Below are positions 1 to 64,000 of a DNA stretch of 64,000 bases, in pieces (the first letter of the stretch is position 1; each line of letters opens with the position of its first letter). The stretch is from Nitrospiraceae bacterium. GTDB lineage: Bacteria; Nitrospirota; Nitrospiria; Nitrospirales; Nitrospiraceae. The stretch is from NCBI GenBank assembly GCA_035623075.1, contig DASPUC010000027.1, forward strand, positions 1 to 64,000. The letters run 5' to 3'. A model generated the notes under the pieces. That model was not told the DNA's origin and searched no databases. It worked only from the letters and a program-made list of their open reading frames with translations. Made by a program: the position numbers and the translations under genes.

Positions 1-2
1 AA

Positions 3-242
3 ATAGCGGCCGCGCAGGAGGTGGGGGGATCAGTCTCAATGAACATAGGCGCCTTCTACTTCGACTCAAAAGACGATGTCACCCAATTTCTCTGGTTTAA
101 ATTTTCTTCATCTCAAATTGATGTTTACAAAGCAGCTCAAACAATGACCTTAAATCTCCAAGTCTACGACAAGGTCAGGGCAGCAGTTTTGGAGAAATTA
201 GGCAATCTAGCGCAGGATTACGTTAATAACATCAGCATATAA
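3..242 (+). CDS. C-terminal part of an unrecognised protein (probably truncated by the window edge)
   Basis: The reading frame is open leftward to the window edge, with no in-frame stop from base 3, and ends at a TAA at 240-242. It may therefore be the tail of a longer protein. Internal starts exist: GTG at 21 and ATG at 39. An AGGAGGT at 16-22 sits 16 bases before the ATG, which is far for a ribosome site, so a small 67-residue protein from 39 is possible but less likely. The sequence is mixed hydrophilic and aromatic, ending YVNNISI, with no signal peptide or membrane segment. I do not recognise the family. Confidence 0.45.
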   Translation: MAAAQEVGGSVSMNIGAFYFDSKDDVTQFLWFKFSSSQIDVYKAAQTMTLNLQVYDKVRAAVLEKLGNLAQDYVNNISI

Positions 243-550
243 GTGCTAAGCTATCAAGCATGTCGCATTGATTTGGAATGTTAGCGGCGGGTTGATTCCC
301 CCTTTAGAAAATCCCGTTGGGGACACCACCGTTTCTTCCTCCGATCTCCTTCGTCCCATAGATTACCGTGACCGCTTCCGCTCGTTCGGCGAACCGTGCT
401 CTTCAACGTATGGGTTGAGGAAAGTCGTTTAGGCCGAGGAGCTGGAGTTGAGTTTGCTCGGAGGGAGGGCTACACTCAGCGCTCGTTTCTGCAATCTTTG
501 CAATGATCTCTATTTCTCAGAGGGATTCTCTCAGGGTCAAGGAGGAGATG
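243..550. other. Intergenic, nothing definite
   Basis: About 300 bases between the partial first gene and the SUMF1-fold gene. I saw no tRNA cloverleaf, strong promoter or terminator. The last bases carry the AAGGAGG ribosome site for the next gene. Confidence 0.4.
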
Positions 551-1462
551 ATGAGAGACAGACCGACTCTTGTATGGGTCTTGGCCTTGCTCATGGGTGG
601 CGTGTTTGCGATTGGCGCGGCTGAGTCGCAGGTTGGGAAGGCAGGGGACAAAGACAAGAAGGACCAGGAGGAGGTGGTTTTCCCCATGTCTGAACCGAAA
701 GGGATCGATGGGGCGCCGATGGTGTTCATTCCTGCAGGTTGTTTCACCATGGGGACCAACAACATCGGCTCAGAGGCGAACCAGGGGTTTCCCAATGAGG
801 GTCCGGAGCACGAAGTCTGCTTGAAGGACTACTTTCTCGATCAATTTGAAGTCACGGTCGAGCGTTATATGAAATTTGTGGAAGCTACCAAGCATGATCC
901 TCCATCTCTTTTGGATGATGATGCGATGACGTCAGCTGCCGATCGGCCGGTAGTGGATGTCTCATGGCTCGATGCCGAGGCTTATTGTAAATGGGCCGGC
1001 AAGCGCTTACCTACTGAAGCGGAATGGGAAAAGGGGGCGCGCGGGAATGAGGCGCGCCGTTTCCCGTGGGGATTCATGACTCCTTTCCCTGATCTGGCCA
1101 ATTACAATCGTGGGGACTGGGTCAGCTATGCGGTGACCCTGTCTCCGGTCACCTATGGCGCCACCGGCCTCAACGTACGGTTGGGCATTCAGAAAGGAGG
1201 GGGCCGCAGCGCCTATGGCATCTATAATATGGCGGGGAATGCGAATGAATGGGTCGCCGACTGGTACGACCGTGAATACTTTAAAAAGAACCCGCCGAAG
1301 GATAATCCCACGGGGCCGGACAGCGGATCCAAGAAGGTCTACCGAGGCGGAAGTTGGATAGATCCGCCCCGCTATCTCCGTGCTACGGCCCGCTTCTCGG
1401 CTGAACCCGACTTCCATGATCGCACGATAGGCTTCCGTTGTGCCATGATCACAACCAAATAG
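551..1462 (+). CDS. Secreted SUMF1/FGE-sulfatase-fold protein without the FGE active-site cysteines
   Basis: A signal peptide (about residues 1-24, ending AIGAAES) and a charged linker precede a formylglycine-generating-enzyme fold from about residue 54 to the end. Recognisable blocks are MVFIPAGCFTMG, YFLDQFEVTVERYMKF, WAGKRLPTEAEWEKGARG, NEWVADWYD, YRGGSWIDPPRYLRATAR and IGFRCA. True FGE carries two catalytic cysteines just after the GGS block; here that stretch has none, so sulfatase activation is unlikely and a structural, binding or PvdO-like role is more plausible. The start is taken as ATG 551 because AAGGAGG at 539-545 sits five bases ahead; the frame also opens at 503. It precedes a small cytochrome c by 77 bases, perhaps in one transcript. 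Confidence 0.85.
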   Translation: MRDRPTLVWVLALLMGGVFAIGAAESQVGKAGDKDKKDQEEVVFPMSEPKGIDGAPMVFIPAGCFTMGTNNIGSEANQGFPNEGPEHEVCLKDYFLDQFEVTVERYMKFVEATKHDPPSLLDDDAMTSAADRPVVDVSWLDAEAYCKWAGKRLPTEAEWEKGARGNEARRFPWGFMTPFPDLANYNRGDWVSYAVTLSPVTYGATGLNVRLGIQKGGGRSAYGIYNMAGNANEWVADWYDREYFKKNPPKDNPTGPDSGSKKVYRGGSWIDPPRYLRATARFSAEPDFHDRTIGFRCAMITTK

Positions 1463-1539
1463 GTTACAGTTCCTACCGACCAGAACTTCACTGTAGGAGC
1501 GTGGAAGCTTTCTCGTACTAAGTCGTCCGCCTTTCTCGC

Positions 1540-2028
1540 ATGTCTGAACGGTCCGTCACCGCGTTAATTGTCAGCATTATTCTGCTGGGAGTGGTCATCG
1601 CTCTTCTTCGGTCACCGCCGCGGTCGCTCCCAACCTCTCGTTCGTCGGGGGTCTCACCAGTACCCGTCGTTGCCCCAGAAGCTGTTCCATTAGTCACCGG
1701 TGACGAACCCATCGCGTCCATCTTCATTCGGGCTGGCTGTTCGGTTTGTCATACTATTCCCGGAATATCGGGAGCGGAGGGGCGCGTGGGACCACCATTG
1801 TGGTTGGGAACGACGGGAGCGACGCGTTTGGCTGATCCAGCTTACCAGGGCAGAGCCAAAACAATCCGCGAATATGTGATCGAGTCAGTGGTCGAACCGG
1901 GCGTCTACGTCGTTCCCGGCTACCCCGCTAATACCATGCCGACATGGTATGGAACGAAGCTGAGTGCGCTGGCGCTTGAAAAAATATCGTCTTATGTGGA
2001 ATCTCTGCAAGCGCCGGCTTCTCCCTAG
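1540..2028 (+). CDS. Small membrane-anchored monohaem cytochrome c
   Basis: A hydrophobic N-terminal segment (about residues 6-24, TALIVSIILLGVVIALL) would anchor or export the protein. A proline/serine linker follows, then one haem-binding motif CSVCH at about residues 66-70. A likely methionine axial ligand lies in NTMPTWYG near residue 131, and a helix ends LEKISSYVESL, as in class I c-type cytochromes. It would act in the periplasm as an electron carrier; its partners cannot be told from context. At 162 residues it is somewhat longer than a minimal cytochrome because of the linker. It faces the convergent pilU gene 46 bases downstream. Confidence 0.8.
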   Translation: MSERSVTALIVSIILLGVVIALLRSPPRSLPTSRSSGVSPVPVVAPEAVPLVTGDEPIASIFIRAGCSVCHTIPGISGAEGRVGPPLWLGTTGATRLADPAYQGRAKTIREYVIESVVEPGVYVVPGYPANTMPTWYGTKLSALALEKISSYVESLQAPASP

Positions 2029-2074
2029 GTTCCGTGCTTAAGGTTGAATCTGTGCAGCGGCGGCTGGTAGGGAG

Positions 2075-3250
2075 CTAGCGCTTTCGGATCGGTGTGACGT
2101 TGCCGGAGTTGCCGCCTTGGATCCGAAAGGCGCTGTCGTTCGGATCACCGGCTTTCTTGTCGAGGAGCACATTGATGGCCTCGTCTCCTCTCAGCCCTTC
2201 GATCTTGATCTTCAAGCGAAGGTTGTTGGCACTGTCGGCATTAATCAGGGCCTGCTCCAACGTAATCTTCTCTTCCTTGTACAACTGAAACAAGACGTGA
2301 TCGAATGTTTGGCAGCCTTCTTCTATGCCCTGCTCCATCGCTTCCTTGAGCGTGTCAACCTCGGCTTTCTTGATCAGATCTTTGATGCGCGGGGTATCGA
2401 GCATGATCTCGAGCGCTGGGACGCGCTTGCCGTCAGTGGACGGTATCAACCGTTGGGAAATGATGGCGCGCAAATTCAGCGACAATTGGAGATAAATCTG
2501 CGCATGACGCTCTACCGGGAAGAAGTTCATAATACGCTCGATCGCTTGGTTGGCATTGTTCGAGTGCAAGGTGCCGATGCAGAGGTGTCCTGTCTCCGCA
2601 AAGGTGATGGCAGCTTCCATAGTTTCCGTATCCCGAACCTCGCCGATCAGAATGACGTCTGGAGCTTGCCGCAAGGTATTCCTCAACGCGTTTTGGAATG
2701 AGAGGGTATCGAAGCCGACTTCGCGCTGGGTTATTAACGATTTTTTATGACTGTGGACGAACTCGATCGGGTCTTCCACGGTCACTATGTGGCCGGGATA
2801 AATCGAATTCCGATGATCGATCATCGCAGCCAGGGTGGTCGATTTGCCGGATCCCGTCGCTCCAACCACGAGCACCAGCCCACGCTTCGTCATTGCGATG
2901 TCTTTGATAATCTGGGGCAGCCTCAATTGTTCGACAGTTTGGATCTCGGCTTTGATATGCCGGAAGACCAATCCAACATTTCCTCGTTGACGGAAGATAT
3001 TGACACGGAAGCGGCCCAGCTCTTTGTAGTAGAGAGCCAGGTTCATCTCCATTTTTTCTTCGAACTCGCCACGTTGTTGTCCGCGCATGAGGGCGAGAGC
3101 AAGGGCTTCGAGCTGTTCGTTGGTGAACGGTGGGGCGTCGGTTTGTTCGGTTGAGCCATGCACACGATAGATCGGTGGAGCGTCGACGGTCAGATACATG
3201 TCCGAGGCTTCCTGATCGACCATGACTTTCAACAGCGTACGAATATCCAT
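2075..3250 (-). CDS. pilU: Type IV pilus retraction ATPase, PilU-like paralogue
   Basis: Hexameric secretion ATPase of the PilT/PilU group, 391 residues. Visible are the PAS-like N-terminal domain (MDIRTLLKVMVDQEASDMYL), Walker A GATGSGKS, Walker B VILIGEVRD, and the histidine box GHLCIGTLHSNNA. The C-terminal block reads RIKDLIKKAEVDTLKEAMEQG, as in PilU. The AIRNLIRE motif of true PilT is absent here but present in the neighbour. PilU-type ATPases assist PilT in retraction against load and act at the cytoplasmic base of the pilus. It lies 28 bases downstream of pilT on the same strand, so the two are probably co-transcribed. The long C-terminal tail is basic and glycine-rich. Confidence 0.88.
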   Translation of the reverse strand: MDIRTLLKVMVDQEASDMYLTVDAPPIYRVHGSTEQTDAPPFTNEQLEALALALMRGQQRGEFEEKMEMNLALYYKELGRFRVNIFRQRGNVGLVFRHIKAEIQTVEQLRLPQIIKDIAMTKRGLVLVVGATGSGKSTTLAAMIDHRNSIYPGHIVTVEDPIEFVHSHKKSLITQREVGFDTLSFQNALRNTLRQAPDVILIGEVRDTETMEAAITFAETGHLCIGTLHSNNANQAIERIMNFFPVERHAQIYLQLSLNLRAIISQRLIPSTDGKRVPALEIMLDTPRIKDLIKKAEVDTLKEAMEQGIEEGCQTFDHVLFQLYKEEKITLEQALINADSANNLRLKIKIEGLRGDEAINVLLDKKAGDPNDSAFRIQGGNSGNVTPIRKR

Positions 3251-3278
3251 GTTATGTCCGTGTCCCTCCGTGAGATCG

Positions 3279-4337
3279 TTACGCTGCCCCGCCGACGACC
3301 GCTCCGAACAGATTGGGGCTCATGCTGCGTGATTGCGCCTCAGCCTTGGTCACGATCCCGCGTGTCGCCAGATCTAGCAGCGCCATGTCCATCGTTTGCA
3401 TGCCGTCTTTTTGACTGGCTTGCATAATGCCGGGAATCTGGTGGAGCTTGGCTTCGCGGATCAGGTTTCGGATCGCTGTGGTTGCCACCATGATTTCAAG
3501 CGCCGCGACACGGCCGCCTGTTTTTTTCTTGAGTAGCGTTTGCGTGATTACTGCCTCCAAGGCTTCAGAAAGCTGCGTGCGAATCTGAGCCTGTTGGGAA
3601 GGCTCAAACGCGTCGATGATACGATCGATTGTCTTCGGTGCGCTGGAAGTGTGGAGGGTGGCGAAAACAAGGTGGCCTGTTTCGGCCGCAGTCAGCGCGA
3701 GTTGAATCGTCTCCAGATCGCGCATTTCGCCCACCAGGATGATGTCAGGATCTTCACGAAGCGCTGCTCTCAACGCATTGGCAAATGAGAGCGTGTGGAC
3801 GCCCAGTTCCCGCTGGTTGACGAGACACTTCTTCGACTTGTGCACGAATTCGATGGGGTCCTCGATCGTAATGATATGGCCTTCGAAGGTGTTGTTCAAA
3901 TAATCGACCATCGAGGCCAGCGTGGTGGACTTACCGGACCCGGTCGGACCTGTCACCAGAATCAACCCCTTTTCCCGGTCGCACACCTGACGCACGATCG
4001 CCGGTAGGCCGAGTTTTTCCATGGGTATGATCTCGGTAGGAATGTTCCGGAAAACAGCTCCCAGTCCTCTGTTCTGCACAAACACATTCACGCGGAAGCG
4101 GGCGATATCGCCCAACTCGAACGAAAAGTCGCACTCGCGTTTTTCTTCGAAGTTTTTCCGTTGTGCGTCGTTCATCATGTCATAGACGAGCGCGTGGGTT
4201 TCCTCGGAGGTGAGCGGCGGGTGATCAAGTTTCTTGAGGTCTCCATGAAGGCGAATCATAGGAGGCTCGCCAGCGCTGATATGGCAATCGGAAGCTCCTT
4301 CTTTCGCCGCAAAAGTCAGCAGTTTCGAGATATCCAT
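3279..4337 (-). CDS. pilT: Type IV pilus retraction ATPase PilT
   Basis: A 352-residue ATPase that powers pilus disassembly at the inner membrane. Walker A GPTGSGKS lies at residues 130-137. Walker B IILVGEMRD, the histidine box GHLVFATLHTSSA and the diagnostic AIRNLIRE retraction motif follow, with a C-terminal RSMSPNLFGA tail. Length matches the family. It is first in a two-gene unit with the PilU-like paralogue. The pilin gene lies about 12 kb away on the other strand, so pilus genes are scattered in this genome. The ATG start is followed by the usual MDISKLL opening. Confidence 0.93.
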   Translation of the reverse strand: MDISKLLTFAAKEGASDCHISAGEPPMIRLHGDLKKLDHPPLTSEETHALVYDMMNDAQRKNFEEKRECDFSFELGDIARFRVNVFVQNRGLGAVFRNIPTEIIPMEKLGLPAIVRQVCDREKGLILVTGPTGSGKSTTLASMVDYLNNTFEGHIITIEDPIEFVHKSKKCLVNQRELGVHTLSFANALRAALREDPDIILVGEMRDLETIQLALTAAETGHLVFATLHTSSAPKTIDRIIDAFEPSQQAQIRTQLSEALEAVITQTLLKKKTGGRVAALEIMVATTAIRNLIREAKLHQIPGIMQASQKDGMQTMDMALLDLATRGIVTKAEAQSRSMSPNLFGAVVGGAA

Positions 4338-4472
4338 GAAGATGACTCCTCAATGAGATGGAATGATGACCGCTGCTGGTCGCCGAGTGCTCTGTGAGCA
4401 TGATGCCATATCGAAGTGGGAAAGCAAGAAAATCGCCGGAAGCCGACGCTCGGTTGGTCGTTGCGTATGGGG

Positions 4473-5633
4473 TCAGAGGAGATGGGCAGTTTTTCCAGCT
4501 CGTTCGAACGCACCAAGCGATTGTTCGATATGGGCTAGTGTGTGTTCCGACGTGATGGTCACGCGGATTCGGCTGGTCGATTCCGGGACGGTCGGCGGGC
4601 GAATAGCCGGCGCATACACTCCTTCGGCTAAAAGTTGTTCAGCGAAGGCGACGGCTTTCTCTGCATCGCCCACGAGGATTGGCATGATGGGGCTAACGCT
4701 GTCCGTCAAACGAAATCCAAGGTCCTTCAATCCTGCTGCAAGCCGTTTTCGATTCGCCCACAGTCGATTCCTTCGTTCCGGCTCTCGCTGCAGAACCCTC
4801 AGAGCTGCGACGGCAGCGGCCGCCGATGCTGGAGGAGGGGCCGTCGTAAAGATGAAGGCGCGGCTCGTATTCACGAGATAGTCGATGAGAGTCGCCGGTC
4901 CTGCCACATAGGCTCCACTGCTGCCGAGGGCTTTGCCCAGCGTGCCCATGTGGAACGGAATACATGATTCAAGACCAAAATGTTCAAGAGTGCCTCGTCC
5001 GGTTGCACCCATGACGCCGGTCCCGTGCGCATCGTCAACATAAAGATCGGCTTCATACCGTTGTGCCAACTCGGCGAGATCCGGGAGTGGAGCCAAGTCG
5101 CCATCCATACTGAACAAGCCATCCGTGACGATCAGTGTGCGTCGTCCGCGCGCTCTTCGTGCGAGAAGGGATTGCAGATGTTCGACGTCGCCGTGGCGAT
5201 ACACCCGTAAGTCAGCTCCGCTTAGTTTGCAGCCGTCTAGTAGACTGGCATGACTCAGACGGTCGGCAAGAACCAAGCCGCCTCGACCGATTAGGGTGGG
5301 AATTGTGCCAAGATTGGCGAGATACCCGGAGCCAAACGTCAGCGCAGCGCTGGTTCTCTTGAACTGTGCTAGCGCAAGTTCGAGATCCTGATGAGGGGGG
5401 AGCGTCCCGGAGATCAATCGTGCCGCGCCGGATCCAGCCCCGAATTGTTGTGTCGCTCGAACTGCGGCTTGGACGACATCCGGGTGGGTAGCAAGGCCAA
5501 GGTAGTCGTTCGAGGCGAGCAGCAGTACCCGTCGTCCGTCGAGATCAACGACAGGACCGGTGGCTGAGTGGAGCGTTTGCAAACGTCTGCTCAGATGTCG
5601 CGTGGCCAACTTATGCAGGTGTTGTTCAAACAT
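4473..5633 (-). CDS. bioF: 8-amino-7-oxononanoate synthase (BioF)
   Basis: PLP-dependent alpha-oxoamine synthase, 386 residues, condensing pimeloyl thioester with L-alanine in biotin synthesis. Visible features are SNDYLGLATHP near residue 41, DRLSHASLLDGCKLSGA near 124, the cofactor-contacting DDAHGTGVMG at 200-209, and the Schiff-base lysine in TLGKALGSSG (K234). The close relative KBL (glycine C-acetyltransferase) is the main alternative; the N-terminal pattern and length favour BioF. No other biotin gene is in the window. It is divergent from the TPR gene at 5787. No clear Shine-Dalgarno was seen before the start. Confidence 0.85.
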   Translation of the reverse strand: MFEQHLHKLATRHLSRRLQTLHSATGPVVDLDGRRVLLLASNDYLGLATHPDVVQAAVRATQQFGAGSGAARLISGTLPPHQDLELALAQFKRTSAALTFGSGYLANLGTIPTLIGRGGLVLADRLSHASLLDGCKLSGADLRVYRHGDVEHLQSLLARRARGRRTLIVTDGLFSMDGDLAPLPDLAELAQRYEADLYVDDAHGTGVMGATGRGTLEHFGLESCIPFHMGTLGKALGSSGAYVAGPATLIDYLVNTSRAFIFTTAPPPASAAAAVAALRVLQREPERRNRLWANRKRLAAGLKDLGFRLTDSVSPIMPILVGDAEKAVAFAEQLLAEGVYAPAIRPPTVPESTSRIRVTITSEHTLAHIEQSLGAFERAGKTAHLL

Positions 5634-5699
5634 TCGGGGTTTCTACTGTGGTAGCAGAATCATCGTTCGAATGTTTCCTGTAGGCTCTCCGGCGCAACG

Positions 5700-5729
5700 T
5701 TGACAAGTTTGCGACATCCTTAGTATAAG
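5700..5729 (+). promoter_or_regulatory. Sigma-70-type promoter
   Basis: A perfect TTGACA at 5700-5705 is followed after 18 bases by TATAAG at 5724-5729. It points at the TPR gene starting at 5787 and gives a leader of about 50 bases. Confidence 0.6.
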
Positions 5730-5786
5730 GCCCAAGGCGAGCCAGAGGGAACAGGTTTACTGTCGGTGGCGGTGGTGTCTTAAGCA

Positions 5787-6569
5787 ATGACCTATCGGAT
5801 TAAAGTCCCAGCCAAAACGCTTCCCGTCGATGAAGCGCATCTTCTGAGCGGAGTTGAACATGCACTCCTGCGACTTCAGGACTATCGTCGTCCACTGCTT
5901 GTGGGGCTTGGGGTATTTCTCCTCGCGGTAGCGGTGGTGGGAGGGGTGCTCTGGTTCGATCGACAAGCTGTGCAGAAAGCTCAAGAACTCGAGCGAGAAG
6001 CGATGCTTCATATTCTGGCTGCGGCTAATAATCCTCAGAAGGCGGAGGCGCTACTCAAGCAGGCTATTGCCACCTATCGGCAAGTGGCAGACCAATATCC
6101 CCGGACACCGACCGCCCCGTTGGCGCTGTTTCAAGCCGGTAATGCTTTAGTCCAAGCCAATGATTTAGGCGGTGCAATCGAGACGTACCAGCGATTTATT
6201 GCATTGTATGGCTCGAACCCCGGTTTTGTCGGGCTAGTGCAACAGCGACTTGCCTATGCATATCTCTTGAAGGGAGATCGGGAACAGGCGGTCAAAACCT
6301 TGACCAGCATTCTTGAGATGCCGGGCGCATTCAACCGGGACCAGGCTCTCTTTGAATTGGCCCGGCTCGAAGAATCTCAATCTCGTCCTGAAGGAGCACT
6401 GGCCCATTATCAGGAGTTGATGAAGGCCCATCCGAATTCTCCGTTTGCCAGCGAAGCGATGATCCGTACCAAAATCCTGGATGTGAAGAAAACCCCAGAT
6501 CCTGCCGCGACATCCAATCCGGTGTCACAGAGTCCTCCTGTTTCATCTCCCACACCAGAAAAGAAATAG
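5787..6569 (+). CDS. Membrane-anchored tetratricopeptide protein (YfgM/YbgF-like)
   Basis: 260 residues: a short cytoplasmic N-terminus, one transmembrane segment at about residues 37-58 (PLLVGLGVFLLAVAVVGGVLWF), then an array of TPR-like helices. These include ALFQAGNALVQANDLGGAIETYQRFI and ALFELARLEESQSRPEGALAHYQELM, and a proline/serine tail follows. The layout matches the YfgM/TPR_21 group of periplasmic TPR proteins that assist secreted proteins or cell-wall complexes; no enzymatic motif is present. It is preceded by a good promoter and converges on the lytic transglycosylase gene. Confidence 0.72.
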   Translation: MTYRIKVPAKTLPVDEAHLLSGVEHALLRLQDYRRPLLVGLGVFLLAVAVVGGVLWFDRQAVQKAQELEREAMLHILAAANNPQKAEALLKQAIATYRQVADQYPRTPTAPLALFQAGNALVQANDLGGAIETYQRFIALYGSNPGFVGLVQQRLAYAYLLKGDREQAVKTLTSILEMPGAFNRDQALFELARLEESQSRPEGALAHYQELMKAHPNSPFASEAMIRTKILDVKKTPDPAATSNPVSQSPPVSSPTPEKK

Positions 6570-6625
6570 CCCTCATCCCTCGCGGACGCGAAGGTCGTGC
6601 TCTGATTCCCGCGCCGTGAATGTAC

Positions 6626-8053
6626 TCAGTGGCTGATGATGAGGAATTCGCCGGGTCTGATGACGGGGCTTGAAAGGTTGTTCTTGGCTTTGAGCGTCTT
6701 GAGGGGGATGCGGAACCGCTTCGACACCTTCTCTAGTGTGTCTCCGACGCGCACTTTATACCAGCGTGAAGTCCCGGCCTCAGCAAACTTTGCTCTGCTG
6801 GTATGCAGCGGGGGAAACTTGAAGGTGGGGATTCGATCAAGGAGTTCTTCAAGCTTGGCTTTCGATCCCACCGGCACCTTTAGATGATAGGCAGTGTCGT
6901 CAGGTGGCGTCGCCTCTCGTCGTAACTCCGGATTCAAGAGGCGGAGTTCATCGTAGGGTATGCCCGTCACATGTGCGATGGCCCGGAAATGAATCGGGCG
7001 ATCAACGATGACTTCTTCAAACCGGTGAGGCGTCACGGTCTCCTGGCTAAATCCGTAGCGATCTGGGTTCCTCGCAATAATCGTCGCAGCCATAAAGCGC
7101 GGGACATATTCCTTCGTTTCCCGTCTGATGAGCCGAGTCTTGGAAATCTCCGAAAAACTGTCGGCTTGAGCTTTTTGAAGAGCCCGTAGGACTTTCCCTT
7201 CTCCGGCGTTATAGGCTGCCATTGCGAGCGGCCAGGCGCCAAAGAGGTCGTAGAGGTCTCGAAGGTATCGTGCGGCGGCTACTGTGGACTTAATCGGGTC
7301 ACGCCGTTCATCGACATATTGATCGACACGCAAGCCGTAGAGTTTCGCCGTGCCTTTCATGAACTGCCATGGCCCGGTCGCGCGAGCTCGCGAGTAGGCA
7401 TAAGGGTTAAATCCGCTTTCCACGAGCGAGAGGTAGACCAGGTCGCTGGGGAGGTGAAATTCCGTGAAAATCGTTTCCACAAGCGGTCGATAGCGACTGA
7501 GCCGCAGCAGCCATTGTTCAAACCGGTCTCGAATCGCAGTATTGAAATAGCGGATATGCCCCTGTACCGAAGAGTCGACTACGATAGGAACATTGTACGC
7601 CGTCGGTTCGACCGAATCTGGTGAAGAGGGCTGGAACTGCGTGGTCTCAGCCGGAGGATTCAAAACGTCTGAAAACCGAGCGGTCGTTCCAGTAGCGATA
7701 GGATTGAGTTGCAGGAGTTCTTCGGACCTTGGAACAGCACTCTGGCCGGTGACGTCGATGGTAGTCGACGGACCAGGTGACCCGGAGGCGGGAGGCTCTG
7801 TATCGACTGGGACCAGGTTCGCGTCTAGCTCGTCTTCGGGGCTGGCTGACGTGTTCACCTCTTCTGCAATAGCCGGAGATTCCTCGCCTGGTTGTCGAGT
7901 AGGAGGGGCTGCCAACGCAAGCTGAGCCAAAGAGCCAATTGAAAGCCCAAGGATTATGGCCAATGGCCAAGTTGACTCGGCAAGTCCAGTTCGTGACAAG
8001 CTGTGCGCTAGTTCCATCATACCTGAGCGTAGACTATCGAGTGGGACCGACAT
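6626..8053 (-). CDS. mltD: Membrane-bound lytic murein transglycosylase, MltD type, with LysM
   Basis: Cleaves peptidoglycan glycan strands to 1,6-anhydromuropeptides in the periplasm. After an N-terminal hydrophobic export segment (WPLAIILGLSIGSLAQLALAA) there is a proline/serine-rich low-complexity linker. The SLT domain follows with the catalytic glutamate in LSLVESGFNPYA and the conserved RATGPWQFM and AMAAYNAGEG blocks. The C-terminus has a divergent LysM-like stretch and one clear LysM (WYKVRVGDTLEKVSKRF) that binds peptidoglycan. The start is uncertain: TTG 8059, ATG 8053 or the tandem ATG at 8020/8017, the last preceded by CAGGT. It is divergent from the aminotransferase gene. Confidence 0.88.
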   Translation of the reverse strand: MSVPLDSLRSGMMELAHSLSRTGLAESTWPLAIILGLSIGSLAQLALAAPPTRQPGEESPAIAEEVNTSASPEDELDANLVPVDTEPPASGSPGPSTTIDVTGQSAVPRSEELLQLNPIATGTTARFSDVLNPPAETTQFQPSSPDSVEPTAYNVPIVVDSSVQGHIRYFNTAIRDRFEQWLLRLSRYRPLVETIFTEFHLPSDLVYLSLVESGFNPYAYSRARATGPWQFMKGTAKLYGLRVDQYVDERRDPIKSTVAAARYLRDLYDLFGAWPLAMAAYNAGEGKVLRALQKAQADSFSEISKTRLIRRETKEYVPRFMAATIIARNPDRYGFSQETVTPHRFEEVIVDRPIHFRAIAHVTGIPYDELRLLNPELRREATPPDDTAYHLKVPVGSKAKLEELLDRIPTFKFPPLHTSRAKFAEAGTSRWYKVRVGDTLEKVSKRFRIPLKTLKAKNNLSSPVIRPGEFLIISH

Positions 8054-8203
8054 TGTCAAGAAATTGGAGGCACTACTGTCCCCCGCATTGGTGTCATGCC
8101 GTCGTGCTTGTAAGTGCTTCCGTTATGCAACTTGCTCGATTAACGTACCGGCGAGTTAGCAACAACTTCATAGCAATCATGCCGCGTTGCGTTGTTCCTT
8201 GCC

Positions 8204-8233
8204 TTGACACTCTTCAAAGGGCAGTGGTATCGT
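8204..8233 (+). promoter_or_regulatory. Sigma-70-type promoter
   Basis: TTGACA at 8204-8209, 18-base spacer, TATCGT at 8228-8233. It is well placed for the aminotransferase-serA-hisZ-dnaB block starting at 8291. Confidence 0.5.
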
Positions 8234-8290
8234 ACGCGCCTTCCTGACGCAGTTTTCCCTGTCACGTCCCATTCGGAGGAGGAGTCGTCG

Positions 8291-9433
8291 ATGTTGAAGC
8301 GGTATTTGTTGGCTCCGGGCCCCACGCCTGTCCCCCCGGAAGTGCTTTTGGCGATGGCGAGACCCATGATTCATCACCGAGCCCCGGAATTTGACAAGCT
8401 TTTTGCGGAGGTTCGGGACGGCTTGAAGTGGTTGTTCCAGACCAGAAACGATGTCTTGATGTTAGCGGCCTCGGGCACAGGTGGCATGGAGGGTTCGGTA
8501 TCGAATTTTCTTTCTCCCGGCGATAAGGCTCTCACAATCAACGGCGGCAAGTTCGGGGAACGTTGGACGAAGCTCTGCAAAACGTTCGGGGCTCAAGTGA
8601 CGGAGATCAAAGTTGAGTGGGGACACGCCGTGAATCCCCAAATGGTAGCTGATGCATTGAAAAAGGACCCTGGAATCAAGGCTGTGTATGTGCAGGCAAG
8701 CGAGACATCGACAGGAGTGGCTCACGACGTCAAGACCCTGGCACAGATTGTCAAGGCTCATGGCGATACTATTCTCGTGGTTGATGCGATCACGGCCTTG
8801 GGAGTATTCGATATCAAGACGGATGAGTGGGGGATAGACGTTCTTATCACGGGATCCCAAAAGGCGTTGATGTTGCCGCCGGGGCTGGCGTTCGTCAGCG
8901 TGAGCGAGAAGGCCTGGCAGGTAGCAGACAAGGCCAAGAATACCGCATTTTACTTCAACTTTAAGAAGGAACGAGAAAACCAGCAGAAAAATCAGACCGC
9001 TTTCACTCCTGCAGTTTCCTTGATCATCGGGCTGCAAGAGGTTCTCAAGATGCTCAAGGCAGAAGGACTCGAGACGGTGTTTCATCGTCAAGCCGCCATG
9101 GCCCATGCCATGCGGGAGGGAGTCAAGGCGGCTGGCCTCGCGCTTTTCCCAAGGGAATCACCGAGCGATGCCTTGACTGCCATTTCCGCTCCTGAAGGAG
9201 TCGATGGGCAGGCGGTCTATAAAAATCTACGCACCCAATATGGAATAACAGCGGCGGGTGGGCAGGATCACTTGAAGGGAAGGATTTTCCGTGTGTCTCA
9301 TATGGGGTATATGGATCGTTTCGATGTGATTACGGCTGTGGCAGCGATCGAGATGGTGCTGAAAGGGTTGGGCCATCCGATAAAACTCGGTAGTGGTGTG
9401 GCCAAGGCGCAAGAACTTCTCATGGCGAAGTGA
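8291..9433 (+). CDS. Class V aminotransferase, serine/alanine-glyoxylate type
   Basis: PLP enzyme of 380 residues. The opening LLAPGPTPVPPEVLLAMARP, the HHRAPEFDKLF block, and the Schiff-base lysine in LITGSQKALMLPPG identify the alanine-glyoxylate / serine-pyruvate / serine-glyoxylate aminotransferase branch. The phosphate-binding ASGTGGMEG block is present. Start ATG 8291 is chosen because GGAGGAGGAG lies just ahead; upstream in-frame codons are not protein-like. It sits 43 bases upstream of serA, which suggests a role in the serine-glycine network, for instance as the aminotransferase partner of SerA, though substrate preference cannot be read from sequence. Confidence 0.88.
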   Translation: MLKRYLLAPGPTPVPPEVLLAMARPMIHHRAPEFDKLFAEVRDGLKWLFQTRNDVLMLAASGTGGMEGSVSNFLSPGDKALTINGGKFGERWTKLCKTFGAQVTEIKVEWGHAVNPQMVADALKKDPGIKAVYVQASETSTGVAHDVKTLAQIVKAHGDTILVVDAITALGVFDIKTDEWGIDVLITGSQKALMLPPGLAFVSVSEKAWQVADKAKNTAFYFNFKKERENQQKNQTAFTPAVSLIIGLQEVLKMLKAEGLETVFHRQAAMAHAMREGVKAAGLALFPRESPSDALTAISAPEGVDGQAVYKNLRTQYGITAAGGQDHLKGRIFRVSHMGYMDRFDVITAVAAIEMVLKGLGHPIKLGSGVAKAQELLMAK

Positions 9434-9476
9434 AAGCCCCGCACGGAATGGTGTTCAAAGGTCGAGCAGGATCCTC

Positions 9477-11060
9477 ATGAAAATTCTCGTCAGTGATAGT
9501 CTTTCGAAGCAAGGCGTGGAGTTGCTAGAGAAAGCCGGTTTCACCGTGGTGGTGAAATCCAAGATGCCGAAAGACGAGCTATTCAAGGAGATCAAGGACG
9601 CCGATGGATTAATCGTGCGCTCCGGCACCAAAGTGACCGAAGAACTCATTGCTGCTGCAGAGAAGTTGAAGGTCGTCGGCCGTGCTGGCTCAGGGCTGGA
9701 CAACGTCGATACACCGGCGGCTACTCGTCGCGGCATCGTGGTGATGAACACCCCGGGCGGCAACACGGTCACGACAGCCGAGCACACCATGTCGATGATA
9801 TGCGCCATGAGCCGTCGCATTCCACAAGCGAACGCATCGGTCAAAGCGGGTAAGTGGGAAAAAGACAAGTTCATGGGTGTCGAACTCTATAATAAGGTAC
9901 TTGGCATCGTCGGGGTCGGTCAGATCGGGAGCCATCTGACGAAGTTGGCACAAGGCGTGGGTATGCGGGTGATCGCGTACGATCCGTACTTGGCGACGGA
10001 TCGGGCTGAGAAAATGGGCGTTGAGATGACTGAGCTGCCCGAATTGTTCCGCCGAGCGGACATCATTTCTGTGCACACGCCGTTGACCCCTGAGACAAAG
10101 GGAATTATCAACGCCCAGTCGATCGCCACGATGAAGCCTGGTGTAATGATCGTGAACTGCGCCCGAGGAGGAATCATCGATGAAGGTGCCTTGTTTGAAG
10201 CGTTGAAAAGCAAGCGGGTGTTGGCCGCCGCGTTCGATGTGTTCGAAGAAGAACCCGTTAAGGCCGATAATCCCTTGTTGACATTGGATAACTTCATTTG
10301 TACGCCGCACATTGGCGCGCAAACGACAGAGGCCCAAGAAAATGTTGCAGTCGGCATCGCGGAGCAAATTGTCGACTATTTCACGAAAGGCATCGCGCGC
10401 GGAGCGGTCAATATCCCGTCCGTTGCACCGGATGTACTGCCGCGGTTGCAGCCATATCTCGCTCTTTCCGAGCAGTTGGGGCTATTACAGACACAACTCT
10501 GTCAAGGTGGGCTCGAGCGGGTGACAGTGGAGTATAGCGGCGAAGTGGCGAGTCTGTCGGTGGCGCCGATGACGATCGCCGTGCTGAAAGGGCTCCTGGC
10601 CCCCATCATGGAAGCGCCGGTGAACTATGTGAATGCTCCGATCGTCGCCAAGGAGCGTGGAATCGAAGTCAAGGAAGTCAAGAGTTCCGATGCCGGAGAT
10701 TATACAAGCCTGATTCGCGTGCGTGTGGAAGCGGGCAAGCGGTCGCACCTTGTTGCCGGGACTCTGTACCATAAGAAGGATCCACGCATCATCGAAATCG
10801 ATCAATTCAAAGTGGAAGTCGTGCCCGAAGGTCATATGCTCTTGATCCAGAATATCGATCGTCCCGGTGTGATCGGCATGGTGGGGAAGGTGCTCGGTGA
10901 CAATAATATCAACATTGTCCGCATGCAGTGTGCACTAGAAAAGCGGGGAGGGAATGCCTTGCTCATTATCGGGTCTGACATGGCCTTCCCGCAGTCGGTG
11001 CTCGATAAGATCAAATCTAGCGACAATATTCTCTCGGTAAAGGTCGCGGGTCTCTCCTAA
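9477..11060 (+). CDS. serA: D-3-phosphoglycerate dehydrogenase
   Basis: First step of serine synthesis: oxidation of 3-phosphoglycerate to phosphohydroxypyruvate with NAD. At 527 residues it is the long type with a substrate/NAD-binding catalytic core, an intervening ASB domain and a C-terminal ACT domain. Visible are GRAGSGLDNVD, the NAD loop GIVGVGQIGSHL, the NCARGGIIDE arginine block, the catalytic histidine in CTPHIGAQT, and the ACT block LLIQNIDRPGVIGMVGKVL. The start is ATG 9477 (MKILVSDSLSKQG); the frame opens earlier over the end of the previous gene. Probably co-transcribed with the aminotransferase and with hisZ 26 bases downstream. Confidence 0.96.
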   Translation: MKILVSDSLSKQGVELLEKAGFTVVVKSKMPKDELFKEIKDADGLIVRSGTKVTEELIAAAEKLKVVGRAGSGLDNVDTPAATRRGIVVMNTPGGNTVTTAEHTMSMICAMSRRIPQANASVKAGKWEKDKFMGVELYNKVLGIVGVGQIGSHLTKLAQGVGMRVIAYDPYLATDRAEKMGVEMTELPELFRRADIISVHTPLTPETKGIINAQSIATMKPGVMIVNCARGGIIDEGALFEALKSKRVLAAAFDVFEEEPVKADNPLLTLDNFICTPHIGAQTTEAQENVAVGIAEQIVDYFTKGIARGAVNIPSVAPDVLPRLQPYLALSEQLGLLQTQLCQGGLERVTVEYSGEVASLSVAPMTIAVLKGLLAPIMEAPVNYVNAPIVAKERGIEVKEVKSSDAGDYTSLIRVRVEAGKRSHLVAGTLYHKKDPRIIEIDQFKVEVVPEGHMLLIQNIDRPGVIGMVGKVLGDNNINIVRMQCALEKRGGNALLIIGSDMAFPQSVLDKIKSSDNILSVKVAGLS

Positions 11061-11086
11061 GTTCCGCGCCGCATCCTCGATCGGCT

Positions 11087-12472
11087 ATGCTCTCCGCCTC
11101 TCTGAAGTTTCGGTCATCGTCGCGGCCAACCCCGTCGGCACGTGAACGATCCCTTGTTCCCATTGGGATGGCAACTATACTTCCGCATGCTGCCAAGCAG
11201 GTTCGTCGGCTTGAACGAGAGTTTTTGGGGGAGGTCGGCCGCTGGGGATATGAAGAAATCATTCTGCCGACGCTAGAATATCTCGATGTCCTGGCTCCTG
11301 GCCTCGAGGCAGAGCTCGTTGAAAAGAGTTACAAACTTGCCGACCGCACGACGGGACGGATGCTGTTGCTCAGACCTGATGCGACTGCTCAAATCGCCCG
11401 TACAGTCGGGATGGGACTGACGGGATCGATGCTTCCTTTACGGTTGTCCTATCGGACATCTGTATTCCGGTATCAGCCGGAACATGCGGGACGGGACCGA
11501 GAAATATTCCAAGTAGGTGCCGAACTCATTGGGGTCGATGATGGGGCTGGGGATAGTGAAATCATCAGTCTGCTCATCGAGTGCCTGCGCGCTATCGGTC
11601 TCCACTCATTCACCGTGTCCGTGGGCCACGTGGGATTTTCTAAAGGCCTGTTGGTACGAGCCGGCCTCTCGCCACAAGGTCAGAAGCGTGCGGAACAGGC
11701 GGTTGCCCGCAAAGATCTCCCCAGGTTGGAAGAAGTGTTGGCATGTGAACGCGTTTCGAAAGCTTTGGCCGCGGCCATCCTTGAAGCGCCGGAACTCTAC
11801 GGTCGTGAAGAGGTACTTGAACGGGGTCGGATTCTAGCGGCGGGGAATCCTGCGTTGCAGGGTCCTCTTGACCGGCTTGGTCAAGTCTACCAACTCCTTT
11901 GTGCGTCGGGTTATCGAGACTCATTGCTATTGGATCTAGGGGAATTTCGAGGATTCGACTATTACGATGGTGTGGTGTTCGACGTATTTGCTGAAGGAGT
12001 TGGGGCCGAGCTCGGTGGTGGAGGTCGCTACGATCACTTGATCGCTCGATTCGGCCGGCCGTTGCCTTCGACAGGGTTTGCCTTGGATGTCGATCGAATT
12101 TTTCATGCAGTGGTGAATGGCAATGGAGATGAAGAACCGTTGAGGGCCGAGTATTTGGTGGCAGCATCCCGACGGTCTCTTCGACGCATGATGTTGGTGG
12201 CAAGCCAGCTGCGACGATCTAATTCGCGGGTGATTCAATATCTGGCCAAAGGAGCCGACGACAAGGCAGTGGCAGATGCCGTTGCGATGGGGGCAGCTCA
12301 GCGAGCCGGGACGGTGATCGTTGTTGGTGCTCACGGCACAGCACAGGATGAGGTGGTGGTCGTGGCTCTGCCGACCAAGAAGGTTGGCAGACCTCATCGG
12401 AAAACAATGAAGATAAGAGATCTGGTTCACCTTGCTCGCCGAAAGCGGCAGGGTGGCAAGGAACCTTTATGA
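11087..12472 (+). CDS. hisZ: ATP phosphoribosyltransferase regulatory subunit HisZ, with C-terminal extension
   Basis: Class II aminoacyl-tRNA-synthetase-like protein that partners short-form HisG. The motif 2 region MLLLRPDATAQIAR, FRYQPEHAGRDREIFQVGAE, and the block GGGRYDHLIARFG followed by STGFALDVDRI match HisZ. A HisRS-type histidine pocket is not convincing (RGFDYYDG replaces the synthetase motif). At 461 residues it is longer than the usual roughly 390. The extra C-terminal 90 residues (VIQYLAKGADDKAVADAVAMG onward) look like a Rossmann-type domain reminiscent of the HisRS anticodon-binding domain. Its TGA overlaps the ATG of dnaB, implying translational coupling. Confidence 0.82.
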   Translation: MLSASLKFRSSSRPTPSARERSLVPIGMATILPHAAKQVRRLEREFLGEVGRWGYEEIILPTLEYLDVLAPGLEAELVEKSYKLADRTTGRMLLLRPDATAQIARTVGMGLTGSMLPLRLSYRTSVFRYQPEHAGRDREIFQVGAELIGVDDGAGDSEIISLLIECLRAIGLHSFTVSVGHVGFSKGLLVRAGLSPQGQKRAEQAVARKDLPRLEEVLACERVSKALAAAILEAPELYGREEVLERGRILAAGNPALQGPLDRLGQVYQLLCASGYRDSLLLDLGEFRGFDYYDGVVFDVFAEGVGAELGGGGRYDHLIARFGRPLPSTGFALDVDRIFHAVVNGNGDEEPLRAEYLVAASRRSLRRMMLVASQLRRSNSRVIQYLAKGADDKAVADAVAMGAAQRAGTVIVVGAHGTAQDEVVVVALPTKKVGRPHRKTMKIRDLVHLARRKRQGGKEPL

Positions 12473-13824
12473 AGTCCATGTCGGACGTTGACCTGTCGCA
12501 ACCAAGAATTCCTCCGCAAAATATTGAAGCGGAGCAGTCAATCTTGGGCGCTATCCTGCTCGACAGAGAGGCGATGCCAAAAGTTGAGGAACTGCTGGTA
12601 GAGCAGGATTTTTATCGTACGGCACATCAGAAGATCTATCGAGCCATGCTGAATCTTTCTGAGCGGGATGAAGCAATCGACCACATTACGCTGAGCGAAC
12701 ATCTAAGAAGTTTGGGAGAACTCGAAGGAATTGGCGGTGCGGCTTACCTCGCGGAGCTTATCGCAGTTACGCCTTCTGCTGCCAATGTCCGCTACCACTG
12801 TAAGGTTGTGAAAGACAAGGCTCTCTTGCGGGGGCTGATCAGTGCCTCAACGGATGTGTTGATGCAGGCGTATGACTCTACGGAGTCTGCTGAGGTGGTA
12901 CTTGAGTCTGCTGAACAATCGGTCTTTAGGATAGGCCAAAACAGGCTGGGACGAGGATTCTACCCTCTAAAAGAGATTATCGCCGAGAGTCTCGGGGTTG
13001 TGGACGCTCTCCATAAGTTAGGGAAAAGTGTAACAGGCGTTCCTACTGGTTTTACAGAGTTGGACGATATTACCGCGGGACTCCAATCATCTGATCTCGT
13101 TATCTTGGCAGCTAGACCCAGTATGGGAAAAACAAGTCTTGCTCTGGGAATTGCGATAAAGGCCGCAATCGATCATCAACAGAAAGTGGGAATATTTAGT
13201 TTAGAAATGTCCAAGGAGCAGCTTGTTTTGAGGATGCTTAGCTCCCATGCGGCGGTCGACTCACACAAGCTTAGGATTGGCAAATTAGACAAAGAGGAGT
13301 GGTGGGCGCTTGCTGAGGCAGCAGGTAAGCTCGAACTGGCACCCATTTTCATCGATGACTCGGGTAGCCTTTCGGTTACGCAAATGCGTGGTAAGGCAAG
13401 ACGCTTGATGAAGGAGAAGGGACTAGACCTGCTTGTCGTGGACTACCTTCAGCTCATGCAAGGTAGGGCAGATGCCGAATCGAGGCAACAAGAGATCTCT
13501 GATATTTCTCGTTCGTTGAAGGCACTAGCAAAGGAACTGCAAGTTCCGATTCTTGCCTTGTCCCAGTTAAGCCGAGCTGTTGAGAATAGAACTGACAAAA
13601 GACCCATACTAGCTGATCTGAGAGAGTCCGGCGCCATTGAACAGGACGCAGATGTTGTCATCTTTATCTATAGAGACGAAGTGTACAATCCCGATTCCGA
13701 TGAAAAGGGGATTGCACACATACTGGTAAAGAAACACCGTAATGGTCCAACGGGAGATGTGAAGCTAACCTTTCTTGACAAGTTTGCCAAGTTTGCCGAT
13801 TTCTCAGATCGAGAGGAAACCTGA
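12469..13824 (+). CDS. dnaB: Replicative DNA helicase DnaB
   Basis: Hexameric 5'-3' fork helicase, 451 residues. The N-terminal primase-interacting domain (PPQNIEAEQSILGAILLD) is followed by the RecA-type ATPase with Walker A ARPSMGKTS, IFSLEMSKEQL, Walker B LLVVDYLQLM, and LSQLSRAVENR with ADLRESGAIEQDADVV. Its first ATG overlaps the hisZ stop (ATGA); a second in-frame ATG is at 12478. Sampled lines of this gene run about 43-50 percent GC, against about 57 percent in a sampled serA line, and AGA/AGG codons are frequent. Different origin or relaxed composition is possible. The full motif set suggests it is functional. Confidence 0.96.
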   Translation: MKSMSDVDLSQPRIPPQNIEAEQSILGAILLDREAMPKVEELLVEQDFYRTAHQKIYRAMLNLSERDEAIDHITLSEHLRSLGELEGIGGAAYLAELIAVTPSAANVRYHCKVVKDKALLRGLISASTDVLMQAYDSTESAEVVLESAEQSVFRIGQNRLGRGFYPLKEIIAESLGVVDALHKLGKSVTGVPTGFTELDDITAGLQSSDLVILAARPSMGKTSLALGIAIKAAIDHQQKVGIFSLEMSKEQLVLRMLSSHAAVDSHKLRIGKLDKEEWWALAEAAGKLELAPIFIDDSGSLSVTQMRGKARRLMKEKGLDLLVVDYLQLMQGRADAESRQQEISDISRSLKALAKELQVPILALSQLSRAVENRTDKRPILADLRESGAIEQDADVVIFIYRDEVYNPDSDEKGIAHILVKKHRNGPTGDVKLTFLDKFAKFADFSDREET

Positions 13825-13830
13825 AGTCGT

Positions 13831-13860
13831 TTGACCCCGCTTCGCTCCGCCCCGTATAAT
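13831..13860 (+). promoter_or_regulatory. Sigma-70-type promoter
   Basis: TTGACC at 13831-13836, 18-base spacer, perfect TATAAT at 13855-13860. It lies immediately after dnaB and about 20-40 bases before the starts available to the TPR lipoprotein gene. Confidence 0.65.
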
Positions 13861-13880
13861 CTCCTTGAGTCCCACTCGAT

Positions 13881-15752
13881 ATGATTTCTGAGATGGTCAT
13901 GCGAGTCTTGATAGCTGATCGGATTCTTACAACGTCGATCGTCGCCAGACATACCACATCAAGCTTCGGCATCACGCTCGCGCTTATCCTTTTCACTGTC
14001 ATGGCGTGTGCGGCGGCGCCTCAGGCTCCACAAACGACGGTTGTTTCTCAGCCCGCTGTCAAAACGAATCCTCCAGCACACATCCCCGATGCGTCAGCAG
14101 CTTACCATTTCATGCTGGGCTATCAGGCTGAGTCGGCTCAGGATATCGATCGAGCGATTCAGGAATATCTTTTGGTTCTCAAAACTGATCCCTCAGCCCA
14201 ATCAGTCAAGGCCAGATTGGCCGAGCTCTATTTCTCACTCGGCGATTTCCCCGATGCGCAGCGTTATGCCAATGAAGCCGCAGAGGGAGTAGGGCAAGAT
14301 GCGCAATTGCTGACGCAGGTCGCCAAGATTCTCGTCGGAGTGGGGCAAGGAGATCGGGCAGTGACTCTATTAGATCGAGCGATTGAGCAGGATCCAACTT
14401 CGAGCGAGGTGTATTTTGCCAAAGGATTGCTGTTGCTCAATCTCAAACATCTGCCGGATGCAGAGCAGGCAATCAGGGCTGGCCTTGCTAGAAATCCTGA
14501 GTCCCCCGTCGGCCAGTATCACTTAGGACGTATCCTGCTTGAGAGTGGGAAATTGGAAGAGGCGGCTGCCAGTTTTGATCGGGCCATTTCAATCAATCAA
14601 TCGTTTGAACCAGCCTACCTGGCCTTGGCCTCACTATATGAAGCCAGACAGGATAAAGACCGGGCAATTGGAGTTCTTCAGAAATACCTCCGGAATGTGA
14701 ATCCCCGCAATCGGGACATTCGCCACCATTTGGTTCGCTTATATGTCTCATTGAAGGATTACCAGGGGGCTACGAAAGAGTTAGATGAGTTGCTTGCCGA
14801 AGACCCCAATGACCTCGACGCTCACCTACGTTTGGCGCTTATCGAGGGAGAACAAAAAAACTATGCCAAGGCGATCAATCGCTTGACGATAGTCTTGAAA
14901 GCGAGACCGGCCGAACTGAAGGTGCGAGACTATCTCGGCTTTCTCTACGAAGAGGCAAAGGAACCGCAAAAAGCGCTCGATGCGTATGCCTTAAATCTGC
15001 AAATTGAACCGTCATATTTCGAAGGGCACCTCCATCTTGGAGTGCTTTACTATCGTCTTAAGAAGTTCCCAGAGTCTGTTACGCATCTTGCTGAGGCATC
15101 AAAGCTGAATCCCAAACAACCTGAGTCGTATATCGTTCTTGGATTGGCCTACCTCCAGATGGAGCAGTATGAAAATGCCGCGAAGGTATTTGAAGAGGGC
15201 ATTCGCCAGAACCCAAAGAGCGCCGATCTGTATTTCAACCTTGGTACGGCATATGACAAGCTCAACCGCTTCGATGAAGTTGTGCGAGTAATGGAGATTG
15301 CGCTCCAGCTGGATCCACATCATGCTGACACGCTAAATTATCTCGGATATAGCTATGCGGAGCGCGGGATTAAAATTGACCAGGCTCTGTCTCTCACGAA
15401 ACAGGCAGTCGCCCTGAAGCCGGACAATGGCTATTATGTGGATAGCCTAGGTTGGGCCTTCTTCAAATCCGGCCTATTGACTGAAGCACTCAGCGAAATC
15501 AAGCGCGCCGTAGCCCTCGTTGGAGATGATCCGGTAATTTTCGAACATCTAGGAGATATATATGCCAAGCAACAGAAAATGTCCGAAGCCCGCGAGGCCT
15601 GGCTCCATTCACTCGAATTGGATCCATCAAATGCAAAGCTAATTGAACGGTTCCGTGAACTAGGTATGGGAGATCCTACCCAAGAAGACCGTATCCAACA
15701 GGCAAAACGGCGCGTATCTGAGCGGATACAGTCTCAACCGTCGACGCAGTAG
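13881..15752 (+). CDS. TPR-repeat lipoprotein
   Basis: A 623-residue protein with an export segment (TLALILFTVMAC) ending in a plausible lipobox cysteine, then a proline-rich linker. At least ten consecutive tetratricopeptide units run from about residue 70 to 590; clear ones are YHLGRILLESGKLEEAAASFDRAI, YIVLGLAYLQMEQYENAAKVFEEGI and YFNLGTAYDKLNRFDEVVRVME. Such proteins scaffold envelope complexes; the position just before the pilin locus makes a pilus or secretion role attractive (compare the PilF/Tgl pilotin idea), but it is far longer than those pilotins. The start may be ATG 13881, 13893 or 13899. Confidence 0.78.
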   Translation: MISEMVMRVLIADRILTTSIVARHTTSSFGITLALILFTVMACAAAPQAPQTTVVSQPAVKTNPPAHIPDASAAYHFMLGYQAESAQDIDRAIQEYLLVLKTDPSAQSVKARLAELYFSLGDFPDAQRYANEAAEGVGQDAQLLTQVAKILVGVGQGDRAVTLLDRAIEQDPTSSEVYFAKGLLLLNLKHLPDAEQAIRAGLARNPESPVGQYHLGRILLESGKLEEAAASFDRAISINQSFEPAYLALASLYEARQDKDRAIGVLQKYLRNVNPRNRDIRHHLVRLYVSLKDYQGATKELDELLAEDPNDLDAHLRLALIEGEQKNYAKAINRLTIVLKARPAELKVRDYLGFLYEEAKEPQKALDAYALNLQIEPSYFEGHLHLGVLYYRLKKFPESVTHLAEASKLNPKQPESYIVLGLAYLQMEQYENAAKVFEEGIRQNPKSADLYFNLGTAYDKLNRFDEVVRVMEIALQLDPHHADTLNYLGYSYAERGIKIDQALSLTKQAVALKPDNGYYVDSLGWAFFKSGLLTEALSEIKRAVALVGDDPVIFEHLGDIYAKQQKMSEAREAWLHSLELDPSNAKLIERFRELGMGDPTQEDRIQQAKRRVSERIQSQPSTQ

Positions 15753-16119
15753 TCACATTTTCTCCCTCTAAGCTTCCTCCTTATCCGATTCTAGCCACAT
15801 TTGTTGGGGTTACTCCCTCCCGTGAGCTGAGGTGTGTTTCATGTATTCGACCTTCTGACTTACGGATGGAATTCGGGTGAAAAATCTTAAATTTTCGGAG
15901 GGATCAGCAAGGTATGTTGTTAGAAATTCTGAGGATTGGTTGCAGCTATCAGCGGGCAGACAGGCCTGTGAGCACAAGCGTCACAGGTGCCAATTCTCGG
16001 CCGCTTCGAGCAGAAACCGGAAGAGCCAGCTCCGAATTGGACGAAAATTCTAACCCAACGTGTTTGCTAAGGCATTGAATTTCCATTTGATCTGGTGTCT
16101 GACAGCGGTCAGATCTCTC

Positions 16120-16135
16120 CGGCACTGAACCTGCT
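16120..16135 (+). promoter_or_regulatory. Sigma-54 promoter of pilA
   Basis: CGGCACTGAACCTGCT matches the -24/-12 consensus: GGCAC at -24, exact spacing, TGCT at -12. Counting 12 bases from the -12 C (16134) places transcription start at 16146. Sigma-54 control of pilA is known in Pseudomonas, Geobacter and Myxococcus through PilR. Confidence 0.72.
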
Positions 16136-16145
16136 AGAGGGAAGA

Positions 16146-16171
16146 TAGACGCCTATATTTATGGGCGTCTA
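16146..16171 (+). promoter_or_regulatory. Perfect 8-bp hairpin at the predicted pilA transcript 5' end
   Basis: TAGACGCC (16146-16153) pairs exactly with GGCGTCTA (16164-16171) around a 10-base AT-rich loop. The first paired base is the predicted +1, so the mRNA would begin with the stem. Such 5' hairpins stabilise transcripts. Confidence 0.6.
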
Positions 16172-16239
16172 AGGTTTCCAGAGAGGACAAAGAAGCAAGC
16201 AAGGGCCCGTCAGTGAACCATCAACAAGGAGGAGCAGCA

Positions 16240-16770
16240 ATGTGTAAGCAGTTGAAGGGACAAAAAGGTTTTACGTTGATCGAGTTGATGATCGTGGTCG
16301 CGATCATCGGGATCTTGGCGGCGATCGCCATCCCGAACTTCTTGGCGTACCAAGCCCGGTCCCGCCAGGCTGAAGCCAGGACCAACTTGGGCGCGGTGTT
16401 TGTGTCCGAGACGGCATGGTTCGGAGAGAACAATTACTACTCCAACTTTGCCACGATCGGTTATACGCTAGCAGGCAGCGGAAACCGGTACACGTATCGA
16501 AGCCCGAACCAGTTAGGAACGGCTGCTTCAACGGATGCCCAAGGCCAGGATATGTTTGCCACCCTCGCGGGATCGGCGACGGCTGGTGGAACGATCACGG
16601 TTGAACAAGCGGTCGGGCCTACAAGCGGTGCTGTAGTACCGGCTGCTGGTGTCCAGGCGGCATTCACTGCGACAGCGAACGGGAACATCGATGGAGATGC
16701 GACCGTCGACAAGTGGAGCTTGAACGACATCAAGGCAATCGTGAACCAGCTCAACGACGTGACTGGATAG
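16240..16770 (+). CDS. pilA: Type IV major pilin PilA
   Basis: Class III signal: leader [10 protein letters not shown] cleaved before Phe+1, then [20 protein letters not shown] with the conserved Glu+5, the assembly helix of type IVa pilins. The mature protein is about 166 residues; the distal domain is rich in Gly, Thr and Ala and has no obvious C-terminal disulfide pair. The start is ATG 16240, with AAGGAGGA six bases ahead; the GTG at 16213 would add a non-leader extension. Aromatic residues ([15 protein letters not shown]) cluster in the first half of the head. It is followed by a terminator-like hairpin and then a Wzy-type gene. Confidence 0.95.
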
Positions 16771-16793
16771 TCAGCTTCCTCTGACCGAGAGGA

Positions 16794-16824
16794 AAGGGCG
16801 GGGAGACGCAGTTTCTCCGCCCTT
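16794..16824 (+). terminator. Terminator-like hairpin after pilA
   Basis: AAGGGCGG and AGA on the left pair with TCTCCGCCCTT on the right, with a two-base bulge and a seven-base loop. A T-run comes only later (about 16839-16845), so this may attenuate or process the transcript instead of fully ending it. Confidence 0.5.
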
Positions 16825-16940
16825 GTGCCTTATCCAGACCTTTTTCTCCGCATCGATTGACTCGGCTGATTATTCAGAAAATTCGTTACAGTGGAATTCA
16901 ATGTAAATGACCATGACGCTGTCTTTGTGTCGCAAGCAGA

Positions 16941-19073
16941 TTGTTGGAGAGAGACGGAAATCTTCTATTTCTTGTCTTTTTTGAGCACCCAGCTACTATC
17001 TTTTGCAATGTGAGAATTCTCGCCACAAGGCTCAGACCCCCGGTTACATCGTCTGAAGCTGGTCCTATTCCATCCATCCGTCTTGATGATGCCTCTCAAG
17101 GCTTTCTGATCATTTGCGCACTGGCCATTTTCGCACCATTATTTGATGGGGGGACCACGCATTTCGCCGTCATGATTATTCGGCTACTAATTACTGCCTT
17201 AGCAGGTCTTGGGCTTTATCAGATGGTTCAACAAGGTCGATGCGAGCCAATCATGGATCGGGCTTGGACACCCTTGGTGTTGTATCTTGGTCTCGCTGTC
17301 TATTCCATGCTGAGTTCTCCTTACAGGCATCAAAGCCTCCAGTGGCTCATTATATTATTGAGCTACAGTGCGCTGCTCTACCTGCTTGTCATGTTTCTGA
17401 CCAAGTGGGCACATATCTCAATGTTGCTTGGTCTCTTGGTCGTCATGGGATATGCTGAATCAGCGCTATCGTTCACTCAGCTTTGGCGAGGGATTGAGCG
17501 GCCCACGGGCACATTCTTCAATCCGAACTTCCTAGCAGGGTATTTGGTATCGGGATGGCTCATCGTGCTCGCTCTTTTCTGCTATCTGCCGATCCATCGA
17601 CTATGGAGACGAACGAATCGATTGAAACTCTGCTCAATCTTCGCTCAGCCGCTTTGGGCTTTGATCGGTTGGGTCGGGCTTACGCTCGCCATTGTCTGGA
17701 CTGGGTCCCGGGGGGCTGTGTTATCTGCTTGTGCGGGAGCTATCGTGGTCGTGGGATTACGATTCGGTCGTCGTGGAGTTGCTGTTCTTTTCTTCCTTCT
17801 ACTTCTGCTGGCCGCGATTCCTAATTCGACGCGCGAGCGTTTCTACACGGAACATGTGTCAAACCCTGTTGCTTATGCACGGTGGCAGATGTGGCAGGGA
17901 ACGCTTTATATGATGGCAGATCATCCAATGGGTATTGGGTTGGGATTGTACCAATATTTCTATCCACGATATGCGTTCCCTGTCGATCAGGCGATCGCGC
18001 GATACGGGAAAACAGCGCAAACTCCTCACAATGAATATTTGCAAATGGGAGTTGAGCTCGGAATTCCGAGCCTGGCTATCTTTGCTTGGGGGCTTTGGGT
18101 AGTTGGGCAGCATGTGAGGTGGGTTTTGAATCAGCGACTCACGCGAGATCAGCGGCGCATCGTTGTTGGGGTCGCGGGGACAATAGTGGCACTACTGGTT
18201 CATGCCGCGGTGGATTCTAATCTGCACGAACCAGCTCTTGCCATTATGCTTGTCTTGTTCGCTGGGATCATCATTGTCTGTCGGCGGTTACTGCAGCAGC
18301 AAGCCACATCCCCTGTCGCCGAGAACGCACTTCGAGTGACACCGATCTGGGGATGGCTAGGCTCCGCGATCATTCTTGTGGCGATCATCGGTATCGTTCG
18401 CCTAGGCACAGCCTGGATGTGGTACGAAAAGGGGGAAGAACTCCATAGAAAGGGGAACATCGCGGATGCAACTCAGTTTTATCGCACTGCGATCCTTCTT
18501 GATCCAGGGAAAGCCCTCTACCATAGTGTGTTGGCTGCAGCGCAGTGTTCGTTGTATGAGCGCGAGCAGGACACGGCCCGCGCTGTCGACTGCATGAAAG
18601 AACTTAAGCAGGCAATTGCTTTGAATCCTGTTGATGGACGTTTAGTAGGCCTCCTTGGGCGAGTGCATGGGCGATTTGCCAGCTTGGCCTCGCGGGATCA
18701 GACACGAGAGCATGAACAGCTCTTGCTAGGAGTGTCGGCATACGAAGAAGCCATGAAGCTAGAACCTTTTAATGCAGTCTATCGTTTTGAGTGCGGTCTG
18801 CATCAGCTAAAGCTTGGAGAAGTCGAGAAGGCGGAGTCTCTTGTAAAAAATGCAATCGAGATTGAACCGAACTTCTTGCCAGGACGTGTGTGGCTTGCGA
18901 AGCGGTATGCTCAATCCGGTCGGCTAGATCTTGCTGCACGTGAGTATCGCGAGGTTTTCGAACGAGAACAGCGGTATGTTGGTTGGAACAAGAGTTCTCT
19001 CGAAACACAGTTCCTCACTGCCGATCCCGGGGAACTAGCGGCATTCTTAGATGCCCGCAGGGGGGCAACGTGA
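16941..19073 (+). CDS. Wzy/WaaL-type O-antigen ligase/polymerase fused to TPR repeats
   Basis: About ten to twelve transmembrane segments fill residues 50-470 (such as FLIICALAIFAPLFDGG, WLIILLSYSALLYLLVMFL). The Wzy_C-type large loop contains GTFFNPNFLAGYL, WTGSRGA and AQTPHNEYLQMGVELGI. Residues 485-700 are periplasmic TPRs (NIADATQFYRTAILLDPGKALY). This family transfers polyprenol-linked glycans to lipid A, to protein (PglL/PilO) or to growing chains. Its place between pilA and a pilG-H-I-like set suggests a pilin glycosyl ligase, but that is inference. The start is uncertain: the frame opens at TTG 16941 and no strong ribosome site is seen. It ends in a GTGA overlap with the next gene. 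Confidence 0.78.
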   Translation: MLERDGNLLFLVFFEHPATIFCNVRILATRLRPPVTSSEAGPIPSIRLDDASQGFLIICALAIFAPLFDGGTTHFAVMIIRLLITALAGLGLYQMVQQGRCEPIMDRAWTPLVLYLGLAVYSMLSSPYRHQSLQWLIILLSYSALLYLLVMFLTKWAHISMLLGLLVVMGYAESALSFTQLWRGIERPTGTFFNPNFLAGYLVSGWLIVLALFCYLPIHRLWRRTNRLKLCSIFAQPLWALIGWVGLTLAIVWTGSRGAVLSACAGAIVVVGLRFGRRGVAVLFFLLLLLAAIPNSTRERFYTEHVSNPVAYARWQMWQGTLYMMADHPMGIGLGLYQYFYPRYAFPVDQAIARYGKTAQTPHNEYLQMGVELGIPSLAIFAWGLWVVGQHVRWVLNQRLTRDQRRIVVGVAGTIVALLVHAAVDSNLHEPALAIMLVLFAGIIIVCRRLLQQQATSPVAENALRVTPIWGWLGSAIILVAIIGIVRLGTAWMWYEKGEELHRKGNIADATQFYRTAILLDPGKALYHSVLAAAQCSLYEREQDTARAVDCMKELKQAIALNPVDGRLVGLLGRVHGRFASLASRDQTREHEQLLLGVSAYEEAMKLEPFNAVYRFECGLHQLKLGEVEKAESLVKNAIEIEPNFLPGRVWLAKRYAQSGRLDLAAREYREVFEREQRYVGWNKSSLETQFLTADPGELAAFLDARRGAT

Positions 19074-19978
19074 AGCGAGGTGGGCGGCAAGTTTCTTCTC
19101 TGCTAATGATCCTTCTTCTCGGTTGGGCCATTATTGCTTCGCTCCAAAGCCTTGAGCAATATCGACCAGAAGAGATTCGAGCCCAAGAGCTTGCGTTCCT
19201 ACCAAAGGGAAGTGTCTTGAGGGTAGCGGTACTTGGGTACCGGCATGTGGCGGCAGACTTAATATGGCTGAAGGCCGTCCAATATTTTGGCGAACAGAAA
19301 CAAACCATGACTGGGTATCGATGGGCATATCATACGACCAACGTTGTGACGGATTTGGACCCGCAGTTCATTCTGGCGTATTACACGGGTGGCACTGTCT
19401 TAGGAGTTTGGGCTGGCCTGCTCGACGAGAGTGTTGCTCTATTGAAAAAAGGAATACAGCATAACCCTCAGGATTGGCATCTTCCGTTTCTCCTCGGCTA
19501 CGACTACTTTTACGAACTTTGCGATCCGACGAATGGTTCACAATATCTTCAACTGGCCTCCGCTCTTCCCGGAGCGCCGCCATACTTGGCAAAACTGGCT
19601 GCGCGACTGGCCGTAGAAGCCGGAGATCCGGACGCTGCGTTGGAATTCTTGGTGAGATTTCGGCAGCAGGTCGGTGATGAGCGCATTCGCGAAGCGCTTG
19701 CGCGGCGCATAAAAGAAGTAATGACGGAGCGAATCATCCGGTCGCTGGAGAAAGCGATCAGTCATTTCAAAGTTCACTACGGCCGGTTGCCGGAAACCTT
19801 GGATGAGTTAGTGGCCGTGGGAATTATCGACGAAGTTCCGATGGACCCGCTCGGAGGACAGTACATTCTTAAGTCGGATGGAGTGGTGATAAGCACTGCG
19901 CTCAAGGAACGGCTCCGCCTCTACAGAAAGGTCGCGTGTAACAGTGGCTTACCGAGTCCGATGGAGCAAGGGTACTGA
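19070..19978 (+). CDS. Membrane-anchored TPR-like protein, PilG-position accessory protein
   Basis: 302 residues from GTG 19070, whose bases overlap the stop of the preceding gene. One N-terminal membrane helix (VSSLLMILLLGWAIIASLQ) is followed by a helical periplasmic domain (VAADLIWLKAVQYFGEQ, DLDPQFILAYYTGGTVLGVWA, KKGIQHNPQDWHLPFLLGYDY). The C-terminal stretch HYGRLPETLDELVAVGIIDEVPMDPLGGQYIL resembles the tail motif of pseudopilin-like proteins. It lies four bases before an ABC ATPase gene and permease. In Myxococcus the gene between pilA and the pilH/pilI ABC pair is pilG, needed for pilus assembly; this protein occupies the same place, but homology is unproven. Confidence 0.65.
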   Translation: MKRGGRQVSSLLMILLLGWAIIASLQSLEQYRPEEIRAQELAFLPKGSVLRVAVLGYRHVAADLIWLKAVQYFGEQKQTMTGYRWAYHTTNVVTDLDPQFILAYYTGGTVLGVWAGLLDESVALLKKGIQHNPQDWHLPFLLGYDYFYELCDPTNGSQYLQLASALPGAPPYLAKLAARLAVEAGDPDAALEFLVRFRQQVGDERIREALARRIKEVMTERIIRSLEKAISHFKVHYGRLPETLDELVAVGIIDEVPMDPLGGQYILKSDGVVISTALKERLRLYRKVACNSGLPSPMEQGY

Positions 19979-19981
19979 GTT

Positions 19982-20926
19982 ATGGATATCCTCTCAATCG
20001 AAGGATTGACGAAACATTACTCTTCGGGATGGCCCGGTCGTCCACCCCTCGTTGTTCTATCCGGTTTATCTTTTTCGGTAGCGGCGGGTGAAATCTATGG
20101 GTTCCTTGGACCGAATGGCGCAGGGAAAACCACTACTCTGAAGATCTTGATGGGGTTGATGCGGGCGAACAGCGGAACGGCGAAGGTGTTTGGATATGCG
20201 GCAGGAGATATTCGTGCCAAACAACGAACAGGTTTTCTCCCTGAATCACCCTACTTCTACGATTATTTGACCGCAGAAGAGTTTCTCGGATTTTATGGGC
20301 GCTTAGCCGGGATCAATCGGAGCGAGCTTTCGGGGAGAATCATACAGATGCTTCAACTCGTCGACCTAACGGAAGCGCGACACCGTCAGCTGAGAAAATT
20401 CTCCAAGGGAATGCTTCAACGAGTCGGCCTCGCACAGGCTCTCATCCACGATCCCGAACTCATCGTTCTCGACGAACCGATGTCGGGCTTAGACCCCATC
20501 GGACGTAAGCTCATCCGCGATGTGATACTAAACCTCAGAGACCGGGGGAAAACGATTTTTTTCAGTTCTCACATCATCCCTGATGTGGAGATGATCTGTG
20601 ATCGAGTCGGAATCATCATGAAGGGGAAGTTATTAGCGACAGGCAGAGTTGATGAGTTGGTTCGTCGAGATCATGTTCAGTCCGTAGAAGTGGTCTGTGA
20701 AGGGGTGGAAGTGAATAAATTGTCAGGGATCGAGCCGTTCGCCTCGCGTGTGAGGCAGCAAGGACGGCAGTCTTTGATCATACTGCAACAGTCTCACAAC
20801 CTTGAGCGGGTATTGGCAGAAATCCGAAAGCACGGGGGGCACCTTATTTCAGTAACCCCACAGAAAGGAACTCTTGAGGAGCTGTTTCTGAATCCATCAT
20901 GCTCTCTTTCTGAGGTGGGAGGCTAA
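19982..20926 (+). CDS. ABC transporter ATP-binding protein (PilH-like position)
   Basis: 314-residue ABC-2-type ATPase. Walker [11 protein letters not shown]-loop in [19 protein letters not shown], signature [10 protein letters not shown], Walker [14 protein letters not shown] and the switch histidine in [11 protein letters not shown] are all present, so it should hydrolyse ATP. The C-terminal 80 residues are the usual ABC-2 accessory region. It pairs with the permease starting three bases after its stop. The substrate is unknown; the pilA-linked context recalls Myxococcus PilH, whose mutants lack pili. Confidence 0.9.
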
Positions 20927-20928
20927 CG

Positions 20929-21693
20929 ATGTGGAGTATCGGAGTCATCTCCCTCAATACATTCCGCGAGAATCTCCGCGACAAGATTCTGTACAACCTT
21001 CTCTTTTTTGCCGTGTTTTTGATTGGGGGAGCGATCGCCCTTGGCGATCTCACCGTGATGGAACACGACAAGATCATTTCCGATATCGGCTTGGCTTCGA
21101 TCAATTTGATAGGGATTATTATCGCCATCTTTGTGGGTACTGGCTTAGTGAGTAGAGAAATCGACCGGCGAACCGTTTATACAATTATGGCTCGCCCCAT
21201 CCACCGAGTGCAATTTCTCCTGGGCAAGTATCTAGGACTGGTGGTGACCTTGGTGGTGAATGTGGTGATTATGCTGATTGTTTATCTGGCAACTCTCTGG
21301 TCCGGGCATGTTCCAATTCGGAGCACTGTGTTTCAAGCTGTCCAGCTCATGCTGGTGGAAATGTTAGTGATCACGGCAGTGGCATTAATGTTTTCAACGT
21401 TCAGCACGGCAACCCTCAGTGCAATTTTCACGATCGGAGTGTACATCGTCGGTCATCTGACGGAGGATCTCAAAGCCATTGCAGAGAGGAGTCCGAGTGC
21501 CACGATTAAAGGTCTTATGAGCGGTCTGTACTATATCTTTCCCAATCTTGAGATGCTGAATATCAAAGGACAAGCGGCATCAGGGATCTCCGTATCGATT
21601 GCATTTCAATCGATGGCAACAGTGTACGGATTGTTATATGCAACTCTCCTGCTCGTCGGAGGCTGTTTGATTTTTCAGCGTAGAGATTTCTGA
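20929..21693 (+). CDS. ABC-2 type permease (PilI-like position)
   Basis: 254 residues with six predicted membrane helices, for example YNLLFFAVFLIGGAIAL, LIGIIIAIFVGTGLV and LVVTLVVNVVIMLIVYLATLW. It contains the SREIDRRTVYTIMARPIHR coupling stretch typical of ABC-2 permeases of the NatB/NosY kind. GGAGGC lies ahead of ATG 20929. With the preceding ATPase it forms one exporter. Nothing in the sequence names a cargo. Confidence 0.87.
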   Translation: MWSIGVISLNTFRENLRDKILYNLLFFAVFLIGGAIALGDLTVMEHDKIISDIGLASINLIGIIIAIFVGTGLVSREIDRRTVYTIMARPIHRVQFLLGKYLGLVVTLVVNVVIMLIVYLATLWSGHVPIRSTVFQAVQLMLVEMLVITAVALMFSTFSTATLSAIFTIGVYIVGHLTEDLKAIAERSPSATIKGLMSGLYYIFPNLEMLNIKGQAASGISVSIAFQSMATVYGLLYATLLLVGGCLIFQRRDF

Positions 21694-22001
21694 ATCAGCA
21701 CTGTGTTGGTTTTGCGTCCGGTGTAGTGGTCCCTCGCATCGCTGGTGCCCTTGCCAACGGGCATCAGTCGTCCCCAAAGGGGTGTTTGGAGCCTAGGGCA
21801 ATCGTCTCAGCCGAGTGATGGTTCTGGATTTGGACTGAGCCGGCCTGTGATTGTCTTTTGTCCCGCCGATTTCCTGAACCATCACGAGATGGTCGTTCGA
21901 GTTTCAGCCGTGGCTCAGCCAATTTTCTCGGAATGTTTTGAGACATTTGGGTTTAGAGGTAAAATTTCAGAACGACTTGAATCGAAAGAAAGGATTCCAC
22001 G
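21694..22001. other. Intergenic region with a long-range inverted repeat
   Basis: 308 bases between the ABC permease and the glycan cluster. It carries GTGATGGTTC (21815-21824) and its exact complement GAACCATCAC (21876-21885), 51 bases apart, and the promoter at 21938-21965. No gene is convincing here. Confidence 0.5.
21938..21965 (+). promoter_or_regulatory. Sigma-70-type promoter of the surface-glycan cluster
   Basis: TTGAGA (21938-21943), 16-base spacer, TAAAAT (21960-21965). Each hexamer matches consensus at five of six positions; it lies about 36 bases before the first gene of the cluster. Confidence 0.45.
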
Positions 22002-22910
22002 ATGAAGATTGAGAACGGGCATTTCTTGATTACAGGTGGAAGCGGGTTTATCGGCGCGTACGTAGCCGAACTGCTTCTGAACCACAAGGCATCCAGAGTG
22101 GTGCTTTTTGACAAGGCCCTGAACGAAAGCAATGTCGCCGAGGTCCGGAGAGATGCGCGGGTGAACCTTGTCGAGGGAGACCTCCTGAACCAGGATGCGT
22201 TGAAACGGGTTTGTCAGGGAATAAATGGGATTTTTCACATGGCCGTACTCCCGCTTGGGCCTTGTGACAAGGATCCTCAGCTGGCATTTGAAGTCAATAT
22301 TCGAGGTACGTTCGCCATCGTTCAGGAAGCGATCCGTGCAGGAGTCAACAAGTTCGTATATTCGTCAGCCTCATCCGTGTACGGGGATACCCTTGAAGTG
22401 ATGAATGAGCAACATCCATTCAACGCTCGAAGCATGTATGGCGTGACGAAACTGTGCGGCGAACTGCTTCTCCGTCCGTTCGAGTCGAAGCTTCCCTACG
22501 CAGTCGTGCGATATATGAATGTCTATGGGCCTCGGCAAGTCGGAGGGTTGATCCCCGCGGTGTTAGGAAAAATACGCTCGGGACAAGCGCCCGTCATTAA
22601 TGGAGATGGATCCGCATCGTTTGATTTTATACACGTTCGGGATGTCGCACGGTGTACCGTGATGGCCATGGCGAGTGACGTCAGCGGAGAAGCGTTTAAC
22701 GTCGGGAGCGGAACAGAAGTGACGGTCAAAGAGATAACCGTGAAGCTGTTGGAGTTGTGCCGTTCGCTGCTTCAGCCCATATATCAGCCACAAGCGACTG
22801 GATCGATGACAAGGCGCGTAGGGAGTAGCGAAAAGGCGAAGCGGTTGCTGGGCTTTCAAGCACAGACCACCTTGCAACAGGGTTTGGAAGAATTGGCGAA
22901 GGGATCGTAA
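22002..22910 (+). CDS. NAD-dependent sugar epimerase/dehydratase
   Basis: 302-residue extended short-chain dehydrogenase. The NAD loop GGSGFIGAYVAELL, the serine block SSASSVYGD, and the catalytic tyrosine-lysine pair in SMYGVTKLCGE are intact, followed by RYMNVYGPRQ. It would convert an NDP-hexose (4-epimerase or dehydratase type) to supply the glycan cluster it opens. The substrate cannot be read from the sequence. The stop is seven bases from the AsnB start. Confidence 0.85.
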   Translation: MKIENGHFLITGGSGFIGAYVAELLLNHKASRVVLFDKALNESNVAEVRRDARVNLVEGDLLNQDALKRVCQGINGIFHMAVLPLGPCDKDPQLAFEVNIRGTFAIVQEAIRAGVNKFVYSSASSVYGDTLEVMNEQHPFNARSMYGVTKLCGELLLRPFESKLPYAVVRYMNVYGPRQVGGLIPAVLGKIRSGQAPVINGDGSASFDFIHVRDVARCTVMAMASDVSGEAFNVGSGTEVTVKEITVKLLELCRSLLQPIYQPQATGSMTRRVGSSEKAKRLLGFQAQTTLQQGLEELAKGS

Positions 22911-22917
22911 TCGTCAC

Positions 22918-24906
22918 ATGTGCGGGATAGCCGGTATCTATAGTGTTGCAGGCAAGCCCATCGAGCCATTCGATATCGTTCGAATGTGTGATGCCCAAGC
23001 TCATCGTGGCCCCGATGATGCTGGCTATGTCTTACTTGCTCCGGTCAAGAAAAAACAGAAGCCTAGTTGGTGGGAGATTACCCCAACCGATCAATGTCGG
23101 GAATTTCCGGATTTGCAGACGCAAGAATTGAGTCATTCGAGAGTAGCCTACGGACGGCAACCGTATCGACTTGGTCTTGGGCATCGTCGGCTCTCCATTC
23201 TTGACCTCTCAACGGCCGGTCATCAGCCAATGGCCAACCGTGAGAAGACGTTGTGGATCACCTATAACGGAGAAATCTACAACCATCTTGAGCTGAAGAA
23301 GGAACTCGTCCGCAAAGGGTATGAATTCGTGTCGACTACGGACACAGAAGTCATTCTGTACCTGTACCAAGAATATGGATTGGATTGTATCGAGCGATTG
23401 AACGGCATATTTGCGTTCGCCTTGTGGGACGACCTGCGCGCCACACTGCTGCTGGCGAGGGACCGCTACGGAGTGAAGCCCCTCTATTACACGGAATGGA
23501 GAGGCTCATTGATGTTTGCATCGGAGATGAAGGCTTTTTTGGGGCTGAAGGACTTCCCTCGGCAGGTGAACCGTGCCGCTGTGAAAGACTACTTTACGTT
23601 CCAAAACACGTTCGGAGAGACGACGTTGTTCGACGGTGTGCATCTGCTCGAAGCAGGACACTACGTCGTCGTCAGTGAGGGCGGAATCACGCGACGGCGA
23701 TACTGGGATTTCAACTTTGTTCAGATTGAGGATCTTGGAGAGAACCAAGCAAGGGAACGACTCGGATTTCTCTTGGAAGATACGGTTAAGCGACAGTTGA
23801 TGAGCGATGTGCCGGTCGGGGCGTACTTGAGTGGGGGGATGGATTCTGCATCCATTACGGCATTGGCTTCTGCGAGCGTGCCTCGGCTCATGACGTTTAC
23901 GGGGGGATTTGATCTCACCAATGTCTCGGGATTCGAGGCGGCGTTCGACGAACGGCGCGATGCCGAGGCGCTCTCAGCGTTATTCAAGACGGAACACTAT
24001 GAGATGGTCTTCCACGCGGGAGATCTGGAATGGGCTCTACCCCGGGTCATCTGGTCAATCGAGGATCTTCGAGCCGGAATGTGCTATCCGTATTATTACA
24101 CGGCACGGCTGGCCAGTCGGTTCGTGAAAGTGGTGTTGGCTGGAACAGGTGGAGATGAGATCTTTGGGGGGTATCCCTGGCGGTACCGGATGGCCTCTGG
24201 CGAGGATCAAAACCACGATGACTTTCTGGGCAGATATTTTGAGTATTGGAATCGGCTCGTTCCCTGCCAACAGCACACGAGCTTCTTTTCCACCGAGATG
24301 ATCCATCACACCAGCGGTCATAATCCCGTTGAGAGTTTCCGCCGAATTGTGAATCAGGATCGCCAGGATCGTGATCCGATCAGGCGGGCGCTCTATTTTG
24401 AGGCGAAGACGTTTCTCCACGGGCTCCTCGTGATTGAGGACAAACTCAGCATGGCGCACTCGCTTGAGTCGCGAGTGCCGCTGCTTGATCATGCGCTGGT
24501 GGATTTTGTGACCACGTTGCCGACGAAGTATCTCATCAATCGCCAATGGGAGAAAAACCCGCACAGAGACGAAAACCTGTCAGGCAAATACCTGTTTCGG
24601 CGAGCGATGGAGGGGATCCTTCCGGATGCGATTCTGCTCAAACGCAAACAGGGATTCAGCGCTCCGGATCAGTCGTGGTATCAGGGGCCCCTCATGGCCT
24701 ACATCAAGAGTATTTTGTTCGACCGTCGGACAAGGGCCCGAGGGTTTTTCCAGAACACATTTATTCAACGTGTCGTGGATGAACATTTGAACGGGAAAGT
24801 GAACCATCGGCTCCTCATCTGGAGCTTGCTGAGTTTTGAGTTCTGGAATCGTCTATTCATCGACGGTGAGGGGATTCCGGCATATGCAATTCCGCCTCGG
24901 AGGTAA
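22918..24906 (+). CDS. asnB: Glutamine-hydrolysing asparagine synthase-like amidotransferase
   Basis: 662 residues. The N-terminal Ntn glutaminase has the catalytic Cys2 (MCGIAGIYS), GHRRLSILDLS and TYNGEIYNH; the synthase domain has the PP-loop YLSGGMDSAS and the late ELD-like block EDKLSMAHSLESRVPLLD. An insertion of roughly 40 residues (about 38-78, PVKKKQKPSWWEITP onward) lies inside the glutaminase domain, unlike housekeeping AsnB. In surface-polysaccharide clusters such enzymes amidate uronic acids; that role fits this context better than free asparagine synthesis but is inferred. Confidence 0.88.
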   Translation: MCGIAGIYSVAGKPIEPFDIVRMCDAQAHRGPDDAGYVLLAPVKKKQKPSWWEITPTDQCREFPDLQTQELSHSRVAYGRQPYRLGLGHRRLSILDLSTAGHQPMANREKTLWITYNGEIYNHLELKKELVRKGYEFVSTTDTEVILYLYQEYGLDCIERLNGIFAFALWDDLRATLLLARDRYGVKPLYYTEWRGSLMFASEMKAFLGLKDFPRQVNRAAVKDYFTFQNTFGETTLFDGVHLLEAGHYVVVSEGGITRRRYWDFNFVQIEDLGENQARERLGFLLEDTVKRQLMSDVPVGAYLSGGMDSASITALASASVPRLMTFTGGFDLTNVSGFEAAFDERRDAEALSALFKTEHYEMVFHAGDLEWALPRVIWSIEDLRAGMCYPYYYTARLASRFVKVVLAGTGGDEIFGGYPWRYRMASGEDQNHDDFLGRYFEYWNRLVPCQQHTSFFSTEMIHHTSGHNPVESFRRIVNQDRQDRDPIRRALYFEAKTFLHGLLVIEDKLSMAHSLESRVPLLDHALVDFVTTLPTKYLINRQWEKNPHRDENLSGKYLFRRAMEGILPDAILLKRKQGFSAPDQSWYQGPLMAYIKSILFDRRTRARGFFQNTFIQRVVDEHLNGKVNHRLLIWSLLSFEFWNRLFIDGEGIPAYAIPPRR

Positions 24907-24968
24907 CGCCCAGCTTTTCTAGTGTACAGCGATTGTGTCATACCGATAATCCCAAACTGATATCAATC

Positions 24969-25799
24969 ATGCACAAGACGGACAACGTTTCCATGGGAGT
25001 CAAACTCTGGCCGGAAGACCTGGCGGGCTTCACGCACCGTCTTCAACTGATCTGGGTATTGGCTCTTGATGAGCTTAGACGAACTTATGGGGGATCGCTT
25101 CTCGGTCTCAGCTGGATCATTTTGAAGCCTGTGATGCTCATCACCCTGTATACCGTCCTGTTCGGGTTCGTGTTTCAAATTCGCGGTGGAGCGGACCAAA
25201 CAACCGGTGAATACATATTGGTGCTTCTAAGCGGCTTGCTGCCCTGGCAAATGTTTGCGGAGGCCTTAACGGCTGCGACCGGGGCCATTTCGTCGAACGT
25301 GAGTCTAGTGACGAAGATTCTGTTTCCGATCGAAATTCTTCCGGTCATCAAGGTCGTCAGCGCCACGGTGACAGGGTTGGTCAGTCTGCTGGTGTTTGTG
25401 GCGGTGCTGATTCCATTGCATCACCTCGGATGGGCCGTGCTCTTACTGCCATTTCTGCTGGTGGCCCAGCTGTTATTTACTGTTGGTCTCTCGTGGGTCC
25501 TTTCCGCCTTCAACGTGGCCGTGCGGGATACGAATCAGGTTCTTCCGTTCGCCTTGACCCTCGGGATGTTTCTGAGCCCGGTCGTCTATACCTCGGTCAT
25601 GGTGCCGCACCCGCTTGCGGTGCTGTTCTCATACAATCCGATGTCGTATTTTCTTGAAGGATACCGAGCGATTTTCTTAACCGGCCAAAGTCCTCCTGTT
25701 GATGTATGGCTGCTCGTCGGCGGCTTGTCTGCTGCGACATGTCTCAGCGGGTGGTGGATCTTTGGTCGAATGCGGCTCTTGATAGCCGACTATCTGTAA
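24969..25799 (+). CDS. wzm: ABC-2 polysaccharide export permease (Wzm type)
   Basis: 276 residues from ATG 24969 (the frame opens at TTG 24933). The N-terminal LDELRRTYGGSLLGLSWIILKP is the hallmark of Wzm/TagG/RfbA permeases, followed by six membrane helices (LITLYTVLFGFVFQI, VVSATVTGLVSLLVFVAVLIPL, LLPFLLVAQLLFTVGLSWVL). With the next gene it exports an undecaprenol-linked glycan across the inner membrane. The stop is nine bases before the ATPase start. Confidence 0.9.
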   Translation: MHKTDNVSMGVKLWPEDLAGFTHRLQLIWVLALDELRRTYGGSLLGLSWIILKPVMLITLYTVLFGFVFQIRGGADQTTGEYILVLLSGLLPWQMFAEALTAATGAISSNVSLVTKILFPIEILPVIKVVSATVTGLVSLLVFVAVLIPLHHLGWAVLLLPFLLVAQLLFTVGLSWVLSAFNVAVRDTNQVLPFALTLGMFLSPVVYTSVMVPHPLAVLFSYNPMSYFLEGYRAIFLTGQSPPVDVWLLVGGLSAATCLSGWWIFGRMRLLIADYL

Positions 25800-25808
25800 T
25801 CATCCGAT

Positions 25809-27038
25809 ATGCTGGCCATTCAAGCGAAGAACCTGACGAAGATTTATCGATGGTATCCGAGACGTACGGATATCGTGAAAGAATGGCTCACCTTCGGCCG
25901 AAGGTCCTACCACTTATTGCGAACCGCGCTTGACGATGTCTCGTTCGAAATCATGAAAGGCGAGAGCATCGGGGTGATGGGCTGTAATGGTGCCGGCAAG
26001 AGCACATTGTTGAAATTGCTGGCAGGGCTGTCCCAGCCAACCAGCGGAGTATTTGATGTCAGAGGACGAGTTGCTGCCTTGCTCGAGTTGGGCACCGGAT
26101 TTCATCCGGATTATTCCGGAGCGGAGAACATACGCGTTAACGGCATGCTTCTCGGATTGAGTCGGGGTGCCATTGAACAGAAGTTTGATGCAATCGTGGA
26201 CTTTGCCGAATTGCGTCACGTGATCGACCAGCCATTGCGGACCTATTCGACAGGCATGCAGGCGAGGCTGGCCTTTGCAATCGCGACGGCATTGGAGCCG
26301 GAGATTCTCCTCATCGACGAAGTGTTGGCTGTCGGGGACGCGTCCTTCGTGAATAAATGCATTCAGTTTCTCCAGCGTTTTCTCAATAGGGGAGGAACGG
26401 CCGTACTGGTTTCGCATAATTCGTTTCTGCTCAGCCGTCTCTGCAAGCGGGTCATTTGGATTGACCAGGGGAAGCTCGTGCAGGTAGGGGAGGCACATGC
26501 CGTATGCCGTGCGTACGATCTCTATGTGCGCCAGCGCGACCGGGCAAAGCAAAATACTCACAACCAAAGTGAGGGGGACCTTCGGTGGGGATCAGGAGAG
26601 ATCCGTATTCAGTCCACATCGTTGCTGGATGGTGCCGAGCAATCCCAGTCAGCCTATGTGACCGGCGAAAAAATGGTCGTCCGTCTCACTTATGAGTCCA
26701 CGCGCACTTTTGAGAATCCTTCTGTATACATCCTCATCACCAGGGAAGACGGATTGCTCGTGACGAGTGCCTTCTCCGGTGAGCCGGCGGTGGAGTTAGG
26801 GAATTTTTCCAAAACCGGAACCGTCGACATCGTATTTGATCCTCTGCTGTTGGGAGATGGGTCATACTTGGTTTCAGTCGGTATTTTCCCGAGGAAGGAA
26901 GGGGCTGAGTCCATCTACCGCCTCGATCCCTACGACCTCCATGAAAATGTATGCGAATTCACCGTGAAACGCCCGGATCGGCCCCTACAGACTGTGTGTG
27001 ATCATCCGGTCAGCTGGTCCCATAAAGCCTCGCCTTGA
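25809..27038 (+). CDS. wzt: ABC polysaccharide export ATPase with C-terminal carbohydrate-binding domain (Wzt type)
   Basis: 409 residues. The nucleotide-binding half (1-245) has Walker A GCNGAGKSTLLKLLAG, the family-specific LLELGTGFHPDYSGAENIRVNG, signature YSTGMQARLAFA and Walker B ILLIDEVLAVGD. Residues about 255-400 are a beta-rich extension (MVVRLTYESTRTFENPSVYILI) like the Wzt C-terminal domain. In E. coli O8/O9a that domain recognises a chain-end cap such as methylation before export. The adjacent methyltransferase makes that mechanism plausible here. Confidence 0.9.
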   Translation: MLAIQAKNLTKIYRWYPRRTDIVKEWLTFGRRSYHLLRTALDDVSFEIMKGESIGVMGCNGAGKSTLLKLLAGLSQPTSGVFDVRGRVAALLELGTGFHPDYSGAENIRVNGMLLGLSRGAIEQKFDAIVDFAELRHVIDQPLRTYSTGMQARLAFAIATALEPEILLIDEVLAVGDASFVNKCIQFLQRFLNRGGTAVLVSHNSFLLSRLCKRVIWIDQGKLVQVGEAHAVCRAYDLYVRQRDRAKQNTHNQSEGDLRWGSGEIRIQSTSLLDGAEQSQSAYVTGEKMVVRLTYESTRTFENPSVYILITREDGLLVTSAFSGEPAVELGNFSKTGTVDIVFDPLLLGDGSYLVSVGIFPRKEGAESIYRLDPYDLHENVCEFTVKRPDRPLQTVCDHPVSWSHKASP

Positions 27039-27206
27039 CCCGAATAGCTCTGGAACGGAGAAGAACGTATTGGAACGGGATTCTGTGAAGAAGTGGAAGT
27101 ACTGTCACTGTGTACGCTGGCGCTCTTGCCTCTCAAGGCGCTCGGTCGAGGCCAAGAGTTGTATCCGCGTGTCCGATCGAAACGAGAAAGGGTGGTCGAC
27201 TGAGTA

Positions 27207-28205
27207 ATGGAATCTGCGTGTGCTGGTAAGAAGAAAACCCTCCTTTCTAAGCTTCTGGTGTGCCCATCCTGTCTCGGCACACTGGTTGAAGAACCCCAAC
27301 GGTACGCGTGCGTCAACTGCCGATGCGAATTTCCGATTCGGGATGGTATTCCTCGCTTCCTGCCGGCACTGTCAAAGGATGAGCAACAGGTAAAAGAAGG
27401 ATTTAACATCGCCTATCAGCATTATAGGGACTCCCGCTATCTCCATTTTACGCCTGCATTGGTCGACCAATGGCTGGAAAACGTGAATCTGCCCAAAGGG
27501 TATTTTCAGGGGAAGCTCGTGCTAGACGCCGGTTGTGGGTCCGGGCGATGGACCTATGCGATGGCTTTGTTGGGGGCCACCGTCGTCGCCGTCGACCTGA
27601 CAGACTCCGGCGTCGCAGCCGCTCATGCTGCGACATCGGCGATGGACAATGTCGTCGTCGTGCAAGCCAGTCTCTTTCAGCTCCCGTTCCGCCAAGCAAG
27701 TTTCGATTTTGTCGTGAGCTGGGGCGTCATGCACCATACGCCGAATACCAAGGCGGCGTTTGATCGGGTCGCGCCAATGGTCAAGAAGGGTGGAACGTTC
27801 TATGCGATGGTATATGAAAAACACAACCCGTGGAAGTTTGTTTGCACGGATTTTCTCCGTCGGATCCTGCAACGGTTTCCAGAGCCGCGTCGATATGACC
27901 TCTGCCGCTATTTGATCATTAAAAATCGACATCTCTACTCCTTTCTTCAACGCCACCTCATTTGTGCAGCCTATCCTCCAAGTGGAGACCCATTGGCAAT
28001 CTCAACGATTCATTACGGGCTCTATGATGCGTACACGCCCATGTACAATTTTCTTCATACGCGCGCTGAAGTTACTGCCTGGTTCCAAGAGCATCATTTC
28101 AATCAGATTACGTTGACCAAGCCCGTACGATTCACTCGGAAACGGGACATCAAATTGCAGGGAGAATGTGGAGGCGCGATCAACATGCGCGGAGTTCGCG
28201 CATGA
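27207..28205 (+). CDS. SAM-dependent methyltransferase with N-terminal zinc ribbon
   Basis: 332 residues. Residues 15-50 form a Trm112-like zinc ribbon (LLVCPSCLGTLVEE and CVNCRCEFPIRDGIPRFL). A class I methyltransferase core follows with motif I VLDAGCGSGRWTYAMALLGA, the acidic VAVDLTDSG and WGVMHHTPNTKAAFD. The C-terminal third is basic and aromatic with no named domain. Next to Wzt it may cap the exported glycan, or methylate a sugar precursor. Start ATG 27207; a 168-base gap after Wzt is the longest in this part of the cluster. Its TGA overlaps the next ATG. Confidence 0.82.
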   Translation: MESACAGKKKTLLSKLLVCPSCLGTLVEEPQRYACVNCRCEFPIRDGIPRFLPALSKDEQQVKEGFNIAYQHYRDSRYLHFTPALVDQWLENVNLPKGYFQGKLVLDAGCGSGRWTYAMALLGATVVAVDLTDSGVAAAHAATSAMDNVVVVQASLFQLPFRQASFDFVVSWGVMHHTPNTKAAFDRVAPMVKKGGTFYAMVYEKHNPWKFVCTDFLRRILQRFPEPRRYDLCRYLIIKNRHLYSFLQRHLICAAYPPSGDPLAISTIHYGLYDAYTPMYNFLHTRAEVTAWFQEHHFNQITLTKPVRFTRKRDIKLQGECGGAINMRGVRA

Positions 28206-29497
28206 AAGTACTCCATGTGGGGAACATCGCGAACAACGCGTACAACAACGTGAAATTCTTGCGTCGCAAGGGTGTTGAAGCCGACGTATTGTGTCATGAC
28301 TATCGACACGTGATGGCTCAGCCGGAATGGGAAGATGCGACCTTTTCTGGAGTGGTCGACGAGTATGAGCCGGATTGGACGTCGATGGATCTGGGTAATT
28401 TTCGTCGACCCGCATGGTTCAAACAGGAAACGCTATGCAGAGGAGGGATTCTTCGGAAACAACTCTTCAAAGGGCAATTTAGGATGGAGCGCTTGGCCTT
28501 TCAATTGCCTACCTTGTGGTTTTGGCTCATGACCAAACATCTGGAATGCAAAAGGACAGGAAGTTCTCCGACCCCCCGCATGCTGGACCTCTGGAGCCAT
28601 GCCTGCCACAGAAAGCGATTCGAAGAATGGTTTAAAGGGTACGATTTGATTCAGGCGTATTCGACGGATCCTATCGATGCGTGGATGTTTGCCGATGGCC
28701 GGCCTTATGTGGCGTTCGAGCACGGGACGATGCGGGAGATTCCCTTTGAGCACAGTGCGCGGGGTCGATTGTTGACCCTCGCCTACCGGCAGGCCGGCAA
28801 GGTGGTGATCACGAATCCCGACGTCGTCGCTGCAGCCCAACGCCTCGGCTTGAAAAATTTCCTGTTTATTCCGCACCCCGTCGATGAAACGAAGTATCGC
28901 CCGCTGCACACATCGTTGCGCGAGTCGCTGGTCGATCGTTACCAAGCTGATCTGATTCTTTTCGCTCCCTCGAGGCATAACTGGGCTTTGAAGGGAAATG
29001 ATGTGGTGCTCAAGGCGTTCGCCCGGTGCATAAAGTCTTTCCCGGGACGATTAATCTTGATTTTGAACGAGTGGGGCCAAGAGGTGGAAGAATCGAAGGC
29101 CTTAATCGAGACACTCGGAATCGGCAGCCGCGTCGTCTGGACTCCGCCGCTGAACAAGATGATGCTGATCGAGTACTACAACGCGGTTGACGTGGTTTTG
29201 GATCAATTCACCATCGGGACATTCGGCACCGTGACACCTGAGGCTATGGCGTGCGGGAAGCCGGTCATGCTGCACTTTTCCCGCGAAGTCCATGAATGGT
29301 GCTATGGCGAGATGCCGCCGGTGGTCTCGGCAAGGACGGAGGACCAGATCTTCGACCGGCTCATGGAATTGCTGAGTAGTCCGGGTCACCGCGCGGCCCT
29401 TGGGCAAGCCTCACGGGAGTGGGTAGAAAAGTATCACGGATGGGAATTGGTGGCGGATCGACACATTGAAGTCTATCGCGAGTTGCTACAACGATGA
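28202..29497 (+). CDS. Glycosyltransferase, GT-B fold (group 1 type)
   Basis: 431 residues from ATG 28202, which overlaps the methyltransferase stop (ATGA). Begins MKVLHVGNIANNAYNNVKFL, a Rossmann strand-loop. The C-terminal donor site contains LLDQFTIG-like and PEAMACGKPVML blocks (VVLDQFTIGTFGTVTPEAMA) equivalent to the EX7E region of GT4 enzymes. Related in this block to the proteins at 29494 and 31580. Acts at the cytoplasmic face to build the lipid-linked glycan. Donor and acceptor unknown. Confidence 0.82.
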   Translation: MKVLHVGNIANNAYNNVKFLRRKGVEADVLCHDYRHVMAQPEWEDATFSGVVDEYEPDWTSMDLGNFRRPAWFKQETLCRGGILRKQLFKGQFRMERLAFQLPTLWFWLMTKHLECKRTGSSPTPRMLDLWSHACHRKRFEEWFKGYDLIQAYSTDPIDAWMFADGRPYVAFEHGTMREIPFEHSARGRLLTLAYRQAGKVVITNPDVVAAAQRLGLKNFLFIPHPVDETKYRPLHTSLRESLVDRYQADLILFAPSRHNWALKGNDVVLKAFARCIKSFPGRLILILNEWGQEVEESKALIETLGIGSRVVWTPPLNKMMLIEYYNAVDVVLDQFTIGTFGTVTPEAMACGKPVMLHFSREVHEWCYGEMPPVVSARTEDQIFDRLMELLSSPGHRAALGQASREWVEKYHGWELVADRHIEVYRELLQR

Positions 29498-30696
29498 GCA
29501 GGACTCAGCAATGGCTCAAGTTGGCCGGAGAGTGTGTGATCCTTCCGTTTTTCGTCGTGATCGTCGTGTGCGTGTGCTGGCCTTGGGTGGCTGTGAAACA
29601 AAGAGGGAAAGAAGCCGGGTACAAGCCAAAGATTATTTGGGGGCCGACGCCGATCATCAATATCGCAACGAACGCGGCCGCCGATCGGCTCTACGGGTAT
29701 CAAAGCGACACGCTCGTCTATCGGCCCTACTATATTACAAATGAATTTACGTTCAATTTGGAGCGGTGGTGGAAACATAAGCTACTTGCTCTTTTTATTC
29801 CCTGGGGCGTGTTCATTTGGGCTGTGTTTCGGTACGACATCTTTCAACTGTATTTTGACGGGGGATTTCTGAACCGAACCATCGGGAAGCGGCTGGAGTT
29901 TCCGTTGTTGAGACTACTGGGGAAAAAAGTGGTTGTCTCTGCCTATGGAGCGGATGTCCGTACGGAATCCAAGACACGTGCACTGGGAGCGTACAACTGT
30001 TGTCTCGATTGCACACAGCGCCTGATCGCCTGCATTTGTGACGACGCGAAGGCCCAGAAGAATCTGGTGCATGTCCATCGCTACGCACATGTTACGTTGT
30101 CGATGGGCGATATGACCGAATACACACCGGGAAGCCGCAACGACATGTTTTACTGGGCGATCGACTTGAAAAAGTGGCCGTATGTGGGTGTTTCCCTCTC
30201 GAGCCGACCAGTCCGCATCGTGCACGCGCCGAATCATCCCCAATTTAAGGGATCGCGGTTTCTGTTTGAGTGTGTCAGGGAGCTCAAGGCGGAAGGGTAT
30301 CCCGTAGAACTTGATGTGGTGACAGGCATGAGTCATGCCGAGGCGATGGAAATCTATAAGAGAGCCGATATCGTCGCTGATCAGTTTCTCATCGGGTGGC
30401 ATGGGAATTTTGCGGTTGAGGGAATGGCGCTGGGAAAGCCCGTCGTTGCGTACATTCGGAAACCCGAGTTGTACCTTCCCAAGGGTCTAGGATGTCCGAT
30501 CGTCAGTGCGAACCCCGATTCTCTGAAACAGACATTGGTGTCGCTCATCGAGGATCCGGAGCGGCGTCGGGAACTGGGAGTCCAAGGCCGTCAGTATATC
30601 GAGCAGGTATTTTCGCTTGAGCGCGTTGGAGAACGAATGACCCGTCTCTATGATCAACTGGGATTTGCAAGACCAATGATGGAGGGAGTGCGATGA
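29494..30696 (+). CDS. Glycosyltransferase, GT-B fold, with N-terminal membrane helix and cysteine cluster
   Basis: 400 residues, ATGA-coupled to the gene before and after. A hydrophobic segment at about residues 13-32 (ECVILPFFVVIVVCVCWPW) suggests membrane attachment. The donor-site block is ADIVADQFLIGWHGNFAVEGM followed by ALGKPVVAY. A cluster of cysteines (C169, C170, C173, C180, C182) follows the segment LEFPLLRLLGKKVVVSAYGADVR-equivalent region; the same region of the protein at 31580 carries C129, C132, C137. Product unknown. Confidence 0.8.
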   Translation: MSRTQQWLKLAGECVILPFFVVIVVCVCWPWVAVKQRGKEAGYKPKIIWGPTPIINIATNAAADRLYGYQSDTLVYRPYYITNEFTFNLERWWKHKLLALFIPWGVFIWAVFRYDIFQLYFDGGFLNRTIGKRLEFPLLRLLGKKVVVSAYGADVRTESKTRALGAYNCCLDCTQRLIACICDDAKAQKNLVHVHRYAHVTLSMGDMTEYTPGSRNDMFYWAIDLKKWPYVGVSLSSRPVRIVHAPNHPQFKGSRFLFECVRELKAEGYPVELDVVTGMSHAEAMEIYKRADIVADQFLIGWHGNFAVEGMALGKPVVAYIRKPELYLPKGLGCPIVSANPDSLKQTLVSLIEDPERRRELGVQGRQYIEQVFSLERVGERMTRLYDQLGFARPMMEGVR

Positions 30697-31583
30697 AGAT
30701 TGTGGTGACCGGTGCGACAGGTTTTGTCGGCGGGCAGGTTGTGAGACGCCTCATGTCGGATCATGAACTGTATTGCGTGACACGCAAGGGAGGCGCATTG
30801 CCGGTCCATCCACAGGTTCACCGGGTGGAGCAAGATCTCGTGACGATCGATGCGGGGGCGCTTCCGAAGTCTGTCGATGCCATCTTGCATTTGGCCCAGT
30901 CACGACAGTTTCGGAAATTTCCCGATCAGGCGAGGGATATTTTCAAGGTGAATACCGACTCCACCCTGCAGCTACTGGAATATGGCCGCCAAGCGAAGTG
31001 CAGGGTCTTTGTATACGCATCGTCAGGGGGGGTCTGCGGGTATCTGCCACGGCCGATTGTCGAAACTGATCCGCCTCAAATCATCAATTTTTATCTGGCC
31101 TCAAAGTACGCCGCAGAATGCCTGGTGAATTCGTATGGAGACTTCTTTGCACCCATCAATCTCCGATACTTCTTCGTGTATGGAGAAGGGCAGAGAGATA
31201 TGTTCATGCCCGGATTGGTGACCAGAGTGCTGGAAGGTTCGCCCGTCACCACAGCGGGCAAAACCGGTGTTTCCATGAATCCCGTTCACGTGTCCGATGC
31301 GGTCGAAGCGACGGTACGAGCTATGGATCTCGCGCGCGGGGAGACCATAAACGTAGCGGGAGGGGAGACAACCACCGTCTATGATTTGGCTGAACTGATC
31401 GGGCAGGTGACCGGCCATGAACCGCAGTACCAGTATGAACCGGACAAGGGGTCCTTGGCTATGGTCGGCAGTATCGAGAACATGAAGCAAAAACTCGGGG
31501 TGACACCGAAAATCACGCTCAAGGAAGGCATTGAACGCCTTGCCAAAGATGTCATGGACGAGAGATCGGCAAAATCTCGATGA
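30693..31583 (+). CDS. NAD-dependent epimerase/dehydratase
   Basis: 296-residue extended short-chain dehydrogenase. NAD loop TGATGFVGGQVVRRL, the serine region YASSGGVCGY, and the catalytic pair in FYLASKYAAECL are intact. It is ATGA-coupled to glycosyltransferase genes on both sides, so it probably prepares the NDP-sugar they use. Distinct from the epimerase at 22002, with a shorter C-terminal domain. Confidence 0.83.
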   Translation: MKIVVTGATGFVGGQVVRRLMSDHELYCVTRKGGALPVHPQVHRVEQDLVTIDAGALPKSVDAILHLAQSRQFRKFPDQARDIFKVNTDSTLQLLEYGRQAKCRVFVYASSGGVCGYLPRPIVETDPPQIINFYLASKYAAECLVNSYGDFFAPINLRYFFVYGEGQRDMFMPGLVTRVLEGSPVTTAGKTGVSMNPVHVSDAVEATVRAMDLARGETINVAGGETTTVYDLAELIGQVTGHEPQYQYEPDKGSLAMVGSIENMKQKLGVTPKITLKEGIERLAKDVMDERSAKSR

Positions 31584-32653
31584 GAGTGTTGCATTGCCCG
31601 ACAGACACGGGAGGAAACGCGTGGGGGTTGTCACGGGCCGAACGGAAGCTCGGCATCCAAAGCGACGTCATGGTGCGTCGTGCGGACGCTCGGCAGTACC
31701 CTCACGATATCGACCTTCGGCTTCGGTCGGGGTGGTGGCCGTCAAGGTTCTATCGATTGACCAGGTTTCTCATGCGTGCCGCTCGCGACTACGACGTGTT
31801 TCACTTCAACTGGGGTATGACCATTATTGACCATTGGCTCTGGAATGTGAATTGTCTCGAGCTGCCTCTGCTCAAACGGTTGGGTAAGCGTGTCGTCGTG
31901 ACCTTTCAGGGTTGCGATGCCCGCATGAAAATATGGAGTCGAGAGCACCTCGCCACATCGGCGTGTCGGGAATGCGACGTGGCTTGGTGTACAGAGCAAG
32001 TGGATCAGATTCGACAACAACGAATCAAAAAAATATTCTCCTATGCGGACCAAGTTTTCGCTCTCAACCCCGATCTGCTGCATTTTCTTCCGGGAGCGGA
32101 GTTCTTGCCGTATGCCAGCGTTGATGCCAGAGAATGGGTGCCGTCACAGAGAAGCTTTGACGGGAACGGCCGAACACAACCCCTCAGAATTCTTCATCTC
32201 CCTACTAATCGGAGCATAAAGGGCACGCGGTATGTCGAGGCGGCTTGTGAACGGTTGCGACGAGAGGGTATCGCGATCGAATTGAATGTGGTGGAAGACG
32301 CTCCGCACGCCGGCATGAAAGAACTCATTGAGGCAGCTGATGTGGTCGTCGATCAACTTCTCATCGGATGGTACGGAGCGGTGGCGGTGGAAGCCATGGC
32401 ACTGGAGAAACCGGTGTTCTGTTATCTCCGCGAGGAAGACTTAAAACGGTTCGTTCCATTCCACGAGCAGATCCCGATTATGCGCACCACGAAAGAAACG
32501 CTTGCTGACGACCTGCGCACGTTTCTTCTGAGACGAGCGGAAGGGCATGACATCGGAGCAGCGGGGCGTGCGTTTGTGTGCCGGTACCACGATCCGCTAC
32601 AGATTGCACGCCGAACGATCCTCGCCTATGAGAAACACGTTTCTCGAGGCTGA
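31580..32653 (+). CDS. Glycosyltransferase, GT-B fold, paralogue of the one at 29494
   Basis: 357 residues, ATGA overlap with the epimerase. Opens MRVLHCPTDTGGNAWGLSRA. Shares LPLLKRLGKRVVVTFQGCDAR and the donor block ADVVVDQLLIGWYGAVAVEAM with the protein at 29494, and a CxxC plus cysteine motif (C129, C132, C137). It lacks the N-terminal membrane segment of that paralogue. Both presumably add related sugars to one glycan. Confidence 0.82.
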   Translation: MRVLHCPTDTGGNAWGLSRAERKLGIQSDVMVRRADARQYPHDIDLRLRSGWWPSRFYRLTRFLMRAARDYDVFHFNWGMTIIDHWLWNVNCLELPLLKRLGKRVVVTFQGCDARMKIWSREHLATSACRECDVAWCTEQVDQIRQQRIKKIFSYADQVFALNPDLLHFLPGAEFLPYASVDAREWVPSQRSFDGNGRTQPLRILHLPTNRSIKGTRYVEAACERLRREGIAIELNVVEDAPHAGMKELIEAADVVVDQLLIGWYGAVAVEAMALEKPVFCYLREEDLKRFVPFHEQIPIMRTTKETLADDLRTFLLRRAEGHDIGAAGRAFVCRYHDPLQIARRTILAYEKHVSRG

Positions 32654-32707
32654 TCATGCGAAGCAACGATCCCGGCTCGTAACCCCTCAAGGAAAGTGTC
32701 TCCTCAC

Positions 32708-33916
32708 ATGACCACCATGAAAGCAACTGGTGTTTCAGCGCGACGTAAAATCATGCTGCTGACGGTCGGGCTGGAAATCGGAGGGACAGAAGGGCAGGTG
32801 ATGGAACTCGCCTGCCGCCTGGACCCGACACGTTTCGCGATTGTGGTCTGCGGCTTAAAGGGAGAGGGGACGATTTCGCAGGAAATGCGACGGCGCGGCA
32901 TCCGTGTCATTACGCTCGGCGGAAGAGGAAAACTGGACGTCCGCGTGTTCTGGAGGCTCGGCCGAGTCCTGATGCAAGAACGCCCCGATGTTATTCATGC
33001 GTTCTTGTCCCCGGCGAATTTTGCCTGCTGTGTCATGGGGTCTTTGCTGAGGATTCCGGTACTGATCCTGTCCTATCGGGATCTAGAAGTGTGGAAACGA
33101 TGGCCTGCCATCCTCATTGACCGTATGATGGTCCGAAGGGCTCATGCCACCACCTGTTGCTCGGAGGCGGTTAGGCAGTTTGCGCTCGCGAACTTCCACG
33201 TACAGGAGGATCGTATCATCACGATCCACAACGGGATCGATGTGGAGCGTTTTACTCGCCCACGCGTCACGAGCAGGGCAAAAATGAAGTTGCGCGACGA
33301 CACTGTAGTCATCGGCACTGTATGTCGCATCGAGGAGCCGAAGAAAGGCTTGTCGGTTCTCCTGGAAGCCATGAACCATCTGCTCAACTCCACTCCGCCG
33401 ACCGACTGTCAACTCGTCATCGTCGGAGAGGGGCCGGCGTTGCCGCGGTTGCAGCGGCGGTGTGTCGAATTGGGGATCTCGTCCAGCGTGGTATTTGCTG
33501 GTGTCCATCGCCATGTCGAGGAGGTCCTTCCGCTCATGGATCTGTTTGTCATGCCTTCGCTGTACGAGGGCTTCGGAATTTCCTTGATTGAGGCGATGGC
33601 GGCCCACCGGCCGGTGGTCGCAACGGAAGTGGGGGGAATCCCGGAGGTCATCGTTCACGATCAGAGTGGACTTGTGGTCGCACCTGGGGATCACGTGGCA
33701 CTTGCGGAGGCTCTCATGCGGCTAATGGGCGATTCGACATTGGCCAAGAAACTGGCGGACGGTGGTCAGGCGAGGGTCCAAGAGCGATTTTCGATTCAGG
33801 CTGCAACCAGACGTCATGAACTTCTCTATGAACATCTTCTGGCTCGGCAGGTCCCTTCGAACTTTGAGAACAGTCCCGTGACCAAGAAGACAGATCCTGT
33901 CATCGAGATGCGGTAG
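32708..33916 (+). CDS. Glycosyltransferase family 4 type
   Basis: 402 residues from ATG 32708; GTG 32696 is an alternative start. IMLLTVGLEIGGTEGQVMELA is the classical GT4 acceptor-side opening, and the C-terminal half has IVGEGPALPRLQRRCVELGI, VMPSLYEGFGISLIEAMAA with the EX7E pair, and VATEVGGIPEVI. Likely retaining transferase of the lipid-linked glycan. A short gap separates it from the ATGA-coupled genes before it; the next gene begins four bases after its stop. Confidence 0.9.
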   Translation: MTTMKATGVSARRKIMLLTVGLEIGGTEGQVMELACRLDPTRFAIVVCGLKGEGTISQEMRRRGIRVITLGGRGKLDVRVFWRLGRVLMQERPDVIHAFLSPANFACCVMGSLLRIPVLILSYRDLEVWKRWPAILIDRMMVRRAHATTCCSEAVRQFALANFHVQEDRIITIHNGIDVERFTRPRVTSRAKMKLRDDTVVIGTVCRIEEPKKGLSVLLEAMNHLLNSTPPTDCQLVIVGEGPALPRLQRRCVELGISSSVVFAGVHRHVEEVLPLMDLFVMPSLYEGFGISLIEAMAAHRPVVATEVGGIPEVIVHDQSGLVVAPGDHVALAEALMRLMGDSTLAKKLADGGQARVQERFSIQAATRRHELLYEHLLARQVPSNFENSPVTKKTDPVIEMR

Positions 33917-33920
33917 ATAC

Positions 33921-34967
33921 ATGCTGCTCCTGATACTCACCGGCATCCTCGCATTCACGATGGCCATCTACGGCGTCCCATTGGCCCGCCGCGCGGCGCT
34001 CAAATACGGCATCGTGGATGCGCCCGACGGAAATTTGAAGCACCAGAGAGAACCGGTGCCCTATTTCGGTGGACTGGCGATCTACATCGCCTTTCTGATG
34101 AGCCTGGTCTTTACGTTTGAGTTTCGCCATGACGTGCTCGGCATCATCCTGGGTGGAACCATTGTTGTGATGTTGGGGCTCATCGACGATTTTGGAGTCT
34201 TGACGCCCGCCACGAAACTAGTTGGACAGCTTCTGGCGGTATTCGTGTTGATCAAAAGCGGGATCAAAATCGAAATCGCCGCCTTACCCGATTGGCTGGA
34301 TTTGGTTTTGACGATGTTTTGGATGGTTGGTCTGATCAATGCGTTCAACCTCTTGGACATCATGGATGGACTTTCAGCTGGCGTGGGAGCGGTGAGCGCG
34401 AGCTGTCTGCTCGTTGTCGCCATCTTGCAAGGAGATCAGACCATCGCGTTCATGCTGGCAGCCTTGATCGGAAGTCTGGTGGGCTTTCTTCGGTATAACT
34501 GGCAACCCGCTACCATTTACATGGGCGATACAGGCGCCATGTTCATCGGCCTGTTGCTTGGCGCGATGACGATGATCGAGCAATATCCTAGTTCTCATCC
34601 CGTCTCGCTCTTAACTCCCGTGTTTATTTTGGGGATTCCCATTTTCGATACGCTGTTTGTCATGTACATTCGGTACATGCGGGGACTTCCCGTCTTCTGG
34701 GGGAGTCCGGATCATATCGCGATCCGTTTACGACACTGGGGCATGTCGGTCCCGCAGATTGTCATGACGAGCTGTGTGGCCACTGCGGTGGTGGGAGGCA
34801 TCGGCTTATTGATGTTGGTCACGAGCCAGGAGGTCGCGTGGAGTTTATGTTTCGGGACTATAGGAGTGTTGCTTTGCCTCACACTTGTCTTGCGAAAAGT
34901 TGATGTGAGGAAGCCACCTCAGCCTGCCGTGGCGATTGGTCAGGGAAACGGGACGAGGGCTGCATGA
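33921..34967 (+). CDS. WecA/MraY-family undecaprenyl-phosphate sugar-1-phosphate transferase
   Basis: 348-residue polytopic membrane enzyme starting glycan assembly by moving a HexNAc-1-phosphate onto undecaprenyl phosphate. Characteristic blocks: PYFGGLAIYIAFL, GLIDDFGVLTP (the Asp pair binding metal), NAFNLLDIMDGLSAG, and TIYMGDTGAMFIG. About ten membrane helices. Probably the initiating transferase for the Wzm/Wzt-exported glycan of this cluster. Its TGA overlaps the ATG of the flavoprotein gene. Confidence 0.9.
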   Translation: MLLLILTGILAFTMAIYGVPLARRAALKYGIVDAPDGNLKHQREPVPYFGGLAIYIAFLMSLVFTFEFRHDVLGIILGGTIVVMLGLIDDFGVLTPATKLVGQLLAVFVLIKSGIKIEIAALPDWLDLVLTMFWMVGLINAFNLLDIMDGLSAGVGAVSASCLLVVAILQGDQTIAFMLAALIGSLVGFLRYNWQPATIYMGDTGAMFIGLLLGAMTMIEQYPSSHPVSLLTPVFILGIPIFDTLFVMYIRYMRGLPVFWGSPDHIAIRLRHWGMSVPQIVMTSCVATAVVGGIGLLMLVTSQEVAWSLCFGTIGVLLCLTLVLRKVDVRKPPQPAVAIGQGNGTRAA

Positions 34968-36292
34968 TCGTCATCGTCGGTGCAGGGTTGGCGGGCCTCA
35001 GCACAGCCTACCACCTTTCCGGTCTTCCATATCGACTGTTTGAAAGAGAGGAGGAAATCGGCGGGCTGTGCCGTTCGTATCGAAAAGATGGATTTACGTT
35101 CGATTACACGGGACATCTGCTCCACTTTCGCCAAGCCGAAATCAAAGCCTTAGTCGAACGCCTACTCGCCGGAAAACTGGCAAAACATGCCAGGCGATCC
35201 TTCATCTACTCCCACCGAACCTATACGGAATATCCGTTTCAGGTGAATACGTTCGGGTTGCCGCCTGAGGTAATCCGGGAATGTCTCATGGGATTTATTG
35301 CGACATTGACGCGGCCTATGTCGTCCATCTCCCCTGAGGACCGTACGTTCAAACAGTGGATTTTGGAGAACCTTGGCGAAGGCATGGCGAAGCATTTCAT
35401 GGTGCCGTTCAACGAAAAACTCTGGCAGGTCTCATTGGACGAACTGACCTCCGATTGGGTCTCATGGCTCGTGCCGAAGCCGGAACTCAAGGATGTGATC
35501 AACGGCGCCCTGGGTATCAAGGACAAAGCGTTTGGCTACAACCCTTCGTTTCTCTACCCGACAACGGACGGAATCAGAGTCTTGCCGGATTCGTTTTTGC
35601 CGGGCATTACTGCAATCCGAAACAGCATGGAACTGGTGGAAATCGACACGAAGCGTCGGTGCGCATCCTTTGACGATCGGCAGCGCGGTAAGAGCATCCA
35701 GGAACATTACGAGTCTCTGGTTTCAACGATTCCGATTCCTGAACTGGTTCGTCGCTGTCGTGATTTTCCCGACCATCTGAAGGAAGCCGCACGAGGTCTT
35801 CGGTGGGTCTCGGTCTCTAACGTGAATCTCGGCGTGTCGCGGGACCGAGTGTCCGATAAACACTGGATCTATTTCCCCGAATCCGAATATCCCTTCTACC
35901 GGGCCGGATTCCCCATGAATTTCTCCGCCTCTTTAGGACGCCCCGGCTGTAGCTCGATCTATGTGGAGATCTCGCACCGGCCGAACGAACGTCAGCCTGC
36001 AGAAGAACTGATCAAGCAGGCACGCTCCGGCATGGAACGAACCGGCATCTTGCGGCCGGACGACGAACTCGTTGTGGCCGATGTCAAAGACCTTCATTAC
36101 GCGTATGTCTACTTCGATCGCCATCGCGCGCGCACGGTGCCTGCCATCCTTGCTGAATTGGAGCGGCGAGGGATCTACTCGATCGGTCGCTATGGCCGCT
36201 GGGAGCACACCTCGATGGAGGATGCGATCAGCCAAGGGCAACAGCTCGCCGAGCGCCTCCGCGGCAAGGCCGATCAGCGCGCGTCTGCCTAA
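34964..36292 (+). CDS. FAD-dependent amine-oxidase/UDP-galactopyranose-mutase-like protein
   Basis: 442 residues. N-terminal dinucleotide loop IVIVGAGLAGLSTAYHLSG with the acidic strand end LFEREEEIGGLCRS, then GFTFDYTGHLLHF and YTEYPFQVNTFGLPPEV. The last two recall UDP-galactopyranose mutase and the protoporphyrinogen-oxidase-like flavoproteins common in capsule clusters. C-terminal YSIGRYGRWEHTSMEDAISQG is the usual FAD-contact helix. It may isomerise a sugar nucleotide in the cluster. True UGM is shorter (about 370-390) so the substrate is open. Confidence 0.8.
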   Translation: MIVIVGAGLAGLSTAYHLSGLPYRLFEREEEIGGLCRSYRKDGFTFDYTGHLLHFRQAEIKALVERLLAGKLAKHARRSFIYSHRTYTEYPFQVNTFGLPPEVIRECLMGFIATLTRPMSSISPEDRTFKQWILENLGEGMAKHFMVPFNEKLWQVSLDELTSDWVSWLVPKPELKDVINGALGIKDKAFGYNPSFLYPTTDGIRVLPDSFLPGITAIRNSMELVEIDTKRRCASFDDRQRGKSIQEHYESLVSTIPIPELVRRCRDFPDHLKEAARGLRWVSVSNVNLGVSRDRVSDKHWIYFPESEYPFYRAGFPMNFSASLGRPGCSSIYVEISHRPNERQPAEELIKQARSGMERTGILRPDDELVVADVKDLHYAYVYFDRHRARTVPAILAELERRGIYSIGRYGRWEHTSMEDAISQGQQLAERLRGKADQRASA

Positions 36293-36301
36293 GAGAGTAG
36301 C

Positions 36302-37447
36302 GTGCATAAGGTCTGCCACATTATCACCAAGCTGGAGCTCGGCGGGGCGCAGCAAAACACGCTGTACACAGTTTCTCATCTGAACCGGACCAAGTTTCTC
36401 CCCGTGCTCATTACCGGCGAACCGGGCATTCTTGACGAGGAAGCCAAAGCCCTGCCGGGTGTGACGTTCCTTCAAGTGCATTCCTTGGTTCGAGAAATCC
36501 GTCCTCTTAAAGATTGCCGTGCCCTATTGAAGCTGACGAACATCCTCAGAAAGCTCCGGCCAATGGTCGTCCATACACACAGTTCGAAAGCGGGAATTCT
36601 CGGCCGAATGGCGGCTCAGCTGGCCGGCGTTCCCATCGTGATCCACTCGATTCATGGGTATGGGCTGACACCGGTTCAACATCCGCTGGTTCGTCGTATG
36701 CTCTTGGGATTGGAGCGTTTGGTCTCAAAGAAGACGACGCGCTTCTTTTCGGTCTCGGAAGCGAATCGCCGACAAGGCATCGCGTGGGGGCTCTTCTCGT
36801 CCGATCGCTGTGTCGTGATTCGGAGCGGAGTGGACTTCAAAGCGTTGCGGGGGACCTCGGTCGACAAGCCAAGCAAGAAGCGTGAGCTCGGACTCGATCC
36901 GGCTCGACCGGTCGTCGGTGTGGTCGCACCGATGAAGCCTCAGAAAGCACCGCTGGATTTTGTCAGAGTAACGGCACTGGTTCGCCAGACGCATCCCAAT
37001 GTCCAATTCGTGATGGTCGGTGATGGAGAACTTCGTCCGGCCGTTGAACGGGAATGCACGAAACTCGGATTGAACCAGTCGTTGCATGTGTTGGGCTGGC
37101 GGCGGGATGTCGCTGAGATCCTGCAATGTATGGATATATTTGTCTTGACTTCGCTCTGGGAGGGCCTTCCGCGGGTCTACCTTGAAGCCTTGGCTCTGGG
37201 AGTCCCTGTCGTAGGGACGTGGGTGGATGGCGCGGATGAAGTCGTCAAAGATGGCGTGAACGGGTTCTTGCTGGAGCCTGGTGATATCGCTGGAATGGCT
37301 GCCAAGGTGCAACTGCTTCTCTCCCACCGTGTGTCGCTCTCTCAATTAGACCAGTCATGGCTCGAGAAAGAGTTTGATATCCGTGAAATGGTGCGCCGCC
37401 AAGAAGAGGAATATCAGCATCTGATCGAGAGTCTATCGTCAGATTGA
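36302..37447 (+). CDS. Glycosyltransferase family 4 type, last gene of the cluster
   Basis: 381 residues from GTG 36302, ten bases after the flavoprotein stop. HKVCHIITKLELGGAQQNTL is the GT4 opening; HTHSSKAGILGRMAAQLAG and HSIHGYGL follow. Donor-site blocks are GVVAPMKPQKAPLDFV, FVMVGDGELRPAVE and LTSLWEGLPRVYLEALALG. Resembles exopolysaccharide transferases of the EpsD/WcaL kind. No terminator was obvious after it. Confidence 0.9.
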   Translation: MHKVCHIITKLELGGAQQNTLYTVSHLNRTKFLPVLITGEPGILDEEAKALPGVTFLQVHSLVREIRPLKDCRALLKLTNILRKLRPMVVHTHSSKAGILGRMAAQLAGVPIVIHSIHGYGLTPVQHPLVRRMLLGLERLVSKKTTRFFSVSEANRRQGIAWGLFSSDRCVVIRSGVDFKALRGTSVDKPSKKRELGLDPARPVVGVVAPMKPQKAPLDFVRVTALVRQTHPNVQFVMVGDGELRPAVERECTKLGLNQSLHVLGWRRDVAEILQCMDIFVLTSLWEGLPRVYLEALALGVPVVGTWVDGADEVVKDGVNGFLLEPGDIAGMAAKVQLLLSHRVSLSQLDQSWLEKEFDIREMVRRQEEEYQHLIESLSSD

Positions 37448-37541
37448 CCGAAATGCCCATGTCTTTTGAGGCCGCTCTCATCGAGAAAACGGCGTTCCCC
37501 CTGTCAACATCTACTCTCTCCACACGTTGTATATTCTGTCG

Positions 37542-37547
37542 TATAAT
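37542..37547 (+). promoter_or_regulatory. Possible -10 box before the protease gene
   Basis: TATAAT at 37542-37547 lies 62 bases before the start codon, but no good -35 hexamer stands at the right distance. It is weak by itself. Confidence 0.25.
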
Positions 37548-37609
37548 GAGGCTGTACAACTTGGGGGCTTGACACGGTGCCGATCAATGCTATGCCGAAG
37601 GAGGTCATC

Positions 37610-38641
37610 ATGAAGTTCACGATCTGGGAAGCCTTGTTCGTCCTCTCTATCCTGGGAAATACAGTGGCTGCCTTCGGAGGGACTGGTGTGGGCCAGGGGA
37701 GTGATCTCTCGCCCCGTGAGATCTACGAACGGACGGCTCCCGCGGTTGTGATGGTCATGGGACATTCTGACGGCGGCACGAGCGGGAGTGGGGGAACCGG
37801 GTCGATCATTCAGGCCGACGGAACGATCCTTACGAATGCCCATGTGGTCATCGAGGAACGAACGGGAAAACCCTACCCGCGGCTGTCGGTCTTTTTGAAG
37901 CCAGCACGGGTGACAGGCGATTCAAAGGTGGACTTGTCGCGCATGTATCGTGCGAGGGTCGTGGCATATTCTCACCCATTGGATTTGGCGTTGTTGAAAC
38001 TAGAAGGAGTCACAGAGGCGCTCCCAGTGGTGAGTTTTAGCGATTCGTCACGCACGAGTATCGGAGATCACGTGGTCGCTATCGGACATCCGGAGCAGGG
38101 AGGACTCTGGACCTTGACCACCGGCGTCATCAGTGCAGAGGTTGACAACTTCAACGGGGTGAAGGGCAAAAACGTCTTTCAGACAGAGACGGGATTGAAT
38201 CGCGGCAATTCAGGCGGCCCGCTGCTGGATGGAGAAGGACACATGGTCGGGATCAATACGGCGATCGCCCGCGTGGCGCCCGACGGGCTTCCGATCACAA
38301 GCATCAGTTTCTCGCTCAAATCCAGTGTGGCGACCCAGTGGATGCGGGATCAACATGTTGCCATTCAACAAGGGAACGGGACCACGTCCCGGATGGGGCA
38401 AACCAGAGTGGCGACAGATGGGTCGACGTCCGCTCCACCGGATCAATCCGCTCCGCAGGCCAAGCCAGCTCCCACACCAAGGGCGGAAGGATTGAATAAA
38501 CCGCCCGTCAAACCAGATCTCGCCGACGCCGGTCCTGCTCGACCCTATGACCTCGATAAGTTAATCAGCGATCGGAGTAAGGCGGAGGCCGATCTCGACA
38601 ATATGATCAGTGAGATGCGCGGTAGGATGAAAGGCCGCTAA
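37610..38641 (+). CDS. Secreted trypsin-like serine protease (HtrA-like, no PDZ)
   Basis: 343 residues from ATG 37610 (GAAGGAGG ahead; the frame opens at 37577). Signal peptide of about 23 residues. The S1C catalytic domain shows the triad: His78 in ILTNAHVVIE, Asp125 in LDLALLKLE and Ser201 in GLNRGNSGGPLL. No PDZ domain follows; instead there is a proline/alanine-rich linker (PPDQSAPQAKPAPTPRAEG) and a charged helical tail (about 305-343). Periplasmic quality-control or regulated proteolysis is likely. It stands alone between the glycan cluster and the two-component pair. Confidence 0.9.
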   Translation: MKFTIWEALFVLSILGNTVAAFGGTGVGQGSDLSPREIYERTAPAVVMVMGHSDGGTSGSGGTGSIIQADGTILTNAHVVIEERTGKPYPRLSVFLKPARVTGDSKVDLSRMYRARVVAYSHPLDLALLKLEGVTEALPVVSFSDSSRTSIGDHVVAIGHPEQGGLWTLTTGVISAEVDNFNGVKGKNVFQTETGLNRGNSGGPLLDGEGHMVGINTAIARVAPDGLPITSISFSLKSSVATQWMRDQHVAIQQGNGTTSRMGQTRVATDGSTSAPPDQSAPQAKPAPTPRAEGLNKPPVKPDLADAGPARPYDLDKLISDRSKAEADLDNMISEMRGRMKGR

Positions 38642-39087
38642 CCGCCGATCTCGCGGCGACATAATGTGACGTTCAGGCCAAGCGCTGCAGTCTTCTCGCG
38701 CAGGTCGCGTCTCTAGCTATCGAGTGTCCACCCTCGCTCTGCGCGTTTTCCCTTCTGTCAATCCGTTCAAGGCTGAACATTTGTGCTTCCCAAATCGTAC
38801 GCCGAAAACCTAGGTGTTTCCCTTGGTCTGTCGGCGAGCCTCAGTGATGTTCTCTCCTCTCTGTACAACTTTGTCTCGTGCGCTGGTGGAAACCAACCAG
38901 TGATGAGGCGAATGGACTAGCCACATGGCCCATGTGGCTCTCAAAGAAGTGCACCGAAGAAAATGTGACGGCTGAATTGGTGCGAGAGTGCACCACCATC
39001 AGAGCATTTTGGATTAAAGATCGATTAGAGCGAACGGCATGAGCATTGCTGAGAAATATCTAGGTAGAGAAACAGGCTGGTGTCCCT
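38642..39087. other. Intergenic region with a perfect palindrome
   Basis: About 445 bases before the histidine kinase gene. It carries a perfect 9-bp-arm palindrome (38919-38939) and a weaker GGTGC/GCACC repeat near 38980-38995. No gene is convincing. Confidence 0.5.
38919..38939. promoter_or_regulatory. Perfect palindrome, candidate operator
   Basis: AGCCACATG (38919-38927), three-base centre GCC, CATGTGGCT (38931-38939). Symmetry and arm length suit a dimeric regulator; it is about 150 bases before the histidine kinase start. Confidence 0.45.
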
Positions 39088-40896
39088 ATGATGCTCCTGC
39101 AAGCCCATTATCCGGTCGTTGCCGCGATCCTGGCCTTGATCGCCGGGATCTTCGCCGTCGACTGGTGGCTCCCGCAAACTCTCGCGATTACTGTGCTGTA
39201 TGTGGTTCCTGTTCTGCTGGCGTCGCGGATTCATGTATCCTGGCTCACGTCACAGGTAGCAATCCTGGCCTCTGTCTTGACTCTGACGGAAATGATCCGC
39301 ACGCCGCTGGCGAACCTCACCTGGGTGGCGGTGTGCAATCGATCCTTCACTCTTCTGGTCATTTGGGTCACGGCGGTGCTCTGTCTCCACCGGCAGCGGG
39401 ACGAGGCGCGGCTGCGCAAAGTCTGTCAGGCCATCGAACAGCAGGTTGAAGAGCGAACGGCGGATCTGGCCCGGGCCAACAAACTCCTGGACGCTCTGCA
39501 TGCAGAGGCTGTCTCGCAGCTCGCGGCAATCGTGAAGTCCTCGGATGACGCGATTGTCGGCATGACGCTCAACGGCATTATTAGAAGTTGGAACGCCGGG
39601 GCCGAACAGATCTACGGCTATACGGCGGATGAAATGGTCGGACGATCGATCTCACTGCTGTGTCCACCCGATCGACTCGACGAAGTGCCGGCGATGCTGG
39701 GCCGAATCGCACGCAGCGAGCACGTCCGCCACGTCGAAACAGTCCAGCGACGGAAACGAGGAACGCCGATCGATGTGTCGTTGACCGTCTCTCCGGTAAA
39801 GGACGCAGACGGTATCGTGATCGGTGCTTCGTCGATCGCCCGGGATATCACGGCGCGAAAGCGCACTGAAGCCGCTCTGCGTGAAAGCGAAGCTCGATTC
39901 CATATGATGGCGGACACCGCCCCGGTGATGGTGTGGATGGCCGGTCCGGACGGCCGCTGTACCTTCGTGAACAAGCGCTGGCTCGAGTTTACGGGGCGCT
40001 CGCTCAACGATGAGATCGGCGACGACTGGATTATCGGACTTCACCCGACCGATGCCGAACGGTGCCAGAACACCTACAAGGGTTCATTCAAAACCGAGCA
40101 ACCGTTTTCGATGGAATATCGGTTGCAACGGAGCGATGGGAAGTATCGATGGGTTTTGGATACCGGAGTGCCGTTTTTCGAACCAGGCGGCCGGTTCGGA
40201 GGCTATATCGGAACCTGTGTAGACATGACCGAGCGCAAGGAAATGGAAGATCGATTGCGCAAGGCACTGAAGGACAAAGAAAGCCTCCTCCGCGAAGTCC
40301 ATCACCGGGTAAAAAATAACTTGCAGATCATCTCGAGTCTGCTGAACCTTCAGGTCAGTTCGATCAAAGATTCGCAGGTTGCTCAGCTGTTTCGTGAATG
40401 CCAGGTGCGCATCACCTCGATCGCCTTGCTCCATGACACGCTGCATCGGTCCGACAACCTGTCCAAGATCGCCATGAGCGAGTATATGCGGACTCTGATC
40501 GGCCATCTCTTCCGGTCCTACGGAGTGGATAGCGCCAGAATTCGAGTCAACCTTCAGCTTGATGAGGTTGAATTCGACATCGATACAGGCCTGACGTGCG
40601 GCTTGATTCTGGACGAACTCGTATCCAATTGTCTCAAACACGCCTTCAACGGCCACCGCACAGGCTGCATTACGATTTCGCTGCAGGCGCACGCAGACGA
40701 TACCTACTCGCTCCGGGTCAGCGACGATGGCGTTGGCCTGCCCAAGGACGGAGTCTTGAACAATCCGGACTCTCTGGGTCTGGAATTGGTCGGTCTCATG
40801 GCGGAAAAACTGGACGGAGCTGTCACATTGCAAAGCGGGCAAGGGACCGAATGGCAGGTCCGGTTCCGTCCGCTCCAGTACCAAGAAAGGATGTGA
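39088..40896 (+). CDS. Membrane histidine kinase with two PAS domains and HisKA_2
   Basis: 602 residues: three N-terminal membrane helices (residues 9-100), a coiled-coil linker, PAS 1 (about 142-255), PAS 2 with PAC (about 265-385), then the HisKA_2 dimerisation helix LREVHHRVKNNLQIISSLLNL with phospho-acceptor His405. A HATPase domain follows (LILDELVSNCLKHAF, VSDDGVGLP, GLELVGLMAEKLDG). HisKA_2 kinases often partner non-DNA-binding regulators. The response regulator gene starts three bases after its stop. The sensed signal is unknown. Confidence 0.9.
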   Translation: MMLLQAHYPVVAAILALIAGIFAVDWWLPQTLAITVLYVVPVLLASRIHVSWLTSQVAILASVLTLTEMIRTPLANLTWVAVCNRSFTLLVIWVTAVLCLHRQRDEARLRKVCQAIEQQVEERTADLARANKLLDALHAEAVSQLAAIVKSSDDAIVGMTLNGIIRSWNAGAEQIYGYTADEMVGRSISLLCPPDRLDEVPAMLGRIARSEHVRHVETVQRRKRGTPIDVSLTVSPVKDADGIVIGASSIARDITARKRTEAALRESEARFHMMADTAPVMVWMAGPDGRCTFVNKRWLEFTGRSLNDEIGDDWIIGLHPTDAERCQNTYKGSFKTEQPFSMEYRLQRSDGKYRWVLDTGVPFFEPGGRFGGYIGTCVDMTERKEMEDRLRKALKDKESLLREVHHRVKNNLQIISSLLNLQVSSIKDSQVAQLFRECQVRITSIALLHDTLHRSDNLSKIAMSEYMRTLIGHLFRSYGVDSARIRVNLQLDEVEFDIDTGLTCGLILDELVSNCLKHAFNGHRTGCITISLQAHADDTYSLRVSDDGVGLPKDGVLNNPDSLGLELVGLMAEKLDGAVTLQSGQGTEWQVRFRPLQYQERM

Positions 40897-40899
40897 ACT

Positions 40900-41901
40900 A
40901 TGGAACAGGCCACCATTCTCGTTGTCGAAGACGAAACCATTGTGGCGAAGGACATTCAATGTAGCCTTCAGAGGCTAGGGTATCACGTGCCCGGTACGGC
41001 CACGTCGGGCGAAGAGGCGATCCGCAAGGCGGGCGAACTCAAGCCGGATCTGGTCATCATGGATATCGTGCTCAAAGGGCGGATGGACGGGGTCGAGACC
41101 GCGCAGCAGCTGCAGCATCAGTACGATGTTCCGGTCGTGTACCTGACCGCCTATGCCGATCGTCAGACGTTGGATCGGGCCAAAACAACTACGCCGGCTG
41201 GATACATGCTCAAACCCTTCCAGCCCACCGAGTTGCGCACGACCATTGAGCTGGCTCTGCACCGGTCACGGTCCAATCGGCATGTGAAGGAGAGTTTGCG
41301 CTGGTTGATGACGACTGTGCGCTGCATTCAAGAGGCCGTGGTCACCACCGACCGAGACGGCCGGGTGACCTATTTGAGCCCGGCTGCGGAAGCGTTGACC
41401 GGTTGGACGCTGCAAGAACTGGTGGAACTGGATCTCAGAGTCCTTTTACAGGCCGGCAAGGAGATGCCATGCGTGACAATCGACAATCCGGCTCGGCGTG
41501 CGATCGCCGAACGGAATGTCGTTCAACTGGAGGGGCTGTACTTGAAGAAGAAAAACGGGGCCGTCGACGAGATCAGCGGCCGCGTTGCGCCTGTGTCCGA
41601 CGACGTAGGAACGATCATGGGCGCCGTGGTTGTCTTCCAAGAGATGAAAGGGACCGAGCTGGTGCGGGGAGAACTGGATCACCGTTATGCGAGGCCGGCA
41701 GGGATCATTAACCTCTGCGCCTGGTGCAAACGGGTGCCGGATGAATCAGGACATTGGTATGATCTCGCAACCTTCATCAGCGAACATTCGTTGCTCCAAT
41801 TCAATGGAGGACTCTGTCCGGAATGTATGGCCAGGTGCTTCCCACGTAAGGTCGAGGATCAGGGGCAGTTGTGTGATCTCGAACCCTCACGTGATGAGTA
41901 G
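40900..41901 (+). CDS. Response regulator with PAS and C-terminal cysteine module
   Basis: 333 residues: receiver domain 1-125 (ILVVEDETIV, phospho-acceptor Asp55 in LVIMDIVLKG, VVYLTAYAD, GYMLKPFQ), PAS about 130-255, and a C-terminal module of about 45 residues (LCAWCKRVPDESGHWYDL to GLCPECMARCF) with paired CxxC motifs that could bind metal. There is no DNA-binding domain, so output is probably by protein contact. This Cys module recurs in environmental PAS signalling proteins but has no assigned function. Cognate to the preceding kinase. Confidence 0.9.
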   Translation: MEQATILVVEDETIVAKDIQCSLQRLGYHVPGTATSGEEAIRKAGELKPDLVIMDIVLKGRMDGVETAQQLQHQYDVPVVYLTAYADRQTLDRAKTTTPAGYMLKPFQPTELRTTIELALHRSRSNRHVKESLRWLMTTVRCIQEAVVTTDRDGRVTYLSPAAEALTGWTLQELVELDLRVLLQAGKEMPCVTIDNPARRAIAERNVVQLEGLYLKKKNGAVDEISGRVAPVSDDVGTIMGAVVVFQEMKGTELVRGELDHRYARPAGIINLCAWCKRVPDESGHWYDLATFISEHSLLQFNGGLCPECMARCFPRKVEDQGQLCDLEPSRDE

Positions 41902-41944
41902 GGGTTTCTCAAATCCTGCGGGCAGTGTATGATGACACCCTGGC

Positions 41945-42790
41945 ATGTCGCCGAACGGTTCCCTCGGTCGGTATCTTCCAGTCGCGGGCATCGCTTTGTC
42001 CGTCCTGTTCATCTGGGCGGCGGACGTACTCGCAAGAACTGATCTCGAGCGATTCGAGTTGCTCGGGCCTGTCAAGACGGTTGTCACGAAGTATCCCCAG
42101 TTACGGACCACTCATCAATTCGATCGAAACGGCCTCCTCACGAGCCTGGAGCTCTTCCAAACCGATGGGAAGGACTCAGCCCGCTACGTGTTTGTCCGTG
42201 ATGCGTCGGGGCGTGTGACCGAGGAACAGACCTTCGAGCCGGATGGCACGATCGCCTATAAGAAGATTGTTCGTTATGGCTTTGACGAGCGGGGTCGGCA
42301 AACCGCGCTCGTGGCTGCCACAGACACGGGAGTCTTCACCAATGCGGAGTTTTCGATCTATGACCACCGCGGATTCCTGGTCGAAGAGCTCATTCTCTCC
42401 GGCCAAGGATTGATCGAAAAAAGCCTCTTCGATGTTCGGGGCAATCTCGTCTACCATGCGCGCTACTACCAAGGGAAATTGGTGCAAGAAGCGACGCATC
42501 ACCACAACCCCCTCGGCCGTTTAATGGAAAGCCGGTACTACGGGTTCGATGGAGACTTGATGCGAAAGGACCTTTATCGCTACAACGAGGCGGGTCAGCT
42601 CATCGAACAGCAGAGCGAGCTCTTTCACCAGTCTCACCTCAGAAAGACGATCGTGACCTTCGAGTTCGACCACGTCGGCAACTGGAGCAAAGAGACCGTT
42701 CAGCAGTGGACGGACAAGGGTGGGAGTCTCACCTTGGCCGATACCGTCGTCAGCCGAGAGCGGCTCTTGACCTACTACGGATCAGAATAA
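41945..42790 (+). CDS. Secreted RHS/YD-like repeat protein
   Basis: 281 residues with an N-terminal hydrophobic segment (LPVAGIALSVLFIWAADVLA) for export. The rest is made of short beta-hairpin repeats: TTHQFDRNGLLTSLELFQ, FSIYDHRGFLVEELILS, KSLFDVRGNLVYHARYY and YRYNEAGQLIEQQSELF. They resemble YD/RHS repeats but lack toxin or core domains. The role is unknown; possibly carbohydrate binding or surface display. Start ATG 41945. Confidence 0.65.
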   Translation: MSPNGSLGRYLPVAGIALSVLFIWAADVLARTDLERFELLGPVKTVVTKYPQLRTTHQFDRNGLLTSLELFQTDGKDSARYVFVRDASGRVTEEQTFEPDGTIAYKKIVRYGFDERGRQTALVAATDTGVFTNAEFSIYDHRGFLVEELILSGQGLIEKSLFDVRGNLVYHARYYQGKLVQEATHHHNPLGRLMESRYYGFDGDLMRKDLYRYNEAGQLIEQQSELFHQSHLRKTIVTFEFDHVGNWSKETVQQWTDKGGSLTLADTVVSRERLLTYYGSE

Positions 42791-42889
42791 CGCGAGGTGC
42801 CCGGATGCCTGTGAGGGTGTTGTCCGACATGCATCCAGGGATGAAAGACCGAGTCGAAGATCCGATGTCGGTACCGGAGGATCTGCCTG

Positions 42890-43672
42890 ATGCAGTTCAT
42901 TCCAAAGGAAATCCTTCACAATCTCCTCATGGGCCTCCGGCCTGTCGCGAAGTTTGCCCAGCGATATCATTCGACGGGAATTAACGCTGACCCTGAGATG
43001 GTCAGCCGTGTGTTTGGACTCTATTCACGATTCGTATCCGTACAGGGGAAGGACATTCTGGAAATCGGTCCTGGTCAGACACTGGAAGTCTTGGAACGGG
43101 CGAAAGCGGAGGGGGCACGGAGCTGTGCAGCGATCGATGTGACGGAATACCGGTCGCCGGTGCAGGCGAGAGAGCGGGCTATTACATACGTGATATACGG
43201 GGGGAGAGAGGTGCCGTTTGAAGCAGACCGCTTTGACCTCATTTGGTCGTATACGACCTTTGAGCATTTGCGCTATCCCGAGCTCACCGTCCGAGAATGT
43301 TTTCGGATTCTTCGGCCGGGAGGGTGTCTCGTCTCTGTGATCGACCTCGGAGATCATGCGTTCTATGGACGTGCAGTAGCCGGCCCCGACAAACTGTTCG
43401 ATTGCCTTCGGTATCCGGAATGGTTATGGAATCTCATGAGATGGAATCGAAGCTCGTATGTGAACCGACTGAGACGATCGGACTGGCTCAGGCTCTTCTC
43501 GCAGGCGGGATTTGTGGTGCGGGTGCAGGAGTCGACGGCCAGTGACAATATCGCGCGCTTGCTACCGACGCTGAAGTATCTGCACAAGTACAGTCATGAC
43601 GACGCCGTCACGAGTATCTTGACGGTCTGCCTGGAAAAGCCGCTGAACGCTCACGCTTTGCAATCAAGCTAA
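42890..43672 (+). CDS. SAM-dependent methyltransferase
   Basis: 260 residues. Class I core with motif [22 protein letters not shown], the acidic [26 protein letters not shown] and the post-motif [21 protein letters not shown]. The C-terminal third is basic and probably binds the acceptor. Similar proteins occur among glycan clusters; no closer assignment. It converges on ilvD with a four-base overlap of the two stop regions. Confidence 0.8.
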
Positions 43673-45342
43673 CTGGTAATCGCTCCTTCGGATGCGGAGG
43701 AGACGTGCCGTGCGTATTTAGCCATCACGCCGGAGGTATAGCGGGGAACAGGCCGTTTCGCCTTCTTCAACCGCGCCGCAATGTCTTTTTGCGAGAGTTC
43801 GACGTCCAAGCGCCGTTTCGCGATGTCGAACCGGATCATGTCGCCGTTCTTCACAGCGGCAATCGGCCCACCTTTGATGGCTTCTGGGGCAACGTGGCCA
43901 GCCATGAGGCCGTGGGTGGCGCCGGAGAACCGGCCGTCGGTAAGCAGGGCCACCGAGTCTCCCAGCCCCGCTCCGACGATTGCCGCCGTCACTCCCAACA
44001 TTTCGCGCATGCCCGGGCCACCTGAGGGACCTTCATAGCGGATCACCACGACATCCCCGGCCTTGATCTGCCGTGCTTGGACGGCGACGAAGGCATCTTC
44101 CTCCCGGTCAAACACCTTCGCGGGACCGCGGAAGGTCATGATGGAATGGCCGGCCACCTTGACCACGCAACCTTCCGGAGCCAAGTTGCCCTTGAGGATG
44201 ACCAATCCGCCGGTCGGCTTGATGGGATTCGACAAGGGTCTGAGAACTTGCTGGCCGGCCGTTTCCTTCGCCTCGTTGGCTTCTTCGCCGATCGTCTGCC
44301 CAGTCACCGTAGGTTGGCCGGCGTGGAGAATGCCCGCCTCGAGCAGCCGCTTGGCCACCAGCGTGGTTCCTCCAGCAGCATAGAGATCCGCCGCCGTAAA
44401 CCTGCCTCCCGGCTTGAGGTCGGCGAGCAGCGGCACTTTCCGATTGATCTGATCGAAATCATCGATCGTGAGCTTCACGCCCATTTCTCGAGCGACGGCG
44501 AGCAAGTGCAGCACGGCATTGGTCGAGCCACCAGTCGTGGCCACCGCTGCGATCGCGTTCTCCAGCGACTTCCGCGTGATGATCTGGCGTGGTCGCAGAT
44601 CGTGCTTCAGGAGGTCCATCACCATCCTTCCACATTCGAACGCCACGTCGTCCTTGTGTTGATCCATCGCCGGGACCCCGTTGCGACCCATCGGAGAGAT
44701 ACCGAGAAATTCAAAGGCGATCGCCATCGTATTGGCCGTGAACTGGCCGCCGCAGGCCCCGGGTCCGGGGCAAGCATGGTCTTCCAGGTCTTTCAACTCC
44801 GCATTCGTCATCGTGCCAGCCGCATGTTTGCCCACGGCTTCGAAGACATCTTGAATCGTCACGTCGTGACCTTGGAACCGGCCCGGCATGATGGACCCGC
44901 CGTAGAGCATCAGCGACGGCGCGTTCAAGCGAGCCAAGGCCATCACGGTCCCGGGGATGGTCTTGTCACAACCTGACAGCGCCACGACGCCGTCAAAGAG
45001 GTGCCCGCGTGCCACCAACTCGATCGAATCGGCGATCACTTCTCGGCTGATCAAGGACGCCTTCATCCCCTCGGTCCCCATCGAGATCCCGTCGGACACG
45101 GCGATCGTATTGTATTCGATGGGAGTGCCTCCTGCCGCTCGAATGCCGGCTTTCACCCGTTCTGACAGGCGCCGCAGGTGGAAGTTGCAGGGCATGACTT
45201 CGATCCAGGTGTTGGCCACGCCGATGAGCGGACGTGACAAGTCTTCATCGGTAAATCCAACGGCTTTCAACATCGCCCGTGCCGGTGCGCGGCCGGGACC
45301 GACCAACAGATCGTGGCTCTTGAGCTTCAATTCCTTCGGCAT
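43669..45342 (-). CDS. ilvD: Dihydroxy-acid dehydratase
   Basis: Iron-sulfur dehydratase of branched-chain amino acid synthesis, converting 2,3-dihydroxy-3-methyl-acids to 2-oxo acids. 557 residues, the normal length. Conserved blocks: [34 protein letters not shown] (cluster cysteines), [47 protein letters not shown]. No other ilv gene is nearby. The following PepSY gene lies upstream in transcription by only six bases, though the functions seem unrelated. Confidence 0.97.
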
Positions 45343-45348
45343 GCCTGC

Positions 45349-45693
45349 TTACTTGCCTTTCTTCCCTTCGTGCTTCTCGTGTTTCTCTTCTTTCTTCAAT
45401 TCCGTGTCGATGACCGCACCGGTGGCGGCATCGATGTGGACTTCCGTGACGTTGCCGTCTGCACCGAGCACCTCGACTTCCCAGACGGTCTTGCCGTGCT
45501 TCTTTTCGAGTTCCGCCTCGACAACCGTGCCGGGAGCTTTTTCAGATGCAGTCTTGATCGCCTGATCGATCGTGGTCTTCGCCTCTTTGGCGAGATCCTT
45601 GACCTTGCCTTCTTTATCGTCGGCCCAGACAGCGGTGCTGAGTGCCAACACGATTCCGACTACCATGGCGGTGATGATTCCGACCGGTCTCAT
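45349..45693 (-). CDS. Periplasmic PepSY-domain protein
   Basis: 114 residues: signal peptide (GIITAMVVGIVLALSTAVWA), then one PepSY-like unit (TIDQAIKTASEKAPGTVVEAELE, WEVEVLGADGNVTEVHIDAATGAVI) and a lysine/glutamate/histidine-rich tail. PepSY proteins modulate proteases or bind metals in the envelope. It sits between ilvD and a Spy-like gene; with the latter it suggests an envelope-stress or metal-response pair. AGGAGGT stands ahead of the start on this strand. Confidence 0.82.
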   Translation of the reverse strand: MRPVGIITAMVVGIVLALSTAVWADDKEGKVKDLAKEAKTTIDQAIKTASEKAPGTVVEAELEKKHGKTVWEVEVLGADGNVTEVHIDAATGAVIDTELKKEEKHEKHEGKKGK

Positions 45694-45742
45694 AGGAGGT
45701 CTCCTCTATGCTAAATGGTGAGTCATGCTGTGCTCCTCGGGG

Positions 45743-46390
45743 TCATTGAACTTTCATGTCTGATGGAGGGGCTGGTGTAGCCTTGCCATCACCCTTATGG
45801 GGAGTGGGGCCGCCATGCGGGCCTCCGCGGTCTTTTCCCATCTCCCTGTGCTGCTGCATCATCTTCTCATATTCGGCCTTCTCCTTTGCCCGCTGTTCGG
45901 GAGTGAGCAGCGCCAGCGCATCCCGCTTGGTCTTGATCACGGCCATGCGAAGGGCAAGTTGGTGGTCCATACTCTGCTTGATCTTCGCCTCGATAGCAGC
46001 AAGATCGGACTTTTCGTCCTCGACCAGCGCCGCATGTTCTCGTTCCGCAACGAGGATGTCTGCTTCAGCCTTGATCCTGGTGCGATCCAAATTGAGTTCC
46101 ATTTCCTTGAGCTTCGAAACCTGTTCGTCGCTGAGACCGATCTCCTTTTGGTGCTTGATGAGATGGCGGAGGAAGTGCCCGGTCCCGCCATGCATCCCTC
46201 CCATCATCTTCATCATGCCCATCATCGGCCCGCCTATGCCGTACCCTTCGCCATGTCCCTCTTTTCCGTAGCCGTCGCCATGTTCGGATGGTTTCGGTGG
46301 CGGATCGGCCAAGCCGGTGGAAAGGCTCAGGGAAAGCGCAAGAACCACCGCAGTCCCGATCGTGAGAAATCGTGTTGCTATCGTCATCAT
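45743..46390 (-). CDS. Spy/CpxP-like periplasmic protein
   Basis: 215 residues with a signal peptide. A Gly/His/Met-rich segment follows (YGIGGPMMGMMKMMGGMHGG, capable of soft-metal binding). Then come long helices with LSDEQVSKLKEMELNLDRTR and the LTPEQRAKEKAEYEKMMQ version of the LTxxQ motif that defines CpxP/Spy/CnrX relatives. Likely a chaperone or metal-sensing protein of the periplasm. The C-terminus is Pro/Gly-rich. AGGAGG lies just ahead of the start. Confidence 0.83.
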   Translation of the reverse strand: MMTIATRFLTIGTAVVLALSLSLSTGLADPPPKPSEHGDGYGKEGHGEGYGIGGPMMGMMKMMGGMHGGTGHFLRHLIKHQKEIGLSDEQVSKLKEMELNLDRTRIKAEADILVAEREHAALVEDEKSDLAAIEAKIKQSMDHQLALRMAVIKTKRDALALLTPEQRAKEKAEYEKMMQQHREMGKDRGGPHGGPTPHKGDGKATPAPPSDMKVQ

Positions 46391-46413
46391 GTCCTCCTTC
46401 GTGGTGAGCCTTC

Positions 46414-47061
46414 TCAGTGTCCCGTGAGTTGTTTCAGCAATCCTGCTTCTCCCTTGAGCCCATTAAAAATGAATTGGACGGCAAGCGCAGCGAGCAACAA
46501 TCCCATCAACCGCGTAATGATTTTATCGGCGATGGGACTCAGCCACTTTGCGCCGGTCGCGCCAAGGGCAAAGATGATATAGCTTGCCAGACCGACCAGT
46601 GCAAGACAAGCCAGCAACATTCCCCGATGGGCCCACGTCGTCGCCTGAGCTTCGAGCAGGATCACCGTCGAAATAGCGGCCGGTCCGGCCAGCATCGGTA
46701 TGGCGAGCGGCGTGATCGCGATATCCTCCTTACTGGTTCCCGCCGCGGTTTCTTCCGCAGTTTCCTGGACGGCGGATCGTTGCGCGCGCAACATATCCAG
46801 TGCCACTAAGAGCAGGACGAGCGCACCGGCCACCTGGATGGCGGGTAACGTGATGCCCAAGAGGTTCAACAACGACTGACCCACCAGCGCAAAGCCGGTC
46901 AGGAGTCCGACCATGACCAGACAAGCCACGCGCGCCATCCGCAGTCGTTGAGCGACAGTGTCGCGCGACGTCATGGCCACAAAGGCTGGAACGGCGGCAA
47001 CCGGGTCTACGATCACGAACAGGGAGCTAAAGGCGAACAGCGCGTATTCGGCCAGCGTCAT
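46414..47061 (-). CDS. marC: MarC-family inner-membrane protein
   Basis: 215 residues with six membrane helices in the 3+3 pattern: EYALFAFSSLFVIVDPVAAVPAFVAM, LLGITLPAIQVAGALVLLLVALDML, and LAIPMLAGPAAISTVILL. The conserved VDPVAAVPAF and AIPMLAGPAAI blocks define UPF0056/MarC; function in the family is not established (it is not a multidrug pump). Starts one base after the dnaJ stop, so the two are probably co-transcribed. Confidence 0.92.
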   Translation of the reverse strand: MTLAEYALFAFSSLFVIVDPVAAVPAFVAMTSRDTVAQRLRMARVACLVMVGLLTGFALVGQSLLNLLGITLPAIQVAGALVLLLVALDMLRAQRSAVQETAEETAAGTSKEDIAITPLAIPMLAGPAAISTVILLEAQATTWAHRGMLLACLALVGLASYIIFALGATGAKWLSPIADKIITRLMGLLLAALAVQFIFNGLKGEAGLLKQLTGH

Positions 47062-47062
47062 C

Positions 47063-48085
47063 TCAACTCCGCTGTGCCGACGCCAGCAACTCGGCGCGGG
47101 GATCCTGCTGTTTCATACGGCTGAGTTGGTCATACAGTTTGCGTTCTTCCTCTGAGACGGAAGGCGGCATCACGATCTGCAGAATGAGAAAGAGATCCCC
47201 ATGTCCGCCGGAGGCCGAGGGTAACCCCTTTCCTTTTAAGCGAAGCTTGCTGTCAGCGCGGCTGCCGGGAGGAACCTTCACCCGCACCGGCTCGCCCAGC
47301 GTCGGCGCCATCACGTCCGCTCCGAGGGCTGCTTCCCAGGGCCAGACCGGAAGAGTCACATGAAGATCACTGCCTTGCAGGCGGAAAATCTTGTTGGGCT
47401 TGAGCAGGACTTGCAGATAGAGGTCGCCACGTTTCCCGCCGTTCTGTCCTGCCTGGCCCTTGCCTGCGACGCGAACCCTCGTCCCTTCTTGGACGCCGGC
47501 CGGAATTTTGACTTCGATGGTCTTGGGTTCCAGCCGAACACCGTGGCCCAAACAGGTGGGACAGGGACGTCCCCGCAGCCGGCCGCTTCCTTGGCAGGTT
47601 GAGCAAGGCACCGGCTCCTGCAAGCTGACCCGTTTCGTCACGCCGGTCAACACTTCACGCAACGTAAGTTCAACCTCCGTTTCAAGGTCTTCACCCGGCA
47701 GGGCAAAACCCTGTGCGGAACCGGCCCGTCCACGGCCGCCGAATAGGTTTTCAAAGATGTCGGAAAATCCTTCCCCGCCGAACGAAAATTCCGGTCCGGC
47801 CTCGCCGCGAGTACCGGCCTGCTGCCGCGCCCGCTCGAAGGCTTCGGCCTGTTCCCATTGGGCGCCGTACCGGTCGTATTTCTTTCGCTTGTCGGGATCG
47901 GAGAGCACTTCGTTGGCTTCGTTCAGTTCCTTGAACTTCTTTTCCATCTCGGTTTTCTTGGCGCCGCTATGGAGATCGGGATGGTACTGGCGGGCCAAAC
48001 GCCGGTAGGCCTTCTTGATCTCGTCGGCGGACGCACCGCGAGCGAGGCCCAGAATCTGATAGTAGTCGCGTTCAGTTGTCGCCAT
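47063..48085 (-). CDS. dnaJ: DnaJ/Hsp40 co-chaperone with a half-size zinc centre
   Basis: 340 residues. N-terminal J-domain (about 5-72) with the HPD triad in [11 protein letters not shown], a Gly/Phe-rich linker, and then only two Cys motifs, CSTCQGSG and CPTCLGHG, where canonical DnaJ has four. Two substrate-binding beta domains follow ([40 protein letters not shown]). One zinc site could form instead of two, placing it between DnaJ and CbpA. It stimulates DnaK ATPase; no dnaK or grpE is nearby. Confidence 0.92.
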
Positions 48086-48146
48086 GCGTTAAGGAGGTAA
48101 GGCCTCAGTCGTCAGTCGTCATTGATCGATTAGAGTGACACTCAGC

Positions 48147-48188
48147 GATCAGCGTTCAGCTTGTGATTCCGGAAGCTGACGGCTGATC
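48147..48188. repeat. REP-like palindromic element, copy 1
   Basis: A 16-base arm from 48147 (containing CAGCGTTCAGC) pairs with the arm ending at 48188 (containing TGACGGCTGAT), with two mismatches and a 10-base loop. The same two 11-mers occur in the same order at 49219-49259. Confidence 0.6.
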
Positions 48189-48260
48189 TGACACAGCACT
48201 CAGCGCTAGAAATGCAGCTTACGGGGAGCCTTCCCACATTGCAAGGGTCATGGCAATGGA

Positions 48261-49199
48261 CTAGTGAGAAGCTGCGATCTTGGCGCGCGCCATCATCTTG
48301 CAGTAGGAACAGACCTCGGCAGTAGTCGGCTGGCCGCAGGTTTTGCAGGGATGGAGGGTGGACTGATCCTTTTCTGTCATGGTTGCAGGACTCGATGGGC
48401 TCTTCTTCTGTTTGTCAAGAAATCCCCAGTAGAAGGTCTGCTTCGTGCCAGGCGATTCGGTTTCCAGCCGGTTGAGGACTTCCTTGTACACGAGCGTCCG
48501 GGCGCCCTTCGCCATCGGGCATTCCTCGACGATATAGTCGATCCGGTTCAACACCGCATAAGCGGCAAGTTCTCGTTCCGACAGCCGGTAGAGTGGTTTC
48601 ACTTTCTTGGCGAACCCTTCGACCGAAGCCGGCAGCGACGGCCCTTGTTTGTCGAGATACTCTTCTTGCCAGTGGAGCACGTTTCCGAGCAGGCGGGCCG
48701 CCTCGTCGTCCAGATTGTGGCCCGTGGCCATCACGTCGTAGTCCTGTTCCACGGCGGCGCGATTGAATTGGTACCGTTTGATCGTCCCGCATGTCGAACA
48801 GGTCGGGCGGTGGATAAGCTGAGCCAGTTGCTTGATGCCGGCTCCTTCCTCCTCTTCGACGGTGTGGGTGAGCAACTTGGCGCCGTGCGAGGCAGCAACC
48901 GTTTCCGCGAACTTTGTGACCTTACGGTGGGATTCCTCCGAATAGGTTCCGATGCCGAGATTCACGTAGAGCGCGTCAGCGCGGTAGCCGAGCTTGAGCA
49001 GTATGTCCCAGAGAGCCAAGCTGTCCTTGCCGCCTGAGACCGCCACCAGGATGCGGTCATCTTTCCCGAACATCCGCTGCGACTTGATCGCCTTGGCGAC
49101 CTGGTCGTGGACGTAGCCATTGATGCAGCCCTTGCAGAACGCGGCATTGTGGCGCGGCAGGTCGATGACCGCTTTGGTTTTACACTTCGTGCAGTTCAT
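48261..49199 (-). CDS. TtuA/Ncs6-family tRNA thiolation enzyme
   Basis: 312 residues. N-terminal zinc finger (C3, C6, C22, C25), PP-loop ATPase motif VAVSGGKDSLALWD (SGGKDS at 55-60), a central RPTCSTCGTIKRY pair plus the lone cysteine of VEECPMAKGAR that together match the [4Fe-4S] ligands of TtuA, and a C-terminal zinc finger (CKTCGQPTTAEVCSYCKMM). Family members adenylate a tRNA uridine and insert sulfur, position 54 for TtuA or 34 for Ncs6, usually from a ThiS-like carrier. A carrier-like gene lies about 3 kb away. Flanked on both sides by REP-like elements. Confidence 0.87.
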   Translation of the reverse strand: MNCTKCKTKAVIDLPRHNAAFCKGCINGYVHDQVAKAIKSQRMFGKDDRILVAVSGGKDSLALWDILLKLGYRADALYVNLGIGTYSEESHRKVTKFAETVAASHGAKLLTHTVEEEEGAGIKQLAQLIHRPTCSTCGTIKRYQFNRAAVEQDYDVMATGHNLDDEAARLLGNVLHWQEEYLDKQGPSLPASVEGFAKKVKPLYRLSERELAAYAVLNRIDYIVEECPMAKGARTLVYKEVLNRLETESPGTKQTFYWGFLDKQKKSPSSPATMTEKDQSTLHPCKTCGQPTTAEVCSYCKMMARAKIAASH

Positions 49200-49689
49200 G
49201 ATGTGAGAAAAAGGCTTTCAGCGTTCAGCCATCAGCTTTCAGCAAGAGTGACGGCTGATAGCTGAGGTCTCTCAGGAGCAATTCGATCATACGAGTAGGA
49301 TGATGGCAAATGCAAATGGCGAGAGGACAGAACACAGTGGCCGATCCTGTACGATAACTGGGGGCTTCGGGCGGAAACGGCAACCTTGCTTGAAAGATGA
49401 TTAGACATTGCTTCTGTTCAACCGCCGAGTGAAATTTCTTCACATGAGCCGTTCGAGCGCGTTCAAGGGAAAAATGTGTGATCGCAAGACCTGACCCCTA
49501 GTTCTTGGCTCAATTCTTGTTTCGCTCCCCTCTGATCGAATATTCACCAACACATAACGCACGGTAATCCTTGCCCACTTCTCCTGGTTGATCTGTCCGA
49601 GAGGCTATCGTAGAGTAACTCTATCTGATTGAACCGCTCGACAAGATCACTGACAAAACACTGCCGATCAGAGAGGAAGGAGGAATGTG
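49200..49689. other. Intergenic region, REP-like element then nothing definite
   Basis: About 490 bases. The first 66 hold REP-like copy 2; the remainder shows no gene. GGAAGGAGG just before 49690 is the ribosome site of the next gene. Confidence 0.5.
49219..49265. repeat. REP-like palindromic element, copy 2
   Basis: Shares CAGCGTTCAGC (49219-49229) and TGACGGCTGAT (49249-49259) with copy 1, in the same order and orientation. Arms TCAGCCATCAGCT (49225-49237) and GGCTGATAGCTGA (49253-49265) pair at 11 of 13 positions. Confidence 0.6.
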
Positions 49690-50025
49690 ATGCGACAATC
49701 ACCCGCTGTTACGATCGTGGTCGCCATGGCGTTGAGTCTCAGTGCTGCCTTGATACTTCAGTCCACTGTGTGGGCCCAAGGAGTGCCCCCCGCTAATCAG
49801 GGTACCACGCCGCCCACACCTACACCTTCGTCGTCCGTGGAAGGCGCAATAGGACAAATCCAGACGGACACCGGTAAGACGACGGATGATGTCAAAGCCT
49901 TGGACGTGAACAAAGCCGAACAGGATGCGGGTCAGGTAAAACAAGATGTACAGGGTCTTGAGGACAACACCAAGAGTCTTGAGGACGGAGCCAAGGGACT
50001 GCTGAGTAATCCATTCGGCAAATGA
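49690..50025 (+). CDS. Small secreted protein of unknown function
   Basis: 111 residues from ATG 49690, with a strong GGAAGGAGG ribosome site. Signal peptide (VTIVVAMALSLSAALILQSTVWA), then a Pro/Thr/Ser linker and a charged helical region with repeated short units (DDVKALDVNKAEQDAGQVKQ, DVQGLEDNTKSLEDGAKGL), consistent with an amphipathic coiled coil. No recognised family. A periplasmic structural role is a guess only. Confidence 0.65.
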   Translation: MRQSPAVTIVVAMALSLSAALILQSTVWAQGVPPANQGTTPPTPTPSSSVEGAIGQIQTDTGKTTDDVKALDVNKAEQDAGQVKQDVQGLEDNTKSLEDGAKGLLSNPFGK

Positions 50026-50104
50026 TTCGCAGTTACGGAAGAAAATCGAGGAGGGCCTAAAGGATATTCGCGCGTGACCTACCTGCTCTTTCTGGGATAG
50101 ATGA

Positions 50105-50230
50105 GCCTACAGCGCACGACATCATGGACGGGCGTCCCTATATCAGGAAGGACGAGCTATTCAGAACAAAATCATTCCGCAAGCGACCTATGACAGGATC
50201 AAGGACCAGGTAGAGGCGAAACAGAAGTGA
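50105..50230 (+). pseudogene. Decayed coding fragment, copy 1
   Basis: An open frame without a good start encodes a stretch ending AIQNKIIPQATYDRIKDQ and then VEAKQK before a TGA at 50228. Bases 50201-50227 match 50711-50737 at 22 of 27 positions (KDQVEAKQK against KDQIVARQK). The protein-like but headless ending suggests a gene remnant. Confidence 0.35.
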
Positions 50231-50296
50231 GGCATTCGGAGTGCGCCTCGTGTTGATTGCGCTGGACGCTCACCTTTGGGGCAGGAAGGGTATGCC

Positions 50297-50665
50297 ATGA
50301 AAGCAGATCGGCTTGTGGTCCTCCTATGCGGGCTGATGGTCCCAATCGCCTCCTCGGTCCTTGCCGAGAGACCCTTAGGCAATCCCAGACAGGGTCAGGC
50401 CCTCTACCAGCAGCACTGCCTCAGATGCCATGGAGGGAGGCTGGATGGGAATGGACCGGACGCGGACTCACTTCGCTTGCGGCCTACCAACCTTCGTACA
50501 TACCTCATGTTGGACAGAGGGGCGTCTGAATTGGAGGAAACGATCCGACAGGGTCGGAAGTTAACGCCGATGCACGCGTGGGGCACCGTCTTAACTGATC
50601 AGGAAATCTCTGATCTGGTTGCGTACATTCTGAGAGAGGTACCGCAGATAGAGGTGAAACCTTAG
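50297..50665 (+). CDS. Periplasmic monohaem cytochrome c
   Basis: 122 residues from ATG 50297 (GGAAGGG seven bases ahead). Signal peptide (RLVVLLCGLMVPIASSVLA), then GQALYQQHCLRCHGGRLDGNG with the CLRCH haem motif at about residues 42-46. A methionine ligand is likely in KLTPMHAWGTVL, and a final helix DQEISDLVAYILREV follows: a complete class I cytochrome. It probably carries electrons in the periplasm. The gene is bracketed by two copies of a decayed fragment, so it may have been inserted here. Confidence 0.88.
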   Translation: MKADRLVVLLCGLMVPIASSVLAERPLGNPRQGQALYQQHCLRCHGGRLDGNGPDADSLRLRPTNLRTYLMLDRGASELEETIRQGRKLTPMHAWGTVLTDQEISDLVAYILREVPQIEVKP

Positions 50666-50680
50666 ATCACCGAACACGGC

Positions 50681-50760
50681 GACGGGGATATCGTGACACC
50701 TGAAGCGACCAAGGATCAGATTGTGGCGAGACAGAAGTTAGAGGGCGATTTCTTCAGGAC
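50681..50760 (+). pseudogene. Decayed coding fragment, copy 2
   Basis: In one frame this reads DGDIVTPEATKDQIVARQKL, resembling the end of copy 1 at 50105-50230. It has no start of its own beyond GTG 50693 and runs on into the antisense of the next gene, so it is unlikely to be a living gene. Confidence 0.3.
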
Positions 50761-50800
50761 TTGTTTTCTCCGTGCTGCAAACAGAGATGTAATGGTGAGA

Positions 50801-51301
50801 TCACTTCTTCTCGGGTTTGACTGGTTCTGGTGTTGGTTTAGCCGGAGAGGCTGGAGCCTCGGCCTGACTCTCATCGGCTTTACCGAGGAAGTACACCGGC
50901 TCTTCTCCCCTCAAATGCTCTGGGCGTATGATGTATGTCCCATAGATACTCTTGGTCCAAACAGTCTTCGCCGTGTCAGAATCTCCCCCTGAAAACAGGT
51001 AGCCTAGACCACCGACGACGGCGCCTCCGAGCGCAAAGGCGCCTTTGCCGATGATGTAGGGAACAGTCAGTGCCCAGGCGGCAACCTGGGTTCCCGTGTC
51101 GTCTGATCCGTCACCGCCAGAAGCCGCATCATCAGCCCAAGCCCATCCAGGCGGGAGCAGGAAGACTCCCACCACTGCCACCAGCAACACCAGGGCGACA
51201 GCTTTTGTCCAACCAGTCAGCAAGTGGGTTCTCGTTGCGATGAACCTTTCTGGCTGGCCGGAGGCCCTTGGGAGGATCCTACATGAGGTGCTGAAAGACA
51301 C
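50801..51301 (-). CDS. Membrane or exported protein of unknown function
   Basis: 166 residues. A hydrophobic export segment (KAVALVLLVAVVGVFLLPPGWAWA) precedes a Gly/Asp-rich loop. A second hydrophobic Gly-rich stretch (YIIGKGAFALGGAVVGGLGYLF) looks like a glycine-zipper helix, followed by an ordered region (YGTYIIRPEHLRGEEPVYFLG) and a Pro/Ala/Lys tail. Glycine-zipper proteins often sit in the outer or inner membrane. The start may be later than 51301, since the first 30 residues are basic and not signal-like. Confidence 0.6.
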   Translation of the reverse strand: MSFSTSCRILPRASGQPERFIATRTHLLTGWTKAVALVLLVAVVGVFLLPPGWAWADDAASGGDGSDDTGTQVAAWALTVPYIIGKGAFALGGAVVGGLGYLFSGGDSDTAKTVWTKSIYGTYIIRPEHLRGEEPVYFLGKADESQAEAPASPAKPTPEPVKPEKK

Positions 51302-51475
51302 GGAACAAAGTCCTTTTCCGTTCTCTGCGAGAAAGGCCCCTTCACAATTACATTACAACAGCTGCAATCGTTACTGGTCAAGGGCGGCCCGGACCATTGC
51401 CTGCCCTAGTGGGAGTGGGGGAAGATGCTTCTGCCGAGGGAAGCTAGAGGCACGGATCTGAGAACTGAATGCACC

Positions 51476-52051
51476 TTAGTCTGGCGACTCGGGGATGTCC
51501 GTCACATACAGATCAAAAAGATAATCGTCTCTAAAAGGACGTGACTCACATTTCGCTATAAATGCGATAGGGATTTCGAGCAGTGAGGCAGTCGTTTCCC
51601 GTGCGTGAGGGTACATGAGTATATGAAACTGTTTTTGATGAGTCAGGTATTTTGCGATGTCCTCGTTCGAAGCATAGCCAACATAGTACACGATCCCATC
51701 ATGCTTCTTGTGAATCTCCAAGGGGAATGTGTTGTCACGCTTCGCGCTGAGCGATGGGACATCGCACAGTGAGAAACCATAAACTCCATTCGGCAAATTC
51801 TGTATTTTCGCTCCATCTTCTAGTTTGGTCAGCGGCCTGAGATCGTACCTCCGGCGTAGTTCTTCCAGTACATCATCGGGGGCAACTTTTCCATCCCGAC
51901 TCTTTCCGCCATCGGTCTGCCTGTTCTTTGCGTCATTGGTCCCGCTCCACATTCCGGTGAAGTTCATTGGAAAATTCCACCTGACCATGAGGTAAACTAG
52001 CACCACCAACCCGACCGGAACAGATATCAGATACACGTACCACCGTTTCAT
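51476..52051 (-). CDS. Single-pass membrane protein of unknown function
   Basis: 191 residues if started at the ATG at 52051 (MKRWYVYLISVPVGLVVLVYL); the frame opens at 52111. One N-terminal helix anchors a soluble domain with LEELRRRYDLRPLTKLEDGAKI, GVYGFSLCDVPSLSAKRD and YYVGYASNEDIAKYLTHQ. No motif or family recognised. The neighbours are also small envelope proteins. Confidence 0.6.
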   Translation of the reverse strand: MKRWYVYLISVPVGLVVLVYLMVRWNFPMNFTGMWSGTNDAKNRQTDGGKSRDGKVAPDDVLEELRRRYDLRPLTKLEDGAKIQNLPNGVYGFSLCDVPSLSAKRDNTFPLEIHKKHDGIVYYVGYASNEDIAKYLTHQKQFHILMYPHARETTASLLEIPIAFIAKCESRPFRDDYLFDLYVTDIPESPD

Positions 52052-52303
52052 GCCGGTTAGGATACGCCAATACCCTCCCGCAAGTAAAAAATAAGCGGGC
52101 CCGTTCAACACCTGCGGCAGATGACGGCTCTTCGCCGTCCCCCTTCTCGAACTCCTGACGCACGGCGCTCAAGAGTGACCCTGACAACGCCACCCACCTG
52201 CATATAAGGGCCGCCTCAAGTTTTGCGCTCGCACAGCCTGGCGCTCATTGCGAGACCGTGGTGCGACTGATGCGAAGGGAAAGGCAGGAAGGAATCGAGT
52301 CTG

Positions 52304-52504
52304 CTAGAAAGCGCCCCCCGAGATCACCGGTCGGATTTCGATCTGGTCCTTGTCGGTGAGGATTTCGTCTTCCGTCACGAGCTCATCGCCGCGAATCACC
52401 AAGTGTGCTTCAACGATGAGGTTCAGGTCCCGCAACAGGTCCTTCGCCCGCTTGGGACCCTTGACTTCGACCGTTCTGGCTGGATGACTGAGCTGGATCT
52501 TCAT
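52304..52504 (-). CDS. ThiS/MoaD-type sulfur carrier with masked C-terminal Gly-Gly
   Basis: 66-residue beta-grasp protein. KDLLRDLNLIVEAHLVIRGD and LTDKDQIEIRPVISGG match the ThiS/TtuB/MoaD fold. The Gly63-Gly64 pair that is activated as a thiocarboxylate is followed by Ala-Phe, so it is not the terminus. In QbsE and HcyS, extra C-terminal residues are removed by a metalloprotease before activation; this protein would need the same. A TtuA/Ncs6-type thiolase lies 3 kb away on the same strand. No activating E1-like gene or JAMM protease is in the window. Confidence 0.8.
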   Translation of the reverse strand: MKIQLSHPARTVEVKGPKRAKDLLRDLNLIVEAHLVIRGDELVTEDEILTDKDQIEIRPVISGGAF

Positions 52505-52613
52505 TGCGCACGATGATACGGGTGGTTGCTAGACGATTGCAAATAGGCTGTACCGTCCCCAGAACCACTGAGACGGTTGACTCCTCCTGGCTTAGGTAGT
52601 CACAGCCGATTCC

Positions 52614-53078
52614 TCAGGGGAGGGTCGAAACTTGCGTGCTTCTTGCCTGAGCCTGTATGAGGATCGGCACGATGTCTTGGTGCCCTAACTTCTCCGCCAT
52701 AAGCGACGGGCTTTGTAAGAACCAAGCGGATCGAGGGACAACGGCTCCACGCTCCAACAACAACGCAACAGTTTGCTTATCACCTTTATAGACAGCGGCG
52801 TGCAACGCGGTCCATCCGGTAATGTCGGAAGCATTCACATCCGCTCCGGCGTCGAGTAACACTTTGACCGTGTCTGCATGACCCTGCGCAGCGGCGATCA
52901 TAAGACCGTTCGTCCCGATGATGGGGAATGACGAATTTGCATCAACCCCCTCTTGGAGGATACCTCTAACGGATTTCGTCTCACCGGCGCCTGCGGCATT
53001 GAGCAGAGAGACGGTCGTACAGGCAGAACACAGTGCGAGCAGGGGCAGAAGTAAGGCGACAAGGGACCTGGGTATCAT
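52614..53078 (-). CDS. Ankyrin-repeat lipoprotein
   Basis: 154 residues with a signal peptide ending in a plausible lipidation cysteine (LLPLLALCSAC). Three to four ankyrin units follow: LLNAAGAGETKSVRGILQEG, TNGLMIAAAQGHADTVKVLL, and GWTALHAAVYKGDKQTVALL. Periplasmic ankyrin proteins bind partners, for example in catalase or protease complexes. It is near, and on the same strand as, the outer-membrane barrel gene. Confidence 0.8.
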   Translation of the reverse strand: MIPRSLVALLLPLLALCSACTTVSLLNAAGAGETKSVRGILQEGVDANSSFPIIGTNGLMIAAAQGHADTVKVLLDAGADVNASDITGWTALHAAVYKGDKQTVALLLERGAVVPRSAWFLQSPSLMAEKLGHQDIVPILIQAQARSTQVSTLP

Positions 53079-53134
53079 CTGATGATCCTGCGATCAAAGC
53101 AGCTATTGGACAGAATAGCAGAGTGTCGTGAAGA

Positions 53135-54589
53135 TTAGAACGGGTAATCTAGACCTACGAAGACGTTAGTCCCATCGCGTCCATACCCGATGTCCAGTCG
53201 ACCGACGACATTGGGGCGAGCGAGCATCCGAAGGCCGACGCCGGGGTTCACTTGGAGATTCGTGAAGGACTTGGTGCCGAAAGTGTCATACACCCGTCCA
53301 ATGTCCATAAAGGGAGCGGCTTCGAAACTGATCGGGTGGTCAAATATTCGTTTTTCCAGGACGGGGATCCGTTCTTCAAAATTGACGAGGAGCGCATTCT
53401 CATCGATAAACCGACCCTGACCAAACGCTCGTAACGTCGTCTCTCCACCCAACGTAGGCTCTTCATAGAACGGCACGCCCGGCCCGCTGATCGAATCCAT
53501 ATAGGCATGGGCCGCAAAGACAAGCCCGGGCCCGTGGGGAACCAGCTGCCGTGCATCAAACGAAAACCGCCACCACTGGTTTTTCCCTGAAAGCTTCAAA
53601 TTCTGATTGAACTCGGCTGAGACATTAGCATAACTGCCCTGCGTCGGGATCAATTGTTTGTCCCGTGTATCATAGCGAAGCGAGAGTTTGTGCCCCACGA
53701 TCTGTGCTCCATCGATTCCAGTGACGTTGGGGAAAGCCACGCTCGTTTGTGGCAACGAGTTCACCGCTCCCTGATCGACTCGGACATCGTGATAGCGTTC
53801 GGTCCACATGAGGGCAAAGTCCGAGGTGAGATTGATGCCGGCGGTCAACTCTACAATGGCCTCTCGTGAGGTGTAATTGGTCTCGTCGCTTTCCGGAGTA
53901 GTGTTCCCGATACCGAAAAACCGGCGAAAGGCGTTCTTGAACCAATGGATGTCTGCCGCAATGATGTAGCGGCCTCCGCCAGCCGCGACGTTCTTGTAAC
54001 TCAAGTCGAAGTCTCGCTCGATCTTCGTCGCGTACGAGGCCACCGCATGATAGGTCTCGGTGTCGGACGGATATCCGTAATAGTTGAGCGACAACGTCTC
54101 GCCAATGTATTGGTTGTGCAGATATTGGGGGGCGATAATATCTTTGACTTCATCATTCCCAGTCGATCGTAGTACCGGCATCAAGGCTCCAACCCAGTAC
54201 TTCTCGTTCCGGTTATAGGAAAAGGCAGGAAGCGGGATGTAGGTATACTCACCAGCGAGAGGTACGGACTTCAGGGCCTCTTCTTTGCCTTCGGCTTGCT
54301 TGGCCTCAGCGCGCTCATATTCCGTTTCTGCAACTGGCGAGGGGTTCTGTCGCGGATGAAGAGGACCGATGAATTCGGACGCAGCATCCGACTTGGTCTC
54401 AGCTAAGGAGTAATCGGGCAACAGAAGCAGTGAGCAGAACACTGTGAACAGGCGAGCCAGTCTACCCAGGGCACAAACAGACTCGTCCCAACCCAACTCT
54501 CGCACGGTCGGTGTGAAATGTGCTGTAAGGAGGAGACGAAGGTACCAAGGAAAGGGCCAGACGAGACTTTGACTGCGACGCCGGAACAC
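53135..54589 (-). CDS. Outer-membrane surface antigen, D15/BamA-like beta barrel
   Basis: 484 residues. After an export segment (LARLFTVFCSLLLLPDYSLA) the mature part is strand-rich, with SLRYDTRDKQLIPTQGSYANV, LGGETTLRAFGQGRFIDENAL, FEAAPFMDIGRVYD, and the terminal GLDYPF ending in Phe as barrel proteins do. These are Bac_surface_Ag (D15) features; no POTRA repeats are evident, so it resembles a TamA/PatA-like standalone barrel. The true start may lie inside the first 45 residues. Confidence 0.8.
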   Translation of the reverse strand: MFRRRSQSLVWPFPWYLRLLLTAHFTPTVRELGWDESVCALGRLARLFTVFCSLLLLPDYSLAETKSDAASEFIGPLHPRQNPSPVAETEYERAEAKQAEGKEEALKSVPLAGEYTYIPLPAFSYNRNEKYWVGALMPVLRSTGNDEVKDIIAPQYLHNQYIGETLSLNYYGYPSDTETYHAVASYATKIERDFDLSYKNVAAGGGRYIIAADIHWFKNAFRRFFGIGNTTPESDETNYTSREAIVELTAGINLTSDFALMWTERYHDVRVDQGAVNSLPQTSVAFPNVTGIDGAQIVGHKLSLRYDTRDKQLIPTQGSYANVSAEFNQNLKLSGKNQWWRFSFDARQLVPHGPGLVFAAHAYMDSISGPGVPFYEEPTLGGETTLRAFGQGRFIDENALLVNFEERIPVLEKRIFDHPISFEAAPFMDIGRVYDTFGTKSFTNLQVNPGVGLRMLARPNVVGRLDIGYGRDGTNVFVGLDYPF

Positions 54590-55108
54590 GACAGGGAAAA
54601 TTGGCGGCTCCTTTCCACTTCGCGGGCGTCACATCTCCATGAGACGGAAAAATCTTAGAGTAGGCAGCCCCTGCGGGTTTACAGAAGTAACATTCAACTA
54701 TGTACCGGCAATGACTCGCCCGACCACCTCGAGCGAAAACCTTCCAGGGAGTCGTTTCATGACTAGGCCCAGTTTGCTCCGTTCATGTGTTGGCTATGAG
54801 AGATAGCGCGAGCACTTGCTTTGCGTGTCCTGCCCTGCTCACGATTCATTCGACGCCATATAGAACAAAAGCGCAATAGCTGCAGCCATTGCCGCTCTTC
54901 CAGTAACTGTGAGGGAATTCCACAATGATCCTGTCGCGTATGTCTCTAGAGTAAGAGGAACTGACGGTGATTTACGTGGCACGGCTTGGGCAGTGCAAAA
55001 CAACCGATCTGCCTGTTGAATGAGCGGGAACCAGGTACCCCGGAAAGTAAGGTTTCGCAGGAATGGTTAAGATCCACTGCGTGAGGCACCCATGTTTACG
55101 TCCTGGAC
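54590..55108. other. Intergenic, one sigma-54-like site
   Basis: About 520 bases between the barrel gene and the epimerase gene, the end of a long operon. The only pattern seen is a sigma-54-like TGGCACGGCTTGGGCA at 54977-54992 on the plus strand, with no plus-strand gene behind it. No tRNA or terminator was clear. Confidence 0.4.
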
Positions 55109-56026
55109 TCAGTTCAACCATACTTGGCGGAACCAGTCAACGGTTCGTCTTAGCCCCTCCTCGAATGACACCGTCGGATACCACGCAAGTTCCTGTCGCG
55201 CCTTTGTGGCTGTGACTTCCTTGCCGTCGAAGTCGCCGGGCCGTGCTGGTACGAATTCGAGCTTCACGTCATCGCCAAGTAGCTTCTTGATCCCCTCGGC
55301 TACTTCAAGAACCGTCACTTTCCTCGTGCCCTCAAGGTTGTAGGTCTGGTTCACGGCCTTGTCTTTCATCGCAAGCACATGGGCTTCGGCCATGTCACGC
55401 ACATAGACAAAGTTGCGATACTGTTCGCCCTTGCCGGAGATCGTCAGCGGCTGGCCGTTCAACGCTTTCTTGATGAAAGCGGGAATCAGAAGTTCTTCGC
55501 GCATGCGCGGGCCGTAGGGAATGCCGTACCGCAGAATTGTAAACGGTACCTTATACAGTTGAGCATAGTTGTGGCAGACCATTTCGGCTGCCATTTTCGT
55601 GGACGTGTAGATATGGCCGGCACCTTCCAAGTAGAAGGGAACAGTTTCGTCCACCGGTTTACCGTTGGGCGCGCCGTTATAGACCCACACAGTCGAAGCC
55701 AAGTGAACACGCTGGACTTCATTGATCCTCGCAGATTCAAGTATGTGGGTCGTGCCCATCACGTTCAGCGCTGTGGAATACACCGGATACTTGTACGCAT
55801 AGTTCACATTCGACACAGCGGCTAGATGAAAAATATGCTCAACTCCCTTAGTGGCTTCGAGGACCGACGAGAGATCCATAAGGTCCACGTCCTCGAAGCC
55901 TACGTCTGATCGATGGGGGCGTACCCTATGGTCGATCACCGTCACCCGATGTCCGGCATCCATCAGGGCATCGACGACATGGGATCCGATGAACCCACTG
56001 CCTCCAGTGACAACAACCTTTGCCAT
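55109..56026 (-). CDS. NAD-dependent epimerase/dehydratase
   Basis: 305-residue extended short-chain dehydrogenase. NAD loop TGGSGFIGSHVVDALMDAGH, the serine region ASTVWVYNG, the catalytic pair in HIYTSTKMAAE and RYGIPYGPRM are intact. It is the last gene of the minus-strand block carrying hpnI-K-J, 19 bases after the aminotransferase. Together they could make an amino-sugar or modified sugar nucleotide. A paralogue lies at 59662. Confidence 0.85.
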   Translation of the reverse strand: MAKVVVTGGSGFIGSHVVDALMDAGHRVTVIDHRVRPHRSDVGFEDVDLMDLSSVLEATKGVEHIFHLAAVSNVNYAYKYPVYSTALNVMGTTHILESARINEVQRVHLASTVWVYNGAPNGKPVDETVPFYLEGAGHIYTSTKMAAEMVCHNYAQLYKVPFTILRYGIPYGPRMREELLIPAFIKKALNGQPLTISGKGEQYRNFVYVRDMAEAHVLAMKDKAVNQTYNLEGTRKVTVLEVAEGIKKLLGDDVKLEFVPARPGDFDGKEVTATKARQELAWYPTVSFEEGLRRTVDWFRQVWLN

Positions 56027-56045
56027 ATTGAGGTCTCCTTTTTGG

Positions 56046-57239
56046 TTAACCGACGACGGCTTTCAATGCATGGACGACGTGCTGTGCGTCTTCCTCCTCC
56101 ATACCGGAAAAGACAGGCAGGCAGAGGTGCCGCGCACAATAATCCTCAGCCATAGGAAGCGACTCTGACACGTACCCGGCAAATACCGGTTGTTTGTGAA
56201 GCGGCTCTTCGTAGACCTCGCCGGCCAGCGAGATGCCGTATTTTTCGCGCAACAGGGTCTTCAAGGCTTTGCGATCCTGCCTCTCTTTGAGCACGACGAG
56301 GTACTTGTAATAATTGCAGATCCCTTGAGAAGGGACTGCCACGGTCGTCAGGTTTCTGAAGATCCGCAATTCACGGTCATAGACGGAGGCAATTTTCTGG
56401 CGATCGTTGATCATCGCGGGCAAACGTTCGAAGTGCTTGAGTCCGATAATGGCGTGGGGCTCAGACATCCGCCAGTTGTACCCCATACGAATGTGGGCAT
56501 TTTGTGTAAAGCTGGCTTTTCCTTGGTCCCTATAAATGCGGGCCTCTTCGGCAATGCGAGCGTCGTTCGTCACGATCATGCCTCCCTCTGCCGAGGTCAT
56601 GACCTTCGTGGGATAAAAACTAAAAGATGCGGCGATGCCGAATGCACCGGCACGGACGCTGTTTAACGACGACCCATGCGCATGGGCCGCATCCTCGACC
56701 AGCCACAAGCCTTTTTGGGTCGCCCATCGCTGCAACTCAGGAAGGCGGCGGGACACGATGCCTCCAATGTGCACGACAATCAGGCCGGCGGTCTTGTGTG
56801 TCAGCTTCTCCTCGAGGTCTTCCGGCCGCACAGCAAATGATTCGGGGTCCATGTCCACGAGAACCGGATGCCCGCCGGCGTGAATGACAGCAGCCGCTGT
56901 AGCAAAAAATGTGTTGGTGGGCACCAGGACGTCCTTGCCCTCAACTGCGAGTGCCCGAAGGATGATTTCCAGCGAGCTGGTGCCGCTGCTCACGGCGATC
57001 GCGTGGTTTGTCCCGCAGAACTGGGCGAACTTCTGTTCGAATTCGGCTCCGTATTTCCCGAGCGTCAATTGGCCGGTGCTCAGGATCTCCTGAATCCGTT
57101 CCGCGATCCAGGCGCGGTCTTCAGGCAGAAACTGAATCTTCGCAGCGGGGACTTTCCTCGTTTGTCCCGCCCCGCCGTCTTGGCGTGCCAGCCCGTTCAC
57201 GGATGGGCGCGGGCTGTGTGTCTGCTTCAGAGTTTGCAA
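56046..57239 (-). CDS. DegT/DnrJ/EryC1/StrS-family sugar aminotransferase
   Basis: 397 residues, PLP-dependent. Blocks FAQFCGTNHAIAVSSGTSSLEI, VLVPTNTFFATAAAVIHAGG, LVEDAAHAHGS and the Schiff-base lysine in SFYPTKVMTSAEGGM are typical. RMGYNWRMSEPHAIIG and LPVFSGMEEEDAQHVVHALK close the protein. Family members aminate keto-sugars on nucleotides or occasionally other carbonyls. In this operon the substrate could be a nucleotide sugar passed to the hopanoid or another lipid. The gap to the small membrane gene upstream is 84 bases. Confidence 0.92.
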   Translation of the reverse strand: MQTLKQTHSPRPSVNGLARQDGGAGQTRKVPAAKIQFLPEDRAWIAERIQEILSTGQLTLGKYGAEFEQKFAQFCGTNHAIAVSSGTSSLEIILRALAVEGKDVLVPTNTFFATAAAVIHAGGHPVLVDMDPESFAVRPEDLEEKLTHKTAGLIVVHIGGIVSRRLPELQRWATQKGLWLVEDAAHAHGSSLNSVRAGAFGIAASFSFYPTKVMTSAEGGMIVTNDARIAEEARIYRDQGKASFTQNAHIRMGYNWRMSEPHAIIGLKHFERLPAMINDRQKIASVYDRELRIFRNLTTVAVPSQGICNYYKYLVVLKERQDRKALKTLLREKYGISLAGEVYEEPLHKQPVFAGYVSESLPMAEDYCARHLCLPVFSGMEEEDAQHVVHALKAVVG

Positions 57240-57323
57240 ATGATCACCGCTCCTTTCTCATTGACCGACCTTGGGTTCTTCAAAATACCAGGGAAGGTCG
57301 CCTCCTCCAACCACTGTTTCCTT

Positions 57324-57692
57324 CTATGGAATGGCTACCAATCCGACACCCAGGCAGACGAGCATGGTCCCGGCCCACCGGTGGGCGGAAATCGTTTCTC
57401 CCAGGATAAACTTGGCCCCGAGCGTCCCGACCACATAGACCATCGCGGTGGCGGGGAACACAAAACTCAAATCGGCCCAGGAGAGCACGATCAGAAATCC
57501 GGTCAAATGCAAGGTCATAAACAGCATGCTCGCTAGAACGTGATGATTGGAGAGCGCCCTCAGCGCGACGGTCAGTAATTCTCGAGGAGCAAAGCTGGTA
57601 ACTTCGCCGATCTGTCTCATGCCCTTCGTCAGGAAGACGTCCGCCGCCGCATCTGCCAGCACGATGATTGCAATCATTAACGCCGTGATCAT
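57324..57692 (-). CDS. SMR/EamA-like four-helix membrane protein, second of a pair
   Basis: 122 residues from the ATG at 57692, which overlaps the stop of the paralogous gene before it (ATGA). Four membrane helices: ALMIAIIVLADAAADVFLTKG, LASMLFMTLHLTGFLIVLSW, SFVFPATAMVYVVGTLGAKFIL, and WAGTMLVCLGVGLVAI. Half the size of a full EamA transporter; the coupled pair recalls ArnE/ArnF, which flip undecaprenyl-phosphate-aminoarabinose. A similar heterodimer moving a lipid-linked or hopanoid product is a reasonable inference. Confidence 0.82.
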   Translation of the reverse strand: MITALMIAIIVLADAAADVFLTKGMRQIGEVTSFAPRELLTVALRALSNHHVLASMLFMTLHLTGFLIVLSWADLSFVFPATAMVYVVGTLGAKFILGETISAHRWAGTMLVCLGVGLVAIP

Positions 57693-58138
57693 CGGTCGAC
57701 CTCCTCCCATGCCACGACAGGCCCACGTTCAATACCGAAGGTGCGTGGGGAGGACCTCACGACGAGCACGACGCCGACTGAAATCAGGACCACTCCGAGC
57801 CAACGAGTCGCGGAGACCGTCTCCTGCAGGAAGTAGTTCGCACATGCCACATTCACAACGACTTCGGAGGAGATAGCTGGCAGCACGAAGCTGAGGTCCG
57901 CGCGAGACAGGGTGGTGGCGAAGAGCACGAAAAAAATGATCAAGAACCCCACTCCGAACGGAATCGACGGAGTGTCGACTATCCGTAGGAGAACCGCTAT
58001 CCAGTCGCTCCAGATTATGGGGCTCACCTCTGAGATGGATTTCATCCCCTGGCTCAGGAGCACGTTGCCGATCGCTTGACTCACGATTGCGATCCCCAGA
58101 AGCGCGATGATTTCAGTCCGCTCACTCCACGTGCGCAT
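57689..58138 (-). CDS. SMR/EamA-like four-helix membrane protein, first of a pair
   Basis: 149 residues from ATG 58138 (AAGGA nine bases ahead; the frame opens at 58156). Four helices: IIALLGIAIVSQAIGNVLLSQ, GVGFLIIFFVLFATTLSRADL, FVLPAISSEVVVNVACANYFL, and WLGVVLISVGVVLVV. LSRADLSFVLPAISS parallels LSWADLSFVFPATAM of its neighbour, so the two are paralogues, probably forming one antiparallel transporter. It follows hpnJ by about 60 bases. Confidence 0.82.
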   Translation of the reverse strand: MRTWSERTEIIALLGIAIVSQAIGNVLLSQGMKSISEVSPIIWSDWIAVLLRIVDTPSIPFGVGFLIIFFVLFATTLSRADLSFVLPAISSEVVVNVACANYFLQETVSATRWLGVVLISVGVVLVVRSSPRTFGIERGPVVAWEEVDR

Positions 58139-58198
58139 CGTCGAACATCCTTTCAACTACGCTTCCTCTCGTGTTTTCAGCCGAGCCACTCCGCAAAC

Positions 58199-59647
58199 TC
58201 AGGACCCCGGGGATCCAGCGCTCACCTGAGCGCGGACAAACCCCTTTCGCTTGGCGCGCACCTTGAGAAATTCCTTGGCCTCGACGTACAGGCGACGCCG
58301 ATCGTGACTATTAAAAAGGGCTCGACGAAGAATTCGGAAAATGACGTGCGGCCGGAAGTAGTACCGATCGTAAAATTGCTCGACCGCGTGCATGATCTCT
58401 TTTCTGCTTAAGCCCGGATACTGAAATACGGGAAGCTGATGTCCCTCCTCATCGGTCATGACGTGGTCGACCGAATAGTTGTGCTTCTTTAAGTAGGTAT
58501 CGAACTCGGTCCCGGGGTAGGGGTGAGACATCGATACCTGGATCGTCTCCGGGTCCAGCTCCATGGCGAATTGGACGGTTTGCTCGATCGTCTCTTTCGT
58601 CTCCCCTGGCAGTCCGACCTGAAAGTCACCGTGCACCACAAGCCCTAATTCCTTGCAGTGCTTCATGAACTGCCGAGCCTGCTCGACGGTCGCGCCCTTC
58701 TTGATGTTCGTTAGGATATTCGCATTGCCTGATTCGAATCCGACGATCAGCAAGCGGCAGCCTGCTTCCTTCATTGCCTTGAGGGTCTCGTACCCCGCCG
58801 TCACCCTGGAATTGCACGACCAGGTGAACTTCAGCGGCTTCAATGCTTTGCATAAGTCGATGGTCCGGTCCTTGGCCCAAGGGAAGGTGTCATCGTCAAA
58901 AAAGATCTCCTTCGCCTGCGGGAAATATTCGAGACACCGCATGACTTCCTCCACTACGTTCGGAATGCTGCGGGTCCGCCAAGGGTGGCCGCTCATCGTC
59001 TGCGGCCAGAGGCAAAATGTACACAGGGCCGGGCAGCCACGCGAAGTGTAGAAGGCGACATACGGATGCTTCAGGTAAGGGATGTTGTAGCGAGTAATGT
59101 CCAGGTCTCGTTTGTAGACATCGACGGCAAACGGCAAGGCATCGAGATCTTCAATGGATGGACGATCCGGATTATGAATAATCTGTCCGTCCTGTCTGTA
59201 GCTGATGCCGGCGATTTCTTCTAACTTCCTGCCGGAGGCATACTCTGCAAGGGGGTAGTCGAATTCCCGCCGAACCACAAAATCGATGGCAGGAGAGGTC
59301 TTGAGGCTCTGTTCCGGTTGAATCGTCACATGAGGACCGACAAAGGCGATCTTGATCCTAGGGTTCGCCTCTTTGATCATTTGAGCGAGTCGTATGTCGC
59401 TCTTAAACCCCGGCGTGCTGGTAAAAAGTGCGAGAAACTCGTAGTCCTTGGCGATTGCGACCGTCTCCTCGGGACTCACGCCGTGCGAAGGAGCATCCAG
59501 CAGTCGACTGTCTTGAATCATGCCGGCAGAATAGGCGAGCCACACCGGATACCAGAATGAGGGAATCTCTCTGGTGGCCTGATAGCGCGAACTGGCTCCC
59601 CCGTCGAACATGTCGAATGAAGGAGGATTAAGCAGTAACGTCTTCAT
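58199..59647 (-). CDS. hpnJ: Hopanoid radical SAM enzyme HpnJ
   Basis: 482 residues. An N-terminal B12-binding-like domain begins MKTLLLNPPSFDMFDGGASS and REIPSFWYPVWLAYSAGM, the typical HpnJ opening. The radical SAM cluster motif is C205-x3-C209-x2-C212 (RGCPALCTFCLWPQ), followed by EIFFDDDTF, ESGNANILTNIKKG and GDFQVGLPGETKETI. HpnJ converts the glucosamine head group of bacteriohopanetetrol glucosamine to the cyclitol ether. hpnI and hpnK of the same pathway are upstream in the same operon, which strongly supports the call. Confidence 0.9.
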   Translation of the reverse strand: MKTLLLNPPSFDMFDGGASSRYQATREIPSFWYPVWLAYSAGMIQDSRLLDAPSHGVSPEETVAIAKDYEFLALFTSTPGFKSDIRLAQMIKEANPRIKIAFVGPHVTIQPEQSLKTSPAIDFVVRREFDYPLAEYASGRKLEEIAGISYRQDGQIIHNPDRPSIEDLDALPFAVDVYKRDLDITRYNIPYLKHPYVAFYTSRGCPALCTFCLWPQTMSGHPWRTRSIPNVVEEVMRCLEYFPQAKEIFFDDDTFPWAKDRTIDLCKALKPLKFTWSCNSRVTAGYETLKAMKEAGCRLLIVGFESGNANILTNIKKGATVEQARQFMKHCKELGLVVHGDFQVGLPGETKETIEQTVQFAMELDPETIQVSMSHPYPGTEFDTYLKKHNYSVDHVMTDEEGHQLPVFQYPGLSRKEIMHAVEQFYDRYYFRPHVIFRILRRALFNSHDRRRLYVEAKEFLKVRAKRKGFVRAQVSAGSPGS

Positions 59648-59661
59648 CGGTCTCTCCTCTG

Positions 59662-60645
59662 TCAGACGCGAAGTTCCCGTGTGCCTGTGATGGCAGACTG
59701 CTCACTGAGGTGAGCGCATCGCATGAACGCGATGGTTTCCTGGAGACCGCGAGCCAGGCCGTATCGAGGCTGGAAGTGGAGAAAACGTTTCGCCTGTCCG
59801 ATATCCGCTTGATCGTGTGGCAGATCCCCCGGCTGACGCGGCCCGTAATGGGGGGACAGGTTTGTACCCAGCAAGATCTGAAGTTGAGCATAGAGCTGAT
59901 TGATTGTCGTACACCGGCCTGTCCCGATGTTGAGCGCTTGCCCCGAGAGGCCGGGAATCTCACAGGCAGCCAGCACGGCCGCCACGCAATCACCGATGAA
60001 GGTGAAATCGCGCGACTGCTCCCCATCTCCGTAGATGGTCGGAGCTGTCTCTGCCAGGAGAAGGGAGATAAATTTCGGGATCACAGCGGCATAGGTTGAG
60101 GCGGCGTCTTGACGAGGGCCGTAGACATTAAAAAACCTCAAACAGACCGTCTCCAACCCATAGAGGGTTGAGAATAGCTGGCAGTAGTATTCGCCGGCTT
60201 GTTTTGTCGCGGCATAGGGAGAAGAGCTGGGAGCGGGGGTCATGGTTTCGATTCGAGGGATTGCGGGGTTCTCCCCGTACACCGCGGACGATGACGCGAA
60301 GACAAACTTTTTCACTCCGGCCCGCCGCGCGCCAAGGAGCAGATTCAGGGTCCCTGTGACGTTCACGTCGTGGGTCTCCATCGGGCATTCGACAGAGCGC
60401 ACCACTTCATGTAGAGCGGCCAAATGGACGATCGTGGCTACTCCATCAAGAATCTCCGGATACCGACTAGCATCTCGGACATCGCCTTCGATGAGTTCGA
60501 TGTCACGGTCAAAAGGCGCAAGATTCTCCCGTTTTCCGGTAAAGAAGTTGTCCAAGACTTTGACGCGCTCGCCCCTCTTCACAAGCGCCTCAGTCACATG
60601 CGAGCCGATAAAGCCTGCTCCGCCGGTCACCAAATACGTTCGCAT
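59662..60645 (-). CDS. NAD-dependent sugar epimerase/dehydratase inside the hpn block
   Basis: 327 residues from ATG 60645. NAD loop YLVTGGAGFIGSHVTEALV, the serine block FASSSAVYGENP, the catalytic pair in SPYAATKQAGEYY, then RFFNVYGPRQDAAS and GDGEQSRDFTFI: UDP-glucose 4-epimerase / UDP-GlcNAc-epimerase style (WbpP-like). It lies between hpnK and hpnJ, 14 bases before the hpnJ start, so it probably supplies the sugar donor for HpnI or a later step. This gene is not part of the standard hpnI-K-J trio. Confidence 0.88.
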   Translation of the reverse strand: MRTYLVTGGAGFIGSHVTEALVKRGERVKVLDNFFTGKRENLAPFDRDIELIEGDVRDASRYPEILDGVATIVHLAALHEVVRSVECPMETHDVNVTGTLNLLLGARRAGVKKFVFASSSAVYGENPAIPRIETMTPAPSSSPYAATKQAGEYYCQLFSTLYGLETVCLRFFNVYGPRQDAASTYAAVIPKFISLLLAETAPTIYGDGEQSRDFTFIGDCVAAVLAACEIPGLSGQALNIGTGRCTTINQLYAQLQILLGTNLSPHYGPRQPGDLPHDQADIGQAKRFLHFQPRYGLARGLQETIAFMRCAHLSEQSAITGTRELRV

Positions 60646-60685
60646 CGTCCCTCCCAGCCGATCATCCGAAGAACAGCCTCTCCGT

Positions 60686-61537
60686 TCACAACTCGTCAAA
60701 CGCAACCCGCTGACATCCGGCGGTTGCCACTGCTTGTTTCACCGCCGGACTCGTGAGTGCCTCAAACTCCTGCTCGTTCAAATAGCCAGGCATGGCCTGG
60801 TCAAGCTCCGCACACCTCCTGGTCGCCGGATGGCAATATATTTCCGTGACCCCGTCCGGGAGCTCTCGCAGAATGCGCAGCAAGAGTTCCCGATCGAGGT
60901 GACCTGTATCGTTCAGACCAAAAACAAAATCGTTGCAGCGGATCCCGGCGAGTTTCATCCTCGCTTTAAGGAGTACGATCCAGGGGAAAAGGAACGTCCA
61001 GCCTCCGAACTTGCGCAACAGTCCCTGCCTGGACGCGCGCCACGAGGGCAGGGGTGGTTCATAGGGAAGTCGCATCGCTCGTAAGCCAAATTCTCGTCCG
61101 ACCTTGAGGATTAGTCCGAGGACAGTGGGATGAAGATGCAAATGGTTGTGTCCATTCACATGGTCGAGAGGAAGCCCCGTGTCGTGGAACGCCTGAAACT
61201 GCGCTCGGATTTCCGCTTCTAACTGACGAAGCAAGTCCTTCTCGAAAAAATATTTCAACCCAACTAAAACGGGGTCCGGCAAGAACTCACCCTCCTCATC
61301 CACAAGATCAGGAATGTTCCGTTTCGGGAGTACAGCGCGACCATCCACCAACACCAGATGCAGCCCGACTCTTAACGAACCGAGCCGTTTGGCTCGTGCA
61401 ATTGCATCCTTGGCGGCCTCGGCTCCAACCATCAGACTGGCCGACGTGAGGATGCCATTGCGATGGGCCTCCTCAATGGCTTCATTGACCGGGACGGCAA
61501 GCCCGAAATCGTCTCCGTTGACGATGAGCTTTTTCAC
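60686..61537 (-). CDS. hpnK: Hopanoid deacetylase HpnK (YdjC/ChbG family)
   Basis: 283 residues from GTG 61537, which overlaps the hpnI stop (GTGA). VKKLIVNGDDFGLAVPVNEAI carries the metal-binding Asp pair; RVGLHLVLVDGR and DHVNGHNHLHLHP supply the histidines of the YdjC-type deacetylase. HpnK removes the acetyl group from the N-acetylglucosaminyl hopanoid made by HpnI, giving bacteriohopanetetrol glucosamine. Length matches the family. The operon position directly after hpnI supports the name. Confidence 0.9.
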   Translation of the reverse strand: MKKLIVNGDDFGLAVPVNEAIEEAHRNGILTSASLMVGAEAAKDAIARAKRLGSLRVGLHLVLVDGRAVLPKRNIPDLVDEEGEFLPDPVLVGLKYFFEKDLLRQLEAEIRAQFQAFHDTGLPLDHVNGHNHLHLHPTVLGLILKVGREFGLRAMRLPYEPPLPSWRASRQGLLRKFGGWTFLFPWIVLLKARMKLAGIRCNDFVFGLNDTGHLDRELLLRILRELPDGVTEIYCHPATRRCAELDQAMPGYLNEQEFEALTSPAVKQAVATAGCQRVAFDEL

Positions 61538-62703
61538 AAGGACGCCTCTTGAGGAATCATGCGTCCATCCTTTGTCAGAATGTACTTTTTGCCGCGCCAC
61601 ACCGCAGTCTTTTGCGTCAACGCCAAGATCAATGAGACCAGACCTGCAATGTCTCTGAGAGGAAGCAGCAGAAGGGTCTTGAGACCCTCACGGTCGCCGA
61701 GGCCGGATGTAAGCATCCCGGCAGCCGTTGTCAGGCGCAACGCGACTGCTCCTCCGAGCACGAGCAATCCGAGTGGATCGGCCAATCTCAGGATGGCAAA
61801 GAGAAACGCAAAAGGGATCGGGCGAATGATGAGCGTCGAGGTGAGAGCACCGGGTCTCACGATGCAACTGTTTTGATCCCAGTAGACCTGATGACTCCAC
61901 CACTGAGAGGGAGACTTCAGATCGACCACAGTGTCGACCACGTAGGGCGCTACCGCAGCTTTCTTGCCTTGTTCCCATATGCGGCGCCCCATTTCATAAT
62001 CTTCGACCAAATAGTCGGCGAGACTTTCCAAACCACCGATGCTTTTCAAGATGGAACGTCGAAAGGCGACCGACGACCCGATGCAAAACTTTGCTGTCTT
62101 GGTCACATACGCAAAGACCGTGTCAGGAAAGAAACAGGCATTCATCGTGAGCAGTTCCATTTTTTCGAACCACGATCCCGCCGACATCGCTTTAAAAAAC
62201 GTGCAGACGAACCCAACGTCCGGATCATCCAGGGGGGCGACGATCGCCATCAGGTAGTCGGGGCCTACATGAACATCGCTATCGCTGATCACCAAAATCT
62301 CGTGGCGCGCATGGGCCACCCCGCCGATCAGATTATTGATCTTGCCGTTGGTTCCTACTTGCCGATTGTCAATGACGACGGTGACCCGTTCTGAGCCGTA
62401 TTCAGATTGAAGGGTTCTCAAAAGAGGAATCGCAGGGTCATTCTCATTCTGTACAGAAAAGACGACTTGATAGTTTGGATAGTCTTGCGCGCAGGCGCTG
62501 CGGAGGTTCTTTTCCAGATGCTTCTCGAGTCCGTGCACTGGTTTCAGAATCGTGACAGGTGGCCAGCCACGTTTTGGGATTCGAGGAGGGGCTGTAGCAC
62601 GTCCTCGAGCGATCAGGACACAATCCAGGCAGGCAAGGTAATAAAGCGACCCGACAACGACCGGAATCAGGCAAGCCCACTCGAGAAGGGAAAGTCCGTA
62701 CAC
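61534..62703 (-). CDS. hpnI: Hopanoid glycosyltransferase HpnI
   Basis: 389-residue membrane GT2/GT21-type transferase resembling ceramide glucosyltransferase. N-terminal helix (LLEWACLIPVVVGSLYYLACL), VTILKPVHGLEKHLEKNLRS, the metal-binding DSDVHVGPDY, the catalytic region LVEDYEMGRRIWEQG, and QWWSHQVYWDQNSCIVRPG (QxxRW-like position). Then two or three C-terminal helices. HpnI attaches N-acetylglucosamine to bacteriohopanetetrol. It is translationally coupled to hpnK. Confidence 0.9.
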   Translation of the reverse strand: MYGLSLLEWACLIPVVVGSLYYLACLDCVLIARGRATAPPRIPKRGWPPVTILKPVHGLEKHLEKNLRSACAQDYPNYQVVFSVQNENDPAIPLLRTLQSEYGSERVTVVIDNRQVGTNGKINNLIGGVAHARHEILVISDSDVHVGPDYLMAIVAPLDDPDVGFVCTFFKAMSAGSWFEKMELLTMNACFFPDTVFAYVTKTAKFCIGSSVAFRRSILKSIGGLESLADYLVEDYEMGRRIWEQGKKAAVAPYVVDTVVDLKSPSQWWSHQVYWDQNSCIVRPGALTSTLIIRPIPFAFLFAILRLADPLGLLVLGGAVALRLTTAAGMLTSGLGDREGLKTLLLLPLRDIAGLVSLILALTQKTAVWRGKKYILTKDGRMIPQEASL

Positions 62704-62719
62704 CGGTTACCTCGCGAGC

Positions 62720-63469
62720 CTATTCCACATACAGTGTCAATTGGAGGCCCAAGATCATGATTCCGAGAGGCACGAAAAACGGTTTCGACCGCCACGCGAC
62801 GACCACCCGTCGCTCCAGAAGTAATCCTCCGGCGATAAAAAAAGCGGTGAGCGCAAAGATTCGGTGTTGGAGGTTCACCAGATCGAAGTCCGGATGACCC
62901 AAATGCTGGTGGATCATCAGTCCAATCCCTCCCAACAGCGCGGCACCGGCGGCCCAGTACGCTACATTCATGCTTGATGGAACGCGCCTGACGGAAATGG
63001 AGTAGACTCCGAGCAGCATGGGAATCAGGGAGAGGAGTTTGTGCTGGATCCATTCACCCGTCGTCGGCATGCTGAAGCTTTGAAGGAATCCAGCAGGGCC
63101 GATCGGCCAGCCTTCGGGATCGCTCTTGATGAACACGAACATACCGAAGGCTACCCACGTGCAACCGATCAGTATCGTGGTAAGTTCGCTGGGAAGGAGC
63201 GACAGACGGCCTAGGAGTATGAGCAGCCCTAAGGCTAACAGGGCGATGCCTGAGCTATGATGCATGAACAGCGAATAGGCAATGTCCGGATCTTCCGAGC
63301 GATCTTTGAGCAATGCGCCTCCTTGGACGGTCGGATGATGGCTCTCTTGGTCCGTTGGATGATGCATATCGGGAGCCGAGGCGTTTAACTTCGAGCCGAA
63401 GATGATGATGAAGAGTGATAGAGTTCCGAGGAAGAGAACGCTGGCAACGGCTAGCCTCATGCTCCTCAT
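62720..63469 (-). CDS. Polytopic membrane protein of unknown function, first gene of the hpn block
   Basis: 249 residues from ATG 63469. Six or seven membrane helices (LAVASVLFLGTLSLFIIIFG, GIALLALGLLILLGRLSLLP, WVAFGMFVFI, VAYWAAGAALLGGIGLMI, IFALTAFFIAGGLLL). Histidine-rich patches occur in the periplasmic-side loops (MHHPTDQESHHPT, MHHSSG, HQHLGHP), as in copper-resistance CopD-like proteins, though no family can be assigned firmly. It is 16 bases ahead of hpnI and follows a sigma-54-type promoter. Confidence 0.65.
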   Translation of the reverse strand: MRSMRLAVASVLFLGTLSLFIIIFGSKLNASAPDMHHPTDQESHHPTVQGGALLKDRSEDPDIAYSLFMHHSSGIALLALGLLILLGRLSLLPSELTTILIGCTWVAFGMFVFIKSDPEGWPIGPAGFLQSFSMPTTGEWIQHKLLSLIPMLLGVYSISVRRVPSSMNVAYWAAGAALLGGIGLMIHQHLGHPDFDLVNLQHRIFALTAFFIAGGLLLERRVVVAWRSKPFFVPLGIMILGLQLTLYVE

Positions 63470-63537
63470 TCGTGATGTGCGCCTTTGGTCACCAAGCTCA
63501 GGGGTGAATCGGCTAACAGGCGAACGAGCAAGTAAAA

Positions 63538-63553
63538 TGCAGGAACCTGGCCA
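63538..63553 (-). promoter_or_regulatory. Sigma-54-type promoter of the hpn operon
   Basis: On the minus strand TGGCCAGGTTCCTGCA has GG and GC at the exact -24/-12 spacing, TGGC and TGCA matching consensus and GG at positions 7-8. The predicted start is near 63527, 58 bases before the first gene. Confidence 0.55.
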
Positions 63554-63638
63554 CGGCACGGTCGGCAGGGACTCTATTATGATTTCAAGAAGTTACAGGG
63601 AAAACGGTGAGGGTGGTTTGAGAGGAGCCTACGAGATT

Positions 63639-63665
63639 GTCAAAAAAGTTGGATTATCGTCAAAA
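63639..63665. promoter_or_regulatory. Direct repeat, candidate activator site
   Basis: GTCAAAA at 63639-63645 and again at 63659-63665, exactly 20 bases apart (two helical turns). It lies about 110-140 bases upstream of the predicted sigma-54 start, where enhancer sites usually are. Confidence 0.35.
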
Positions 63666-63689
63666 TTCTTATACGGCTGCGGGGATTCC

Positions 63690-64000
63690 TTACTTGACAT
63701 GGTCAGGGCTGGTGCCGAACGTCTTTAACTTATACTGAAGCAGGCTTCGGCTGATCTTGAGCAAATCGGCAGCCTTGGCCTGAACACCACCGGCACGGTT
63801 CAGCGCACGATCGATCATGTGGTGCTCGACCGCCTTGAGCGTGTGGTCGAGGGGGGCATCGGACGGAATGATCCGATCCAGGACATGCAACCATTCACCG
63901 CTGGCTGCTAGTTCCAAGGGAAAGTCATCCGGCTGAATTTCTTCTTGTTGGGCCATCAGCGCCGCATGCGCCACGGCGTTATGCAGCTCCCGCACGTTTC
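63690..64000 (-). CDS. C-terminal end of an NtrC-family sigma-54 activator (cut by window edge)
   Basis: The frame runs past the right edge. NVRELHNAVAHAALMA is the end of the AAA+ sigma-54 interaction domain, and the C-terminus is a Fis-type helix-turn-helix (AVEHHMIDRALNRAGGVQAKAADLL then KISRSLLQYKLKTFG). Such activators bind upstream of sigma-54 promoters and remodel the closed complex. It ends 220 bases before the membrane gene that heads the hpn operon, on the same strand, and a sigma-54-type promoter lies between. Confidence 0.9.
   Translation of the reverse strand, partial: NVRELHNAVAHAALMAQQEEIQPDDFPLELAASGEWLHVLDRIIPSDAPLDHTLKAVEHHMIDRALNRAGGVQAKAADLLKISRSLLQYKLKTFGTSPDHVK

Follow-up and report, generated by a model that had tools for sequence, protein, structure and literature searches.

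What is made by an operon in which hpnI, hpnK and hpnJ stand among genes for nucleotide-sugar-type enzymes, an aminotransferase and two small SMR-family proteins, and how does the product leave the cytoplasmic leaflet? The question is raised by the minus strand of a 64,000-nucleotide stretch of DNA (the window), which is part of contig C27; the genome measures 3.39 Mb, is 99.9% complete and has Nitrospirota as its closest named relatives. HpnI adds GlcNAc to bacteriohopanetetrol, the acetyl group is then removed by HpnK, and ring contraction by HpnJ gives the cyclitol ether. Nine close-packed, co-directional genes, all with open reading frames, occupy positions 55109-63469; in the direction of transcription, from 63469 to 55109, they are MEM, HpnI, HpnK, SDR-a, HpnJ, SMR-A, SMR-B, DegT and SDR-b. 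These and the flanking features are as follows.

53135..54589, minus strand: Omp85-family outer-membrane protein, 519 bp downstream of the run; an operon neighbour in relatives too
55109..56026, minus strand: SDR-b, extended SDR (PF01370), with 77-88% identity across Nitrospirota relatives
56046..57239, minus strand: DegT-family PLP aminotransferase (PF01041), PseC/perosamine-synthase-like
57324..57692, minus strand: SMR-B, second SMR subunit, with an ATGA overlap with SMR-A
57689..58156, minus strand: SMR-A, small EamA/SMR subunit, by its EamA match
58199..59647, minus strand: HpnJ, B12-binding radical SAM enzyme (TIGR03471)
59662..60645, minus strand: SDR-a, epimerase-type extended SDR, WbpP/TviC-like (UDP-GlcNAc 4-epimerase family), by PF01370 and motifs
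60686..61537, minus strand: HpnK, YdjC-type deacetylase (TIGR03473), with a GTGA overlap with HpnI
61534..62703, minus strand: HpnI, glycosyltransferase (TIGR03472)
62720..63469, minus strand: MEM, histidine-rich integral membrane protein, about 6 TM, without a Pfam family
63536..63555, minus strand: sigma-54-like promoter CGTGGCCAGGTTCCTGCATT (GG-N10-GC), shuffle p 0.023
63639..63665, minus strand: paired TTTTGAC-N13-TTTTGAC site, candidate enhancer for the adjoining NtrC-type regulator
63690..64000, minus strand: 3' end of the gene for an NtrC-type sigma-54 response regulator, which runs on past the window; a histidine kinase adjoins

A sequence-only reading had described a one-strand run of nine genes with short gaps and two four-base overlaps, and every element of this is in place. 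The gaps are 16 bases (MEM-HpnI), -4 (HpnI/HpnK, GTGA), about 40 (HpnK-SDR-a), 14 (SDR-a-HpnJ), 42 (HpnJ-SMR-A), -4 (SMR-A/SMR-B, ATGA), 84 (SMR-B-DegT) and 19 (DegT-SDR-b), and there is a GGAG-like ribosome site at the majority of the start codons. The same reading had named HpnI, HpnK and HpnJ correctly: all three score over their NCBIfam cut-offs, HpnI by a slim margin (320.9 bits against 310), HpnK at 378.6 bits against 232.6 and HpnJ at 736.1 against 577.6. HpnK has the GDD, HNHLH and CHPA motifs in an alignment to 2i5i. The translation of HpnJ carries CPALCTFC, the CxxxCxxC cluster motif of radical SAM enzymes, together with B12 (PF02310, 50.2 bits) and radical SAM (PF04055, 76 bits) domains, and its closest solved structure is AprD4. 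The same genome encodes SHC (C3:112180-114096, 767.5 bits) and HpnH (C3:123613-124563, 552 bits). Because HpnI, HpnK and HpnJ pass their cut-offs and SHC and HpnH are found elsewhere in the genome, the product of the operon is likely to be a glucosaminyl/cyclitol-ether hopanoid; of the two further modifications that the sequence-only reading put forward as possible, amination is plausible and additional glycosylation conceivable.

On contig C3, SHC is followed by what we take, from our own reading of the translations, to be an HpnG-like gene, an Mla-like transport set, DXS and IspG, and then by HpnH. In C3:106000-125999 (L128), genes resembling MlaE, MlaF, MlaD, MlaC and MlaA come after SHC/HpnG-like and before HpnH. 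No HpnN over the cut-off was found in the genome (best 33.1 bits against 751.85), and, with HpnN absent and Mla-like genes so placed, Mla-type transport of hopanoids is possible.

The association of HpnJ with hopanoid genes extends beyond this genome. In one phylum-wide draw, SHC is over its cut-off in nine of ten HpnJ-positive genomes against 10 of 107 others (Fisher p 1e-7). One locus (L008) has HpnJ and HpnI within an IspA-HpnJ-HpnI-SHC-HpnG-like cluster; in three others (L147-L149) a relative of HpnK adjoins SHC, and in L149 these two immediately flank an SMR gene. HpnJ is present with no SHC match in G188, and with neither SHC nor HpnH over the cut-off in G092 and G098, perhaps through incompleteness of those last two genomes. 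HpnJ-like proteins of 340-440 bits, below the HpnJ cut-off, were seen at L178-L184, some with an adjacent distant HpnI-like gene and without SMR; they are probably a sister family.

The main rival explanation is that the hopanoid is not the carrier: an Arn-like pathway would make an amino sugar linked to polyprenyl and flip it, for use on lipid A or some other glycan of the envelope, with HpnI, HpnK, SMR, DegT and SDR taking the parts of ArnC, ArnD, ArnE/F, ArnB and ArnA. Each enzyme class does have a single counterpart in the arn operon of E. coli, relatives add LtaS/phosphoglycerol-transferase-like and Omp85 proteins, and DegT and SDR-b persist without HpnJ. However, HpnI and HpnK score above the cut-offs of the hopanoid equivalogs and are not ArnC or ArnD; HpnJ is present in the window and SHC co-occurs with it; and the genome has no ArnT over the cut-off, only a 152.8-bit relative on another contig (cut-off 567). 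We consider an Arn-like envelope modification unlikely; the choice between a hopanoid and an Arn-like lipid is made from genomic association only.

If the product is a hopanoid, the SMR pair is the candidate for moving it. SMR-A matches EamA (36.5 bits, cut-off 28.2), and two small SMR subunits are encoded together within a glycolipid operon, as in the ArnE/ArnF subtype. In profile searches of 80 HpnJ loci from several phyla, all 111 SMR matches fall at most 4 kb from hpnJ (674 kb of sequence), while the other 592 kb hold none; where at least 2.5 kb downstream was available (63 loci), two SMR genes are near hpnJ in 41, one in 7 and none in 15. These loci had been picked for likeness to the window HpnJ, with 460 further HpnJ candidates outside the sample, and a second sample was therefore taken from another phylum-wide draw, consisting of 22 loci with HpnJ over the cut-off that were unselected for such likeness. 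A strong SMR match is found in 9 of these 22, mostly directly 3' of HpnK, and weak SMR pairs lie 3' of HpnI in 3, in a count that left out G085 and one further carrier. The pair is not a general requirement of HpnJ, since hpnJ has no SMR gene close by in cyanobacteria and at some further loci. The coupled transporter of the sequence-only reading is present as a linked pair, but it is not special to this operon, being common to HpnJ/HpnI/HpnK loci of several phyla.

A tree built from 114 SMR proteins, with the close relatives L002-L005 in it and the window's own pair left out, separates second-position proteins from first-position and single proteins with support of 100/98, and each side spans Nitrospirota, Acidobacteriota, Thermodesulfobacteriota, Planctomycetota and Myxococcota. 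SMR-A and SMR-B are two deep lineages, the pattern expected of an old heterodimer inherited with the pathway. Compared with E. coli proteins, the SMR profiles match ArnE at 93-95% probability, ArnF at under 10% and EmrE poorly. The SMR family takes its name from drug export, and it might be supposed that the pair exports drugs, guanidinium or polyamines to protect the cell and shares only regulation with hopanoids. Yet ArnE is the best match, and the column of the central, proton-coupling glutamate of EmrE holds Q, N, D or T, as in the lipid/glycolipid subtype, in which that residue is replaced, often by Asn (review PMC9574504); a protective exporter is very improbable. On linkage, phylogeny and motif, the SMR pair is read as probably a flippase for the products of HpnI, HpnK and HpnJ. 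HpnL (TIGR03476) was considered as a stand-in flippase in SMR-free genomes and set aside, as it showed no clean anticorrelation. At L008:11545-11763 a truncated SMR-A-like fragment lies between hpnJ and a reversed hpnI, and is perhaps a decayed pair.

The order HpnI-HpnK-SDR-a-HpnJ-SMR-A-SMR-B-DegT-SDR-b is kept in soil Nitrospirota with about 86% HpnJ identity, so the linkage is not due to chance. It is complete in L003/L131 and interrupted by contig ends in L002 and L004; the genes are rearranged in L005, and rearranged and without SMR in L006. The survey of gene order that the sequence-only reading had proposed thus finds both the linkage and the co-directional hopanoid operon with its transporter pair conserved in these relatives. 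Among the group genomes, true HpnJ occurs in only 12 of 81 (the present one included), whereas nearly all of those tested for SHC and HpnH have them. Eight Nitrospira-type loci (L132-L139, in G011, G018, G019, G025, G030, G035, G038 and G043) have HpnJ and HpnI, and no HpnK was found anywhere in the seven Nitrospira-type genomes tested for it. Instead of HpnK, their operons include a DAO-family FAD-dependent oxidoreductase and a second DegT lineage (DegT'), about 40% identical to the window DegT, in the order HpnJ-MEM-HpnI-SMR-DegT'-FAD oxidoreductase (L138 ends within SMR). Since these genomes carry HpnJ without HpnK, the textbook order of steps is not valid for all, and they cast doubt on the accepted three-step scheme.

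DegT matches PF01041 with 346 bits, and the Lys in its FSFYPTK motif is invariant in 13 aligned relatives. The two SDR proteins both match PF01370, SDR-a with the motifs S-S-S-A-V-Y-G and YAATK and SDR-b with T-V-W-V-Y-N and YTSTK. The hallmark of sugar 4,6-dehydratases is an Asp-Glu pair after the catalytic Ser/Thr. Motif inspection found this pair in neither SDR-a nor SDR-b, and the reading of SDR-b and DegT as a 4,6-dehydratase/aminotransferase pair was dropped because SDR-b lacks it. In an alignment with WbpP, the S of GDVRHSLADI is D in SDR-a, which does not settle the substrate; SDR-a may be an epimerase of a sugar donor, an assignment that we regard as tentative.

HpnJ carriers are not the only genomes with orthologs of DegT at 70 to 80% identity: G014, G049, G052, G080 and G058 have them too. 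All eight close matches among 80 relatives are at hpn loci. The first four of these genomes, Nitrospirales without HpnJ, have the order HpnI-HpnK-SMR-DegT-SDR-b, with a sulfatase/LtaS-like membrane protein 3' of SDR-b in three and also an Omp85-like gene; in G058 the contig is short, and hpnJ may be lacking because of a gap in the assembly. Since four Nitrospirales genomes keep the module although they have no HpnJ, DegT and SDR-b are not part of cyclitol-ether chemistry as such; they go with the making of glucosaminyl-hopanoids and with the putative flippase rather than with ring contraction. The idea that DegT and an SDR extend the cyclitol-ether trio has accordingly to be given up: they go with HpnI-HpnK-SMR, also where HpnJ is absent. 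An NAD SDR or an FAD enzyme stands beside an aminotransferase 3' of SMR in both arrangements, which suggests that the oxidoreductase and DegT turn an alcohol into a ketone and then into an amine on one and the same headgroup. That DegT and SDR-b are an amine-adding pair is nevertheless put at somewhat short of probable.

It could be argued that this is an ordinary cyclitol-ether trio, with the SMR pair, DegT, the SDRs and MEM as unrelated neighbours on the same transcript; DegT, SDR and SMR families are common, and cyanobacterial HpnJ occurs without them. Such a view is hard to reconcile with the confinement of SMR matches to hpnJ in the first sample and their recurrence in the second, with close DegT orthologs always at hpn loci and with the conserved gene order, and we hold it to be quite unlikely.

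MEM, whose likeliest start is the ATG at 63469, lies between HpnJ and HpnI in Nitrospira-type loci and adjoins an Omp85-like gene in L131. Foldseek gave nothing for its model (pLDDT 71) at an E-value of 0.001 or below. The best helical-bundle matches in VIA-align (a designed 6-helix barrel, a urea channel, SatP and TMEM45A) had Z of 11-13; the fold is left unassigned because these values are within the chance range for helical models. The Omp85-family gene downstream is a possible extension of the locus. In the window, the LtaS-like gene is absent and the 519 bp between SDR-b and the Omp85-like gene are gene-free. The sulfatase/LtaS-like membrane protein of relatives, of about 710-760 aa and 3' of SDR-b, is encoded at L142:6207-8417, L144:11333-13498, L145:6301-8586 and L131:13094-15232, the family scan covering the L142 copy. 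Some relatives also encode a radical SAM protein (about 362 aa) between the LtaS-like gene and MEM, at L131:15321-16409 and L146:448-1548.

The same histidine kinase-response regulator pair precedes the operon in L131, L142 and L143. The paired TTTTGAC site consists of two GTnnAA-N6-TTGAC-like half-sites 20 bp apart; TTTTGAC-N13-TTTTGAC has its sole match in the whole genome here (control pattern 0), and L131 and L143 have the pair ahead of their operons as well. A sigma-54-like element is upstream in L142 (shuffle p 0.012), L143 (0.005), L145 (0.037) and, weakly, L131 (0.196); none was found upstream in L144. The promoter p values of the individual regions being modest, regulation by sigma-54 and NtrC is a lead, and NtrC control of the operon is an evenly balanced call.

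We favour, with measured confidence, an operon that makes an amino-sugar hopanoid and exports it from the cytoplasmic leaflet, and that is probably controlled by sigma-54 and an NtrC-type regulator. HpnI would place GlcNAc on bacteriohopanetetrol, HpnK would remove the acetyl group from the GlcNAc-hopanoid and HpnJ would contract the ring to the cyclitol ether. SMR-A and SMR-B would form a heterodimeric ArnE-like flippase taking the polar-headed hopanoid to the periplasmic leaflet. DegT and SDR-b would oxidize and then transaminate, giving a further amine on the sugar or nucleotide donor, and SDR-a, by a weaker argument, would supply or epimerize the nucleotide-sugar donor. The route by which hopanoids with polar heads exit the cytoplasmic leaflet is, to our knowledge, an unsettled question, and an SMR gene pair beside headgroup enzymes makes the crossing step testable. 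If DegT and SDR-b do add an amine, the hopanoids of Nitrospira-like bacteria would include forms for which lipid surveys have not searched, possible markers of the group. A bolder proposal, which we regard as doubtful, is that an undescribed, ancient heterodimeric SMR flippase, inherited with HpnJ/HpnI/HpnK in at least five phyla, moves glycosylated hopanoids over the inner membrane, and that an NtrC-controlled DegT/SDR module in Nitrospirales adds a second amine, giving a new doubly aminated class of hopanoids.

The E. coli arn operon (arnBCADTEF) resembles the locus in combining a glycosyltransferase, a deacylase, an SMR pair, a DegT aminotransferase and an SDR, but the window has a hopanoid-type glycosyltransferase and a YdjC deacetylase for ArnC and ArnD, lacks a formyltransferase and ArnT in the operon, and has HpnJ. 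In Acidobacteria, hpn clusters with hpnI and hpnJ and without hpnK are described in part of PMC5462960, where SMR genes go unmentioned; the acidobacterial loci examined here have the order hpnJ-SMR-A-SMR-B-hpnI, without DegT/SDR-b. The literature searched, with subscription papers outside reach, gave no account of SMR genes with HpnJ and, in line with the sequence-only reading, none of the conserved operon with its transporter pair. The hpnI-hpnK-hpnJ system that makes bacteriohopanetetrol cyclitol ether (Schmerk et al. 2015, in the account given by PMC12583986) is like the present one in its three adjacent orthologous enzymes and in a genome with SHC and HpnH. Unlike it, the window adds SMR-A/B, DegT, two SDRs and MEM, and HpnN, described as a shuttle of hopanoids to the outer membrane (PMC12583986), is absent over the cut-off. 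Two points go further than the sequence-only reading: the SMR pair as a general companion, and DegT/SDR-b tied to HpnI-HpnK-SMR.
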